Source: Allosphingosinicella indica
GTDB lineage: Bacteria > Pseudomonadota > Alphaproteobacteria > Sphingomonadales > Sphingomonadaceae
Direction of reading: 5' to 3'
Assembly: GCF_900177405.1 (NCBI RefSeq)
Contig: NZ_LT840185.1
Span: 2,161,501-2,225,500 of the forward strand
Length of the DNA stretch: 64,000 nt
The notes under the pieces were generated by a model. The model was not told the DNA's origin, did no database searches, and was given only the letters and a program-made list of their open reading frames with translations. Positions 1 to 64,000 of the stretch are shown one piece after another (the stretch's first letter is position 1; each line of letters begins with the position of its first letter). The translations under genes were made by a program, and so were the position numbers.

Positions 1-950
1 GAGATGAAGATGCCGAGGCCAGACGTGCTGCGCTTGGGCGGCACCGCCAGCGCCACCGCGAGCAGCGGCAGCAGAAACATCATCGCCACCTCGACGATGC
101 GGAAGTGGAAGTTGGCGCGGCTCGCGTCGCGCTGCGGGCCTTCCTCGATCGTCCGGCCCTGACGCACCAGCTCGGGGATGGTCAGCTCGTCATTATCGTT
201 CCCGCGGCCGCGGAAGCTCTCGATCGCGGGCAGGTTGATCGGCAGATCCTGCTGTTCGAAGCTCAGTACGCGCGGGACGCGGTAGCCGGGCGCATTGTCG
301 ACCAACCGACCGCGGCGCAGGCGCAGCAGGATCGTGTCGGGATCATCGGTGGCGAGGAAAGTGCCGAATTCGGCGGTCGCAGCGACGACGCGGCCCGCGC
401 TGTTCTCGGCGCGCACGAAGACGCCGCGCAGGGTGCGGCCCTCGTCTTCGCTCTGCTCGACCCGGAGCGTCATGCGATTGCCAAGCTTGTTGAACTCGCC
501 GACCTTGATCGACGCGCCGAGCGCGCCCGATCTCAGTTCGAAGCGTAGCCCCTCATAGGCATAGGTGGCATAGGGCTGGATGAAGCCGACGATGGCGAGG
601 TTCAGCGCGGCGAGGCCGATCGCATAATAATAAGGTACGCGCAGCAGCCGGCCGTAGCTGAGGCCGACCGCGCGCAGCGCATCGAGTTCGGACGAAAGCG
701 CGAGCTTGCGGAAGGCGAGGAGGATGCCGAGCATCAGCCCGATCGGGATGCCCAGCCCCATATATTCCGGGACCATGTTGATCAGCATCTTCCAGACGAC
801 GTTGACCGGGCCGCCCTCGCTCACCACGAAATCGAACAGCCGCAGCATCTTCTCGAGCAGCAATAGCATTGCCGCCAGCGTCAGCGTGCCGATCAGCGGC
901 ACCGCGATCAACTTGGCGAGATAGCGGTCGGTGAGGTTTGCGGTCTTCAC
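1..950 (-). CDS. lptF: LPS export permease, LptF/LptG family (partial, C-terminus outside window)
   Basis: This inner-membrane YjgP/YjgQ-family permease would belong to the LptBFGC complex that extracts lipopolysaccharide from the inner membrane. About 316 residues are visible. They open with DRYLAKLIAVPL, then a hydrophobic segment ending LLLLEKMLRLFDFV, a second pair of membrane segments (about residues 50-125), a soluble beta-jellyroll-like periplasmic stretch, and the start of a third membrane segment at the window edge. The start is a GTG at 950; a GGAG lies about 11 bases upstream. The N-terminal helix ending in LLLxEKxLRLFD is more LptF-like than LptG-like, but the two are close paralogues. 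The stop lies beyond the left edge, so completeness cannot be judged. It shares its strand with the DUF885 gene 112 bp upstream. Confidence 0.85.
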   Translation of the reverse strand, partial: MKTANLTDRYLAKLIAVPLIGTLTLAAMLLLLEKMLRLFDFVVSEGGPVNVVWKMLINMVPEYMGLGIPIGLMLGILLAFRKLALSSELDALRAVGLSYGRLLRVPYYYAIGLAALNLAIVGFIQPYATYAYEGLRFELRSGALGASIKVGEFNKLGNRMTLRVEQSEDEGRTLRGVFVRAENSAGRVVAATAEFGTFLATDDPDTILLRLRRGRLVDNAPGYRVPRVLSFEQQDLPINLPAIESFRGRGNDNDELTIPELVRQGRTIEEGPQRDASRANFHFRIVEVAMMFLLPLLAVALAVPPKRSTSGLGIFI

Positions 951-1062
951 TGGGGGGCTGCTCCGGCCCGGAACCTAGGCAAGAAGGCGGCGAAGCGGAA
1001 TAGCAGCGCGCGAAAAATCGTCTCCGGCGAGTGCGCCGGGGAGGGGTGCTCGCCCACTTGGC

Positions 1063-2883
1063 CTATGCTGCCGACGACCCGCCCTTCCAGCCATCGACCA
1101 GTTCCTCGAGCACTGGCATCGGCATCGCGCCCGCCAGCAGGATGAGATCGTGGAAGGCGCCGATGTCGAAGGCAGGGCCGAGTCGTTGGCGTGCACGTTC
1201 GCGCGCCGCGTGAATCCGCGCCTCGCCGAGCTTAAACGCGCAGGCCTGGCCGGGGAGGACACAATAACGGTCGATCTCGCGGGTGGTGGACTCGACCTGC
1301 TCGCCGGCATTCTCGACCATCCAGGCGATGGCCTGTTCGCGGCCCCATCGCTTGGCGTGCAAGCCCGTGTCGACAACGATACGGCACGCGCGCCACAGCG
1401 CCGATTGGAGGTAGCCGACGCGGCCGAAGGGATCGCCTTCGTAAACGCCAATTTCGTCGGCGACGCGCTCGCCGTAGAGCGCCCAGCCCTCGGAATAAGC
1501 GGAGAAGCGCGCGAAATTGCGGTAATCCGGCTGATCCTTCGCAACGGCGCGGAAGATGGATCCCTGCAAATGATGCCCCGGCACGCCCTCGTGGTGGACG
1601 AGCGTCGTCAGCCGCCACAGCGGCCACTCGCCGGTGTTCTTGAGATTGATCGATATCGTCCCCGGGCGCGAACCGTCCGCGGGCGGCGGATTGTAATAAG
1701 CCCCCGGCGCGCCGGCCTCGATGGCTTCCGGTACCCGCCGCACTTCGATTTCGGTCGCGGGCAAGGTGCGGAATGCTTTGGGCAGAAGCGGTCGGATCTT
1801 GGCAAGGTGGTCGCGGGCGTAGGCAAGGACGCGCTCCCGTCCCGCGTCATCGTTGGGCTGGGCGAAGCGCGGGTCGATATCGAGGGCATTCAGGCGCTCG
1901 CGAAGACTGCCTTTCGTCATGCCTTGGGCGCGCAGCATGCGGTCGATCTCCGCGCCGATCGCACGGACCTGTTCCAGCCCGAGCTCGTGCATCTCGTCTG
2001 GCGGCATCGCAATCGTCGCGTTGGCGTGCAGCGCCGAGCGGTACCAGGCCTCGCCGTCGGGCTGCGCCCACACGCCCGCATCATGCTTCGCTCGTGACTG
2101 AAGCGTGGTCAGCGCGGCGATCTGCCGATCGAGCGCCGGATTCAGCGATTGGGCCACGATGCGGGCCGCCGCCGCGGCGTCCAGCTGCAAACCGTTGCGC
2201 TGGGCCGCGGCGAGCGGTTCGCGCTGCATCGAAGACTGCTCAGGCTGCGCGGCGCGGAGGTCGCGAAGCTGGGCGATCGTCCGTGCGAGGATGAAATCGG
2301 GAGGAATCACGCCGATTGCGGCATCCGCGCGCAGGCGTTCGGTTTCCTGATCGACGGCGGTTCCGAATGCGGCGAGGCGCGCGAGATAGGCGTCGGCGTC
2401 GGCTTGGCTGCCCATGCGCGCACGGGCGAAGCGCTCGGGCAGCCAATAATAACTGCCCGCCATCTGGTTTACGACATAGGGGTTCGGACGCAGGTTGGTA
2501 TCGACGAAACCGTATCGGCCGAGCAGATCGGCATAGCGATCATAGGTGAAGGCAGCGATGTCATAGTCGCGGCGCAGGGCAGGGGAGAGCGCGTCCCTGT
2601 CGATGCGGGACAACTCGCTCTTCCAGCGCCGCGCTGCCGCCGCGTCGCGCTGCTTTGCGCCGGACGAACGATCGTCGAGTTGGCGGCGCGCAGACGGATG
2701 CCGGGTGCTGGCATTCGCAGAGGCCGCCTCGGGCGATAACGCGAGATACTCGTCGAATTGCCGGCTCAACAACGCCTGCAGCGCTTCATCGGCGTTTGAT
2801 TCCGCCACCGCTGCAAGCGCCGGGCGCGTGAGTGATAGACCCGCGATCGCCGCCGCGCTCTTGGCAAAAGTTCGTCTATCCAT
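1063..2883 (-). CDS. DUF885 family exported protein, putative metallopeptidase
   Basis: The predicted protein has 606 residues. The first 24 look like a Tat signal: MDRRTFAKSAAAIAGLSL has an RR-x-F twin-arginine-like pair followed by a hydrophobic stretch ending in ALA. The rest is a typical DUF885 protein, a mostly helical family of 550-600 residues. A zinc-binding-type motif HHEGVPGHHLQ lies near residue 430, with a downstream YSEGWALYGE segment that is also characteristic of the family. These two segments are usually taken as a gluzincin-like metal site, so a periplasmic metallopeptidase role is reasonable but no substrate is known. The gene is monocistronic or followed by the lptF-like gene; 289 bp separate it from the divergent DUF2141 operon. 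Confidence 0.85.
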   Translation of the reverse strand: MDRRTFAKSAAAIAGLSLTRPALAAVAESNADEALQALLSRQFDEYLALSPEAASANASTRHPSARRQLDDRSSGAKQRDAAAARRWKSELSRIDRDALSPALRRDYDIAAFTYDRYADLLGRYGFVDTNLRPNPYVVNQMAGSYYWLPERFARARMGSQADADAYLARLAAFGTAVDQETERLRADAAIGVIPPDFILARTIAQLRDLRAAQPEQSSMQREPLAAAQRNGLQLDAAAAARIVAQSLNPALDRQIAALTTLQSRAKHDAGVWAQPDGEAWYRSALHANATIAMPPDEMHELGLEQVRAIGAEIDRMLRAQGMTKGSLRERLNALDIDPRFAQPNDDAGRERVLAYARDHLAKIRPLLPKAFRTLPATEIEVRRVPEAIEAGAPGAYYNPPPADGSRPGTISINLKNTGEWPLWRLTTLVHHEGVPGHHLQGSIFRAVAKDQPDYRNFARFSAYSEGWALYGERVADEIGVYEGDPFGRVGYLQSALWRACRIVVDTGLHAKRWGREQAIAWMVENAGEQVESTTREIDRYCVLPGQACAFKLGEARIHAARERARQRLGPAFDIGAFHDLILLAGAMPMPVLEELVDGWKGGSSAA

Positions 2884-3172
2884 CCGGAAAATTCCCTGCG
2901 GCCAACCGATGGGAAATGCTGGCCTTTCCGGTTCCGCCGCACAAGCCGCCCAGGTTGCGGGCAGGGCTGAATTTCGCTGCGCTTAACGCATTCGCGGGAT
3001 GAGATTTCGTCGAGCGCGCCGCAAATGAGGGCGGATTCGATCGGTTTTCGACGTCCGGTCACCACATTTTGGCCGCAAGGCTGGGGCATATCATCGGGCG
3101 AAGGGGGGGCTTTCCGGGATCATCGACGCCGCGAGGACGGCGCTCCCGAACAGTGTCCAGGAGAAGGTTTGA
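2884..3172. other. Divergent intergenic region
   Basis: This 289-bp gap separates the DUF885 gene (minus) from the DUF2141 gene (plus) and must hold promoters for both. No ORF with a convincing start, no tRNA and no strong terminator hairpin were seen. A good Shine-Dalgarno (AGGAGAAGG) stands 5 bases before the DUF2141 ATG. Confidence 0.5.
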
Positions 3173-3679
3173 ATGTTGAAGTGGGTGCCCGTCATCACTG
3201 CCGTAACGCTCAGCATCACGGCTCCGGCCGCGGCGCAGGCCGCGCTCGGGCCGGACGCGGCTTCCTGCCGGCAAGGCGCCGGTGATCCGGCGGTGCTGGT
3301 CAACGTCAGCGGTTTCAAGAATCGCGACGGCAATCTTCGCGTTCAGCTCTACGGTGGAAATCCGGAGGATTTTCTCGCCAAGGGCAAGCGGCTGCGCCGC
3401 ATCGACCTGCCGGTCACCCCGGCCGGGGCGATGAAGGTTTGTGTCGCGGTGCCGAAGAGCGGCAACTATGCGATCGCGGTCCGCCATGATGCCGACGGCA
3501 ACGGCAAGTCGGGATGGAATGATGGCGGCGGTTTCTCGCGCAATCCCAACATCTCTTTGATGTCGCTAAAGCCCAAATATCACGATGTGGTCATCCCGGT
3601 GGCCAACGGCGTCAAACCGATCGACGTCGTTCTCAACTATCGCCGGGGGCTGAAGATCGGCCCGGTCGGAGGCAACTGA
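3173..3679 (+). CDS. DUF2141 domain secreted protein
   Basis: The protein has 168 residues with a cleavable-looking signal peptide (hydrophobic residues 5-22, AAAQA cleavage region). The mature part matches the DUF2141 family: an NVSGFKNRDGNLRVQLYGG strand pair early on, then a KSGNYAIAVRHDADGNGK segment that resembles a calcium-binding or beta-sandwich loop, and a conserved NPN motif further on. It is probably periplasmic or surface-exposed. The function is not known. It is first in an apparent operon: its stop is 2 bases before the lipid-kinase ATG. From memory, the Caulobacter ceramide-phosphoglycerate genes next to spt form a comparable set, which suggests a role in lipid headgroup modification or transport, but this is inference. 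Confidence 0.85.
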   Translation: MLKWVPVITAVTLSITAPAAAQAALGPDAASCRQGAGDPAVLVNVSGFKNRDGNLRVQLYGGNPEDFLAKGKRLRRIDLPVTPAGAMKVCVAVPKSGNYAIAVRHDADGNGKSGWNDGGGFSRNPNISLMSLKPKYHDVVIPVANGVKPIDVVLNYRRGLKIGPVGGN

Positions 3680-3681
3680 CC

Positions 3682-4656
3682 ATGTCCCGCGTCGCGCTCC
3701 TCTCCAACCCGAGCTCGACCGGGAACAAGCTGCTGCTGCCGCGCGTCCGCGCCTTCTGCGCAGAACATGCCGACATCTTCCATTATGAGGTGGAGCAGGT
3801 CGATCAGATCGGCGACGCGCTGAAATCGATCGCGCTGGTCCAGCCGAAGGTGCTCATCATCAATGGCGGCGACGGCACCGTCCAGGCGGCGCTGACCGAA
3901 CTTTATCAGGGCGACCATTTCGAAGGTGCGCCGCCGCCGGTTGCGGTGCTGCCCAACGGCAAGACCAACCTCATCGCGCTCGATCTTGGTGCGGTCGGCG
4001 ATCCGATCGTAGCGCTGGAGCGCGTGCTGGAGCTGGCGCGCACCGACATGGTCGATCATGTCGTTTCGCGCGAGCTGATCGCGCTCTCGGGCGGCGGCAG
4101 CAACGGCCGGCCGGTGCTGGGCATGTTCCTCGGCGGTGCGGGGCTTGCGGATTTCATTCTCTACTGCCGCCACAAAATCTATCCGCTGGGCCTCCCCAAC
4201 GGCTTCAGCCATCTGCTGACCGCGCTGGCGGTGCTGGTCTCGCTGTTCCTCGGCATCCGCGCGGCGTTCCTGCCGCCGAGCCCCGCCAACGTCACCGTAT
4301 CGGTGTTCCAGCATGGCGAGCGGAAGGGCCGCTTCTCGCTGCTGATGGTGACGACGCTGGAGCGGCTGCTGCTCAAGAGCCAGCTTCCTACGCTGGCCGG
4401 GAGCGGTGCGCTGCAGCTCATTCTCGTCGATCGCAACCCGGTCGTGTTGCTCCGCGCGCTCGCCGCGGCGTTTCTCGGCCGGCTTGGCGGTGACCATCGC
4501 ATGGCCGGCGTCCATCTCGAGCGCAGCCAGGAAATCCGCATCGAGGGTGACCAGTCCAGCGTGATCCTCGATGGCGAGCTGTTTCACGCGCGCATGGGTC
4601 ATCCCATCGTCCTCAAACCCACACAGCCGGTTCCCTTCCTCCGGCTCGCGGCCTGA
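3682..4656 (+). CDS. Diacylglycerol/sphingosine kinase-family lipid kinase
   Basis: The protein has 324 residues. It opens with a DAGK catalytic domain: VALLSNPSSTGNK at the N-terminus and the nucleotide-binding motif LIINGGDGTVQAA near residue 60, followed by AVLPNGKTNLIALDLG. The C-terminal half has the usual beta-sandwich lipid-binding lobe ending with an IEGDQSSVILDGE strand. The family phosphorylates diacylglycerol, sphingosine or ceramide with ATP at the inner membrane. The substrate cannot be read from sequence. Its place between a DUF2141 gene and a Tam41-like nucleotidyltransferase, about 3 kb from spt and acp, makes ceramide kinase (CpgB-like in Caulobacter) a plausible reading. Its TGA overlaps the downstream ATG by one base (TGATG), so translation is probably coupled. 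Confidence 0.85.
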   Translation: MSRVALLSNPSSTGNKLLLPRVRAFCAEHADIFHYEVEQVDQIGDALKSIALVQPKVLIINGGDGTVQAALTELYQGDHFEGAPPPVAVLPNGKTNLIALDLGAVGDPIVALERVLELARTDMVDHVVSRELIALSGGGSNGRPVLGMFLGGAGLADFILYCRHKIYPLGLPNGFSHLLTALAVLVSLFLGIRAAFLPPSPANVTVSVFQHGERKGRFSLLMVTTLERLLLKSQLPTLAGSGALQLILVDRNPVVLLRALAAAFLGRLGGDHRMAGVHLERSQEIRIEGDQSSVILDGELFHARMGHPIVLKPTQPVPFLRLAA

Positions 4657-5540
4657 TGCCGCCCGCCGCGGCGGGGAGCGAAGTCAGCATGGCCTCGGCC
4701 GAAGCGCTCATCGCCGCCGAACTCGCCGAACCCGTCGATCCGCGCGTTGCGGCAATGGCTGTCGCGATTGCGGCGAAATATGGCGCGGCATCGCGTGCGG
4801 TCCTCTTCTACGGATCGTGCTTGCGCAGTCGCGAGCTCGACGGGCAGATGCTCGATTTTTATCTGATCGTGTCGGACTATCGCGCAGCCTATGCCAAGCC
4901 GTGGCTCGCACGCGCAAACCGTCTGATCCCGCCCAACGTCTTCCCGTTCGAGCATGCCGGCCTCCGCGCCAAATATGCCGTGCTCGACGAAGCCGATTTC
5001 CACCGGCTCAACGGGGCGGAAGCGGACAGCGTGTCGGTATGGGCACGGTTTGCGCAACCGGCGCGGCTTGCCTGGAATGCCGACGATTCCGCGGCAGCGA
5101 CCGCCGCGCGGGCGATCGCCCGGGCGCCGCGCACCTTGCTGTCGCTGACACCCGGGGGTGATGCGCTCGATCGCTGGCGGCGCGGTTTCACGCTCACTTA
5201 TGGGGCCGAACTGCGCGCCGAGCGGGGCGACCGGCCGCACTCGATCGTCGATTTCGATCCCGGCCGCTACCGGCGCATCGCCGATGCACTTGGGCCGGTA
5301 CCGGCGCTTTCCGATCTCGACGCACGCTGGCGGCGGCTGCGGCGGCGGGGCAAGGCGCTGACGCTGGCACGGCTCGCCAAGGCCAGCCTGACCTATTCGG
5401 GCGGGATCGATTATCTGGCGTGGAAGATCAACCGCCATGCCGGCACCGCAATCGCGATCGCGCCCTGGCAGCGCCGTTGGCCAATCCTTGGCGCGCTTAC
5501 TCTGCTGCCTCGCTTGCTGCGCCGGGGTGCGATCCGCTGA
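4656..5540 (+). CDS. Tam41/Mmp37-like nucleotidyltransferase (putative CDP-lipid synthase)
   Basis: The protein has 294 residues and no clear membrane segment. The N-terminal part has a nucleotidyltransferase signature, VLFYGSCLRS, followed about 12 residues later by MLDFYLIVSDY, giving the G-S plus D-x-(L/V) pattern of the polymerase-beta superfamily. The following AKYAVLDEADFHRL and SVSVWARFAQPARLAW segments resemble, by eye, the KYGVI and W-xx-LYVAGRLxKPV segments of mitochondrial Tam41, which makes CDP-diacylglycerol from phosphatidate and CTP. Coming straight after a lipid kinase, it could activate the phosphorylated lipid as a CDP derivative. This is inference. A second start at 4689 has a GGGGAG about 10 bases upstream, but the TGATG overlap favours 4656. 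The last 44 bp overlap the convergent hybrid kinase gene. Confidence 0.6.
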   Translation: MPPAAAGSEVSMASAEALIAAELAEPVDPRVAAMAVAIAAKYGAASRAVLFYGSCLRSRELDGQMLDFYLIVSDYRAAYAKPWLARANRLIPPNVFPFEHAGLRAKYAVLDEADFHRLNGAEADSVSVWARFAQPARLAWNADDSAAATAARAIARAPRTLLSLTPGGDALDRWRRGFTLTYGAELRAERGDRPHSIVDFDPGRYRRIADALGPVPALSDLDARWRRLRRRGKALTLARLAKASLTYSGGIDYLAWKINRHAGTAIAIAPWQRRWPILGALTLLPRLLRRGAIR

Positions 5541-7497
5541 ACCGCCGCGCCATGGCGCCTGCGACAGCGTCGGACAGCGCCGAAACGGTGAAGGGCTTGC
5601 GCAACATGTCGTGACCGGCAAGCTCGTCGCTCTCGCCTGCCTCGCCGACGAACCCGCTGACGTAGAGGATAGCGATGCCTTGATGGCGCGCCTCGATCTC
5701 GCGGACCAGCTCGGGACCGGTCATCTCGGGCATCATCACGTCGGTGATGACGAGATCGACCGGTTCGCCGCCGCCCAGAATCTCCAGTGCCTCGCCGCCG
5801 CTGGAGCAGGCGAGGGGGCGGAAGCCCAGTTCCTCGAGCGACGCGACCGTAGCCCGGCTGACGCGGGGATCGTCCTCGACGACGAGGATGTGGGCGCCCG
5901 AGGGTGCGGGTACTTCGGCATCGTCGCGCGTGCCGACAATCGTTCCAGCTTCGGCCTCACGAAGCGAGCGGGGCAGATAAATGCTGACCGTCGTTCCTTC
6001 GCCGACGGCGGAATCGATGACGACATCGCCATCGGACTGGCGTGCGAAGCCAAAGAGCTGGCTGAGCCCCAGCCCGGTGCCTTTGCCAACCGGCTTGGTG
6101 GTGAAAAAGGGTTCGAACACGCGCTCCAGATGTTCGGGCGCGATGCCGCTGCCGCTGTCGGCCACGCTGATCCGCACATAATCGCCCGGCCGCAGCACGC
6201 CGATTTCCCGCCCGCCGACGGCGACATTGTCGACCACGATCGAGAGCGAACCCTGGCCGTCCATCGCGTCGCGGGCGTTGACGCAGAGGTTGAGGATCGC
6301 GTTTTCGAGCAGACTGGGATCGGCCCAAACGTGCCACGGATCCGCGGCGAAGCGCGTTTGCACCGCGATCCGCTCGCCGATCGCGCGGTCGATCAGCTCG
6401 AGCATGCCATCGACCAGCGCCGCCGGCGCTACGGCCTCCGGAGTCAGCGCCTCAGAGCGCGAGAACGCCAGGAGACGGCGGGTGAGGGCGGCGGCACGGG
6501 TCGCGCCTTCCATCGCGCTGTCGATATGGAACTCGACTTCCCGCTTCGAGGCGCTTTTGAGCTTGCGGCGGGCGAGATCGAGTCCGCCGAAGACGACCGC
6601 GAGCATATTGTTGAAATCATGCGCGATCCCGCCGGTAAGCTGGCCGACCGCTTCCATCTTCTGCACCTGCCGCAGCTTCGCCTCGGCCGCCTCGCGCTCC
6701 GCTGCCTCGGCGAGCAGGGCTTCGTTCGCTTCGCTGAGCTCGCGCGTCCGGTCGCGCACCGCTTCGTCGAGCGCGTGGGCGCGGCTCGCCTCGCTGTCCG
6801 CCTCCTGCTCGGCGAGCCGCTGCTCGGTGAGCGCGCGATAGGAGATGAGGCCGAGGATGATCGCGCCGAAGCCGATCAGCACCGCCACCCAGCCCAGCCA
6901 TTCGGTGAACTGCTCGGCGCGCGCATCGAAGAAGCGGGTGCGGTCCTGCCGCTCGGCGAGCTTGGCGCGCTCCGCCGCCGCGATCTCGTCGAGCAATGCG
7001 CGGAGCGCCGGCCCGGTCCTGGAAAGGCCGGCCTGGTAGAAATAGGGGACGCCGCCGCTGTCCTTGCGCTCGGCGGCACGGGTGGCGGCGGCGGCAAGCT
7101 CGGTGCCGCGCACCCTGTACAGCTCGCGCAGCCGGTCGACGCGGGCGCGCTGGCCGACGTCGCGGGCCAAGCGCTGGAGCTGCTGGATCTGCCGCCCCGC
7201 CTGTCGCCAGTCGTTGTAGTAGAGAAGGCCCGTTTCGCGCTTCTCGTCGAGCACGAAGCGGCCGAGCGTCGCTTCGGCGCGCGCCAGATTGGCGTCCATC
7301 GCGCGGGTGAGGAGCACGACATTCTGAGTGTGCCGTTCGGCCGCCAGCGCCGCATCGCGGTTGCGGTTGGCGAGCGTCACCATGACGAGCAACAGGATGA
7401 GGAGGATCGTCGCCAGCAGCGCGCCGATGCTGGCCCAACTGCGGTGCCACCCCCCGGGGCGGGCTTCGGGAACGGCGTCAAGCATCACGTCCGCCAT
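5497..7497 (-). CDS. Hybrid sensor histidine kinase with C-terminal receiver
   Basis: The protein has 666 residues. There is a membrane segment at 22-42, a periplasmic helical sensor of about 155 residues resembling a CHASE3 domain, and a second membrane segment at about 201-221. Then come a coiled coil (225-285), the HisKA box with the phospho-accepting histidine in GGIAHDFNNML (H293), the ATPase N, G1, F and G2 boxes (NLCVNARDAM, VADSGSGI, FEPFFTTKP, GTGLGLS), and a receiver domain from about 536 with acidic EDD (541-543) and phospho-acceptor D586 in DLVITDVMMPEMTG. It is therefore a phosphorelay kinase without its own output. It lies 53 bp downstream of spt on the same strand and is probably cotranscribed with acp-spt. 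Its 3' end overlaps the convergent nucleotidyltransferase gene by 44 bp. Confidence 0.9.
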   Translation of the reverse strand: MADVMLDAVPEARPGGWHRSWASIGALLATILLILLLVMVTLANRNRDAALAAERHTQNVVLLTRAMDANLARAEATLGRFVLDEKRETGLLYYNDWRQAGRQIQQLQRLARDVGQRARVDRLRELYRVRGTELAAAATRAAERKDSGGVPYFYQAGLSRTGPALRALLDEIAAAERAKLAERQDRTRFFDARAEQFTEWLGWVAVLIGFGAIILGLISYRALTEQRLAEQEADSEASRAHALDEAVRDRTRELSEANEALLAEAAEREAAEAKLRQVQKMEAVGQLTGGIAHDFNNMLAVVFGGLDLARRKLKSASKREVEFHIDSAMEGATRAAALTRRLLAFSRSEALTPEAVAPAALVDGMLELIDRAIGERIAVQTRFAADPWHVWADPSLLENAILNLCVNARDAMDGQGSLSIVVDNVAVGGREIGVLRPGDYVRISVADSGSGIAPEHLERVFEPFFTTKPVGKGTGLGLSQLFGFARQSDGDVVIDSAVGEGTTVSIYLPRSLREAEAGTIVGTRDDAEVPAPSGAHILVVEDDPRVSRATVASLEELGFRPLACSSGGEALEILGGGEPVDLVITDVMMPEMTGPELVREIEARHQGIAILYVSGFVGEAGESDELAGHDMLRKPFTVSALSDAVAGAMARRFSGSHPGAASEAAE

Positions 7498-7550
7498 GCC
7501 GCTATCCTAGAGCAAGCCCGCCGCGCGTGCAAAGCGCGCCGCGGCGCCGG

Positions 7551-8813
7551 TCAGCCGATCGCTCCGACGGCGCGCCCCGCCGCCTTGAACCGCTCGAGGA
7601 TCTGATCGACCTGCGTGTCGCTGTGATCGGCGCAGAGCGAGCAGCGGAGCAGGAACATGCCCGCAGGGGTCGCGGGCGGTCGCGCCATGTTGACGTATAC
7701 GCCTTGCTCGATCAGCGCCTGCCACATCGCCACCGTCTGCGCCTGATCGGGCAACAGGATCGCGATGATCGCGGACTGCGCCTCGGGCGTAGCGATGTTG
7801 AAGCCGAGATCGCGCAGCCCCTTGTGGAGCCGCTTGCTGTTCTTCCAGAGGTGCGCGCGCTTATCCCCGGCGTGCATAAGCTTGCGGATCGAGGTCGCCG
7901 CGGTCGCAACCACGCTGGGCGGCAGCGACGCGGTGAAGACATAGGGCCGGCAGACCAGGCGCAGCACTTCGAACTTGGGATGGTTCGAAACGATAAAGCC
8001 GCCGACGGTGCCGACCGACTTGGAAAAGGTGCCGATGACGAAATCGACATCGGCCTCCACGCCCGCTTCCTCGAAGACACCGCGTCCATTGGGGCCGAAA
8101 AAGCCCATGCCGTGCGCTTCGTCGACCGCGATCATCGCGCCGTGCTTCTTGGCGACCGCGACCATCTCTTTCAGCGGCGCGATGTCGCCCAGCATCGAAT
8201 ATACGCCTTCCAGCACGACGAGCCGGCCGCCAGTGGCGGGCAGGCGGCCGAGGCGCTTGTCGAGGTCCTCGACGCTATTGTGACGGAAGCGGACGATCTG
8301 GGCGTTACCGAGCGCGCAGCCGTCGTAGATCGACGCATGGCTGTCGGCGTCGAGGATGATGTAATCCTCCTTGCCCGCGATCGTCGACATGAGGCCGAGA
8401 TTGGCCTGATAGCCGGTCGAGAAGACCATGGCATATTCGGTGCCGTAGAAGGCCTTCAGCGCCTCTTCGCACTCCTTGTGGCCCTGATAGGTGCCGTTGA
8501 GGACGCGGCTGCCGGTGGTGCCCGATCCGAAATCGTCGAGCGCCTGCTTCCCCGCGGCGACGACATCGGGATCGAAGGTCATTCCCATGTAATTATAGGT
8601 GCCTAGGAGGATCGTCTCCTTGCCCTTGATCATCGCGAGGGTGGGGGAGAGCACCTCGTCCATCACGATGCCGAACGGATCGCGCACGCCGGTGTCTAGC
8701 AGCGCCTGCCGCTCGGCGATCAGCGCATCGAACTTGCTGAAGAGATCGCCCGTCGCCGCATCGTCGGCACTCTGGCGATCGGGATCGTCCGGGGTCATCA
8801 CCGCTTCGCTCAT
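7551..8813 (-). CDS. spt: Serine palmitoyltransferase
   Basis: This PLP enzyme condenses L-serine with a palmitoyl thioester to give 3-ketodihydrosphingosine, the first step of sphingolipid synthesis. It acts in the cytoplasm as a soluble homodimer in bacteria. The protein has 420 residues, the same length as the Sphingomonas paucimobilis enzyme. The catalytic residues fall at matching positions: H159 in DADSHASIYDG stacks on PLP, D231 and H234 are in AVDEAHGMG, and K265 in GTFSKSVGT forms the Schiff base. The carboxylate-binding arginine region PPATPAGMFLLRCS is present near the C-terminus. The ATG at 8813 follows the acp stop by only 4 bases, so the pair is an operon. This gene is the strongest taxonomic marker in the window. 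Confidence 0.97.
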   Translation of the reverse strand: MSEAVMTPDDPDRQSADDAATGDLFSKFDALIAERQALLDTGVRDPFGIVMDEVLSPTLAMIKGKETILLGTYNYMGMTFDPDVVAAGKQALDDFGSGTTGSRVLNGTYQGHKECEEALKAFYGTEYAMVFSTGYQANLGLMSTIAGKEDYIILDADSHASIYDGCALGNAQIVRFRHNSVEDLDKRLGRLPATGGRLVVLEGVYSMLGDIAPLKEMVAVAKKHGAMIAVDEAHGMGFFGPNGRGVFEEAGVEADVDFVIGTFSKSVGTVGGFIVSNHPKFEVLRLVCRPYVFTASLPPSVVATAATSIRKLMHAGDKRAHLWKNSKRLHKGLRDLGFNIATPEAQSAIIAILLPDQAQTVAMWQALIEQGVYVNMARPPATPAGMFLLRCSLCADHSDTQVDQILERFKAAGRAVGAIG

Positions 8814-8817
8814 CGCG

Positions 8818-9066
8818 TCAGGCGTCGTTCTTGAGGTCTTCGACGGCGTCGACCAGCTGGCCGACAGTCTCTATTTCCGCCTGCTGATTCATGGTGATGA
8901 GGATGTCGAACTCATCCTCCACCGACGCTACGAAATCCATCACGATCAGGCTGTCCCACTCGAGGTCGCCCGCGAAGGTCGTCTTCTCGGCGATCTCGAC
9001 ACCCTTGCGGTTGAACGGCGCGATCAGCCCCGCCACCTTGGCGAACGTTTCTTCCCTGTCGGTCAT
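8818..9066 (-). CDS. acpR: Acyl carrier protein dedicated to sphingolipid synthesis
   Basis: The protein has 82 residues, typical for an ACP. The phosphopantetheine-attachment motif is DLEWDSLIVMDF with the modified serine at position 39. The sequence is acidic and predicted helical. It lies 4 bp upstream of spt on the same strand, the arrangement known in Caulobacter, where this ACP delivers the acyl chain to Spt. It is unlikely to be the main fatty-acid-synthesis AcpP, whose gene normally lies beside fabF. The symbol is given by analogy with Caulobacter. Confidence 0.9.
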   Translation of the reverse strand: MTDREETFAKVAGLIAPFNRKGVEIAEKTTFAGDLEWDSLIVMDFVASVEDEFDILITMNQQAEIETVGQLVDAVEDLKNDA

Positions 9067-9217
9067 GCCGGTTCCTTATGTCCCGGCACCGCCCCTGCCA
9101 AGCGAATAGGGCAGAAAACGGGCAGCGCGGCGGCGCCCAAAAACGCCTTCCCTCGACGCTTGGCAAAAATTCGCTGTCATGCAAGTGTCATAGCCAAGGG
9201 TCTGGGGAATGCTTGCA

Positions 9218-9744
9218 ATGTCAGAACAGGAATCCGGAAAGCCGGATCCGGCGTTTTCGTCGAATGCGATTCATCTGGTGCGGACGGCGCAGCAGATTCA
9301 TGTGCAATTGTCCGCGATGGCGGATCACAAGGCGTCGATCCTGATGGGCGCGACCTTCGTGATCTTCACCATCTCGATCGGTCAGGCGCGGACGTCCGCG
9401 GCGCCGGTGCCGCTGCTCATCCTCGGCGCGGCGGCTTTCTTTTCGGCGGTGTTCGCAGTGCTCGCGATCCTTCCTGCAACGCGCTACGGCCAGAAGGGGC
9501 CGCTCAACCTCCTTTTCTTCGGCTCGTTCACCCAGCTCGAGGAGGACGAGTATCTCGACAAGGTGATCGGCCGCCTTCACGCCGACGAGGACGTGTTCCG
9601 CACGATGGCGCGCGATATTTTCCAGAACGGGCAGGTGCTGGCGCGCAAGAAATACCGGTTGCTGGGCTTCGCCTATCGCATCTTTCTGGTCGGGCTGACG
9701 GCGAGCTTCGGCGCCTTCCTATTCGAATATTGGCGCGATCTGAT

Positions 9745-9748
<4 letters not shown>
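9218..9748 (+). CDS. PycTM/DUF5706-type membrane protein (orphan Pycsar effector-like)
   Basis: The protein has 176 residues from the preferred start. It contains the DUF5706 signature MADHKASILMGATFVIFTIS, which is also the first membrane segment, a second membrane segment (about residues 65-90), a cytoplasmic loop rich in acidic residues, and a third membrane segment near the C-terminus. Pfam places Pycsar transmembrane effectors in this family. An in-frame ATG lies 9 bases upstream at 9209, but the GGGGA Shine-Dalgarno directly abuts it, while it is correctly spaced (9 bases) from 9218. No nucleotide cyclase lies nearby, so antiphage function is not supported. The gene sits between acp-spt and the reductase gene, in opposite orientation, and its stop overlaps the reductase stop by 4 bp. 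Confidence 0.75.
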
Positions 9749-11717
<1,969 letters not shown>

Positions 11718-11749
11718 TTAGGCGCGGGCGAGCATTTCCGCCAGTGTTG

Positions 11750-12337
11750 TCACGACGGCGGTGTGTCCAGCCCGTGCATCGCGATGAGGTGGCGCCGCGC
11801 TGCCTCGCGCGCCGCTTCGCGCGGCAGGCCGAGTGCATCGACCAGAGCCTCGCCGAGCAAAGCGTCCCCCAATGCGGCAAGCACCAGCCATAGGGTCGTC
11901 TCGTGGACCGGACGGTCTTCATGGCCCTGGCCGAGCTGGTCGACGAGCCCGTGGATCGCCTCAAGCACCGGATTGAGCGCGTCACGGTTGCCGGAAAGGA
12001 TCATCCAGGCGGCAAGGGCGCCGGCACCCTCGCGATCGAAGGCGTCGAAGGTGCGATCGACGATTTCGCGGGGATCGGTTTCGCCGGCGCGGGCGCGCGT
12101 AACGGCACCTGCAATGCCCTGCGTGACGCGGCCGGCGATATGGCGTGCGAGCGCGGCCTGCAGGCCGGCGGCTGAGCCGAAGTGATGGAGCAGATTGGCG
12201 TGGGTCTTGCCGATTCGTGCCGCCACCGCCTTCAATGTCACCGCTTGCGGCCCGGCCTCGATCAGCAACGCGCGCGCCGCTTCCAGTGCGAGCGAGCGGC
12301 TTGCTTCCGGGCTGAGACGTTCACGAGTTATTGACAT
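11750..12337 (-). CDS. TetR family transcriptional regulator
   Basis: The protein has 195 residues from the ATG at 12337. The N-terminal helix-turn-helix has the TetR pattern: EAARALLIEAGPQAVTLKAV followed by AARIGKTHANLLHHFGSAAG. The C-terminal part is a variable helical ligand-binding domain. A longer reading from an upstream start would place 22 untypical residues before the motif and read through the operator, so 12337 is preferred. The divergent hydrolase gene at 12382 is the likely target. The palindrome 12329-12348 includes the start codon of this gene, which suggests autorepression. Confidence 0.88.
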   Translation of the reverse strand: MSITRERLSPEASRSLALEAARALLIEAGPQAVTLKAVAARIGKTHANLLHHFGSAAGLQAALARHIAGRVTQGIAGAVTRARAGETDPREIVDRTFDAFDREGAGALAAWMILSGNRDALNPVLEAIHGLVDQLGQGHEDRPVHETTLWLVLAALGDALLGEALVDALGLPREAAREAARRHLIAMHGLDTPPS

Positions 12338-12348
12338 CGCTGTCAGTA
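12329..12348. promoter_or_regulatory. Candidate TetR operator
   Basis: TATTGACA at 12329-12336 and TGTCAGTA at 12341-12348 form an inverted repeat with one mismatch around the spacer TCGC. It lies in the 44-bp gap between the TetR gene and the divergent PF10118 gene and covers the TetR start codon. The size (20 bp) and position are typical for TetR-family autoregulation. Confidence 0.65.
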
Positions 12349-12381
12349 ATTTCCTATCTCGACGTTCGAAGGAGATAGACG

Positions 12382-13245
12382 ATGGCGCGTGAAACCACAC
12401 CATCCGACTTGACGATCACCCCGCGCGACGTGCGCTTCGGACGCGGCGCTACGACCGAGCGCTGGTGGATGGGCGGCGATCCGATAGCCACTGCCTTCTA
12501 TAATGCCCTGTCGGCGACCTTCCCCAAGGGCGAGGCGTTCTTCGTCGAGAGCGTGCGTGCCTTTCGCGAGGGGGCCGACCCCAAGCTTGCCGGCGAGATC
12601 AAGGCGTTCGTCACGCAGGAAGTGATGCACAGCCGCGAGCATGTCGCCTTCAATCGGCGCGCCCACGAGGCAGGCTACGATTTGAAGCCTCTGGAGGACC
12701 GCGTGGATTGGCGGCTCGACATGGTGCGCTCGCGCCCGCCGATCGCTGCGCTCGCCGCGACGATGGCGCTGGAGCATTTCACCGCCATCCTCGCGCACGA
12801 ACTGCTCCGCGATCCGCGCCACCTCGCCGCCGCCGATGCCGAGACCGCTGCGCTGTGGCGCTGGCATGCGATCGAGGAGATCGAGCACAAGGGCGTCGCC
12901 TACGACACCTGGATGCATGCTACGCGGGCATGGCCTCGGTTCAAGCGCTGGCAGGTGAAGGCGAAGGTGATGCTGCTCGTTACCCGCAACTTCCTGGTCG
13001 ATCGCTCGATCGGCGTCGCGCAACTGCTCGCGCAGGACGGGATGACGGGTCCGAAAATCTGGGCGGGGATGTTCTGGTTCGCGTTTGCGCGGCCGGGGAT
13101 GATGCGCAAAATCCTGGGCGCCTGGGCAAGCTACTTCATGCCGGGCTTCCATCCCTGGAATCACGACGACCGCGCGCTGATCGCCGATGCCGAGAAGGCG
13201 CTGGGCGGCGGCATCGACCGAGCAGGCGCTCCGGCCTACGCCTAA
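12382..13245 (+). CDS. Metal-dependent hydrolase family protein (PF10118)
   Basis: The protein has 287 residues and belongs, by motif content, to the COG3687/PF10118 family of predicted metal-dependent hydrolases. Visible metal-ligand-type motifs are EVMHSREH (near residue 77), ALEHFTA (near 132) and WHAIEEIEHKG (near 160), which resemble the E-xx-H pairs of helical di-iron proteins. The segment WWMGGDPIATAFYNALS near the start is typical of the family. The reaction is not established. AAGGAG is 7 bases before the ATG. The gene is probably controlled by the adjacent TetR regulator; such pairs often respond to hydrophobic compounds, but the inducer is unknown. Its stop overlaps that of the convergent four-Cys gene by 4 bp. 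Confidence 0.85.
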   Translation: MARETTPSDLTITPRDVRFGRGATTERWWMGGDPIATAFYNALSATFPKGEAFFVESVRAFREGADPKLAGEIKAFVTQEVMHSREHVAFNRRAHEAGYDLKPLEDRVDWRLDMVRSRPPIAALAATMALEHFTAILAHELLRDPRHLAAADAETAALWRWHAIEEIEHKGVAYDTWMHATRAWPRFKRWQVKAKVMLLVTRNFLVDRSIGVAQLLAQDGMTGPKIWAGMFWFAFARPGMMRKILGAWASYFMPGFHPWNHDDRALIADAEKALGGGIDRAGAPAYA

Positions 13246-13640
13246 TCGGGCTGCGGCGCGCCTTCCTGTTGCTGGCGGCGCTCCGCACGCGCATTGTCGA
13301 TCATCTGCTCGAGGCAACCCGAGGCACCGCCCGGCCCGACCGGCGAGCAACTCTGCGGTCCGCTGGCGCCGACATATTCGAGCGCCTGGGAACGCGACGC
13401 CCAACTCTCGCTTTCTGGCCCGGACATGGTGCGCAGATCTTCAGGGATGCGGTAACGCTCGTTGTCCGGCCTCCGTGCACAGACGGTGATCTCGTCGCCG
13501 GTGCTCGGCGGGCAGGGATCGGCGCCGTAAACAGTGACATAGCGGATATTGTCGTCAGGGGCGGCCGCGGGTTGGGCGAGGGCTGCGCCCGGAAGCGCAA
13601 GCGGCAGAGCGGCAAGGGTCAGAAAAAGCGCGCGTTTCAT
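13242..13640 (-). CDS. Small secreted four-cysteine protein (paralogue 1)
   Basis: The protein has 132 residues with a clear signal peptide (KRALFLTLAALPLALPG, cleavage after ALA). The mature part contains VYGADPCPPSTGDEITVCAR, RYRIPEDLR, and SCSPVGPGGASGC. Four cysteines fall in two pairs, suggesting disulfides in the periplasm. The downstream part is charged and helical. I do not recognise a named family. The same layout recurs in the gene immediately upstream (13717-14223), so the two are tandem paralogues. The Shine-Dalgarno AAAGGAG is 6 bases before the ATG and is part of a perfect hairpin (13647-13667), which may control translation. Confidence 0.8.
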   Translation of the reverse strand: MKRALFLTLAALPLALPGAALAQPAAAPDDNIRYVTVYGADPCPPSTGDEITVCARRPDNERYRIPEDLRTMSGPESESWASRSQALEYVGASGPQSCSPVGPGGASGCLEQMIDNARAERRQQQEGAPQPD

Positions 13641-13646
13641 GCGATG

Positions 13647-13667
13647 CTCCTTTCAAAAGGAAAGGAG
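13647..13667 (-). promoter_or_regulatory. Hairpin sequestering the Shine-Dalgarno of the four-Cys gene
   Basis: Read on the minus strand, CTCCTTTC, a five-base loop CTTTT and GAAAGGAG form a perfect 8-bp stem. The 3' arm is the Shine-Dalgarno itself, 6 bases before the ATG at 13640. The modest stem (half A-U/U-A pairs) could melt with temperature or be opened by a trans-acting factor. This is a candidate RNA thermometer or translational switch. Confidence 0.5.
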
Positions 13668-13716
13668 CGAGCGCGCGGAAGGTTCCGTGCGCCCGGGGCA
13701 GCCGTGCCGCCTTCCG

Positions 13717-14223
13717 CTATTCGTCGTTCTTGAGTTCGCGCTCGATCTGTTCGGCTTGCTCGTCGATCCGTCCGAGCCGTTCCTGCCGCGCATCTTCGAT
13801 CAGCCGGTTCCAGTTCACCGAGTCGCGGGTCTGGCGATCCGCCTTCGCCTGGCGGACGAGATCGTCGAAACAGCCCGTGGCGCCGCCCGGGCCGACCGGG
13901 GAGCAACTGCCGATCCCGGAACTGCCGACATATTGCAGTTCGGTAGCGCGATTGGTCCATGCTTGATTGGCGGCGGCATTGGGATTGTCGCGCAGATTCT
14001 CGGGGATGCGATAGCGGTCGCCCTCGGGCTTGCGCGCGCAGACGATGATCTCGTCCGCAGAGCTCGCAGGGCACGGATCGTCGCCATAGACGATCAGCTG
14101 GTTGACCTTTTCACCGCCCGTCGGCGCGGCCTCGACCGGCACTGCTTCGGCGCCCGGCGGCACGTTCTGGGCAAAGGCGGGCGCGGCGACCAGGGTCAGC
14201 GCGGCGGCAAACAACGTCTTCAT
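13717..14223 (-). CDS. Small secreted four-cysteine protein (paralogue 2)
   Basis: The protein has 168 residues from the ATG at 14223, with a signal peptide (KTLFAAALTLVAAPAFA). The mature part shares the paralogue's pattern: VYGDDPCPASSADEIIVCAR, RYRIPENLR, then YVGSSGIGSCSPVGPGGATGC. The remaining 50 residues are a charged helix rich in Arg, Glu and Asp. An upstream in-frame start at 14262 would add 13 polar residues before the signal peptide, so it is rejected; GAGG lies about 10 bases before 14223. It follows coq7 on the same strand with 2 bp between them, so it is probably cotranscribed. The function is unknown. Confidence 0.8.
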   Translation of the reverse strand: MKTLFAAALTLVAAPAFAQNVPPGAEAVPVEAAPTGGEKVNQLIVYGDDPCPASSADEIIVCARKPEGDRYRIPENLRDNPNAAANQAWTNRATELQYVGSSGIGSCSPVGPGGATGCFDDLVRQAKADRQTRDSVNWNRLIEDARQERLGRIDEQAEQIERELKNDE

Positions 14224-14225
14224 CT

Positions 14226-14810
14226 TCAGATCCTCTTCGAAATCGCGATGGCTGCGCGGCATCCCGCGCGGATCGCCGCCGACAGCAACGGATAGCCCAC
14301 CGCCTGCTCGGCGCCGTGCGCGAGCGCAGCCTCGCGATGCTCCTGCTCGTCCGCCTGGAACTTCGCGATCGTCTCGGAAAGCTCGGCGTCGTCGGTGCCG
14401 AGCTGGCGGCGCTGTTCCTCATAATGTTCGTCGATCTCGGTCTCGACCGCGGCGGTGCACGCCATCGCCGCTTCGGGGCTCATCAGCGCCGTGGCCGCGC
14501 CGAGCCAATAGCCGGCGACGTTCCAGATCGGCTGCAACGCGGTCGGGCGGATGCCGCGCTCGGCCATCATCCGGTCGAAGGTCGAGAGATGCTCTTCCTC
14601 CTGCGCCGCCATGCGCCGGATTTCGCGCGCCGCGGGGTGACCGTCGCCAAGCACGGCGAGCTGACCCGCATAAATACGCGTCGCGCCATATTCGCCGGCC
14701 TGATCGACCCGCAGCATGGATGCGGTGTCGGCGCGGGGCTCGCCCGGACGCCAGGCAGGGGCGGGCGAGGGCGTCACGCGAGGGGCCGGGGGCGGCGGAG
14801 GCTGAACCAT
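14226..14810 (-). CDS. coq7: Demethoxyubiquinone hydroxylase (Coq7 family)
   Basis: This di-iron monooxygenase hydroxylates demethoxyubiquinol in ubiquinone biosynthesis at the inner-membrane surface. The protein has 194 residues from the ATG at 14810. After a Pro-rich leader of about 25 residues, the four-helix di-iron ligands are visible in order: DQAGEYGATRIYAGQ, AAQEEEHLSTFDRMM, ETEIDEHYEEQ, and ADEQEHREAAL. The start overlaps the end of dsbB by 37 bp. A much longer frame upstream is out-of-frame dsbB sequence and is not part of this gene. Confidence 0.93.
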   Translation of the reverse strand: MVQPPPPPAPRVTPSPAPAWRPGEPRADTASMLRVDQAGEYGATRIYAGQLAVLGDGHPAAREIRRMAAQEEEHLSTFDRMMAERGIRPTALQPIWNVAGYWLGAATALMSPEAAMACTAAVETEIDEHYEEQRRQLGTDDAELSETIAKFQADEQEHREAALAHGAEQAVGYPLLSAAIRAGCRAAIAISKRI

Positions 14811-15271
14811 GCTATCGCCAATGCAGACGCGACGGAGAGGATCGCGTTCCATCCGGCCATCGAAATGCCGAGGAACGACCATTGGATCTGGTCGCAGCGG
14901 ATTAGCGGCGTGGACATGATCTGCGCCAGCACGTCCTGGGTCGAGCCGCCGCTGAACCCCGAGGAGCATTGGGTGATGCCCTGGAATACGCCCGCCTCGA
15001 CGCCGGCGTGATAGACGCCGATCGCGCCGCTGATCAGGATCGAAAGACCGGCGAGCCAGACGAGGCTGCGCCCCTTGTCCGGCATCGCTCCGCGCAGCGC
15101 GAGGCTGGCGAGCGCGAAGAGGATGGCGACGAGGTGCGGCCAGCGCTGCCAATAGCACATCTCGCAAGGGTGCAGGCCGCCGATATATTGCGATCCGATC
15201 GCCCCGCCGAGAAGCGCGGAGGGCATGACGAGCGCGATCAGGCGGGCCTTTTCCAGACCGGTCATCGGCAA
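14774..15271 (-). CDS. dsbB: Disulfide bond formation protein B
   Basis: The protein has 165 residues with four hydrophobic segments, as expected for DsbB. The first redox pair is in HPCEMCYWQRWPH (CxxC) at the end of the first membrane segment; the second pair is QCSSGFSG and LIRCDQ in the periplasmic loop. DsbB passes electrons from DsbA to quinone. The gene overlaps coq7 by 37 bp and lies 19 bp downstream of the S41 protease gene, so this is one transcription unit. A second ATG two codons inside (MTGLEK) is an equally possible start. The cysteine-rich four-Cys proteins encoded further downstream could be substrates of this system. Confidence 0.9.
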   Translation of the reverse strand: MPMTGLEKARLIALVMPSALLGGAIGSQYIGGLHPCEMCYWQRWPHLVAILFALASLALRGAMPDKGRSLVWLAGLSILISGAIGVYHAGVEAGVFQGITQCSSGFSGGSTQDVLAQIMSTPLIRCDQIQWSFLGISMAGWNAILSVASALAIAWFSLRRPRPLA

Positions 15272-15290
15272 TTCCCCAGCCGCGCGCGGA

Positions 15291-16649
15291 TCAGCGGGTG
15301 CCCGAAGGCGCGGCGCCCGCAGGCTTCGGCACGTTCACCGCGACCGCGGCCTGGCGGCTGCCGAGCCGGGCGATCGTATCGAGCGCATATTTGAGCTGGA
15401 AGTCCTCGACGCCCTTCTTCTTCAACTCCTCGGCGGTCGCGGCGAAGCGCGGATCGGGTTTGCCGTCGTCCTGGATGACGTCGTCTTCGACCTTGATCTC
15501 GTTGATGAGATGGCGGCGGAGATCGGCCTCGCGGAAGCGCGGACGCGCCTTGTAGTCGGGGTCGGAAAGCTGGGGGATTTCAAGATCCGGCGTGATCCCG
15601 CCTTCCTGCACCGACTTGCCCGACGGCGTGTAATAGCGCGCGGTGGTGAGGCGGAGCGCGGTCTCGTTGCCGAGGGGCAGAAGCGTCTGCACCGATCCCT
15701 TGCCGAAGGTGCGCTCGCCCATCACCAGCCCGCGGCGGTGATCCTGGAGCGCGCCGGCGACAATCTCGGCGGCCGAGGCGCTGCCCGAATCAACGAGAAC
15801 GATGACCGGAAGGCCGTTTGCGGCATCGCCCGGTTGCGCGTAATAGCGCTCGATATCGCCCTTGCCGCGGCCGCGCTGCGAAACGATCTCGCCGCGCTCA
15901 AGGAAGAGATCGGAGAGCGACACCGCCTGATCGAGCAGTCCGCCGGGGTTGGAGCGCATGTCGAGGATGTAGCCGAGCGGCTTGCCGCCGTTCGCCTTGT
16001 CGATGCCGATCATCGCCGCCTTCACATGGTCGGTCGTCGTCTTGTTGAAGCTGTTGACGTTGATGACGCCGACATTCTGCTTCACCTCCCACTTCACCGC
16101 GGGAAGCTCGATGATCGCGCGGTTCATGGTGACGTCGAACGGCTTGTCGCGGCCCGGGCGGACAACGGTCACCTTGACCGGCGTGCCGGGCTTGCCGCGC
16201 ATCTGCTCCACCGCCTCGTCGAGGGTGCCGCCGTAAATCAGCTTGCCGTCGAGATGGGTGAGATAATCGCCGGCCTTGATCCCGGCCTTGGCGGCGGGCG
16301 TGTCCTCGGTCGCGGCGATCACCTTCACTGCGCCGTCCTCCAACGTCACGGTGAGGCCGAGGCCGCCGTAATTGCCGTCGGTGGTTGTCATCAGGTTGCG
16401 GAAGCCGCGCTCGTCGAGATAGGAAGAATGCGGATCGAGGCTGGCGAGCATCCCGTCGATGGCGCCGCGCATTAGCGTCTTGTCGTCGACCTTCTCGACA
16501 TATTCGGACCGCACGCGCTCGAACACGCTCATGAACTCGTCGAGCTGCTTGTAGGTCTCGACATCCACCGCGGCGAATGCGGTGCCGACGGCCGGGATAA
16601 TGGCGACGGCGCCGACGAGGCCGAAGGTGCGGAGAAGGGTGTTGGCCAT
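15291..16649 (-). CDS. ctpA: S41 family carboxy-terminal processing protease
   Basis: The protein has 452 residues from the ATG at 16649. A signal peptide or membrane anchor (LLRTFGLVGAVAIIPAVG) is followed by a helical region, a PDZ domain (about 95-175, GGLGLTVTLEDGAVKVIA), and the S41 catalytic domain. The catalytic serine is in DSGSASAAEIVAGALQD and the lysine in GERTFGKGSVQTLLP. CTPs act in the periplasm, cutting C-terminal tails and controlling peptidoglycan hydrolases. An upstream TTG three codons earlier is possible but AGGA sits 11 bases from the ATG. It is downstream of the EnvC-like gene, a common arrangement of envC-ctpA that fits joint control of cell-wall cleavage. Confidence 0.93.
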   Translation of the reverse strand: MANTLLRTFGLVGAVAIIPAVGTAFAAVDVETYKQLDEFMSVFERVRSEYVEKVDDKTLMRGAIDGMLASLDPHSSYLDERGFRNLMTTTDGNYGGLGLTVTLEDGAVKVIAATEDTPAAKAGIKAGDYLTHLDGKLIYGGTLDEAVEQMRGKPGTPVKVTVVRPGRDKPFDVTMNRAIIELPAVKWEVKQNVGVINVNSFNKTTTDHVKAAMIGIDKANGGKPLGYILDMRSNPGGLLDQAVSLSDLFLERGEIVSQRGRGKGDIERYYAQPGDAANGLPVIVLVDSGSASAAEIVAGALQDHRRGLVMGERTFGKGSVQTLLPLGNETALRLTTARYYTPSGKSVQEGGITPDLEIPQLSDPDYKARPRFREADLRRHLINEIKVEDDVIQDDGKPDPRFAATAEELKKKGVEDFQLKYALDTIARLGSRQAAVAVNVPKPAGAAPSGTR

Positions 16650-16732
16650 CGAATGCAAAGTCCTGCTGACGCTGGAGAAGCCTTGTTACCCGTTTTGTAG
16701 CCGCGCGAAAAGAAACAGCAGGTGAACGCCGT

Positions 16733-17887
16733 TCATCCGCCCGACAGCAACGGGGCGATCGGGAAGGGACGGCCCTCCTGCCGCAACTCCACGGAAATGC
16801 GCGGATCGCTGCGCCGGGCGGCGCCGAGCGCATCGCCGGGGCGCACCGTATCGCCCGCGTTGACGGCGAGGGTGCCGAGATCGGTGATCGTGGTCGTCCA
16901 TCCGCCGCCGTGATCGATGATGACCGTGCCGTCATAATCGCGGAAGCGCCCGGCATAGACGATGCGGCCCGCCGACGGTGCGAAGACGCCGGCGGCCGGC
17001 GCGGTCGCGAACGTCAGCCCGCGCGCGTGGATGCCGCCGTCGGAGATTTCGCCGGTCCCGCGCAGGATCCGGCCTTCGACGGGGAGACGGTAGGCGGGGG
17101 CGGCGAGCCGCGATGCACGCTGGACGGGGCCCGGGCGCGGCACCGGCTCGGCCAGCGCGAGGAGGCGCTGCTGGACCGCCGCTTGGTGATCGCGCCGATC
17201 GGCGAGCGCCGCCAGATCGCGCGCTTCCTCGTCGAAGGAGAGCGCGCGATCGGATTCGCTGAGCGCCGATTCGGCCAGCACGTCGGCGCGGGCGCGCTGG
17301 CTGCGCTCGAGCCGCGCGAAGGCGACGCGCTGGGCCTGAAGCTCGCGCCGCCCGGCGACCAGCGCCGAGGCGGCGGTTTCGGCATCGCGGCTCAGCCGGT
17401 TGCTCCGCGCAATCTCGGCGCGCATCCCGGCGGTGCGCGCCTCGACGATCGGCAGTGTCGAGGCGAGGACCGAGCGGACGTGGACGACGTCTGCCACCGA
17501 TCCGGGCTGGACGAGTGCCAGCGCCGGAGGGCGGCGGCCGAGCATCTGGAGGGCCGCGATGAGGCGGACCAGCGGCGCCTGCCGCTCGGCCAGCCGCGCG
17601 CGTTGCCCGGCGCGCATCTCCTCGACGATGCGGACGCGCGTTTCGGCCGCCGTCACGTCGGCCTCGGCCGCTTCGATCCGCGCCGCCACGGCCGAGGCGC
17701 TGGCACGCGCCCGCGCGGCGGCGTCGGTTGCGGCTTCCGCGCGGCGCTGGAATTGCTCCGATTTGCGCTGTGCCGCCTCGGACTGCGCCTTGGCGACCGC
17801 GAGGCTGCGCACCTCTGCGCCCTGCGCAAGCGCGATGCCCCCCGCGAGGAAGGGCAGGGCAGCGACGGCGAGGATCAGCGCACGCAT
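16733..17887 (-). CDS. EnvC-like murein hydrolase activator (degenerate LytM domain)
   Basis: The protein has 384 residues. There is a signal peptide (ALILAVAALPFLAGGIALA), a long coiled coil (about residues 25-245, rich in Ala, Arg and Glu), and a C-terminal M23/LytM fold. The M23 fold keeps strand segments such as GVFAPSAGRIVYAG and VIIDHGGGWTTTI, but where active enzymes carry the final H-x-H zinc ligands the sequence reads PRISVELRQ. It is therefore probably non-catalytic and works like E. coli EnvC, activating an amidase at the division site. It lies between rlmH (3 bp upstream) and the S41 protease. Confidence 0.85.
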   Translation of the reverse strand: MRALILAVAALPFLAGGIALAQGAEVRSLAVAKAQSEAAQRKSEQFQRRAEAATDAAARARASASAVAARIEAAEADVTAAETRVRIVEEMRAGQRARLAERQAPLVRLIAALQMLGRRPPALALVQPGSVADVVHVRSVLASTLPIVEARTAGMRAEIARSNRLSRDAETAASALVAGRRELQAQRVAFARLERSQRARADVLAESALSESDRALSFDEEARDLAALADRRDHQAAVQQRLLALAEPVPRPGPVQRASRLAAPAYRLPVEGRILRGTGEISDGGIHARGLTFATAPAAGVFAPSAGRIVYAGRFRDYDGTVIIDHGGGWTTTITDLGTLAVNAGDTVRPGDALGAARRSDPRISVELRQEGRPFPIAPLLSGG

Positions 17888-17890
17888 CGC

Positions 17891-18313
17891 TTATCCTTCG
17901 CGGTGATAGGGATGGTTCGCAAGGATCGACGTAGCGCGATAGAGCTGCTCGGCGAGCATCGCCCGCGCCATGAGATGCGGCCAGGTCGCGCGGCCGAAGG
18001 CGATGAGGAGATCGGCGGAAGCGCGATCCAGTTCTTTGAAACCGTCCGCAGCGCCGATGAGGAAGCGTGCTTCCCGTCGTCCGCCGTCGCGCCATTGCTC
18101 CAGCTTTGCCGCCAGTTCCATCGACGAAAGCTGCTCGCCCTTCTCGTCGAGCAGCACGGTAACGGAGGACGGAGCGGGGGCGGGCGCCTTGCCCCCGGTC
18201 TCGGGCATTTCGGTGAGCTTCACCGGCCAGGCGATGCGCTTCAGATAACGATCGACGAGTTCGGCCTCGGCCGACCGGCCGATCCGTCCGCGCGCGACGA
18301 TGTGGAGCAGCAA
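17891..18313 (-). CDS. rlmH: 23S rRNA (pseudouridine-1915 N3) methyltransferase RlmH
   Basis: The SPOUT-family enzyme methylates pseudouridine 1915 in helix 69 of 23S rRNA, using S-adenosylmethionine. The core begins LLHIVARGRIGR and contains the SAM-site motif FLIGAADGF and the family C-terminus AEQLYRATSILANHPYHR. From the TTG at 18313 it has 140 residues, close to the usual alphaproteobacterial length. An ATG at 18340 would add nine untypical residues (Pro/Ala) and overlap rsfS by 23 bp; it remains possible. rsfS-rlmH is a widely conserved pair. Confidence 0.92.
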   Translation of the reverse strand: MLLHIVARGRIGRSAEAELVDRYLKRIAWPVKLTEMPETGGKAPAPAPSSVTVLLDEKGEQLSSMELAAKLEQWRDGGRREARFLIGAADGFKELDRASADLLIAFGRATWPHLMARAMLAEQLYRATSILANHPYHREG

Positions 18314-18317
18314 CGGC

Positions 18318-18707
18318 CTAGCTGCGAGCGGCGGCGGCATTCTCCTCGAACGCCCACATCCGCTCGAGATTGTAGAAACTGCGCACTTCGGGCCGGAAGA
18401 GGTGGACGATCACGTCCTCGGCATCGATCAACACCCAGTCGGCGATCGGTAGCCCTTCAACGCGGACCGGCCGGCCAAGCTCCTGCTTGATCCGCTCCGT
18501 CAGCTTCTGCGCCATCGAGGCGACCTGGCGCGACGAACGGCCGCTCGCGACGACCATATGGTCGGCGATGCTGGATTTGCCGGCGAGCGGGATCGAAACG
18601 ACCTCCTGCGCCTGGTCGTCGTCCAGTGAACGCAGCACGAGATCGTGCAGGGCCGAAACGCGGTCGAACTCTCCGCCTTCACGCGGAGTGGGGGTCGGTG
18701 CGGGCAA
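18318..18707 (-). CDS. rsfS: Ribosome silencing factor RsfS
   Basis: RsfS binds ribosomal protein L14 and blocks subunit joining under poor nutrition. The protein has 129 residues with the family segments KSSIADHMVVASGRSSRQ, EGLPIADWVLIDAEDVIVH and EVRSFYNLERMW. The start is a TTG at 18707 with a strong GGAGG four bases before it, which is short but the best choice. The first 29 bp overlap the end of nadD. nadD-rsfS-rlmH forms the usual cluster. Confidence 0.93.
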   Translation of the reverse strand: MPAPTPTPREGGEFDRVSALHDLVLRSLDDDQAQEVVSIPLAGKSSIADHMVVASGRSSRQVASMAQKLTERIKQELGRPVRVEGLPIADWVLIDAEDVIVHLFRPEVRSFYNLERMWAFEENAAAARS

Positions 18708-19356
18708 TGTGCCTCCTGGAGCCGAGCAACCGCCGCGTCACGCCGTCGCGGTGGGCGCCCTGTTGGGTCGAAACGAAATCGCGGTGCCAGTGCGGATGAG
18801 CGGCGCGAATGCCGGTTGCGGATGTCGGGTCGGGCGGCAATCTCAAAAACACGAGTGCCGGGACACTCCACGTCATCCATTTCCTGGCTTGGCCTGCGGG
18901 CCGGACGAAGCGCCGCAGCCATCCCATCGCGCGTGCCGCATGGGCGCGGCCATCATATCCGGGCCGGGCGATTACGGCAATGGGGACGAGCGCAGCGATC
19001 TTCCGCCAGTCGCGCCAGCGGTGAAACTGATGGAGATTGTCGGCGCCCATCAGCCATATGAATTGCCGCTCCGGGTAGCGGCGGACGAGCGCGGCGAGCG
19101 TATCGACGGTGTATCGCGTTCCGAGTTCACGTTCGACTCCCGTGACGCGGATAGGCAACCGTCGCGCCGCCTGCCGTGCCGATGCCATCCTCGCGGGAAA
19201 GGGCGCCATGCCCTTCGGGTCTTTCAACGGATTGCCGGGCGAGACCAGCCACCAGATTTCGTCCAGCCCGAGCGCCTCGGCCGCATAGATGCTGATCCGC
19301 CGATGTCCGCGGTGCGCCGGATTGAACGATCCGCCGAGGAGGCCGGTGGGGGTCAT
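18679..19356 (-). CDS. nadD: Nicotinate-nucleotide adenylyltransferase
   Basis: NadD converts nicotinate mononucleotide and ATP to deamido-NAD in the cytoplasm. The protein has 225 residues. The N-terminal GGSFNPAHRGHRRIS carries the H-x-G-H nucleotidyltransferase signature, LVSPGNPLKD is the substrate loop, LMGADNLHQFHRW is the usual central motif, and TSATGIRA stands for the family I-S-S-T-x-I-R motif. The final 30 residues, past the normal end, overlap rsfS and look less conserved. It heads the nadD-rsfS-rlmH-envC-ctpA run. Confidence 0.92.
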   Translation of the reverse strand: MTPTGLLGGSFNPAHRGHRRISIYAAEALGLDEIWWLVSPGNPLKDPKGMAPFPARMASARQAARRLPIRVTGVERELGTRYTVDTLAALVRRYPERQFIWLMGADNLHQFHRWRDWRKIAALVPIAVIARPGYDGRAHAARAMGWLRRFVRPAGQARKWMTWSVPALVFLRLPPDPTSATGIRAAHPHWHRDFVSTQQGAHRDGVTRRLLGSRRHIARTDPHSA

Positions 19357-19449
19357 CGCGCCGGACTATCCGCTGGCCGGGAGGGCGGCAAGCGACGGGT
19401 CGACGCGCCGCGCGGGCGGGGGCATAAGCGCGCGGGCAGGGAGAGGGCG

Positions 19450-20589
19450 ATGGCGATAGAGGGGATCGGCGAGGCGGTGACCGGCGGGATGCTCGCCCGC
19501 GCGGTCGAGCCGACGGCTGGCGAAGCGCGCAAAGGCGAGGGAGAGACCTGCCTCAACTGCGGCTCCCCGCTCGTCGGCGCCTATTGCTACAATTGCGGCC
19601 AGCCCGAGCATATCCACCGCACCATCGGCGCCTTCTTCCACGATCTGCTCCACGGCGTGCTGCATCTGGAGGGCAAGACCTGGCGGACGCTGCCGCTACT
19701 CGCCTGGAAACCGGGCGAACTGACCCGCCGCTATATCGCGGGGGAGCGCGCGCGATTCGTCTCGCCGATGGCGATGTTCCTCTTCTCGGTCTTCCTGATG
19801 TTCGCGACTTTCAGCTTGCTCGGCGGGCCGTTTCCGGCGAGCAGCCACACCAAGGACCGCGCTGAAGAGATTTCGGATTATCGCCGGACGCTGCGCGACC
19901 AAGAGCGTGACCTCCGGGCGCTGGTCATAAAGCGCGACGTGGCGGTGAAAGCAGGCGAGTCGACCTCCGAAATCGACGGCTCGATCCGCGAGCTTCGTGG
20001 CGAGATCGCCGATGAAAAGAAGCTGTTCCGGCGCGCGATGGGGCGGATCGATTCCGCCGAAAAGCGCGAGAAGCAATTCACCAAGCCGTTCGAGAAGGCG
20101 CCCCTTCCCGGCGACCGCGAACCAGGCGTGGAGGGCGTGCAGACCGGCATCGGCTGGATCGATTCAACGGTCAACAAGGCGAGCGAGAACCCCAAACTGC
20201 TGCTCTACAAGCTGCAGAGCAACGCCTATAAATTCTCCTGGGCACTCATCCCCATATCGGTGCCGTTCGTGTGGATGATGTTCCTCCACCGTCGCCGCTA
20301 CTGGAAATATCGCGGCTTCGATCACACCGTATTCGTGACCTATTCGATCGCCTTCATGAGCCTCGGCCTCGTCGTGCTGACGCTCGTCCGTCCGCTGGGG
20401 CTCGGCAAGGATTTCGTCGAGCTGGCAATGTTCATCGTGCCGCCGCTGCACATGTATCGTCAGCTTCGCGGCGCTTATTCGCTGTCGCGCTGGAGCGCGG
20501 GCTGGCGCACCTTCATGCTGATCATCTTCGCCTTCATCGCCGGCAGCCTGTTCTTCTCGCTGCTGCTGACGGGCGGGTTGCTGGGCTGA
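19450..20589 (+). CDS. DUF3667 membrane protein with N-terminal zinc ribbon
   Basis: The protein has 379 residues from the ATG at 19450, which has GGAGAGGG just upstream. A zinc-ribbon-like CLNCGSPLVGAYCYNCGQ near residue 37 (two CxxC pairs) is followed by the DUF3667 core: RTIGAFFHDLLHGVLHLEG and TWRTLPLLAWKPGELTRRY. Membrane segments follow near 100-125, then a charged coiled region (about 135-230), and three or four further C-terminal membrane segments. The role is unknown; the family is common in Bacteroidetes and sphingomonads. A longer in-frame extension upstream of 19450 runs antisense to nadD and rsfS and is not credible. Confidence 0.85.
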   Translation: MAIEGIGEAVTGGMLARAVEPTAGEARKGEGETCLNCGSPLVGAYCYNCGQPEHIHRTIGAFFHDLLHGVLHLEGKTWRTLPLLAWKPGELTRRYIAGERARFVSPMAMFLFSVFLMFATFSLLGGPFPASSHTKDRAEEISDYRRTLRDQERDLRALVIKRDVAVKAGESTSEIDGSIRELRGEIADEKKLFRRAMGRIDSAEKREKQFTKPFEKAPLPGDREPGVEGVQTGIGWIDSTVNKASENPKLLLYKLQSNAYKFSWALIPISVPFVWMMFLHRRRYWKYRGFDHTVFVTYSIAFMSLGLVVLTLVRPLGLGKDFVELAMFIVPPLHMYRQLRGAYSLSRWSAGWRTFMLIIFAFIAGSLFFSLLLTGGLLG

Positions 20590-20598
20590 GCCGGGTCT

Positions 20599-20964
20599 TC
20601 AAGGGCAGGGATATTTGCGCGCCATCAGCCGGTTGAACGCGGCGCGGACAGTGACGCCGCGCTGTGCCGGCGGGATGGCGCGGAGGTAGGCCAGCATTTC
20701 ATCGCGATCGACCGGCACCTTGCCTTCGGGCAGACAAGCGATCGGCTTGCGGCCGGCGCGCTCCGCCGCGGCCCGATCGGCGCGCAACGCAAGCCCGGCG
20801 CCCTTCACCTCGTCGCGAAGCGCCCGGTAATCGGCGGTGAACAGTGCAGCCACGCCGCGTTTTTCCAGCGCGTCGGCGCGGGTCAGGAAATCGGCGACGG
20901 TCATAGCCTGCTGAGCGCTTGCCGGCGCCGCTACAAGGAGCAGCACCGGCAGAAGCGCCCGCAT
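20599..20964 (-). CDS. Small secreted protein, weakly Rap1a/Tai-like
   Basis: The protein has 121 residues from the ATG at 20964, with a signal peptide ending near ASAQQ. The C-terminal third, IACLPEGKVPVDRDEMLAYL followed by a final KYPCP, resembles the Rap1a/Tai immunity fold, which ends with a conserved cysteine in a YPCP-like motif. Two cysteines could form a disulfide. Rap1a proteins protect against amidase toxins in type VI secretion; none is visible here, so the match is only structural suggestion. An upstream GTG at 20973 overlaps the ftsH stop and would add three residues. It is probably read through from ftsH. Confidence 0.6.
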   Translation of the reverse strand: MRALLPVLLLVAAPASAQQAMTVADFLTRADALEKRGVAALFTADYRALRDEVKGAGLALRADRAAAERAGRKPIACLPEGKVPVDRDEMLAYLRAIPPAQRGVTVRAAFNRLMARKYPCP

Positions 20965-20969
20965 GACCG

Positions 20970-22913
<1,944 letters not shown>

Positions 22914-23120
22914 CCCGCTTCGTCCGCCTTTTCGTGATCGTCACCCAAGATAGGCATTGATCGGCGGATGGCAATGTAGGGAACAGAGGTGAACGGCGGC
23001 TTGCTATAGATGCGGGATGCGGCGTGCTCGTCGCCGCATCCGGCGCCCCGGTCGCGCAGGCGCTTGACGGTAACGCCGGCTTGACGGATTCTCCGTGCGT
23101 CACTTGCTGGAGCCGGACCG

Positions 23121-23525
23121 ATGAAGACCGCGATCCTCATGTTCGTCTGCCTGTCACTCGCTACGCCGGGAACGGCGCTCGCTTCGGGCGGGGGCCCGGT
23201 GAAGATGGGGCCGAAAGGCATTCCCTTCACCTGTTCGGACGCGCGGTCTCTGCGCGCTTATTATGAAGGCGGTGGCCCCAAGGCGACGGTCAAGCTGGTG
23301 TTCGACGACGGTGCGACCTGGAAGCTCGATAGCGCACCCACGCTATACGGGCGGAACTATGCCAGCGCGGGGCCGGACGGGCAGACCGTCTATTGGAGCA
23401 CCAACGGTCTCGGTGCGACGATCCGGCAGGCGTCGGCGATCAGCGCTGCCGAACCGCAGGAAATCGCACGCTGCACGCGTGGCGGTCGCGACGGCAGCGC
23501 TCCGCACGACGACACGCACCATTAA
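23121..23525 (+). CDS. MliC-like lysozyme-inhibitor-fold secreted protein
   Basis: The protein has 134 residues with a signal peptide (AILMFVCLSLATPGTALA). The mature part has a layout like the MliC family (PF09864): a first cysteine in PFTCSDAR, then strands reading ATVKLVFDDGATWKL, GRNYASAGPD, VYWSTNGLGATI, and a second cysteine in IARCTRGG. In MliC the R-Y-A and W-x-x-(K)G positions match this pattern. It ends in a His/Asp-rich tail. It would inhibit c-type lysozyme in the periplasm, but the match is by eye only. GGAG stands 8 bases before the ATG. It lies between tilS and ftsH in the opposite orientation. Confidence 0.6.
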   Translation: MKTAILMFVCLSLATPGTALASGGGPVKMGPKGIPFTCSDARSLRAYYEGGGPKATVKLVFDDGATWKLDSAPTLYGRNYASAGPDGQTVYWSTNGLGATIRQASAISAAEPQEIARCTRGGRDGSAPHDDTHH

Positions 23526-23528
23526 GCG

Positions 23529-24473
23529 TTAATTTCGCGGCGGCGCTCGGCGGACGGTCCAGCGATCGCCAGGCAGGAATTGCAGGCCGCCGAGCGTGGC
23601 GAGCGATCCTGACACGAGGCCGTTCAGTACGCGGCCAAGTTCGGGGCCGCGGGGCGGCGTAGCCCCGAGATGCGCGAAACACCGAAGCAGTAGGCGGCGC
23701 TGGAGATCTCGCGGTAGGCCTTTGGCATCGATCGTCACTCTATCGCTATGCGCTTCGGCTCGCTCGTCCCACGCGTTTTGGCTAGCCCAGCACAGAGCCT
23801 CTTCCGCTTCCGCAAGGTGCGCGGCTGAGGCGGCGAGGCGGGGAGGCTCGATCCAGTCCGTATCGGCCAGTAGCGATCGGGCGCGGGTTCGGTCGAAGCG
23901 AAAGTCGTTGTTTGTCGGATCGTGTGCCGGCGTCAGGCCCGCAGCAGCGACCACCGCCTCTAGCTCCATCTTGCGCCAGCCAAGGAGTGGCCGGATCAGC
24001 GCGATATACGAGCCGGGCAGGCAAGTGGCGGCGCGCACACCCGCCAGCCCGGCAAGCCCCGAGCCGCGCGCCAGCCGCATGAGCAATGTCTCCGCCTGAT
24101 CATCAGCATGATGGGCGGTGGCCACCGCTTCGATCCCGTTTCGCGCAGCCCATTCGGCGAGCGCGGCATATCGCGCCACGCGCGCCGCGGCCTGGATGTT
24201 GGCAGCGGGCGGCTGATCCCAGCCCGGTACAAGAATCTCGTGCGGAATGCCGCGCTCGCAGCAAACCGCTCCGACCATTGCGGCTTCCGCGGCAGCGTCC
24301 GTCCGCAGCCCGTGATCGATTGTCGCCGCTGCCATACGCCCCGGTACAGCGCTGGCCGCGAGGAGCAGCAGTGCGAGGCTATCCGGCCCGCCCGAAACTG
24401 CGATCCCGAGCGTGCCTTGACCCGCCCACAGGGCGACAAGGTCGGCAGCAAAACGGTCTGTGGGCGTCAGCAT
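23529..24473 (-). CDS. tilS: tRNA(Ile)-lysidine synthetase
   Basis: TilS modifies C34 of the CAU-anticodon tRNA-Ile to lysidine so that it reads AUA. The protein has 314 residues with the PP-loop motif AVSGGPDSLALLLL (about 24-37), then AATIDHGLRTDAAAEA and VATAHHADDQAETLLMRLARGSG. The last two segments are the standard substrate-binding stretch. It is short compared with E. coli TilS (about 430), lacking the C-terminal domain, as in many alphaproteobacteria. It lies 48 bp downstream of cpoB. Confidence 0.95.
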   Translation of the reverse strand: MLTPTDRFAADLVALWAGQGTLGIAVSGGPDSLALLLLAASAVPGRMAAATIDHGLRTDAAAEAAMVGAVCCERGIPHEILVPGWDQPPAANIQAAARVARYAALAEWAARNGIEAVATAHHADDQAETLLMRLARGSGLAGLAGVRAATCLPGSYIALIRPLLGWRKMELEAVVAAAGLTPAHDPTNNDFRFDRTRARSLLADTDWIEPPRLAASAAHLAEAEEALCWASQNAWDERAEAHSDRVTIDAKGLPRDLQRRLLLRCFAHLGATPPRGPELGRVLNGLVSGSLATLGGLQFLPGDRWTVRRAPPRN

Positions 24474-24521
24474 CTCGGCGGAACCTTAGGGAAAAGCCGT
24501 TCGGCGCGATACGCGTGCGCC

Positions 24522-25373
24522 TCAGCTACATTTGGCGTCGGTGCGCGCCTTGGGCAGCCGTTCGCGCAGGAACGCCCGCATGTTAGCGCCGTAGACGTCC
24601 TGCAGTTCGTCGTAAACCTTGCAGGCGTCCGCCGGCTTCTTGAGCTGAACCAGCGCCTGGCCGAGAAAATAGAGGCTGTCTGGCGCGCGCTCGCCCTTGG
24701 GATCGGTCTGGTAATTGGCGAGCAGCGTCTTCGCCGCCGTCGCGGGCTTGCCGTCGTCCAGATAGGCGCGGCCCGCCAGATTGCGCGCCCAGCTCGCCTT
24801 GGCATGCTTGGGATATTTCTTCGCCATCGCCTCCAGCGCGCGCTGCGCCTCGCCGAAGCGGCCTTCGGACCACAGTCGATACCCCGCATTATAGGCATCC
24901 TCCCCGGCATCGCCGGTCGATGCGGCAGGGGCGGGCGTCTCGCTGGCGGAGGGTGTCGGGGTCGGTGTCGAGGGTGCGGCGATAGGGGCCGGCGCGGGGG
25001 CGGGTGTGCGGACCTGCTGAAGCGTCGATTGCGTCTGATCGCGCAGCCTCTGAAAATCCTGCTCCAACTGCCTCAGCCGGAAGTTGTTTTCCTCTGCCTG
25101 GCCAGTGAGCTGGCGCAGTTGGTTCTCCAGCGCATCGACGCGGGACGTAAGATCGGACACCGCACTTTGCGAAGGGATACCACCGATCCCGCCACCCGAT
25201 TGCGGTGCGCTGATTTCAGGCTGCAGGTCGGGCCGGGCGCCCTGGAACACCCGGCGTTGTACCGCGCGCATCTCGTCCTCCAGCTTACCGATCCGGCGAT
25301 CGATCTGCTGCTGGGCCATTGCCGGCGTCGCGGTGCCCGCCAGCAGCAGGGCGGAAAGGATCAGGAAACGCAT
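24522..25373 (-). CDS. cpoB: Tol-Pal system protein CpoB (YbgF)
   Basis: The protein has 283 residues with a signal peptide (RFLILSALLLAGTATPAMA), an N-terminal coiled coil (about residues 22-115, with heptad Leu/Gln), a Pro/Ala/Thr-rich linker (118-150) and three TPR-like repeats at the C-terminus beginning EDAYNAGYRLWSEGRFGEA. CpoB couples peptidoglycan synthesis to outer-membrane constriction with Tol-Pal. The ybgF-tilS-ftsH order is conserved in alphaproteobacteria and follows the tol-pal genes in many; the tol genes themselves are not in this window. Confidence 0.9.
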   Translation of the reverse strand: MRFLILSALLLAGTATPAMAQQQIDRRIGKLEDEMRAVQRRVFQGARPDLQPEISAPQSGGGIGGIPSQSAVSDLTSRVDALENQLRQLTGQAEENNFRLRQLEQDFQRLRDQTQSTLQQVRTPAPAPAPIAAPSTPTPTPSASETPAPAASTGDAGEDAYNAGYRLWSEGRFGEAQRALEAMAKKYPKHAKASWARNLAGRAYLDDGKPATAAKTLLANYQTDPKGERAPDSLYFLGQALVQLKKPADACKVYDELQDVYGANMRAFLRERLPKARTDAKCS

Positions 25374-25446
25374 GGAAAACTCCCCCGGAAAAGTCGGAAC
25401 GCGGGTTGACGGTAATGGCGCGCGGCTGTCGCCACGATGAAGCGGG

Positions 25447-26262
25447 TTAGGGCGCCGAGCGGGCGTTCGGCGTCAGAACGGGAGCCGCCGCGCTGGCACC
25501 GTCGAGCCGGGCGATGAGATCCGCGGGCTTGAGGCTCACGTTGGATATAGTGCGCTGCGCCGGGCCGAGTTGCGGGATCGCCGTCGGGCCGACCGTCACC
25601 TGGATCGCGTCCGGGCGACCGGTCAGGATCTGTGGCGCCGCAGCGGTGGCGGGCACCTCGTAGCGCTCGCCCGCCTTCATCGTGCCTTCCTTGAGGCGCG
25701 GACCGCCGTTGCCTTCGTAAATGCGCAGCCACACCTCGTCGGTCGCGGTAATCACCACCGGGCCGTCGGTTGCCGGCGCGGGCGTCGGCTGCGGCGCGAC
25801 GGCCTTGGGCACCGCGACGTTGGGCGCCTGGACTGCGACCTGCGTCGCATCCCCATCGTCGAACGCGGTGCTCCGCCACACGCCATAGCCGACAGCCAGC
25901 AGCAGAGCGAACGCGCCGGCGGCGATCACCAGTCCCTTGGGCGGCACGCGCGCAGGATCTGTCGGTTCGTAGATCGGCGCGACGGCCGGGCGCCGGTTGT
26001 GTCCGATCTCGGCACGGATGGCATTGGCGATCTCGTTGCCATTCAATCCGACGACATCGGCGAAGGAGCGGGCGAAGCCGACGGTATAGGTGGCGGCGGG
26101 GAGCGCGTCCCAATCGCCAGCCTCGATTTTTTCGAGATGCCGTGTCGGAATGCGTGTGCGGTTGGCGACGTCTTCCAGCGTCATGCCCTTGTCTTCACGC
26201 GCCGATCTAAGCCGCGAACCGATCGCGCTGCCTGAAAATACCTGCTCTTCGCTTTCGGCCAT
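25447..26262 (-). CDS. RodZ-like helix-turn-helix membrane protein
   Basis: The protein has 271 residues from the ATG at 26262, which has AAGGA just upstream. An N-terminal HTH (about 13-75) begins IGSRLRSAREDKGMTLEDVA and continues with RIPTRHLEKIEAG and YTVGFARSFADVVGL, typical of RodZ. A single membrane segment (about 108-128, GLVIAAGAFALLLAVGYGVW), a Pro/Ala/Thr linker and a C-terminal DUF4115-like domain (ATDEVWLRIYEG) follow. RodZ links MreB to the membrane. A longer reading from TTG at 26283 is rejected. It lies 67 bp downstream of ptsP. Confidence 0.8.
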   Translation of the reverse strand: MAESEEQVFSGSAIGSRLRSAREDKGMTLEDVANRTRIPTRHLEKIEAGDWDALPAATYTVGFARSFADVVGLNGNEIANAIRAEIGHNRRPAVAPIYEPTDPARVPPKGLVIAAGAFALLLAVGYGVWRSTAFDDGDATQVAVQAPNVAVPKAVAPQPTPAPATDGPVVITATDEVWLRIYEGNGGPRLKEGTMKAGERYEVPATAAAPQILTGRPDAIQVTVGPTAIPQLGPAQRTISNVSLKPADLIARLDGASAAAPVLTPNARSAP

Positions 26263-26329
26263 GCATCCTTCCCTGATCCGCAAGCCTTGTCACAAGCGGG
26301 CGCCTGCCTTGTCAACCGATCTGCGGTAT

Positions 26330-28600
26330 TCAGCCGATCAGGACTGCCTTCTGTTCGGCCCAGCGGGTCAACGCGCCGCGTAAGTCGCCATTCGGTGCAT
26401 CGAGCAGCGTGCGGATATCCGGGACAAGCGCGGAGATATCGAGCGAGCGGACCATCGCCTTGATCGGCCCCACCGCGGCGGGGGTGATCGACAGGCGGCG
26501 GAGGCCGATGCCGATCAGCGCCATCGCCTCCAGTGGCCGCCCGCCCATCTCTCCGCACACCGCGACCGGCACGTCCGCCGCATCGCACGCCGTGACGACA
26601 CGGCGCAGGAAGCGCAAGATCGCCGGGCTCAGCCAGTCGTAACGTTCGGCGAGCCGCGGGTTAGCGCGGTCGGCGGCGAACAGGAATTGGGTCAGGTCAT
26701 TGGTGCCGATCGACAGGAAATCGACCTTGGGGAGGAGCACGTCTAACGTTTCCGCCAGAGCGGGCACTTCGAGCATTGCACCGTAGCGTATTTTCGTCGG
26801 CAGCGGCTTGCGGTGGTCCGCCAGCCATTTGCGCTGCCCCTCGACGAGCGCTTTGGCGGCGTCGAATTCCCAGGGCTCGGAGACCATCGGAAACATGACG
26901 CGGAGTTCGCGGCCTGCGCCGGCTTCCAAGAGCGCGCGGGCCTGCGCCTTCATCAGCGCGTCACGGCCCAGCGCCAAGCGAAGCGCGCGCCACCCCATCG
27001 CCGGATTCTCGTCGTCATGATCGGTGTCGAGATAGGGCAAGGCCTTGTCGCCGCCGATGTCGACGGTGCGGAACACCACCGGCTTGTCGCCGGCGGCATC
27101 GAGCACCGACCGGTAGAGCCGCTGCTGGCTCTCGCGGCGCGGCAGGGTCGCGGAGACGAGGAACTGGAACTCGGTGCGGAACAGCCCGATGCCGTCGGCG
27201 CCCGTGACCGCCAGCGCGGCGACGTCGTCGCGGAGGCCCGCGTTGACCATCACGGTGATCCGCTCGCCGTCCTTCGACACCGGCAGTTTTTCGCGCATCG
27301 CGGCATATTCGGCGCGGCGCTTCTGGGTGGTGACGAGCTTTGCGTCGAACGCTTCCTCGACGGTGTTGCTGGGGCGGACAAAGGCGGTGGATTCGTCAGC
27401 GTCGAGCAGCACGTAATCGCCTTCGCCGACGAGCTGGCGGATATCGCGGCATCGGCCGAGCATCGGCACGCCCATCGCGCGCGCAACGATGGTGACATGC
27501 GCGGTGAGCGAGCCTTCCTCAAGTATCACGCCCTTGAGGTGTCGCCGATCATATTCGAGCAGCTCTGCGGGCCCGAGGTTGCGCGCGATCAAAATCGCGT
27601 CGCGCGGAATGCCCATCTGCGCGGCGGTGCCGAGCTGTCCCGAGACGATCCGGAGCAGCCGGTTGGCGAGATCGTCGAGGTCGTGCATCCGCTCCTTCAG
27701 CAGCGGATCGTCGATCTGCCGCATCCGCATCCGGGTGCGCTGCTGGACGCGCTCGATTGCCGCCTCGGCGGTCAGGCCGCTGTCGATCGCCTCGTTGATC
27801 CGGCGCGACCAGCCCTCGTCATAGGCGAACATCTTGTAGGTCTCGAGGATCTCCTGATGCTCGCCGGCGGTGCCGAATTCGGCCATGCTCGTCATATTGT
27901 CGATCTGCTCGCGCATCTTGTCGAAGGCGGCATAGACGCGGTGGCGCTCGGCCTCGGTATCCTCGGCGACGGTATGCTCGATCAGCACGCGCGGCTGATG
28001 GAAGACGACATGGCCGCGCGCCATTCCGGCGACGAGCTTCAGCCCCATGCAGCGCACCGGCCCGCCGTCGCGCGCCGCGTCGGTCGCACCCGTTGCCCGG
28101 TCGGCGAGTCCGGCGTTGGCGATAAGCTCGGAAAGCACCATCGCTACCGTCTGCAGCGCCTCGATCTCGAGGTCGTCATAGCCGCGCGGATCGGCATGCT
28201 GCACCGCGAGCACGCCGATCGCCCGCTCGCGCCGGACGATGGGCACGCCGGCGAAGCTGTGGAACAGCTCCTCGCCGGTTTCCGGGCGATAGGCGAAATC
28301 GGGATGTCCCGCCGCCTCGTCGAGATTGAGCACCGACGCGTCGCGCGCGATCGCGCCCACTAGGCCTTCGCCGAGCGAAAGCTTGGTCACATGGACGGCG
28401 CTCTGGTTGAGGCCGAGTGTCGCGTACAGCTCCAGCATCCCGTCGCGCAGGATGTAGATCGAGCAGACCTCGCTCGACAGCGCCTCGGCGATGATCTTGA
28501 CGACCTTGTTGAGCTTCGCCTGCGCCGCCGCGCGCGAAGCCATGACCGCGTGCAGCCCTTTCAGGATCTCGCGAGACGATGCGGCGGAGGCGGCTGGCAT
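26330..28600 (-). CDS. ptsP: PTS-Ntr enzyme I (PtsP)
   Basis: The protein has 756 residues. The first 170 form a GAF domain that in PtsP senses glutamine. The PEP-utilising N domain follows, then the phosphohistidine domain with GSLTAHVTIVARAMG (active His), and the TIM-barrel with FRTVDIGGDK, GTNDLTQFL and CGEMGGRPLEA (catalytic Cys). PtsP passes phosphate from phosphoenolpyruvate to NPr and EIIA-Ntr, regulating nitrogen, potassium and polymer metabolism. Length and layout are typical. The neighbouring aspartokinase gene is a frequent companion in alphaproteobacteria. Confidence 0.95.
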   Translation of the reverse strand: MPAASAASSREILKGLHAVMASRAAAQAKLNKVVKIIAEALSSEVCSIYILRDGMLELYATLGLNQSAVHVTKLSLGEGLVGAIARDASVLNLDEAAGHPDFAYRPETGEELFHSFAGVPIVRRERAIGVLAVQHADPRGYDDLEIEALQTVAMVLSELIANAGLADRATGATDAARDGGPVRCMGLKLVAGMARGHVVFHQPRVLIEHTVAEDTEAERHRVYAAFDKMREQIDNMTSMAEFGTAGEHQEILETYKMFAYDEGWSRRINEAIDSGLTAEAAIERVQQRTRMRMRQIDDPLLKERMHDLDDLANRLLRIVSGQLGTAAQMGIPRDAILIARNLGPAELLEYDRRHLKGVILEEGSLTAHVTIVARAMGVPMLGRCRDIRQLVGEGDYVLLDADESTAFVRPSNTVEEAFDAKLVTTQKRRAEYAAMREKLPVSKDGERITVMVNAGLRDDVAALAVTGADGIGLFRTEFQFLVSATLPRRESQQRLYRSVLDAAGDKPVVFRTVDIGGDKALPYLDTDHDDENPAMGWRALRLALGRDALMKAQARALLEAGAGRELRVMFPMVSEPWEFDAAKALVEGQRKWLADHRKPLPTKIRYGAMLEVPALAETLDVLLPKVDFLSIGTNDLTQFLFAADRANPRLAERYDWLSPAILRFLRRVVTACDAADVPVAVCGEMGGRPLEAMALIGIGLRRLSITPAAVGPIKAMVRSLDISALVPDIRTLLDAPNGDLRGALTRWAEQKAVLIG

Positions 28601-28655
28601 GAAACCCGGCTAACAGAAAGGCGCGCGGCGGCCAATCATTGCGAGCGCGCGGGCT

Positions 28656-29699
28656 TCAAACGGATCGCCGCTCCAAGGCGGCTGCCGCTTCTTCGACGAG
28701 CGTCGCGATGATCGCGGCGACGGGCTCTTCCTGCTTGACCATGCCGACCGATTGGCCCGCCATCACCGATCCGCTCTCTACGTCTCCGTCGATGACCGCG
28801 CGTTTGAGAGCGCCGGCCCAATAATGTTCGATCTGGAGCTGCGCCTCGGCCATCTCGACGGTGCCTGCGTCGAGCAGTGCGGCAACTTCGCGTTGCTTGG
28901 CGGAGAAGGATTCCATCTCCTTGTTCTTCAACGCACGCACTGGGATGACGGGCAGGCGCGGATCGATCTGCACCGAAGGAATGGCGTCGCGCGCCGAGGC
29001 GCGGATGAAGGCCTTCTTGAAATTGGGATGGGCGATGCATTCGTCTGCGCAGACGAAGCGCGTCCCGAGCTGCACGCCGGCGGCGCCCATTTCGAGGAAG
29101 CCCGCGATCAGTCCGCCTCGGCCGATGCCGCCGGCGACGAACACCGGAACCTCGGCAGCAACTTCGGGCAATATTTCCTGCGCCAGAACGGCGGTGGAGA
29201 CCGGGCCGATATGTCCGCCCGCCTCCATGCCCTCGATCACTAGCGCATCGACGCCAGAGCGCGTAAGCTTCTTGGCGAGCGCGAGCGCGGGCGCGAAGCA
29301 GATCACCTTCGCGCCGGTCGCCTTGATCCTATCGAGCGCGCCAGGGGGCGGCAGGCCGCCCGCCAGCACGACATGGCTCACCCCGTGGCGGCCGCACACG
29401 TCGATCAGTTCGACCAAATCCGGGTGCATGGTGATGAGGTTGACGCCGAACGGCCGGTCGGTGCGCGCCTTGGTCTGGGCGATCTCGGTGTCGAGCAGCG
29501 CGGGCGTCATCGCCCCGCACGCGATCACGCCGAAGCCGCCGGCGTTGGAGATGGCCGATACGAGATTGCGCTCGCTGATCCAGCTCATCGCCCCGCCCAG
29601 GATCGCATAGCGGCAGCCGAGGAAATCCGCGCCGCGCGACATCAGGCGGGCAAGGCGGTCGTGACCGGTCACGGATCCGGCAGGGAGCATATCGTTCAT
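28656..29699 (-). CDS. Nitronate monooxygenase-family FMN enzyme
   Basis: The protein has 347 residues with a TIM-barrel of the 2-nitropropane dioxygenase family. The FMN-site segments are GAMSWISERNLVSAISNAGG, VIEGMEAGGHIGP (with the catalytic His), VFVAGGIGRGG and GAAGVQLGTRFV. Such enzymes oxidise alkyl nitronates, such as propionate 3-nitronate, but the family also includes enoyl-ACP reductase FabK-like members, so the substrate is uncertain. It is on the same strand as the aspartokinase gene 62 bp upstream and the ptsP gene 55 bp downstream. Confidence 0.85.
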   Translation of the reverse strand: MNDMLPAGSVTGHDRLARLMSRGADFLGCRYAILGGAMSWISERNLVSAISNAGGFGVIACGAMTPALLDTEIAQTKARTDRPFGVNLITMHPDLVELIDVCGRHGVSHVVLAGGLPPPGALDRIKATGAKVICFAPALALAKKLTRSGVDALVIEGMEAGGHIGPVSTAVLAQEILPEVAAEVPVFVAGGIGRGGLIAGFLEMGAAGVQLGTRFVCADECIAHPNFKKAFIRASARDAIPSVQIDPRLPVIPVRALKNKEMESFSAKQREVAALLDAGTVEMAEAQLQIEHYWAGALKRAVIDGDVESGSVMAGQSVGMVKQEEPVAAIIATLVEEAAAALERRSV

Positions 29700-29761
29700 A
29701 TCGCGGAGCCTTAGCGGAGACTTCCGCGCATCCCAACCCTCGCTTGCCGAAGGGGGGCAGG

Positions 29762-31003
29762 TCAGGCGTCGTCGTCCGCGTCGAGCCCGTAGGCGGTGTG
29801 GAGGACGCGCACCGCCAGCTCGGTATACTCCTCGGCGATCAGCACACTCACTTTGATCTCGCTGGTGGTGATGGCGAGGATGTTGATCCCGCGATCAGCG
29901 AGCGCGCGGAACATCTGCGCCGCGATACCGGCGTTGGATCGCATGCCGACGCCGACCGCCGAGACCTTGACGACATTGGTGTCGGTCAGCACCTCGCCGA
30001 AGCCGACCTCGCTCTTGATCCGCCCCAGCACCTCGGTCGTCTGCGGCAGGCTGGCGGTGGGGACGGTGAAGGTCAGCACCGAGGGCTCGCCGGCGCGCGG
30101 CACCGACTGGACGATCATGTCGACGTTGATATTAGCCTCGGCCAGCGCGCCGAAGATCGCCGCCACCGCACCCGGCTGATCGGGGAGGCCGGTGAGCGTT
30201 ACCCGCGCTTCGTTCTTGTCATAGGCGATGCCCGTGATGAGCTGACGTTCCATGTCCAATTCCTCGATCCGATCGTCGTCGACGATCATCGTTCCCGGCT
30301 TGTCCTCGAAGGACGACAGCACCGTCACCGGCATCTTCTCGCGCATCGCGAGGCCGACCGAGCGGGTCTGCAGCACTTTTGCGCCGACGCTGGCGAGCTC
30401 CAGCATCTCCTCATAGGTGACGGCGGCGAGCTTGCGCGCCCGCGGCACGATGCGCGGATCGGTTGTGTAGACGCCGTCGACATCGGTATAGATGTCGCAG
30501 CGGTCGGCGCGCATCGCCGCGGCGAGCGCGACTGCCGACGTGTCCGATCCGCCGCGCCCGAGCGTCGCGACGCTGCCATCGGCGGCGACGCCCTGGAAGC
30601 CGGGGATGACGGCGATGCCCCCGCCGTCGAACACGCGTTCCAGCACGTCCACGTCGATCCCGTCGATCAGCGCCGCCGAATGCGCGGGGCTGGTGCGGAT
30701 CGGGAGCTGCCAGCCCATGTAGCTGCGCGCATTCAGCCCCATACCCTGTAGCGTGATCGCGAGGAGACCGCTCGTCACCTGCTCGCCGCTCGCAACGACG
30801 ACGTCATATTCGCGCGGATCGTAGAGCGATGCGGCTTCGCGGCAGAGCTGGACGAGCCGGTCGGTCTCGCCCGCCATTGCCGAAACGACGACGGCGACCT
30901 GGTTGCCGGCCTCCGCCTCGCGCCGAACCAGCCCCGCGACGTGGCGGATGCGCTCGATCCCCGCCATCGAGGTGCCGCCGAATTTCATCACGATGCGCGC
31001 CAT
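29762..31003 (-). CDS. lysC: Aspartate kinase
   Basis: The enzyme phosphorylates L-aspartate, the first step to lysine, threonine and methionine. The protein has 413 residues from the ATG at 31003. The catalytic domain has the signature IVMKFGGTSMAG, AVVVSAMAGETDRL, and ATLGRGGSDTSAVALAAA. The C-terminus has two ACT regulatory domains (about 265-400), including VPRAGEPSVLTFTVP. Feedback inhibition by lysine and threonine is expected from the single-domain type with two ACT modules. Upstream starts at 31063 would add 20 residues before the K-F-G-G-T motif and are rejected. Confidence 0.95.
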   Translation of the reverse strand: MARIVMKFGGTSMAGIERIRHVAGLVRREAEAGNQVAVVVSAMAGETDRLVQLCREAASLYDPREYDVVVASGEQVTSGLLAITLQGMGLNARSYMGWQLPIRTSPAHSAALIDGIDVDVLERVFDGGGIAVIPGFQGVAADGSVATLGRGGSDTSAVALAAAMRADRCDIYTDVDGVYTTDPRIVPRARKLAAVTYEEMLELASVGAKVLQTRSVGLAMREKMPVTVLSSFEDKPGTMIVDDDRIEELDMERQLITGIAYDKNEARVTLTGLPDQPGAVAAIFGALAEANINVDMIVQSVPRAGEPSVLTFTVPTASLPQTTEVLGRIKSEVGFGEVLTDTNVVKVSAVGVGMRSNAGIAAQMFRALADRGINILAITTSEIKVSVLIAEEYTELAVRVLHTAYGLDADDDA

Positions 31004-31091
31004 GCGCGGTGCTGATAGGTGCGGCGGGCGGCGAGGGCAATCTCCCTTCACCAGCTTCGACAAGCGCCGCGCGAGCGATTAGGAAGAGGCC

Positions 31092-31817
31092 ATGAGCACG
31101 CAGCCGAACACGATCGATCCCAAGGAAGCCGGGCATTTCGGAAAGCTCGCGGCAGATTGGTGGAATCCCAAGGGTAGCTCGGCGATGCTCCACAAGATGG
31201 GGCCGGCGCGGCTGTCCTACATCCGCGACCGCATCGATCATCACTGGAACGCCGATGAGACCGGCCGCCATCCGCTCAAAGGCAAGCGCGCCGCCGATGT
31301 CGGCTGCGGCGCCGGCCTGATCGCGGAGCCGCTCGCCCGCCTCGGCGCGGCGGTGACGGGCGTCGATGCAGCGGCCGAGAATATCGCGGTCGCACGGCTC
31401 CACGCGGAGGGGCAGGGGCTGGCGATCGACTACCGGCAGGGCAGCGTCGATACGCTGGAGCCGCGGGCCTACGATCTCGTCACCTCGCTGGAGGTAGTCG
31501 AGCATGTCACCGATCCCGCGGCCTTCGTCGCCGGGCTCGCGGCGGCGCTCGCGCCGGGCGGTCTGCTGATCCTCTCGACGCCGAACCGGACGGCGGCGTC
31601 GCGGCTCCTGATGGTCGGACTCGCCGAGGCGACCGGGCGGATCCCGCGCGGGACGCATGATTGGGATGCCTTCCTGACGCCCGAGGAGCTGGCCAGGCTG
31701 GTTAAGGATGCCGGGCTGGAAGTCACCGACGTGACCGGCCTCGCCTTCAGCCCGACGCGGGGCTTCACGCTCTCGGACAATAAGGCGCTGGATTATTTCC
31801 TGACCGCGAAGCGCTGA
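31092..31817 (+). CDS. ubiG: Ubiquinone biosynthesis O-methyltransferase UbiG
   Basis: UbiG carries out both O-methylations of ubiquinone synthesis. The protein has 241 residues. The N-terminal EAGHFGKLAADWWNPKGSS is diagnostic of UbiG. The SAM motifs are ADVGCGAGLIAEPLARLG and EVVEHVTDP, and the C-terminal GTHDWDAFLTPEEL is also family-specific. It is transcribed divergently from lysC and ends 1 bp before the convergent serine hydrolase. Together with coq7 it shows an aerobic quinone pathway. Confidence 0.95.
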   Translation: MSTQPNTIDPKEAGHFGKLAADWWNPKGSSAMLHKMGPARLSYIRDRIDHHWNADETGRHPLKGKRAADVGCGAGLIAEPLARLGAAVTGVDAAAENIAVARLHAEGQGLAIDYRQGSVDTLEPRAYDLVTSLEVVEHVTDPAAFVAGLAAALAPGGLLILSTPNRTAASRLLMVGLAEATGRIPRGTHDWDAFLTPEELARLVKDAGLEVTDVTGLAFSPTRGFTLSDNKALDYFLTAKR

Positions 31818-31818
31818 T

Positions 31819-33177
31819 CTATTTCAGTGCCGCCAGCACTTCGGCGGTAAATTTGGCGATGTCGAAGGGGGAGCCCGCGGGATCTTCGCCGCGGCGGACG
31901 ATGACGGTCTCTCGGCTCGGCACGATGACGACATATTGCCCGCGATTGCCGAAGGCGGCGTAGGCGTCGGTGGGGACGCCCGGCGAGCGGTTCAGCAGCC
32001 AGAAGGTCGCGCCATAGCCGAACTCGCGGTCATCGGGCTGCGGGCCGGATGGCGTCGTGACATATTTTACCCAGCCTTCGGGCAGCAGCCGCGTGCCGTT
32101 CCAGACGCCGTCGTTTAGATAAAGCATCCCGAACCGCGCAAGATCGCGCGCCGTGGACCAGACTTGGCTCGACAGGATGTAATTGCCGCGCCAGTCAGTT
32201 TCCGCGACGGTGTGCTTCATGCCGAGCGGGCCGAACAGCGATTGCGGCAGCCGGGCATAGCGCACGTCTCCCATGGCCTCGCGGAGGGCACGCATGGCGA
32301 GCAAAGTATCGTTGTTGGCATAGCGATAGACCGTACCCGGCCTGGCCGCGACGGGCCAGTTCGTCGCCTCGTCGGTGACCGCGACGCCGCCGAAATAGAG
32401 CGCGTCGGTGCGGTTGCCTGCCGTATCGCTGCCGAGCCCGCTCGCCATACGTAAAAGGCTGTCGAGCGTGATCGGCGCGCGCGGATCGGCGCGGTCGCGA
32501 TGCCATTCGGGGATGGCGGCGGGGCGATCGGGCTCGACCGCGCCCTGATGCACTGCAATGCCGGCCATGGTCCCGGCAAGGCTCTTGGCGACCGACCAGG
32601 TGCGGTTGGAAACGAAGGGGCCGAAGCCGTCTGCATAGCGCTCGGCGATAACCGTGCCGTCGCGAACAACGACGACGCCAACGCTGCGCGTGCCGGCGCC
32701 GAATCCGTCGGCGTCGAACGCCTTAGCGACTGCGCGGGCGAGCGATGCCGGCGTTTTTGGAGCGATGCCGCCGTCACCCTGCGGCCAGGGGCGGGGATCG
32801 GCCCCGGCGGGCGGGACGGGCCGGTCGTGCGCAATCGCTGCGGCACTCCAGCCGACCGGCCAGTTGATGCAGCCCTGGCCAGCGACCCAACTCGCGATCC
32901 GCGGCGCGCCCGCGCCGTAGGAGACGCTCACCGTCCCGCGCTCGCGGTCGACATTCGCCTTCAGCGTGTCGACGATCGGCTGATACTCGCGATAGATGCC
33001 CTTCAGCTCGACCGCCTCGACCTGCGCTTCGGTGCGGCCGGCGTTGAAGATGCCGGAGCAGAGCATCGAAGCCTTGTATCCCGCCGCGATGGCGCGATCC
33101 ATTTCGCTCGGCGCAGCGGCTGCGGTGGCTGGGGACTGGAGAGCGAGAAGGGAGGCGGCGAGCGTCGGGCTAATCAT
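31819..33177 (-). CDS. Serine hydrolase, beta-lactamase/esterase fold (class C-like)
   Basis: The protein has 452 residues with an N-terminal signal (ASLLALQSPATAAAA). The catalytic S-x-x-K motif is in RTWSVAKSLAGTMAG (about residue 200), the Tyr-x-Asn motif in VYRYANNDT, and a late GNRGQYVVIVP segment stands for the third element. It most resembles the EstB / 6-aminohexanoate-dimer hydrolase group of periplasmic esterases and peptidases, not a true antibiotic-degrading lactamase. The substrate is unknown. It overlaps the upstream rarA end by 8 bp. Confidence 0.85.
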   Translation of the reverse strand: MISPTLAASLLALQSPATAAAAPSEMDRAIAAGYKASMLCSGIFNAGRTEAQVEAVELKGIYREYQPIVDTLKANVDRERGTVSVSYGAGAPRIASWVAGQGCINWPVGWSAAAIAHDRPVPPAGADPRPWPQGDGGIAPKTPASLARAVAKAFDADGFGAGTRSVGVVVVRDGTVIAERYADGFGPFVSNRTWSVAKSLAGTMAGIAVHQGAVEPDRPAAIPEWHRDRADPRAPITLDSLLRMASGLGSDTAGNRTDALYFGGVAVTDEATNWPVAARPGTVYRYANNDTLLAMRALREAMGDVRYARLPQSLFGPLGMKHTVAETDWRGNYILSSQVWSTARDLARFGMLYLNDGVWNGTRLLPEGWVKYVTTPSGPQPDDREFGYGATFWLLNRSPGVPTDAYAAFGNRGQYVVIVPSRETVIVRRGEDPAGSPFDIAKFTAEVLAALK

Positions 33178-34492
33178 CCTGCCGCTTCTGCCTCAGGCTG
33201 TCCCAATAGGCCAGCCGCTCGGCGATCTTCGCCTCGAACCCGCGCGGGGAGGGCGCATAGAAGCTCTGCGGCGCCATCTCCTCGGGCCAGTAATCGTCGC
33301 CCGAAAAGCCCTCCGGCGCGTCATGGTCGTAGGCATAGCCCTGGCCATAGCCGATCTGCTTCATCAGCTTGGTCGGTGCGTTGAGGATATTCTTGGGCGG
33401 CATCAGCGATCCAGTCTCGCGCGCCGACCGCCACGCCGCCTTCTGAGCCATGTAGGTCGCGTTCGATTTGGGCGCGGTGGCGAGATATAGGCACGCCTGG
33501 ACGATCCCCAATTCGCCCTCCGGCGAGCCGAGGAAATCATAGCTGTCCTTCGCCGCGATGCATTGGACGAGCGCCTGCGGATCGGCGAGGCCGATGTCCT
33601 CGACCGCGGCGCGCGTCAGGCGACGCAGCAAGAAGAGCGGCTCCTCGCCGGCGACCAGCATCCGCGCGAGATAATAGAGCGCCGCTTGCGGATCGGAGCC
33701 GCGGATCGCCTTGTGGAGCGCGGAAATGAGGTTGTAATGCCCCTCGCGATCCTTGTCGTAGACCGCGACGCGCCGGTGCAGCAGCGCCGACAGGCCGGCC
33801 GGATCGAGCGGCTCTTCCAGCGCGATCGAGAACAGGGTCTCGGCCTGGTTGAGCAGGAAGCGGCCATCGCCGTCGGCGGTCGCGAGCAGCGCGTCGCGCG
33901 CCTCAGGTGTGAGCGGCAGCGGGCGTTCCATCAGGGTTTCGGCGCGGTCGAGCAGCAGGCCGAGCGCGCGGGCATCGAGCCGATTGAGGATCAGCACCTG
34001 CGCACGGCTCAGCAGCGCGGCATTAAGTTCGAACGACGGGTTCTCGGTCGTCGCACCGATCAGCACGACGGTGCCGTCCTCGACATAAGGCAGAAAGCCG
34101 TCCTGCTGTGCGCGGTTGAAGCGGTGGATCTCGTCCACGAACAGCAAGGTCTGACGCCCGATCCGGCGATGCTCCTTCGCTTCGGCAAATACCTTTTTGA
34201 GATCGGCAACACCCGAGAAAACAGCCGAAATCGCCACAAAGCGCAGGCCGACCGCGTCGGCGAGAAGCCGGGCTATCGTCGTCTTGCCGGTGCCGGGCGG
34301 CCCCCACAGGATGATCGACGACAATTTGGCCGCCGCGACCATCCGCCCGATCGCGCCGTCGGCGCCGGTGAGATGCTCCTGGCCGACGACATCCGCGAGC
34401 GTGCCGGGCCGCAGCCGATCGGCAAGCGGTCCTCCGGCGTCCGCCGCAGCGGCCGGGGAGGCAGGAGGATCGTCGGCGAAGAGGTCGGCCAT
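33170..34492 (-). CDS. rarA: Replication-associated recombination protein RarA (MgsA)
   Basis: RarA is an AAA+ ATPase related to clamp loaders that acts at stalled replication forks. The protein has 440 residues: an N-terminal RLRPGTLADVVGQEHL, Walker A GPPGTGKTT near residue 65, Walker B LLFVDEIHRFN, sensor 1 GATTENPSFELN, and the C-terminal MgsA domain with AALYYLARML and NPKNIL-like segments. Length is typical. It overlaps the serine hydrolase gene by 8 bp, so the two probably share a transcript. Confidence 0.95.
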   Translation of the reverse strand: MADLFADDPPASPAAAADAGGPLADRLRPGTLADVVGQEHLTGADGAIGRMVAAAKLSSIILWGPPGTGKTTIARLLADAVGLRFVAISAVFSGVADLKKVFAEAKEHRRIGRQTLLFVDEIHRFNRAQQDGFLPYVEDGTVVLIGATTENPSFELNAALLSRAQVLILNRLDARALGLLLDRAETLMERPLPLTPEARDALLATADGDGRFLLNQAETLFSIALEEPLDPAGLSALLHRRVAVYDKDREGHYNLISALHKAIRGSDPQAALYYLARMLVAGEEPLFLLRRLTRAAVEDIGLADPQALVQCIAAKDSYDFLGSPEGELGIVQACLYLATAPKSNATYMAQKAAWRSARETGSLMPPKNILNAPTKLMKQIGYGQGYAYDHDAPEGFSGDDYWPEEMAPQSFYAPSPRGFEAKIAERLAYWDSLRQKRQDD

Positions 34493-34561
34493 CGCCGATA
34501 GATAGGATCGACGCCGCCGCGAGCCAAATTTCGCCGGTCCCTTGTCGGTCGCGATAACACA

Positions 34562-34571
34562 AGATATATCT
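34562..34571. promoter_or_regulatory. Palindrome upstream of the PadR gene
   Basis: AGATATATCT is a perfect 10-bp palindrome 31 bp before the PadR ATG, in a short AT-rich island in an otherwise GC-rich stretch; a related GGATATAA follows at 34583. PadR proteins bind ATGT/ACAT-type AT-rich palindromes near their own promoters, so this is a possible autoregulatory site or the -10 region. Confidence 0.4.
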
Positions 34572-34602
34572 AAGATCGACTCGGATATAAAGGATTGGAA
34601 CT

Positions 34603-35229
34603 ATGGGTTGGCATCACAAGCGCGGTTGCGGCGGCCACGGACGCGGACGATTTCCAGCGGCGGTTCTAGCCATGGGCTGGGGCGGCGGGCCGCGTGGCGG
34701 CTTCGGCGGCGGATGGGGTGATTGGGGCGCGGACTTCGGCGGTCGCGGCGGCGGCAGCCGCGGCCGGCGACGCATGTTCGAGAGCGGCGAGCTGAGGCAT
34801 GTCCTCCTGAAGCTCATCGCCGACGAGCCGCGTCATGGCTATGACCTCATCCGCGCGATCGAGGAACTGACGCATGGCGCCTACGCGCCGAGCCCCGGCG
34901 TCGTCTATCCGACACTCACCATGCTCGAAGACATGGGGCTGATCGAGGAGGTGAAGGCCGAGGGATCTCGCAAGGCGTTCACCGCCACCGCGGAAGGCCG
35001 CGCGCATCTCGAGGAACGTGCGGACGAGGTCGAAGCGCTGCTGGCGCGCCTGTCCGATGCGGGGGCCGAACGCAAGAAGACCGGCAAGGCGCCGATCCGC
35101 CGCGCGATGGGCAATATCGCATCGGTCCTCTTCCACCGCCTCGCGCGCGAGGACGTAGACGACGACACGCTGCACGAGATCGCCGCGATCATCGACGAAG
35201 CCGCGAGCAAGATCGAGCGGCTGAAATAA
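34603..35229 (+). CDS. PadR family transcriptional regulator with Gly-rich N-terminal extension
   Basis: The protein has 208 residues. The winged helix begins FESGELRHVLLKLIADEPRH and continues with GYDLIRAIEELTHGAY, SPGVVYPTLTMLEDMGL and GSRKAFTATAEGRAHL, which is the PadR core. A helical C-terminal domain (about 145-208) mediates dimerisation. The first 55 residues are unusual: MGWHHKRGCGGHGRGRF has His and Cys that could bind metal, followed by a Gly/Arg/Trp-rich stretch. Similar extensions occur in other alphaproteobacterial PadR proteins. AGGA is 8 bases before the ATG. The regulated genes are not clear; the broken DUF2218 gene follows by 20-80 bp, and the two are typically paired. Confidence 0.88.
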   Translation: MGWHHKRGCGGHGRGRFPAAVLAMGWGGGPRGGFGGGWGDWGADFGGRGGGSRGRRRMFESGELRHVLLKLIADEPRHGYDLIRAIEELTHGAYAPSPGVVYPTLTMLEDMGLIEEVKAEGSRKAFTATAEGRAHLEERADEVEALLARLSDAGAERKKTGKAPIRRAMGNIASVLFHRLAREDVDDDTLHEIAAIIDEAASKIERLK

Positions 35230-35249
35230 GCGGCGCGAGCATTGCCTCC

Positions 35250-35519
35250 GTGCCGACCGCGAGCGGCAGCCGCTACCTGCAGTAGCTCTGCAAACATTGG
35301 GCGCACAAGATGCCGGTTGAGTTCGACAAAAGGGAAGGGCGGGTGTCCTTTCCGAGCGGCGCTGTGGCGTTCATGACTGCGGAGCCGGACGCGTTGCAGG
35401 TGCGGATCGAGACGCCGGACGGCGTCGAGCTCACCCAAATGCAGGACGTAGTGGCACGGCACCTCGATCGCTTCGCGTTCCGCGAGGTGCCGCTGGCGTT
35501 CGACTGGCGCCCGGCCTAG
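35250..35519 (+). pseudogene. DUF2218 protein interrupted by an in-frame amber codon
   Basis: The open frame from ATG 35310 gives 69 residues (PVEFDKREGRVSFPSG, then LDRFAFREVPLAFDWRP), which is the C-terminal two-thirds of DUF2218. In the same frame upstream the sequence reads VPTASGSRYLQ, TAG at 35283-35285, LCKHWAHK, which is the conserved family start with the second Gln of the usual RYLQQLCKHW changed from CAG to TAG. The frame also has ATT at 35241 where a start codon would be expected. So either the gene is decaying, the TAG is suppressed, or the assembly has an error. If only the ATG at 35310 is used, the Cys/His/Trp core is lost. The stop overlaps the convergent glycosyltransferase end by 4 bp. 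Confidence 0.7.
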
Positions 35520-36664
35520 CGGCCGCGGCGTTTCAGCACGTCGAGATAGCCGTCCACCAGCGCCTGGTTGACCTCGTCCCAGCCGCTGTGGGCCGTCGCT
35601 TCGAAGCCCGCCCGCCCGGCAGCGCGGCGGGCTTCGTCATTCTCGCAATAGAAAGCGAGCGCGTCGGCGAACTGCTCGACCGCGCCGGGGGTTACCAGCG
35701 TACCCGTGACGCCGTCGCGTACCAGACTTTCGCTGCCGGTCGCGCGCGCGGCGACGACGGGTAGCCCCGCCGCCATCGCTTCCTGCGTCACATTGCCAAA
35801 CGTCTCGGTGATCGACGGGTTGAACAGCATGTCCATCGACGCGACCGCACGGCCGAGATCGGTGCCCTGCTGGAAGCCCGCGAACACACCGTCGGGCACA
35901 TGCTCCCGGAACCACGGGCCGGCGGGGCCGTCGCCGACGATCAGCACGCGGTGCGCCACGCCGCGCGCCTTGAGCGCCTTCACCGCAGCGGCGAAGACGT
36001 CGAGACCCTTCTCCATCACCAGCCGGCCGACGAAGCCGATCGCGACCTCCTCGTCGCCGATGCCGAGCGATCGCCGCCATGCGAGATCGCGGCGGCCGGG
36101 ATCGAACATCGTCCGGTCGATGCCGCGGGTCCAGATACCGACATGGTCGTTCATCCGCTGTGCGCGCAGAAGCGTTGCCATCGAATCCGAAGGCGCGAAG
36201 ATCGCGTCGCAGCGGCGGTAGAAGCGCCGCAGCGCGACCAGCATCGGCGGTTCGAGGAAACCGAGACCGTAATAGCGGGGGTAGGTCTCGAAACGGGTGT
36301 GCACCGATGCGACCGCAGGCAGACCCATCCTCTGCGCCATCGTCACCGCGCGGTGGCCGAGTATCTCCGGGCTGGCGACATGGACGATATCGGGCCGGAA
36401 GGCGCGGACGTCGCGCTTGACCGAGGCGGGGATAAATAGCGGCGCGCGATATTCGCTGCGACCCGGCAGCGGCAGGGACGGGATCGAGACGAGATCGCCG
36501 GTCGGCGGGAAAGCGGGGGTGTCGGTGGTCGGCGAGTAGATGCGGACCGCGGCGCCCTTCTTCAGCAGATAGCCGACCAGCCGGTTGAGCGCCTGGTTCG
36601 CCCCGTCGCGGACGTAATTGTAATTGCCGCTGAAGAGGGCAATCCGAAGGTCCGAGGCGTCCAT
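35516..36664 (-). CDS. Family-4 glycosyltransferase
   Basis: The protein has 382 residues from the ATG at 36664. It has the GT-B fold: an N-terminal acceptor domain beginning ALFSGNYNYVRDGANQALNR and containing DIVHVASPEILGHRAV, and a C-terminal nucleotide-sugar domain with IGFVGRLVMEKGLDVF, VGDGPAGPWFRE and the E-x7-E motif in PSITETFGNVTQEAMAAG. It resembles the mannosyl- and glucosyltransferases (MgtA/PimB-like) that work on glycolipids at the inner face of the membrane. In a sphingomonad, a role in glycosphingolipid or exopolysaccharide synthesis is possible but not shown. An in-frame upstream start at 36700 adds 12 residues without family similarity. Confidence 0.85.
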   Translation of the reverse strand: MDASDLRIALFSGNYNYVRDGANQALNRLVGYLLKKGAAVRIYSPTTDTPAFPPTGDLVSIPSLPLPGRSEYRAPLFIPASVKRDVRAFRPDIVHVASPEILGHRAVTMAQRMGLPAVASVHTRFETYPRYYGLGFLEPPMLVALRRFYRRCDAIFAPSDSMATLLRAQRMNDHVGIWTRGIDRTMFDPGRRDLAWRRSLGIGDEEVAIGFVGRLVMEKGLDVFAAAVKALKARGVAHRVLIVGDGPAGPWFREHVPDGVFAGFQQGTDLGRAVASMDMLFNPSITETFGNVTQEAMAAGLPVVAARATGSESLVRDGVTGTLVTPGAVEQFADALAFYCENDEARRAAGRAGFEATAHSGWDEVNQALVDGYLDVLKRRGR

Positions 36665-36709
36665 CGCGGCGCCGATACAGGTTGGCCCGGGCTCTGCCAA
36701 TGCTGTGGA

Positions 36710-36814
36710 TCAGTCCTCGTCGCGGCGGCGCGGCAGGCGGCGGATGCGGCGGATCGCACCCAGCATCGGCAATACCAGCAGCGCGAGCGCGAGAATGGCG
36801 ATCAGGCTCTTCAT
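36710..36814 (-). CDS. Small membrane protein of 34 residues
   Basis: This short ORF reads MKSLIAILALALLVLPMLG, then a basic Arg/Pro-rich tail ending RRDED. One hydrophobic segment of about 16 residues is followed by a positively charged cytoplasmic tail (IRRIRRLPRRR). GGAG is 5 bases before the ATG, a good Shine-Dalgarno. It lies between the rpoC terminator and the glycosyltransferase gene and is on the same strand as both. Coding potential is supported by the start, spacing, signal-anchor layout and a clean stop. I do not know a named family; it could act as a membrane-bound accessory to the glycosyltransferase 46 bp downstream. Confidence 0.6.
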   Translation of the reverse strand: MKSLIAILALALLVLPMLGAIRRIRRLPRRRDED

Positions 36815-36826
36815 CTTCGCTCCATA

Positions 36827-36867
36827 ACGAAACGCCCCGCCGGATCGCTCCGGCGAGGCGCTCGTTT
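36827..36867 (-). terminator. Hairpin after rpoC
   Basis: Read on the minus strand, a long GC-rich stem (CGCCTCGCCGGA / TCCGGCGGGGCG with one mismatch, loop GCGA) is extended by GAAA/TTTC. It starts about 18 bp after the rpoC stop and ends before the small-protein gene. There is only a short T-run (TTTCGTT), but position and strength fit termination of rpoBC transcription. Confidence 0.65.
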
Positions 36868-36884
36868 CTGCGCAGGACTAAGGG

Positions 36885-41153
<4,269 letters not shown>

Positions 41154-41167
41154 GTTTCGCTCCAGTT

Positions 41168-41268
41168 CCCCTCTCGCTTGCGGGAGGGGTTAGGGGAGGG
41201 CGTGTCAGTGTCGGGAAGAGCCTCGCCTTACAGGCCCTCCCCCAGCCCCTCCCGCGAGCGGGAGGGGG
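41168..41268. repeat. REPIN-like palindromic repeat between rpoB and rpoC
   Basis: The 34-bp left arm (41168-41201) and 35-bp right arm (41234-41268) are inverted copies with only a few mismatches, separated by 32 bp. Each arm also carries a palindrome, CCCCTCTCGC TT GCGGGAGGGG and CCCCTCCCGC GA GCGGGAGGGG. This is the layout of a REPIN, that is two REP sequences in inverted orientation, as found between genes in many Gram-negative genomes. It leaves only short sequence for the rpoC ribosome-binding site. Confidence 0.75.
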
Positions 41269-41275
41269 GCAAGGT

Positions 41276-45436
<4,161 letters not shown>

Positions 45437-45463
45437 GGAAATGTTGTCGCCTCGCTTGCCTTG

Positions 45464-45479
45464 CCCGGCCGTTGCCGGG
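45464..45479 (-). promoter_or_regulatory. Small hairpin in the rpoB leader
   Basis: CCCGGC, loop, GCCGGG (6-bp stem, 4-base loop) lies 28 bp before the rpoB ATG on the minus strand. The leader has no strong Shine-Dalgarno close to the ATG. The element may affect translation or mRNA processing between the rplL and rpoB parts of the locus. Evidence is only the inverted repeat. Confidence 0.3.
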
Positions 45480-45694
45480 ATCGATTCGGGCGCGCCAAAC
45501 GCAAAAAGCCGCGTGCTTTCCATGCCGGAAAACCGCAGCTTGCAGCGTCTGTGAAGCCACAACCAATCCATGCGTGGGGCGCGCTGCGCGACGGCGCGAC
45601 CTGTTCCGAAAGGCTGGGCGAGCCGGCGATGTAGGAAATGTGGCCTGCGATGTCAAACCGCGATAGCCTTTTCGGGGGGAAGGAAAGGACAGCG

Positions 45695-46283
45695 ATGACG
45701 GTCAGGCGGATCGCCGCGAGTTTGGTTGCGGCTCTCGCGGCGAGCGGGGTTCTGCTCCACTTCGTTGATCTGCTGCAAGCCGGGCGAAGTGCTGTCGACG
45801 CGGTCTGGACGATGCTGCGCTTCTTCACCATCCGCACCAACCTGCTCGCGCTGGCGCTTTTCACGCGTAGCGCCGCCGATCGCCGCGCATTCCACCGGTT
45901 GCAATGGGAAGCGGGCGTTGCGCTTGCGCTGCTGCTCGTCGGGCTGGTGTACGCCTTGGTGCTGCAAGGCTTGGTGGAACTGACGCCGTTGGGAATAGTC
46001 GCGAACGCCCTCGTCCATCAGGCCACTCCAGCCGCCGCGGCACTGTTCTGGCTTTTCCTGACACGAAAGGGCGCGCTGACCTTTCGTTTGCCGTGGCTCT
46101 GGGCACTCTATCCGCTGACTGGCGCGGGGCGCGATCGACGGGCGATATCCTTACCCGTTCATCGACGTCGCGCGCATCGGTTATGGCGCAGCGAGCGGCA
46201 ATGCAGCGTTCGTCGCGATCGCCTTCATCGCGGCCGGACATGGGCTGGTCGCAATCGATAGGGTCCTCTCGCGAAGTCGGTAA
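45695..46283 (+). pseudogene. Pr6Pr/FAR-17a-like membrane protein with a frameshift
   Basis: The frame starting at ATG 45695 (good upstream AAGGAAAGG) gives MTVRRIAASLVAALAASGVL with membrane segments, FFTIRTNLLALALFTRSAAD and PWLWALYPLTG, the usual order in the Pr6Pr family. It then changes: the same frame ends at 46261 in a basic, unconserved tail, while the +1 frame contains RGAIDGRYPYPFIDVARIG and runs on to the stop at 46281-46283. The YPYPF motif is diagnostic of the family and belongs in this protein. The break is near 46120-46135. About six residues that normally separate YPL and RGA also seem to be missing. This looks like a small deletion with a frameshift, or an assembly error. Confidence 0.65.
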
Positions 46284-46377
46284 CGGAAGTTCGATTCATC
46301 GTTCGTCAACCACGATTCAACGTGGAATCTGCGGCGAGCCGAGCCCGGACGGCCGTGAAAATCATTGTGCCCCTGTT

Positions 46378-47688
46378 ATGAAAGAGCACCTCTCCCAGCA
46401 TCGCCGCGCCATCGTCGTGTTGCTTGCGACCGTAGCGCTTCCCTTCACTCCCGCGCTTGCGCAGGAGGCCGCAGCGCCCGTCGCGGTGACGCCGCCGCCC
46501 GTAGCGACGACGCCTCCGGTCACGACGGCCGCGCCGCCGGTCGTGCGGGTGACGCCGCCGCCGGTAACGAGCGCGCCGGCGCCCGTCGCTGCTACGCCGC
46601 CCGCGCCTGTCGCCCCGGCGATTTCCCGCCCGCCCGTGGTGGAAGAAGAGCCAGTGATCGAGGAAGAGGCAGCGCCGCCGCCGCGCGCGGCACGATCTGC
46701 TCCGCGAGCGCGTACTACTGCGCCGGTTGCCCAGGCTGCACCGGTCGATACGCCGCCGGTCGAGGCCGACAGCATGGCCCCGATCGAGGCCGCTCCGATC
46801 TCGCCGCCGTTGGCTGAGCCGGTCGCACCGCCGGTTGCCGAAGTGCCGCCTGCCGAACCGGTGGCGAGCAATGATCCGCCGGCCTGGCCGTGGGCTGTCG
46901 GCGCTGCCGCGCTGCTGATCGCCACGGTCGCGCTGTTCGCGATGCGCCGTCGTCGGCGTTTGGCCACGGAAGAGGAGTTCTATGAAGATCCGCTTCTGGC
47001 CGATCCTCTCGCCGACCCGCTCGCCGAGCCGGTCGCGGTCGAGCCCGATCCGTTCGTGGCGACGCCGCAGCCGACGATCGCGCCGATTCCGGTCGCCGCC
47101 GCGGCGCCGATTGCTACGGCTGCCGCGGTTTCGTCGGTCGAATCCGCCGAAGTAACCCAGGCGGAAGCCGAGGATATCGAAGCGATGGCCGCTTCGTCCG
47201 ACCCGGACGCCGGCCGCCCTTGGCTCGAATTCATGATGCGCCCCGTCCGCGCCGGCACCAACGATGACGATGCGGTTGTCGAGTTCGACCTTACCGTCGG
47301 CAATACCGGATCGGTGCCTGCCCACGACGTGCGCATCTCGAGCTGGATGTTCGCAGCCGGTTCTCCGCAGGAATCGGAGATGGAGCGGATGCTGATCGAG
47401 CCGCCTGCCGACGCCAAGCTGTCGCGTGTGTCGATCGAGCCCGGTGATGCCGCGCGGGTCGAGGCGGCGGTGGCGCTGCCCAGGTCTGCGCTTCGCGGTT
47501 CGGTACTGCCGGTGGTCGTCGCCGACGCACGCTACACGCTGCCGGACGGCACCGAAGGTCGCACCTCCGCATCCTTTGCGGTTGGCCTGCCGAGCGGCGA
47601 GGGGCTCGAGGCTTTTGCGGTCGACATGCCCTCAGGCCTCCACGAAGGCGTCGAAGCGCGTCTCCACGGTGAACCCGAGCGCGTCTGA
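46378..47688 (+). CDS. Pro/Ala-rich membrane-anchored protein of unknown function
   Basis: The protein has 436 residues with a signal peptide (AIVVLLATVALPFTPALAQ), a Pro/Ala/Val-rich low-complexity region (about 30-165), a single membrane segment (WPWAVGAAALLIATVALFAM, about 175-194) followed by basic residues, an Asp/Pro/Ala-rich linker, and a C-terminal beta domain from about residue 275 (RPWLEFMMRPVRAGTNDDDA and FDLTVGNTGSVPAHDVRISS). This last part looks like an immunoglobulin-like or DUF11-like fold that would be in the cytoplasm if the Pro-rich part is periplasmic. No Shine-Dalgarno is clear. It shares its strand with the broken Pr6Pr gene and ends at the bidirectional terminator. Function unknown. 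Confidence 0.75.
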   Translation: MKEHLSQHRRAIVVLLATVALPFTPALAQEAAAPVAVTPPPVATTPPVTTAAPPVVRVTPPPVTSAPAPVAATPPAPVAPAISRPPVVEEEPVIEEEAAPPPRAARSAPRARTTAPVAQAAPVDTPPVEADSMAPIEAAPISPPLAEPVAPPVAEVPPAEPVASNDPPAWPWAVGAAALLIATVALFAMRRRRRLATEEEFYEDPLLADPLADPLAEPVAVEPDPFVATPQPTIAPIPVAAAAPIATAAAVSSVESAEVTQAEAEDIEAMAASSDPDAGRPWLEFMMRPVRAGTNDDDAVVEFDLTVGNTGSVPAHDVRISSWMFAAGSPQESEMERMLIEPPADAKLSRVSIEPGDAARVEAAVALPRSALRGSVLPVVVADARYTLPDGTEGRTSASFAVGLPSGEGLEAFAVDMPSGLHEGVEARLHGEPERV

Positions 47689-47710
47689 CGCACGACCCTA
47701 ACCCAAATGA

Positions 47711-47745
47711 AAAGGGCGGCCCCGCGAGGAGCCGCCCTTTCTTTT
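47711..47745. terminator. Bidirectional terminator between the Pro-rich gene and rplL
   Basis: AAAGGGCGGC and GCCGCCCTTT form a perfect 10-bp stem around CCCGCGAGGA, followed by CTTTT on the plus strand; the AAAG side gives the T-tract on the minus strand. It serves the convergent Pro-rich gene (plus) and rplL (minus). Confidence 0.85.
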
Positions 47746-47766
47746 CGATCCCGAAGGATGCGAGGC

Positions 47767-48144
47767 TTACTTGAGCTCGACGGTGCCGCCGGCTTCCTCG
47801 ATCTTCTTCTTGATCTCTTCGGCTTCCGCCTTGCTCACGCCTTCCTTGACGGGCTTCGGCGCGCCTTCGACGAGCGCCTTGGCTTCGCCCAGGCCCAGGC
47901 CGGTGATCGCGCGGACTTCCTTGATCACGTTGATCTTCTTGCCGCCGTCGCCGGTGAGGATGACGTCGAACTCGGTCTGCTCTTCGGCAGCCGGAGAAGC
48001 CGCGCCGCCGCCGGCCGGGCCGGCAACCGCAACCGCCGCAGCGGCCGAGACGCCCCACTTCTCTTCGAGCGCCTTCGCGAGGTCGGCGGCTTCGAGAACG
48101 GTCAGCTCGGAAAGCTTCTCAACGAGGGAATTGATGTCTGCCAT
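47767..48144 (-). CDS. rplL: 50S ribosomal protein L7/L12
   Basis: The protein has 125 residues: [20 protein letters not shown] is the N-terminal dimerisation domain, an Ala/Gly hinge ([20 protein letters not shown]) follows, and the C-terminal domain contains [19 protein letters not shown] and [16 protein letters not shown]12 forms the stalk that recruits translation factors. It is 56 bp downstream of rplJ and ends 20 bp before the terminator, so no readthrough into rpoB is expected without its own promoter. Confidence 0.98.
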
Positions 48145-48200
48145 GTCGTATCTCCATGCGGGGGACGCGCCCCCATTGGTTTCGTCTAAATTCGAAAGTC

Positions 48201-48716
48201 TCAGGCGTCTTCTTTCGCCGCATAGGCGCCGAACACCCGCGCCAGCTTCGCGGCCGGCGCATTGACGACCTGCGCGATCTTCGTAGCCGGCGCATTGACC
48301 AGCCCGATGATCTTGGCACGCAGTTCGTCGAGCGACGGAAGCTCGGCGAGCGCCTTCACTCCAGCAACGTCGAGTACGGCCTCGCCCATCGCCCCGCCGA
48401 CGATCTCGAACTTGTCGGTCGTCTTGGCGAAATCCACGGCGACCTTAGCGGCCGCAACGGGATCGGGCGAGGTGGCGATTGCCGTCGGGCCGGTCAGCAG
48501 ATTGCCGATCGGCGCGTAGGCGGTACCCTCGAGCGCGATGAGAGCGAGACGGTTCTTGGCTACCTTATAGCTGGCGCCAGCGTCGCGCATCTTGTTCCGG
48601 AGCTGGGTGGACTGGGCCACCGTCAGCCCGAGATTGCGGGTGATGACCACCACGCTCGTCTCGGAGAACGTCTGCTTGAGCTGGGCGACGGCTTCGGTCT
48701 TCTGAACGCGATCCAT
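48201..48716 (-). CDS. rplJ: 50S ribosomal protein L10
   Basis: The protein has 171 residues from the ATG at 48716: [20 protein letters not shown], then [14 protein letters not shown], and [21 protein letters not shown]10 is the base of the L12 stalk. GGAG stands close to the ATG. The 400-bp upstream region carries a strong hairpin and is expected to hold the L10 autoregulatory site. Upstream in-frame extensions (to 49001) are not conserved and are rejected. Confidence 0.97.
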
Positions 48717-49116
48717 GCCTCTCTCCAAACAAGCCCGGCGGACCATCCGCCGGACACGAAAAAGCGAGCGGAACATCCGCACGCCGCATTTGTCCAAGGG
48801 GGAGGGGCACTGCCGCAAAACCGGCAGACATGGGCGACGGGCAAAGCCGGCCGCTCGTAAAACCTTTCCCCGTCTAGGCTGGAAATTAAGAAGGCCGAAC
48901 GCCTTCACCAACTGTCTCGGACGGCGCGCAGCCGAGCGTGAGCCCGTCTGCGACGCGGCGCCAATAGGCGAACTCGCCGCGCGACGCAAGACATGGCTCA
49001 ACCTCCGTCCTCGTGACGTTCGCCGTGCCGCCGGGATGATGGTCGATGCCGCATAGCGCGCCGCCGTCCCGCCCGCCTAGCCGATCGCAGGATCGAATAG
49101 GGGGGTCTCGCCGCAC
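48717..49116. other. Leader and divergent intergenic region upstream of rplJ
   Basis: This 400-bp gap separates rplJ (minus) from the TPR-sulfotransferase gene (plus). It holds the hairpin at 48735-48753 near the rplJ start. It must contain promoters for both genes, but none could be picked by eye. No tRNA or plausible small ORF with a good Shine-Dalgarno was seen. Confidence 0.5.
48735..48753 (-). promoter_or_regulatory. Hairpin in the rplJ leader
   Basis: CCGGCGGA and TCCGCCGG form a perfect 8-bp stem with a three-base loop, 18 bases before the rplJ ATG on the minus strand. L10 in other bacteria represses its own translation by binding a structured leader; this hairpin may be part of that site. 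The full L10-L12 binding fold, which needs a longer leader, could not be recognised by eye. Confidence 0.45.
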
Positions 49117-51009
49117 ATGGCCGCAATCCTGCCGCAGGCACGCGACGCCATCGCATTCGCCCGGGCCGGCGACATTTCCCGCGCGCTGGCTTCGGGCGAA
49201 GCCGCCGTCCGGCTCGCCCCGTCGGACGGCGGCCTACGCTTCTTCGTGGGGATGCTCCACACCCGCCATCACGACCTGACGCGCGCCGTGCCGCACCTTC
49301 GCATCGCCGCCAAGCTAATGACCGACACACCGATCGCGCGGCTGGAGCTCGCGCGCGCGCTGATAGCCGTCGGCCGGCTGGACGAGGCCGAGGAGACGCT
49401 TGCGCCGGTCGCGGCGGCCGGTCCGGCCGGGCGCGATCTTCTCGGGCTGCACGGCCTGCTTCAGCAGCGCCGCGGCGATCATCATGCGGCGATCCGCATG
49501 TTCCGCCAGGCGGTGCACCGCGACGCGCGGGACTTCGAGAATTGGGCGAACCTGGGCGTCAGCCTGCTCGCGATCGGCCAGTCTACCGAGGCGGAGAAGG
49601 CGTTTGGCGACGCTTTGGAGCTGCGTCCCGATCTCCGCTGGGCCCGGATCAAGCGCGCCGAGGCGGCGGTGGGTGCCAGCCGAGGCGAGCATGCGCTGGC
49701 GAAAGCACGCGCCGTGGCCGACGCGTCCCCCAACGACGCTGATGCAATGCTTCTCGTTGCGCGGATCGAGGAGTTGCTCGATCGGCCTGTGCAAGCCGAA
49801 GCGGCGCTGCGCGAGGCGCTCGCCCGCGACCCCCGGTCCGCGCCGGCGATGATCGCGCTGGCGACGCTGGCCGAGCGCGACAATCGAGTCGAGGACTGCC
49901 GCAAGTTGCTGCACCGCGCCCGTGCGGCGGGCGCATCGGTGACTGAAACGGCGATCTTGGATGCGCGCATTGCGCTGCGCCAAGGCGATTGCGCCACGGT
50001 GATGACGGTGCTGCGCGATGCCGCTGCGGGCATAGACCCCGTAGCGCGGGCCGAACTGATCGGGCGCTGCCGCGACCGTGCCGGCGATCCGGAAGGAGCC
50101 TTCCTCGCCTTCACGGAAATGAACCGTCACATCGCCGGGCAACGTGCCGATCCCGCCGGCGAAGCGCTCGCCTTCCGCAATCGTATCGATGCCCGTCGCG
50201 CGCGGGCGACCCGGGAATGGCGGCAGGGGTGGGAGGATATCCTGCCCGCCGATCGCCGGTCCGATCCCGTCTTCATGTTCGGCTTCCCGCGCTCGGGCAC
50301 CACCCTGCTCGACACCTTCTTGATGGGTCATCCGGGCGTCGTCGTGCTGGAAGAGCAGCCGGTGCTGCAAGCCGCAATGGATGCGGTCGGCGGCGCTGTA
50401 GACGATCCTGCCGTGCTGACAGCCGAGTCGGTAGTCGCGATGCGGGCTGCTTACTTCCAGGCCGCAGATCGCCTCGCCCCCGACGCTGCCCAGAAACTGC
50501 TGATCGACAAGGCGCCGTTGGGTGCTGTCGAAGCCGCGTTGGTGCACCGCCTGTTCCCGCAGGCCCGCTACATTTTCGTCGAGCGCCATCCCTGCGATGT
50601 CGTGTTGAGCGGGTTCATGGCGGCGTTCGATCCGCGCGGGGGGATGGCCAACTTCCTTTCGCTCAAAGATGTGGCACAGCTCTACGACACGCTCACCGGA
50701 TATTGGCACCACTGCCGCGAATTGTTCGATCTGCCGACGTGCAACGCCCGCTACGAACGGCTGATCGTTGATCCCCAGGCCGAGCTGGGCATGATCGCGG
50801 ACTTTCTCGGCATCACTGTCCATGCCGGCATGCTCGATCATCGCACAACGGCAGGGAAGCGCTCGCATATCCCCACGCCGAGCTACGCACAGGTATCCGC
50901 ACCGCTGCACAGTCGAGCCGCTGGGCGATGGCTGCGCTACCTGCCGGTGCTGAACGACGTGATGCCAATCCTTCGCCCGTGGGCTGAACGCATGGGCTAT
51001 GCCATGTGA
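49117..51009 (+). CDS. TPR repeat protein with C-terminal sulfotransferase domain
   Basis: The protein has 630 residues. Residues 1-340 are TPR-like helical repeats (ARDAIAFARAGDISRALA, LQQRRGDHHAAIRMFRQA, and others). Residues about 380-620 form a sulfotransferase domain with the PAPS-binding loop PRSGTTLLDTF (about 389-399), the 3'-phosphate site VERHPCDVVLSGFM, and a late GKRSHIPTPSYAQVS segment. It would transfer sulfate from PAPS to a carbohydrate, protein or lipid. No sulfation genes lie nearby. The TPR-sulfotransferase fusion is common in marine and sphingomonad genomes. It ends in an inverted repeat, and the LytS-like gene follows 118 bp later. Confidence 0.85.
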   Translation: MAAILPQARDAIAFARAGDISRALASGEAAVRLAPSDGGLRFFVGMLHTRHHDLTRAVPHLRIAAKLMTDTPIARLELARALIAVGRLDEAEETLAPVAAAGPAGRDLLGLHGLLQQRRGDHHAAIRMFRQAVHRDARDFENWANLGVSLLAIGQSTEAEKAFGDALELRPDLRWARIKRAEAAVGASRGEHALAKARAVADASPNDADAMLLVARIEELLDRPVQAEAALREALARDPRSAPAMIALATLAERDNRVEDCRKLLHRARAAGASVTETAILDARIALRQGDCATVMTVLRDAAAGIDPVARAELIGRCRDRAGDPEGAFLAFTEMNRHIAGQRADPAGEALAFRNRIDARRARATREWRQGWEDILPADRRSDPVFMFGFPRSGTTLLDTFLMGHPGVVVLEEQPVLQAAMDAVGGAVDDPAVLTAESVVAMRAAYFQAADRLAPDAAQKLLIDKAPLGAVEAALVHRLFPQARYIFVERHPCDVVLSGFMAAFDPRGGMANFLSLKDVAQLYDTLTGYWHHCRELFDLPTCNARYERLIVDPQAELGMIADFLGITVHAGMLDHRTTAGKRSHIPTPSYAQVSAPLHSRAAGRWLRYLPVLNDVMPILRPWAERMGYAM

Positions 51010-51031
51010 CGTTCGCCGCGACGAACGTCAC
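51006..51031. repeat. Perfect inverted repeat at the end of the sulfotransferase gene
   Basis: GTGACGTTCG (51006-51015) and CGAACGTCAC (51022-51031) form a perfect 10-bp stem with a six-base loop; it covers the stop codon of the preceding gene. There is no T-run after it, so it is not a classical terminator. The arms contain the sequence CGTTCG, which also occurs in the nearby direct repeats, so the palindrome may be part of a regulator site upstream of the LytS/LytTR operon. Confidence 0.6.
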
Positions 51032-51047
51032 GGAGACGCGACGAACG
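51018..51047 (-). promoter_or_regulatory. Candidate LytTR (AlgR-like) direct repeats upstream of the kinase-regulator operon
   Basis: On the minus strand CGTTCGTCGC occurs twice (51018-51027 and 51038-51047), exactly 20 bp apart, in the region 80-110 bp upstream of the LytS-like ATG. The core is close to the AlgR box (CCGTTCGTC), and LytTR proteins usually bind two direct repeats about two helical turns apart. This suggests autoregulation of the operon by its own regulator. Confidence 0.5.
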
Positions 51048-51127
51048 CCATCGTTACGCAACCAGGATATTCGCCGAAGCGGTCGTGGTAGTGCTAATGG
51101 GACGCTCCGCGTCTGAGCCGGCAGCCC

Positions 51128-52210
51128 ATGAACCTATCGCAGAACCTTCCAGTCGATCTTAGCATCCAGCGGTCGCGCCGCCGCGCGACATGGCTTTTGA
51201 TCGCAGCTTTCTGGGTTTTGACCTTCTCGGTCCTTGCGCTTCGCACGCTGATTACCGATTCCCTACCGTTCATCATGCTCGCGCCGCGACGGCTGCTCGC
51301 GGCGGCGTTTGGCGCTTCGCTTTGCCTGCTGATGGTCTGGGTATTCTCCGGTTTGCGCAATCGCAGCTTCAGCGAGCGTGTGGCAGTCGGGCTGGTCGGC
51401 GCCGTTCTGATGTCCATCGCGCAGACGATGTTCATATCGCTTCTCTATCGTGTGCTGATGCCGCTTCCCGATCGCGGCCCTCTGCTCTGGGAAGCGAGCG
51501 CGCAGTGGGTAATGGTTTGGACCGGCTATTACCTGGCCTGGACGGGTACGCACCTCGCGCTGACCTATCACTGGGAAGCGGAGGACCGGCATCGCCAATA
51601 TGCGATGATGCAGGAGCTTGCGCAGGAGGCGCATATCGCCGCGCTCCGCTATCAGGTGAACCCGCATTTCCTTTTCAACACGCTCAACGCCATTTCCGCG
51701 CTGGTGACAGAGGGGCGGAGGGAAGAGGCGGAGGCGATGCTGCTCAACCTCTCGGCGTTCTTGCGGTCGACGCTGAGCGGAGACCCGGGCGGCATCATTC
51801 CGCTCTCCGACGAGATCGCCCTGCAGCGCCTCTATCTCGCTATCGAGGAAGCGCGTTTTTCGGAGCGGATGCGGGTCGAACTGGATGTTCCTGAAGAGCT
51901 AGCGCACGTAGGCGTGCCCGCGTTGATCCTCCAGCCGCTGATCGAAAATGCCGTTCGCTACGGCGTCGGCCGTTCGGAGGCGATGACCACGATACGGGTC
52001 TCGGCGACCGGTGACGAAGCCGGGTTGCGCATAGCGGTGGAGGACGACGGCGCGGGCGGCGAGGGCGCAGGCGGCATCGGCATCGGCCTCGCCAATGTCC
52101 GCGACCGGCTGCAGGCGCATTTCGGCGAGCGCGGCAACATGGAGGCAGGGCCCCGCGAAGGGGGCGGCTATCGCACCGTGATCCGTTTGCCGCTGGCCGG
52201 GGTGGCATGA
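51128..52210 (+). CDS. Sensor histidine kinase, LytS/YehU family
   Basis: The protein has 360 residues. Four membrane segments occupy the N-terminal part (about 20-145), followed by the His_kinase (PF06580) box: LRYQVNPHFLFNTLNAISAL with the phospho-accepting His, then the N box LQPLIENAVRYGVG and a glycine-rich GIGIGLANVRDRLQAHFG. The sensor input is in the membrane, with no large extracellular domain. It pairs with the LytTR response regulator, whose ATG overlaps the kinase stop by 4 bp. The pair is upstream of the convergent adhesin gene. Confidence 0.93.
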   Translation: MNLSQNLPVDLSIQRSRRRATWLLIAAFWVLTFSVLALRTLITDSLPFIMLAPRRLLAAAFGASLCLLMVWVFSGLRNRSFSERVAVGLVGAVLMSIAQTMFISLLYRVLMPLPDRGPLLWEASAQWVMVWTGYYLAWTGTHLALTYHWEAEDRHRQYAMMQELAQEAHIAALRYQVNPHFLFNTLNAISALVTEGRREEAEAMLLNLSAFLRSTLSGDPGGIIPLSDEIALQRLYLAIEEARFSERMRVELDVPEELAHVGVPALILQPLIENAVRYGVGRSEAMTTIRVSATGDEAGLRIAVEDDGAGGEGAGGIGIGLANVRDRLQAHFGERGNMEAGPREGGGYRTVIRLPLAGVA

Positions 52211-52968
52211 GCGCGCTGCGCGCAATCCTGATCGACGACGAGCCGCTCGCCACACGGCGGTTGAGCGCAACCCTGGCCGATATCGGCGAGGTCGATATCG
52301 TCGGCAGCAGCTCCAATGCATGCCGTGGCGTCGAAATGATCGATCGTTTGCGGCCCGACGTCGTCTTTCTCGACATCGCGATGCCCGGGCTGGACGGCTT
52401 CGATGTGGTTGCCCGCATGCCGCAGCCTGATACGCCCGCCGTGGTGTTCGTCACCGCTTACGACAATCGTGCCGTCGATGCCTTCGCGATCGACGCCGTA
52501 GATTACCTCATGAAGCCGGTCGCGCGGGATCGGCTAGCCTCCTCGATCACGCGCGTGCGGCAATGGCTCGGCGCACGCGACTCAGGCCGCGATGACACCG
52601 GCGCCGAAGCCGCTCCGCAGTTCCTTGCCGACGACAGCCTGTGGGTGCACCGTCACCAGGAGTTCGTCCGGGTTCCGATCGCCAAAATCGCGTGGCTGGA
52701 GGCGCAAGGCGATTATGTTCAGATCCATGCCAAAGGGGGAGGCGGGCTGCTTCGGGCCACGCTCAACACGCTGGAGGCAAAGCTCGATCCGGCGACGTTC
52801 ATCCGCGTGCATCGTTCGGCAATCTGCCGCCGGGACGCGATCATCGCGCTGAAACGCAAGCCGACCGGCGCGCTCGCGGTCTCGCTCGCCAACGGCGATT
52901 GGGCCCCGGTCGGCCGCACCTATGGCAGCGGCTTACGGGCGATGTTGAAGCGCCTGCGCGGCGCCTGA
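52207..52968 (+). CDS. LytTR family response regulator
   Basis: The protein has 253 residues. The receiver domain starts ILIDDEPLATRRL (two acidic residues) with the phospho-acceptor in DVVFLDIAMPGLDGFDVV (about residue 57) and the conserved Lys in YLMKPV. The LytTR DNA-binding domain (about 150-250) has VPIAKIAWLEAQGDYVQIH and FIRVHRSAICRRD. It probably acts as the transcriptional output of the LytS-like kinase. Its stop is 3 bp before the stop of the convergent YadA-like adhesin gene. Direct repeats resembling the AlgR box precede the operon. Confidence 0.93.
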   Translation: MSALRAILIDDEPLATRRLSATLADIGEVDIVGSSSNACRGVEMIDRLRPDVVFLDIAMPGLDGFDVVARMPQPDTPAVVFVTAYDNRAVDAFAIDAVDYLMKPVARDRLASSITRVRQWLGARDSGRDDTGAEAAPQFLADDSLWVHRHQEFVRVPIAKIAWLEAQGDYVQIHAKGGGGLLRATLNTLEAKLDPATFIRVHRSAICRRDAIIALKRKPTGALAVSLANGDWAPVGRTYGSGLRAMLKRLRGA

Positions 52969-52971
52969 GCG

Positions 52972-55413
52972 CTAGAACTCGCCGGCGACGCCGACGCGGA
53001 CGACATTGTTCTGATTGCCGCCGTAAGCGAAGCCGGCGGTGACGGCGAAGGGGTTTGCGGTGTCGAAACGGTGGGCCAGCGCGCCGCCGATCGCCTGCGC
53101 ATCGCGGAAGGTCGCGCCGTTGACGACGTAGGAGGTGCGCCCGGGAGCCGAGGGCATCGGTGCCTGGCCGATCGCGGTCGCGGCGGCGATACCTTCGCGC
53201 GAATCGCGCTGCACGCGCGCAAGAGACTGATCGAGGCTAAGCAGCGCGTCCGGTCCGAAATCGGCGAGGGCGAGATTGCCGGCTGCGTCGGAAGTGACGT
53301 AGCGCAGCGGCCCTGTCTGCGCCGCCCGGCTTGCCGCCGAGCCGATGCCCGAAAGGGTATAGGTAGATGTCGCGGTGCCCAGTACGATCTGGCCGGGACG
53401 CGATGCGACGGCGCCTTCGCCGATCGCGACGCTGCCAGCCGCGCCGGCATTTGCGCCGTTGCCGAGCGCGATCGCCGACTGGCCGTTGGCGATGCTGTCC
53501 GCACCGATCGCGACGGCGCCAAGTCCGGTCGCGCGGTTGTCTGCGCCGATCGCCACGGCGCCGCGGCCGGTCGCGATATTGGGGTCGCCGATCGCCACCG
53601 CTCCGTTGCCCGACGCGACGTTGGCGAGACCGATCGACACTGCCGCGCCGTCCTGCGCGACCGCGCCGCTGCCGATCGCGACCGAATGATCGCCGCTGGC
53701 GACGCTGCCGCCACCCAAAGCGACGGCGTCCGCACCGCTGGCGATGGCCGCCGGGCCGGTGCTGCTCGTCTCGAGATAGGCGGTGCGCTCGAACGCGCGA
53801 TCGGCGGTGGCCTGTGCGACCGCGGTCTCTGCTGCGTTCGATGCATTCGCGGCCCGCGCTTGTGCCGCAAGCCCGTAGGCATCATCGGCTCGGCCCTGCG
53901 CCGCTGCCGCATCGCGCAACGCGCTGTCCGCGCTGGTCTGTGCCGCGCCGGCGCCGGCGAGCGCCGTATCGGCCGTCAACTGAGCCACCCCTGCGTAGCT
54001 GAGTGCCATATCGGCAGTGCCTTGCGCGGCGGCGGCATCCCCCACTGCGACGTCGGCAGTGCTCTGGGCTGCCGCGGCATCCGCAATACCGTCATTGGCC
54101 AAAGCCCGAGCGGTTGCCGCTTCCAATCGCGCGAGGTCGGCGGTGCCTTGTGCCGCAGCCGCGTCGCTGGTTGCAGCATCGGCCGTATCTTGTGCGCCCG
54201 ACGCTGCTGCAAGCGCGCTGTCGCCCGTAGCCTGCGCCGCTGCGGCTTCGGCACGCGCGACCGTTGCTGTGCCTTGCGCGATGGCGGCGTCACTGAGGGC
54301 GTCGTCCGCGGTGGTCTGAGCGCCGGATGCTGCTGCGAGCGCGTCATCTGCGGTGCCCTGGGCATTGGTCGCCTCGCTTCGCGCGGTGTCGGCTGTGCTT
54401 TGCGCGGTTGCCGCGTCGGTGAGCGCGTTATCCGCCGTGCTCTGTGCTGTCGCCGCATCCGCGAGCGCGTCATCTGCGCTGCTCTGCGCTGTCGCTGCAT
54501 CCGCGCGCGCGGCGTCGGCAGTAGCCTGAGCGGCTGCGGCGTCGGCCAACGCGTTCGTCGCATCGCTTGCGGCGGCGGAGACGGCCTGATCAGTCGCGTG
54601 GAGCTGACTACCAGTCACGGCGTCAGTGCTGGTCGCGCCGACGCGGCCGGCAGTGACGTTGGTGATCGCGCGGGTCGCGCCGCTGGCACCGACAGACACA
54701 CTGTCCGCTTCGTCCGCGACCGATCCCTGGCCGAGCGCGACGGCGTTGCGCGCTGTCGTCCGGCTGTTCGCGCCGAGCGCGGTACCGTTCGCCGCGATGC
54801 CGCCGCCGTCGGCAGATGCGCTCGCGCCATTGCCCAGCGCCACGCTGTTGGTGCCGAGCGCCTGCGCGCTTTCCCCTGCTGCATTCGATCCACCGATGGC
54901 GGTGCCGTAATTGCCGCTGGCACGCGCGCCGCTGGCGCCGTTCGCCGCACCGCTGCCGATAGCCGTCGAACCGAGGCCGCTGGCGGAAGCACCCGCGCCA
55001 CCCGCACCGCCGGCCGCGCCGTAGGTACCTTGCGCGCCCGAACCGATCGCGACCGATCCGGAGCCCGTCGCCGCGGCGCCAGCACCGCCCGGGCCCGCAT
55101 TGCCGGCCGTGGCATTGCCGCCGTTGCCGCCCGACCCGACCGAGATCGCGCCCGCACCGTTGCCGTTGGCGCCTGCGCCGCCATTGCCGCCGCGCCCTGC
55201 GCTGGAGTTGCCGCCACGGCCGCCGGAGCCGACGCCGAGACCGGTCGGTCCCGCCGTAGCCGCGGCACCGGCGGTGGGGGCAGGGGCAACGGTGCCGCTG
55301 CCAGCCGCGCCTCCGTTTCCGAAGACGAGTTGCGCCAGCGCGGGATGCGCAAAGCCGCACGCGGCGGCGGCGGCAAGCAGGCCCACCCGGCGGTGGTAAC
55401 GGAGCGCGGACAT
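52972..55413 (-). CDS. YadA-like trimeric autotransporter adhesin
   Basis: The protein has 813 residues. A signal peptide ([18 protein letters not shown]) is followed by a Gly-rich segment, then YadA-head repeats ([34 protein letters not shown]; about 115-245) and a neck, [20 protein letters not shown] (about 250-270). The stalk (about 285-545) consists of 14-residue repeats, each ending in a pattern like AQGTADxAL. A second head (about 555-670) with [10 protein letters not shown]-type repeats comes before a 70-residue C-terminal membrane anchor ending in VRVGVAGEF. Such proteins trimerise in the outer membrane and bind surfaces. It lacks a long ESPR signal extension. Having heads on both sides of the stalk is unusual. 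The LytS/LytTR operon lies next to it and convergent. Confidence 0.85.
53779..54561 (-). repeat. 14-residue (42-bp) stalk repeats in the adhesin gene
   Basis: Residues about 285-545 can be read as roughly 18 degenerate copies of a 14-residue unit such as [42 protein letters not shown] and [14 protein letters not shown]. Fourteen residues correspond to two heptads, so a left-handed trimeric coiled coil is expected. The DNA copies differ, so the repeat is old, but copy-number change by slippage or recombination is possible. Confidence 0.8.
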
Positions 55414-55489
55414 GTTCTTCCCCCGAAACTATCGAGGGATCTTCAACCAAATCCCGGTAAACATTCCGATAAGGATGAACTTGTCGTCC

Positions 55490-55524
55490 ATAACGAAGAA
55501 GGGCCGCGGCTTGCGCCACGGCCC
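55490..55524 (-). terminator. Terminator after rplA
   Basis: On the minus strand GGGCCGTGGC, a four-base loop and GCCGCGGCCC form a stem with one mismatch, followed by TTCTTCGTT. It starts 28 bp after the rplA stop. It separates rplKA from the adhesin gene, which is on the same strand. Confidence 0.8.
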
Positions 55525-55551
55525 CTCGCCATTCGAACCTGGTATCGCGGA

Positions 55552-56250
55552 TCAGGCGACCGCGACCTCGGCGGTATCGACCTTCAGCCCCGGGCCCATC
55601 GTCGAGCTCAGCGCGAGCTTGCGGACATATTTGCCCTTCGCGCCGGCCGGCTTGGCCTTGACGATCGCATCGACAAACGCGTCGAAATTCTTGCGAAGAT
55701 CGGCTTCGGAGAAGCTTGCCTTGCCGATACCCGAGTGGACGATGCCCGCCTTTTCGACGCGGAACTCGACCTGGCCGCCCTTGGCCGCCTTCACGGCTTC
55801 GGCAACGTTCGGGGTGACCGTGCCGAGCTTCGGGTTCGGCATCAGGCCCTTGGGGCCGAGCACCTTACCGAGACGGCCGACAACGCCCATCATGTCCGGG
55901 GTCGCGATGACGCGGTCGAAGTCGATCTGGCCGCCTTGGATGGTCTCCATCAGGTCTTCGGCGCCGACCACATCGGCACCCGCCTTCTTGGCTTCGTCCG
56001 CCTTGTCGCCCTTGGCGAAGACGGCGACACGCACGTCCTTGCCAGTGCCGGCGGGGAGGGTGACGACGCCGCGCACCATCTGGTCGGCATGACGCGGATC
56101 GACGCCCAGGTTGATCGCGATCTCGATCGTCTCGTCGAACTTCGACGTGGCGTTCTTCTTGATAAGGCCGATAGCCTCGTCGATGGCGTGGAGCTTCTCG
56201 CGGTCGATAGTCTCGGCGAGGGTTTTCGCCTTCTTGCTCAGCTTAGCCAT
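55552..56250 (-). CDS. rplA: 50S ribosomal protein L1
   Basis: The protein has 232 residues with the L1 signatures [40 protein letters not shown] and [21 protein letters not shown]1 forms the mobile L1 stalk and represses its own mRNA. It lies 4 bp downstream of rplK. The gene ends at a terminator, so rplKA is a unit separate from rplJL here. Confidence 0.98.
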
Positions 56251-56254
56251 CCTA

Positions 56255-56686
56255 TCAGCCCTCCACCACTTCGAGGCCCATCGCGCGGGCGGAGCCTTCG
56301 ATGATCTTGGTCGCGGCCTCGATGTCGTTGGCGTTGAGATCCTTCATCTTGGTTTCGGCGATCTGCGCGAGCGCCGAACGCTTGATCTTGCCCGCGGAGA
56401 CCTTGCCCGGCTCCTTGGAGCCCGACTTCAGGTTCGCGGCCTTCTTGATGAGGAAGCTCGCGGGCGGCGTCTTCGTTTCGAACGAAAAGCTGCGATCGGC
56501 ATAGACGGTGATGACGGTGGGGATGGGCATCCCCTTTTCCATCTCCTGCGTGCCGGCGTTGAACGCCTTGCAGAATTCCATGATGTTGACGCCGCGCTGA
56601 CCGAGCGCGGGGCCGATCGGCGGGGAGGGGTTGGCGGCGCCCGCGGGCACCTGGAGCTTGATATAGCCCGTAATCTTCTTTGCCAT
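56255..56686 (-). CDS. rplK: 50S ribosomal protein L11
   Basis: The protein has 143 residues from the ATG at 56686: [39 protein letters not shown], and the C-terminal [21 protein letters not shown]11 binds the GTPase-associated region of 23S rRNA. A reading three codons longer is possible but not typical. It has its own 240-bp leader after a bidirectional terminator, so its promoter must lie within that leader. Confidence 0.98.
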
Positions 56687-56928
56687 GCGTCTCACTCTAT
56701 AGCGGGCCAGCTAGATGGGCGATGCGGCGGGCCGCACCGTCCGAACAACCGGCCGGTTCAAGTTTAGCGGTTCAAGCGGCGCCCGAGGGTGCCTCCCGCA
56801 CATTTTCCATTGCAGATGCGTTGGACGGCCGCGGCCCTAGCGCAAACGGCGCGGGAAGGGAACAGCGAATCGGGTGAAAAGTGGCTCCCGGCTAGGACAA
56901 CGGGTAACGCACTTCGTTTCACCGCAAT

Positions 56929-56957
56929 AAAAAAGCCCCGCAAAAGCGGGGCTTTTT
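56929..56957. terminator. Strong terminator between the 12-codon ORF and rplK
   Basis: AAAAAAGCCCCGC, loop AAAA, GCGGGGCTTTTT: a 12-13 base-pair stem (seven G-C pairs extended by A-T pairs) with T-tracts on both strands. It follows the tiny ORF by 15 bp and precedes rplK. Confidence 0.93.
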
Positions 56958-56972
56958 CATAGCGTTGTTAGC

Positions 56973-57011
56973 TTAGCGCCAGTAGCCGCCGCCGAAAATC
57001 CAAGCCCACAT
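56973..57011 (-). CDS. 12-codon Trp-rich small ORF (leader-peptide-like)
   Basis: The ORF reads MWAWIFGGGYWR and stops at TAA. A near-perfect Shine-Dalgarno GGAGG is 5 bases upstream. The stop is 15 bp before the strong terminator. Three of 12 residues are Trp and one is Tyr, a composition like trp leader peptides, but no trp gene follows; the next gene is rplK. It may encode a functional tiny protein or be a leader whose attenuator terminates a short RNA. In Sinorhizobium a terminated trp leader works in trans as a small RNA and peptide; whether this is comparable is unknown. Confidence 0.6.
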   Translation of the reverse strand: MWAWIFGGGYWR

Positions 57012-57023
57012 GTTGACCTCCAT

Positions 57024-57047
57024 GAACACGGACAGGGAAGCCCTGTC
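57024..57047 (-). promoter_or_regulatory. Small hairpin upstream of the 12-codon ORF
   Basis: GACAGGG, CTT, CCCTGTC gives a perfect 7-bp stem with a three-base loop, within the leader of the 12-codon ORF and about 20 bases before its Shine-Dalgarno. It may protect the 5' end of the short transcript or take part in an attenuator-like fold. Confidence 0.45.
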
Positions 57048-57058
57048 GACAGTTCACA

Positions 57059-57081
57059 TTAACCCTAACGGGTAAGGTTAA
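57059..57081. promoter_or_regulatory. Palindromic TTAACC...GGTTAA element
   Basis: TTAACCCTAAC, G, GGTAAGGTTAA is an imperfect 23-bp palindrome (9 of 11 positions paired) 48 bp before the 12-codon ORF. A similar CATTAACCCTA occurs at 59458-59468, upstream of the CHASE2-EAL gene. TTAA-type half-sites are used by CtrA in alphaproteobacteria, but the spacing here is not the CtrA TTAA-N7-TTAA standard, so the binding protein is unknown. Confidence 0.4.
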
Positions 57082-57096
57082 CAAGAGGGTAACTAT

Positions 57097-59394
57097 TCAG
57101 GCGGCGCGGAAAGCCTCTCCTTCCGAAATACGGCTAAGAAGATCTTGCCATGGCATTGGACGCCCCAAGTGGTAACCCTGCATGATATCGCAGCCCATCT
57201 GCTGCAACTCCTGCAGAATCTCCTCATTCTCCACGCCTTCCGCAACCACCTTGCGTCCCAAGGAGTGCGCAAGCTGGATCGTGGAATTAACCATGATGCG
57301 ATCGCTTTGCGACTTGTTGAGCATGCTGATGAAGCTGCGGTCGATCTTGATCTCCGATGCCGGTATGCGGCGAAGATATTCGAGAGTGGAGAAACCCGTC
57401 CCGTAATCGTCGATCGAGAGCTGGACGCCCAGCGCGCTCAGCGCTTCCAGATTCGCAATCTGAATCTCGGCGCTGCCCAAGGTCGAAGTCTCGGTGACCT
57501 CCAGTGTCAGCAGCTCCGGTGCGAGCTTGTGCTTGTGAAGCAGCCGCTCGACGGTCGGCACCAATTTGTCGCTGCTCAGTAGCGGCACGGACAAATTGAC
57601 GGCGATCGTGAAGTGCCGGCCGCCGCGATTGACGTTGCCGGCCACCGCCAGAGCCTTGTCGAGCACGAAATAAGTCAGCCGCTCGATGCGGCCGCCTTGT
57701 TCGGCCGGGCCGATGAACTGATCGGGATAGATCTGGCCCTTCTCGGGGTGGGTCCAGCGGACCAGCGCCTCCGCGCCGATCAACGCCTTGGTCTGGCCGT
57801 CGAACTGGGGCTGATAGGCGACCCAAAGCTCGCCATTGTCGATCGCATGGTCGAGCCGCGCGAGCAGCGACATAGCCCAGTCGGCATCCTCGACGCTTGC
57901 GGGATTGAACGTCGCCCAGCGTTTGCCGTCGCGCGCGGCCTCGTCGGCGGCGACCAGCGCGCTCGACGCCCGCTGCGCGAGCGTCCGTGATCCGTCGAGA
58001 TCGAGGCCGAAGGTAACGCTGAGGTCGATCAGGCGGCCCGCGACCACGATCGGGCTGCGGAACAGGGCCTGCAATCCTTCAAGCTGCTGGGTGATGCCGT
58101 CTTCGGAGCCTTCGGCGGCGAGCCAGACGAACACGCCTTCGTCCGCCTGATAGATGGTCGCGCCGCCAGATCCGAATTCGAGGCGGCCGACGATCTGCTC
58201 GACCAGCTCCTTTTCCTGCTGCGGCGGGAGCGTGGCGGTGATCTGCGCATGGTTCTTCACGCGCGCAGCGACGACCATGCCGTTGTAGAGCCGGTTCTGA
58301 CGCAGGGCCTGAAGGTTGGGCATGCCCGTGATCAGGTTGGTCGTGCCGCGCAGGCGGTAGGCGCGGCGCATGCTGCGAACGATGCGGGCGACGCCGGCCA
58401 CCGTCAGCGCCATCAGCGCCGGCACGACCTCGACCCGGATGTGCTGCATCTCGAGCCACACCGGGCCGGCGAGAAGGCCGATAGCGGTGAATCCGAAAAG
58501 CGCCGTCGCAAGCCAGCGCCGCCGAAGTTTCAGAACGGCAGCAGCGAAAAGCATCGCGGCGATCAGCGGCGCGATCCAGCCGGCGTTGATGGGTTCGCCC
58601 TCGCGCAAAGTCTCGGCGCCGATGAGGTGGAACATGACGCCCGGGACAGGCCGCAAGCCCGGCACGCGGAAGCGCTCGACTGCATTGTCGGTGCGGCCGA
58701 TCACGATGCTCTTCCCGGTCAGGTCCGCTGCAGACACCCGACCGTTCAATATGTCGCTGGCGCTGAACCACGGGATCGAGCGGATATCGATGCCATAATC
58801 CACCGGGAAGAGATCGGGTGCCGGATGACGGACATCGGCAAGTTCGCTGCTGAGCGAGGGCACCAGCCGGCCGCCGACGTTGACGGCGTAGGGGTGCTTC
58901 CAGATCGCATCGTCCCACCACACGAAGAGATTGGTGTTCACCGGAGTGCCGCTGCCGCTGAAGATCGCGGGCGGAGCGTGATCGGTCTTGGCGCCGGTGA
59001 CCGGGTTCACCGTGAAGCGGGTTGGCAGCAGGACGTTGGCACTCGCTCCGCGCAGTGCGCGCGCCAAGGCGGTCGCCTGGCGGTCTGTCCCTAGCGTCGC
59101 GAAATCGGCATCGATGAAAATGCGGCGGGGTTTAGCGGCATCGACCGCATCAACCAATTCGGCGAGCATGTCGCCGCGCCAGGGAAGGGGGCCGAAATCG
59201 GCGATGCTGCGGTCGTCGATGGCGACCAGCGCGATCTGGCCGCTCGCCGGATGGCTGCGCACCTTGGCGCGCGTCACCTGCATCGCGTTCTCGACGAGCT
59301 CGCCGACCTGCGCCACGCCGAAGACGAGCCCCACCAGCAGCGCCAGAATCAGCGCTTTCCAAGGTCGTTCAACGGTGATCGTTTTAGATGTCAA
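57097..59394 (-). CDS. CHASE2-EAL protein with degenerate GGDEF domain (putative c-di-GMP phosphodiesterase)
   Basis: The protein has 765 residues. A CHASE2 sensor (about 50-260, in the periplasm) starts after one membrane segment (PWKALILALLVGLVFGVAQV) and is followed by three membrane segments (about 270-345). A GGDEF-like domain (about 350-515) has lost its GGDEF motif, so it should not make c-di-GMP. The EAL domain (about 520-760) keeps the motifs IGAEALVRWTHPEKG, NLSVPLL, LEVTETSTL, IDDYGTGFSTLEYL, EIKIDRSFI and VVAEGVENEE, so phosphodiesterase activity is expected. The gene lies between nusG and rplK, interrupting the ribosomal cluster. Confidence 0.9.
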   Translation of the reverse strand: MTSKTITVERPWKALILALLVGLVFGVAQVGELVENAMQVTRAKVRSHPASGQIALVAIDDRSIADFGPLPWRGDMLAELVDAVDAAKPRRIFIDADFATLGTDRQATALARALRGASANVLLPTRFTVNPVTGAKTDHAPPAIFSGSGTPVNTNLFVWWDDAIWKHPYAVNVGGRLVPSLSSELADVRHPAPDLFPVDYGIDIRSIPWFSASDILNGRVSAADLTGKSIVIGRTDNAVERFRVPGLRPVPGVMFHLIGAETLREGEPINAGWIAPLIAAMLFAAAVLKLRRRWLATALFGFTAIGLLAGPVWLEMQHIRVEVVPALMALTVAGVARIVRSMRRAYRLRGTTNLITGMPNLQALRQNRLYNGMVVAARVKNHAQITATLPPQQEKELVEQIVGRLEFGSGGATIYQADEGVFVWLAAEGSEDGITQQLEGLQALFRSPIVVAGRLIDLSVTFGLDLDGSRTLAQRASSALVAADEAARDGKRWATFNPASVEDADWAMSLLARLDHAIDNGELWVAYQPQFDGQTKALIGAEALVRWTHPEKGQIYPDQFIGPAEQGGRIERLTYFVLDKALAVAGNVNRGGRHFTIAVNLSVPLLSSDKLVPTVERLLHKHKLAPELLTLEVTETSTLGSAEIQIANLEALSALGVQLSIDDYGTGFSTLEYLRRIPASEIKIDRSFISMLNKSQSDRIMVNSTIQLAHSLGRKVVAEGVENEEILQELQQMGCDIMQGYHLGRPMPWQDLLSRISEGEAFRAA

Positions 59395-59521
59395 AGTGAT
59401 AGGCTTCGGCGCGCGTTAGGACCGAAGTGACTATAACGTCGAAACCTTACCGAATTGCATTAACCCTATTGCCGGAAACCGCACCCGCGCGCAGCTTTCC
59501 GAAACGGGTTCGAAGCCGGCG

Positions 59522-60061
59522 TTATTTGACCAGTTCGACCTGCTCGAAATCGAGCTCCACAGGTGTCGCGCGGCCGAAGATCGAGACCGCGACCTTGACG
59601 CGGCTCTTCTCGAAATCGAGCTCTTCCACCAAGCCGTTGAAGCTCGCGAACGGGCCGTCGAGAACCTTGACGCTGTCGCCGATCTCATAATCGACGCTGA
59701 TCTTCTGCTTGGGCGCCGCGGCTGCCGCTTCATCCTTGGTGTTGAGGATGCGCGCCGCCTCGGCCTCGCTGATCGGCTGCGGCTTACCGCTGGAGCCAAG
59801 GAAGCCGGTCACCTTCGGCGTGTTCTTGACGAGGTGGTAAACGTCATCGTTCATCGCCAGCTTGGCGAGGACGTAGCCGGGGAAGAACTTGCGGTCCGAC
59901 GTCACCTTCTTGCCGCGGCGGACCTCGGTCACCTTCTCGGTCGGCACTTCGACGGCCTCGACGAGCTGATCGAGCCCGAGCCGGGTGGCGTCGGCCACGA
60001 TCTGGTCGCGGACCTTGTTCTCGAAGCCGGAATAAGCGTGGATGATGTACCAGCGGGCCAT
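59522..60061 (-). CDS. nusG: Transcription termination/antitermination factor NusG
   Basis: The protein has 179 residues: RWYIIHAYSGFENKVRDQI is the NGN start, KFFPGYVLAKLAMNDDVYHL follows, and the KOW motif is in DYEIGDSVKVLDGPFASFNG. NusG binds RNA polymerase and couples it to ribosomes or Rho. It lies 8 bp downstream of secE and 127 bp upstream of the CHASE2-EAL start. Confidence 0.98.
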   Translation of the reverse strand: MARWYIIHAYSGFENKVRDQIVADATRLGLDQLVEAVEVPTEKVTEVRRGKKVTSDRKFFPGYVLAKLAMNDDVYHLVKNTPKVTGFLGSSGKPQPISEAEAARILNTKDEAAAAAPKQKISVDYEIGDSVKVLDGPFASFNGLVEELDFEKSRVKVAVSIFGRATPVELDFEQVELVK

Positions 60062-60069
60062 GGGTTTCC

Positions 60070-60267
60070 TTAGCTCAGGAGGCCGAGCAGCGCCTGGACG
60101 ATCGCGCTGAACGCGGAATCGACGCCGAAGAAGAAGATGCCGAGCACCGACGCCATGATCACCACCATGATCGTGGTGCGGATCGTCTCGGCGCGCGTCG
60201 GCCAGACCACCTTAGCGGTCTCGGCGCGCACCTGCCGTAGGAATTCGACCGGACTGACCTTCGCCAC
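60070..60267 (-). CDS. secE: Preprotein translocase subunit SecE
   Basis: The protein has 65 residues, the single-membrane-span form. VEFLRQVRAETAKVVWPTRA is the conserved amphipathic helix, and TIMVVIMASVLGIFFFGVDS is the membrane segment. It is essential for SecYEG. The 134-bp leader before it contains a tandem 12-bp repeat and the hairpin after tRNA-Trp. Confidence 0.97.
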   Translation of the reverse strand: MAKVSPVEFLRQVRAETAKVVWPTRAETIRTTIMVVIMASVLGIFFFGVDSAFSAIVQALLGLLS

Positions 60268-60280
60268 GCTATCTCGACCC

Positions 60281-60304
60281 TTTGAAATCTACTTTGAAAT
60301 CGAC
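60281..60304. repeat. Tandem 12-bp repeat in the secE leader
   Basis: TTTGAAATCTAC and TTTGAAATCGAC stand side by side with one difference, 14 bp before the secE start. They are AT-rich relative to the flanks. They could be part of a promoter or a ribosome-standby region; there is no further copy in the window. Confidence 0.5.
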
Positions 60305-60379
60305 ACGAACGAGGCCGGCAGCGGCCTCACTGGGAAGCGCCCCGACCCCGGACTATCCTCCGACATCTAGGCGCCATTT

Positions 60380-60399
60380 GCCGCCCGTCAACGGGCGGC
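60380..60399 (-). terminator. Hairpin directly after tRNA-Trp
   Basis: GCCGCCCG, TTGA loop, CGGGCGGC form a perfect 8-bp stem 2 bp after the tRNA CCA end on the minus strand, followed by AAATGG. It could be a terminator (weak tail) or a processing signal for the tRNA precursor. Confidence 0.5.
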
Positions 60400-60401
60400 G
60401 G

Positions 60402-60477
60402 TGGCAGGAGTGGAGGGACTCGAACCCACGGCCCTCGGTTTTGGAGACCGATGCTCTACCAACTGAGCTACACTCCT
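60402..60477 (-). tRNA. trnW: tRNA-Trp (anticodon CCA)
   Basis: The 76-nt gene folds as a cloverleaf. The acceptor stem pairs AGGAGTG with CACTCCT, the D-loop is AGCTCAGTTGGTAGAGC, the anticodon loop CTCCAAA carries CCA, and the T-arm reads GTGGGTTCGAGTCC. The CCA end is encoded. It stands upstream of secE-nusG, the order typical for bacteria. Confidence 0.97.
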
Positions 60478-60541
60478 AGGCCGGAGAGGGCCGGTCCTTA
60501 GCGGCGGCATAGAAAGCGTGCAAGCGGATTGATCGTCTCTG

Positions 60542-62875
60542 TCAGGCTGCGATCCGGCCATGGTTGGCGGTGAGGAGCTTGCGCGCCTCGGCGGCGGTGC
60601 ACGGCCGTGCGAAGACGAACCCCTGGACGCGGGTGCAGCCGAACGCCCGGACGGCAGCGAGCTGCTCCCCGGTCTCGACGCCCTCCGCCACCGTGTCCAT
60701 GCTGAGGCTGCCCGCCATCGCGACGATCGCGCGCACGATCGCACTGCTGCCCGGATCGTCCGCACAAACCGCGGCGATGAAGCTGCGGTCCACCTTGATC
60801 GTGTCGAACCGGCTGTCCCGCACATAAGCGAGCGACGAATAGCCGGTGCCGAAATCATCGATCGCCAGCCGGATGCCAAGCGCGCGTATCTGGTGCAGCA
60901 CCTTCTGCGTCAGCGGCGTGAGCTGGAGGAAGACCGTCTCGGTGATCTCCAGCTCCAATCGGTGCGGATCGAGCCCCGATTGCGACAGCGCCGAGATCAA
61001 GGTCAGCATAAAACCGGGCTCATGAAGCTGGACCGGCGATATGTTCACGGCGACGTTGATGTCGCCGGGCCAGGATGCCGCCTCGGCCAGCGCATTGCGC
61101 AACGCCCATTCACCGATCCGGCCGATCAGCCCGGTCTCCTCGGCAATCGCCACGAATTTCGCGGGCGAGACTTCGCCAAGCCGCGCATTCTGCCAGCGGA
61201 GCAGCGCTTCGAAGCCATGGATTCGGCCAGTCCCCGCTTCCACCACCGGCTGATAGACGAGCGCGAGCTCACGGGCGTCGAGCGCGGTCCGCAGCGACAG
61301 CTCGATCTGCCGCCGCTCCTCCGCCTGCTCGTGGAGGCCGCGCTCGTAGAAATAGACGTCGCCGCCGCCGTCGGCCTTGGCACGATGCAGCGCGAGATCG
61401 GCGCTGCGCATCATGTCCTCGACCGACTCCCCGTCCTGCGGCCCCAACGCCGCGCCGATGCTGGCGCCGACGAAAAGGTGCTGGTCGAGATAGAGGAAGG
61501 GCTGCTTCATCGTCTCGACGATATCGACGCACAGCCGTTCGATCGCGGCGGCGTCGATGGCGTCGGGAATGACCAGAGCGAATTCGTCGCCGCCCAGCCG
61601 CCCCAGGGTCATGCCGGGCGCGAGCACCGGGGCGAGCCGCTGCGTCACCTGCTGGAGCAGATGATCGCCCGCGACATGGCCCAGCGTGTCGTTGACGTTC
61701 TTGAAGCGATCGAGATCGATTAGCAGGATCGCGCACAGGCGATCGGCGTCGCGCGCCCGGCTGAGGGCGGTGCCTAGCGCTTCGAGAAGCTGCAGCCGGT
61801 TGGGCAGGCCGGTCAGCGGATCGTGCCGGGCCATGTGGGCAATCCGCCGTGCGGCCTGCTGCGTCTCGGTCACATCGGAGCCGACGCCGCGATAGCCCAG
61901 GAAACCCCCGCGCGGCCCGAAGCGGGGACGCGCCGAAAGCTGGATGCAACGCGCACCGTCCGGATGCGGCGCGGCAATCAGCAGATCGGCAAAGCCGGAA
62001 TGGGCCGCCAGGCCGGCGACCGCCGTGCCTATCTCTCCGCTCGATCCGCCCTCGTGCGCATCTTGCGACAGCAATGCGTCGAGCGTCATCGCCTCGATCT
62101 CTCCAGCATCCAGGCCCAACGCGCGGGCGAAGCGCGGAGAAACGTTGCGGAAGCGGAGATCGGCGTCGGTTTCCCACAGCCAGTCGGCATCGCTGCTCTC
62201 ATATTCCTTGAGAAGCAGGCTGATCGTGTCGGAGCGCTCCTCCAGCGCGAGATCGACCATCCGTCGCCGCATGAAGGCGCGCCCATTGCCGAGCACCGCG
62301 AACAGCAGCCCGACCGTGTAGATCGGCCCGAGCGTCAGCAGCAACGTCGATTCGGTGTAGCCGAGCATCTTGGTCGTCGCGGCGCCCATCACCAGGATAT
62401 AGCCGGCCGCCGCGGCGGGGGTGGCGGTGAAGACGAAGGCAGCGCCCGCCATCATGCTCGCGGTGACCAGGCAGATCGCGAGCTGATCGTGCGGCAGCGC
62501 GGCGGGAAAGAAGATAAAGGCGGGCACCGCCCAGGCGAAGCCGTAGAGAACGCTGATATGGCTCGCGCGGTCGAGCGCCTGCCGCGATGCCGCAGGCGTG
62601 TCGGCGATGCGCCGCCGGCCCACGAGCGCGCCGGTCAGGATGAGAAAGCCGAGGCCGAGCAGCCACAGGGTCAACTGGATGGAGGGCACCGAGCCGCGCA
62701 AGACGATTGCGAGCAGCACCGCATTCAATGTCTGCCCGATCGCAGCGACCTTGAGCGCCCGCCGAAGCTCGCGAAGCTGGGCCACGCGCACCCGGTCCCA
62801 GCCGGCATGTCCGGCGGGGCTGGCGCGGTTCAGCACCACTTGCCAATCCAGCGTGGGGAGACGTGCGTTGCTCAT
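60542..62875 (-). CDS. PAS-GGDEF-EAL membrane protein (bifunctional c-di-GMP enzyme)
   Basis: The protein has 777 residues. Five or six membrane segments (about 45-200) form an MHYT/MASE-like sensor region. A PAS domain (about 215-340) has WLWETDADLRFRNVSPRFA. The GGDEF domain (about 345-510) begins HDPLTGLPNRLQLLEALG with the active motif LGGDEFAL. The EAL domain (about 525-770) has GFEALLRWQNARLGE, ISPVQLHEPGF, LELEITETVFLQL, IDDFGTGYSSLAYV and TIKVDRSFI. Both catalytic motifs are intact, so it may have dual activity, with one side dominant. It lies 65 bp upstream of the tRNA-Trp gene on the same strand. Confidence 0.92.
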   Translation of the reverse strand: MSNARLPTLDWQVVLNRASPAGHAGWDRVRVAQLRELRRALKVAAIGQTLNAVLLAIVLRGSVPSIQLTLWLLGLGFLILTGALVGRRRIADTPAASRQALDRASHISVLYGFAWAVPAFIFFPAALPHDQLAICLVTASMMAGAAFVFTATPAAAAGYILVMGAATTKMLGYTESTLLLTLGPIYTVGLLFAVLGNGRAFMRRRMVDLALEERSDTISLLLKEYESSDADWLWETDADLRFRNVSPRFARALGLDAGEIEAMTLDALLSQDAHEGGSSGEIGTAVAGLAAHSGFADLLIAAPHPDGARCIQLSARPRFGPRGGFLGYRGVGSDVTETQQAARRIAHMARHDPLTGLPNRLQLLEALGTALSRARDADRLCAILLIDLDRFKNVNDTLGHVAGDHLLQQVTQRLAPVLAPGMTLGRLGGDEFALVIPDAIDAAAIERLCVDIVETMKQPFLYLDQHLFVGASIGAALGPQDGESVEDMMRSADLALHRAKADGGGDVYFYERGLHEQAEERRQIELSLRTALDARELALVYQPVVEAGTGRIHGFEALLRWQNARLGEVSPAKFVAIAEETGLIGRIGEWALRNALAEAASWPGDINVAVNISPVQLHEPGFMLTLISALSQSGLDPHRLELEITETVFLQLTPLTQKVLHQIRALGIRLAIDDFGTGYSSLAYVRDSRFDTIKVDRSFIAAVCADDPGSSAIVRAIVAMAGSLSMDTVAEGVETGEQLAAVRAFGCTRVQGFVFARPCTAAEARKLLTANHGRIAA

Positions 62876-62950
62876 GGGTCTTCCGACCGCGAGCGTTAGC
62901 CGCCAACCGTTATTTATTGATTAGGGGCGGGCGCGGGAACCACCCGCACG

Positions 62951-64000
62951 TCAGGCAGCGATGTCGTAGGGCTGGATTTCGCCGGATAGATAGAGATTGC
63001 GCGCCTTTGCCCGGCTGAGCTTGCCCGACGAGGTGCGCGGCAGCGTGCGCGGCGGGACGAGCTCGATGACGCAGTTCATGCCCGTGATCGAGCGGACGCG
63101 CTCGCGGATCTCGGTGCGCAGCTTCTCGCGCTCTTCGGGATCGCTGGTGCGGCACTGGACGAGCACCGCGGGCGTTTCCTCACCGCCAGGCGTCGTGATC
63201 GCGAAGGCGGCGATGTCGCCCGACTTGAAGCCGGGGAGCTGCTCCACCGCCCACTCGATATCCTGCGGCCAGTGGTTTTTGCCGTTGATGATGATCATGT
63301 CCTTGGCGCGGCCGACGATATAGATGTAGCTATCGGACATGTAGCCCATGTCGCCGGTGTCGAGCCAACCGTCGGCGTCGAGGCAGGCGCGGGTCGATTC
63401 TTCGTCGCGGAAATAGCCGATCATGATCGAAGGGCCGCGGGCGTAGACCTTGCCGATCGCGCGGTCGGGCAGGGGATTTCCGTCTTCGTCGCGGACGGCG
63501 ATCTCCATGTCCTTCACCGCCTTGCCGCAATTGACGATTGCGCGGTAGCGCTGCGGCCGGTCGATCCCGGCCTCGCCGCCACCGGCAAGCAACGTCTCCT
63601 CGACCAGCTCGACGACAATACCCTCGCCTGGCGGCATGATCGAGACGGCGAGCGTCGCCTCGGCAAGGCCGTAGCTCGGCGTGAACGCATGGGCGTCGAA
63701 ACCGGCATCGGCGAAGGCATCGACGAAGGCCTGCATGACGTCGGGCCGGATCATATCCGCGCCATTCCCCGCGACCCGCCAGCGCGACAGATCGAACCGG
63801 TCCGACGCCTTCATTTGCGACGACATGCGCCGGGAGCAGATGTCATAGCCGAAGGTCGGGGAGTAGGAGAGGGTCGTGCCCTGGTTGCGGCTGATGAGAT
63901 CAAGCCAGGCGAGCGGGCGGCGCGCGAAATCCTCGGTCTTCAGATAATCGGTCGAGACCTGGTTGGCGACGACCGAGAGGAAGCAGCCGACCAGCCCCAT
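62951..64000 (-). CDS. Fatty acyl-AMP ligase (partial, N-terminus outside window)
   Basis: The visible 349 residues are the C-terminal part of an ANL-family adenylating enzyme. They include TPSYGLAEATLAVSI (A5 motif), DADGWLDTGDMGYMSDSY (A7/A8), IVGRAKDMIIINGKNHWPQD (A8/A10), and a basic C-terminal SSGKLSRAKARNLY. The DMIIINGKNHWPQDIE pattern is typical of FAAL, which passes fatty acids to an acyl carrier protein instead of CoA. In Caulobacter such a ligase feeds ACP in sphingolipid synthesis; here it is 53 kb from spt, so the link is only suggestive. The stop at 62951 is downstream; the start is outside the right edge. Confidence 0.85.
   Translation of the reverse strand: MGLVGCFLSVVANQVSTDYLKTEDFARRPLAWLDLISRNQGTTLSYSPTFGYDICSRRMSSQMKASDRFDLSRWRVAGNGADMIRPDVMQAFVDAFADAGFDAHAFTPSYGLAEATLAVSIMPPGEGIVVELVEETLLAGGGEAGIDRPQRYRAIVNCGKAVKDMEIAVRDEDGNPLPDRAIGKVYARGPSIMIGYFRDEESTRACLDADGWLDTGDMGYMSDSYIYIVGRAKDMIIINGKNHWPQDIEWAVEQLPGFKSGDIAAFAITTPGGEETPAVLVQCRTSDPEEREKLRTEIRERVRSITGMNCVIELVPPRTLPRTSSGKLSRAKARNLYLSGEIQPYDIAA

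Follow-up and report, generated by a model that had tools for sequence, protein, structure and literature searches.

The window, a stretch of 64,000 nucleotides from the 2.8 Mb genome of Allosphingosinicella indica, a member of the sphingomonad family, contains on its minus strand a tiny open reading frame, MWAWIFGGGYWR, of 12 codons and a TAA stop (positions 56973..57011; ATG at 57011, stop at 56975-56973), which was read from the sequence and by comparison with a conserved family. A Shine-Dalgarno (SD) sequence GGAGG (57017..57021) lies 5 nt ahead of the ATG and is adjoined by the end of a 5'UTR hairpin (57022..57057) with the inner stem GACAGGG/CCCTGTC and the outer stem GTGAAC/GTTCAT. Further upstream, a CtrA-like box, TTACCCTCTTGTTAACC (57076..57092), matches 9 of the 10 consensus bases and overlaps a -35-like hexamer CTTGTT. 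A palindrome, TTAACC-N11-GGTTAA, at about 57081-57058 combines TTAACC, which is the right half of the box, with its inverted counterpart GGTTAAT in the -10 region; its right arm is also the -10-like element GTTAAT (57058..57063; column TAnnnT of the family). Fifteen nucleotides past the stop codon begins an intrinsic terminator, AAAAAGCCCCGC-TTTT-GCGGGGCTTTTTT (56930..56957). All of these elements are on the minus strand. Direct reading of the sequence confirmed the ORF, SD, hairpin, palindrome, and terminator of the initial annotation, which had thus described the anatomy correctly but included neither the CtrA-like box nor the CHASE2-EAL gene that the unit belongs to.

This CHASE2-EAL gene (57097..59394, minus strand) lies upstream of the tiny ORF on the same strand, encodes a membrane c-di-GMP phosphodiesterase, and is the conserved genomic partner of the ORF. 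Its product matched the Pfam models for CHASE2 and EAL and has the EAL catalytic motifs, while Pfam returned no match for GGDEF. On the other side, rplK starts at about 56683-56695 and, by ORF calling, lies 277 bp downstream of the tiny ORF. A tRNA-Trp gene (60402-60477) is found at a distance of 3.4 kb. It is adjoined by a gene for a second c-di-GMP protein of 777 aa with GGDEF and EAL motifs (60542-62875, minus strand), so that the nusG-secE-tRNA block has a c-di-GMP gene on either side. Immediately downstream of rplA and on the same strand, positions 52972-55413 (minus) encode a protein of 813 aa that contains head repeats of YadA-like trimeric autotransporters as well as long repeats of the form D-A-x-x-A-Q-x-T-A-D, and which is likely a surface adhesin near the c-di-GMP genes.

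A 12-codon ORF with an SD sequence proves nothing by itself, and the tiny ORF was judged to be real because it is conserved. A DNA search of the genus revealed the ORF-plus-terminator arrangement in two further species, L005 (MWDWLFGGGYWA), where ORF and terminator at the orthologous locus are 79% identical to those of the window, and L010 (MWAWLFGENWR). Both copies are located directly 3' of an orthologous CHASE2-EAL gene, and rplK is not nearby in either species. A pattern search added a member from another genus (L034), likewise behind a CHASE2-EAL gene. When the enzyme was searched in 200 genomes of the family and the 3' flanks were read, small ORFs of 12-41 aa with the consensus M..(K/R)..RGFWDWLFGGG.. 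were found downstream of most of the best enzyme matches. Taken together, the members are 9-41 aa long and consist of a variable, often basic N-terminus and the core F/I-W-D/E-W-L-F/L-G-G-G. The exact amino-acid pattern failed as a family-wide probe and matched this genome alone, because the core varies. Three divergent members, L069 (MSIWSGWRALFGGN), L078 (MLLRILFGY), and L087, were assigned by eye and are the least certain. The window peptide is almost the core alone and represents the minimal, 12-residue form; its start is supported by an in-frame stop 24 nt upstream in the relative G267, which limits the frame.

Conservation of the Trp codons in relatives had been proposed by the initial annotation as a check of a leader-peptide function. 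In the 36 proteins of the profile set, the first core Trp is invariant and the second Trp and the Gly following it are conserved in at least 90%, yet conservation is just as high at D/E, L/F, and G positions as at the Trp positions. The pooled pN/pS is 0.25 over 39 same-length pairs, which are not independent of each other, and the small protein is under purifying selection. Five of the longer family members had no match in Pfam or NCBIfam, nothing in Rfam reaches the cut-off on the window unit, and the motif strings of the family had no match in the literature searched. Proteins this short are usually omitted from annotation. The ORF is almost certainly a real, conserved small-protein gene, and sequence comparison places it in an undescribed family of Trp-rich small proteins in sphingomonads, as the shortest among the well-supported members. 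The family conservation and the pN/pS value bear out the tiny protein that had been listed among the initial options.

The linkage to CHASE2-EAL genes is close. In Sphingomonadaceae, a separate small ORF lies behind 43/45 CHASE2-EAL genes outside one paralog clade, a count which includes the three ORFs assigned by eye, and behind 0/24 inside this clade. The underlying tree comprises 69 CHASE2-EAL proteins, 24 of which form the single, fully supported clade, and the presence of the small ORF requires 3 changes on it compared with 21 in shuffles. Two blind searches gave a similar picture. With the profile built from the 36 small proteins, the best 20 matches in 120 whole genomes were all located just 3' of CHASE2-EAL genes; the window ORF was the sole match in its own genome (E 0.055). 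A DNA-pattern scan of 84,980 species yielded 39 matches, 30 of them in short ORFs and 27 of these 30 behind CHASE2-EAL genes. All 30 belong to Sphingomonadales, including one MAG labelled Rhodospirillales that has sphingomonad sequence; the remaining nine sit in long ORFs and are chance matches. Among 289 genomes across the class, no convincing match outside the family was found in other alphaproteobacterial orders, and two weak matches were inside longer frames. The enzymes of the group linked to the small ORF retain the catalytic EAL motifs. They differ from the clade without it at only five weak positions, and no docking site is visible because so few residues separate the two groups. The second CHASE2-EAL paralog of the A. 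indica genome (L066, G000:C1:2288609-2290840) belongs to the clade without a small ORF and has a tRNA-like sequence 3' of it.

Two enzymes of the linked group lack an adjacent small ORF. One of them has a transposase gene directly 3' (L060/G123), and no copy of the small gene was found elsewhere in that genome. The other belongs to the Blastomonas-like G158, in which contig C3 carries the enzyme and contig C4 the solitary small gene (E 5.5e-10), an arrangement as in L119 and L137. Among Blastomonas-like genomes, the small gene is likewise solitary and apart from CHASE2-EAL in L119, where it is located 3' of an LpoA-like gene, and in L137 and L194. The detached copies in L119 and L137 retain the CtrA-like box, the hairpin, and the terminator; therefore, the small gene is useful in trans, which agrees with a diffusible partner and equally with a different target. 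The separation in Blastomonas could accordingly mean that the peptide has another target. Such a CtrA-controlled, small membrane-active protein acting on, e.g., polar, flagellar, or envelope machinery would be connected to CHASE2-EAL through a shared regulon and inheritance, and the own promoter and terminator of the gene as well as its retention in G158 despite detachment would fit this explanation. The near-strict one-to-one linkage across deep divergence and the genome-wide lack of the small gene in the case with a transposase gene behind the enzyme (L060, G123) argue against it, and a target other than CHASE2-EAL is considered possible but unlikely. CHASE2 is a sensory extracytoplasmic domain. 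An exported peptide signal that is perceived by this periplasmic domain would fit the adjacency of the two genes; however, neither a signal sequence nor an exporter was seen, and conservation resides in the core and not in a mature C-terminus, which makes a signal of this kind improbable.

The conserved neighborhood also bears on the proposal of the initial annotation that the ORF is a Trp leader peptide or orphan attenuator in front of rplK. Three Trp among 12 residues, a terminator downstream, and tRNA-Trp 3.4 kb away would be compatible with a Trp-sensing attenuator, whereas the gene that follows the unit is on the opposite strand in 43/64 units and its identity differs between relatives. 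Attenuation is ruled out as the conserved function because the next gene is usually a different one on the opposite strand; the conserved neighbor is the one upstream. In the window, the downstream gene is rplK and not a same-strand trp biosynthesis gene, and the Rfam model Trp_leader (RF00513) scored 17.3 bits on the window unit, far below the gathering cut-off of 41. A run of consecutive Trp codons is absent: the Trp residues of the window peptide are at positions 2, 4, and 11, and the spacing across the family is W-x-W. The vicinity of tRNA-Trp, which the initial annotation had noted, is a coincidence, because relatives carry the unit in unrelated loci, and the link to rplK was rejected for the same reason. 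An attenuator acting on rplK is thus hardly conceivable, and the unit belongs to the CHASE2-EAL gene before it.

The family members resemble each other in their upstream regions as well. A match of at least 9/10 to TTAA-N7-TTAACC is present in 34/70 units, a count that includes close relatives, compared with 0.5% of dinucleotide shuffles. The end of the box is usually found 57-78 nt ahead of the ATG with nearly fixed spacing, and a non-redundant set of 35 units gave the box TTAAnnnCTTGTTAACCAT followed by a -10-like TAnnnT. Within the 64 kb of the window, no site other than this box has one mismatch or fewer (0.04 expected). The binding site of CtrA is TTAA-N7-TTAA (PMC9437464), and the CckA-ChpT-CtrA pathway is kept in Sphingomonadales (PMC2877005). 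The genome of A. indica encodes a CtrA with 80% identity over 201 aa to Caulobacter CtrA. With CtrA-activated genes of Alphaproteobacteria (PMC9437464), the window unit shares the box sequence and its overlap with the -35 region; it differs in that its box is imperfect (9/10). Upstream of the enzyme genes, weaker CtrA-like matches with a score of at least 8 are present in 13/29 regions compared with 3% of shuffles, and none was found upstream of the window's own CHASE2-EAL gene. A terminator was detected in 58/63 family units. The unit thus appears to be a transcription unit of its own, probably under CtrA, and control of the small gene by CtrA is predicted with good confidence for most members.

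The short members in Erythrobacter-like genomes have no clear CtrA box. Their ORF starts about 60 nt past the stop of the enzyme gene, an inverted half site ATGGTTAA is present, and these ORFs may be co-transcribed with the enzyme gene. In eight such loci (L097, L102, L109, L125, L129, L136, L140, and L141), the element TGGTTAA, an inverted CtrA half site, precedes the start by about 35-45 nt and is followed by a short hairpin around GGAGA.

The region preceding the ORF is structured. The 48 nt ahead of the ORF have a mean folding z of -2.18 over 59 units, 31 of which are below -2, compared with a mean of -0.07 and 8/139 below -2 in control windows. The SD sequence is paired with a probability above 0.5 in 38/59 units. 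Between groups, the stems, for example CCCCTTG..CAAGGGG, TCTCCTA..TAGGAGA, and CGTCTCC..GGAGACG, have almost no sequence in common but still pair with the SD region. Covariation was counted in a single small group (A2), where 97.7% of cells are paired with one two-sided change, which is not beyond shuffles. The window has a weaker hairpin (z=-1.07), the end of which lies just ahead of the SD, and the SD is not clearly covered by it. Together with the CtrA-like box and the terminator, the leader folding strengthens the initial suggestion that hairpin and palindrome indicate regulation of the unit itself.

A unit of about 150 nt with a promoter, a structured 5' end with non-random hairpins, and a terminator might also give rise to a regulatory sRNA derived from the 3' region of the phosphodiesterase gene, in which the ORF would be incidental. 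This is quite improbable, given that the amino acids are conserved as reflected in the pN/pS, whereas the UTR sequences have diverged almost completely; a dual-function RNA is conceivable. The combination of a short Trp-rich peptide with a hairpin pairing the SD is also reminiscent of type I-like toxins, which are small hydrophobic peptides with an SD-occluding leader. In contrast to what would be expected of a toxin, the gene is present in a single copy per genome, is vertically inherited, and is tied to one signalling gene. No plasmid copies were seen in a search with the window unit only, viral matches were due to chance with no viral copies seen, and the peptide is too short for a membrane span, all of which makes a toxin function very doubtful.

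According to these comparisons, a monocistronic-looking unit consisting of box and promoter, hairpin, ORF, and terminator is almost exclusive to one CHASE2-EAL group. That the small protein modulates the CHASE2-EAL phosphodiesterase is suggested by this pairing; it is the favored explanation and is given a little less than an even chance. In the proposed sequence of events, phosphorylated CtrA would switch on the unit in one cell-cycle or motility state, and the 5' hairpin would keep translation low or conditional. The Trp/Phe core of the peptide would lie at the membrane surface, where the peptide would bind the membrane-anchored CHASE2-EAL protein and adjust its phosphodiesterase activity, either as an inhibitor or as an activator. 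The state of CtrA would thereby be relayed to the c-di-GMP level. The members without a CtrA box, the position of the window hairpin, not clearly over the SD, the lack of a visible docking site on the enzyme, and the separation of the two genes in Blastomonas speak against this model. The complete scheme, in which a dedicated phosphodiesterase regulator of 12 residues (9 elsewhere, as assigned by eye) is made from a CtrA-driven, hairpin-gated mRNA and couples the CtrA pathway to c-di-GMP turnover, is put forward tentatively, as roughly a one-in-three prospect.

The closest functional analogy is MgrB, a 47-aa membrane protein of enterobacteria and repressor of the sensor kinase PhoQ (PMC8534201). 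Both are tiny proteins with a key Trp; MgrB tunes, and the sphingomonad protein would tune, a membrane signalling enzyme in one regulatory circuit. Like MgrB, the sphingomonad protein has fewer than 50 aa (9-41) and is genetically tied to a sensor, namely CHASE2-EAL. However, MgrB is a membrane-spanning protein with a kinase as its target, whereas the sphingomonad protein has a c-di-GMP phosphodiesterase as its partner and is not of membrane-spanning length; its hydrophobic core comprises only about 8-10 residues, and no MgrB-type transmembrane helix was found. In Sinorhizobium, trpL (rnTrpL/peTrpL) contains a 14-aa, Trp-containing ORF that precedes and attenuates trpE(G) (PMC7298713). It shares with the sphingomonad unit the short Trp-containing ORF in an alphaproteobacterium and the terminator at the end, whereas the latter has no trp gene or conserved gene downstream and has its own CtrA-like promoter. 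For the trans action of a Trp peptide, peTrpL is a helpful parallel, not a relative.

Genome comparison has linked an uncatalogued family to a partner gene and a likely regulator and has shown that its leader is structured; therefore, its function is directly testable. If the link to the phosphodiesterase is true, sphingomonads would have a route by which the cell-cycle regulator CtrA reaches c-di-GMP, and few gene-encoded regulators of signalling enzymes would be as short as these small proteins.
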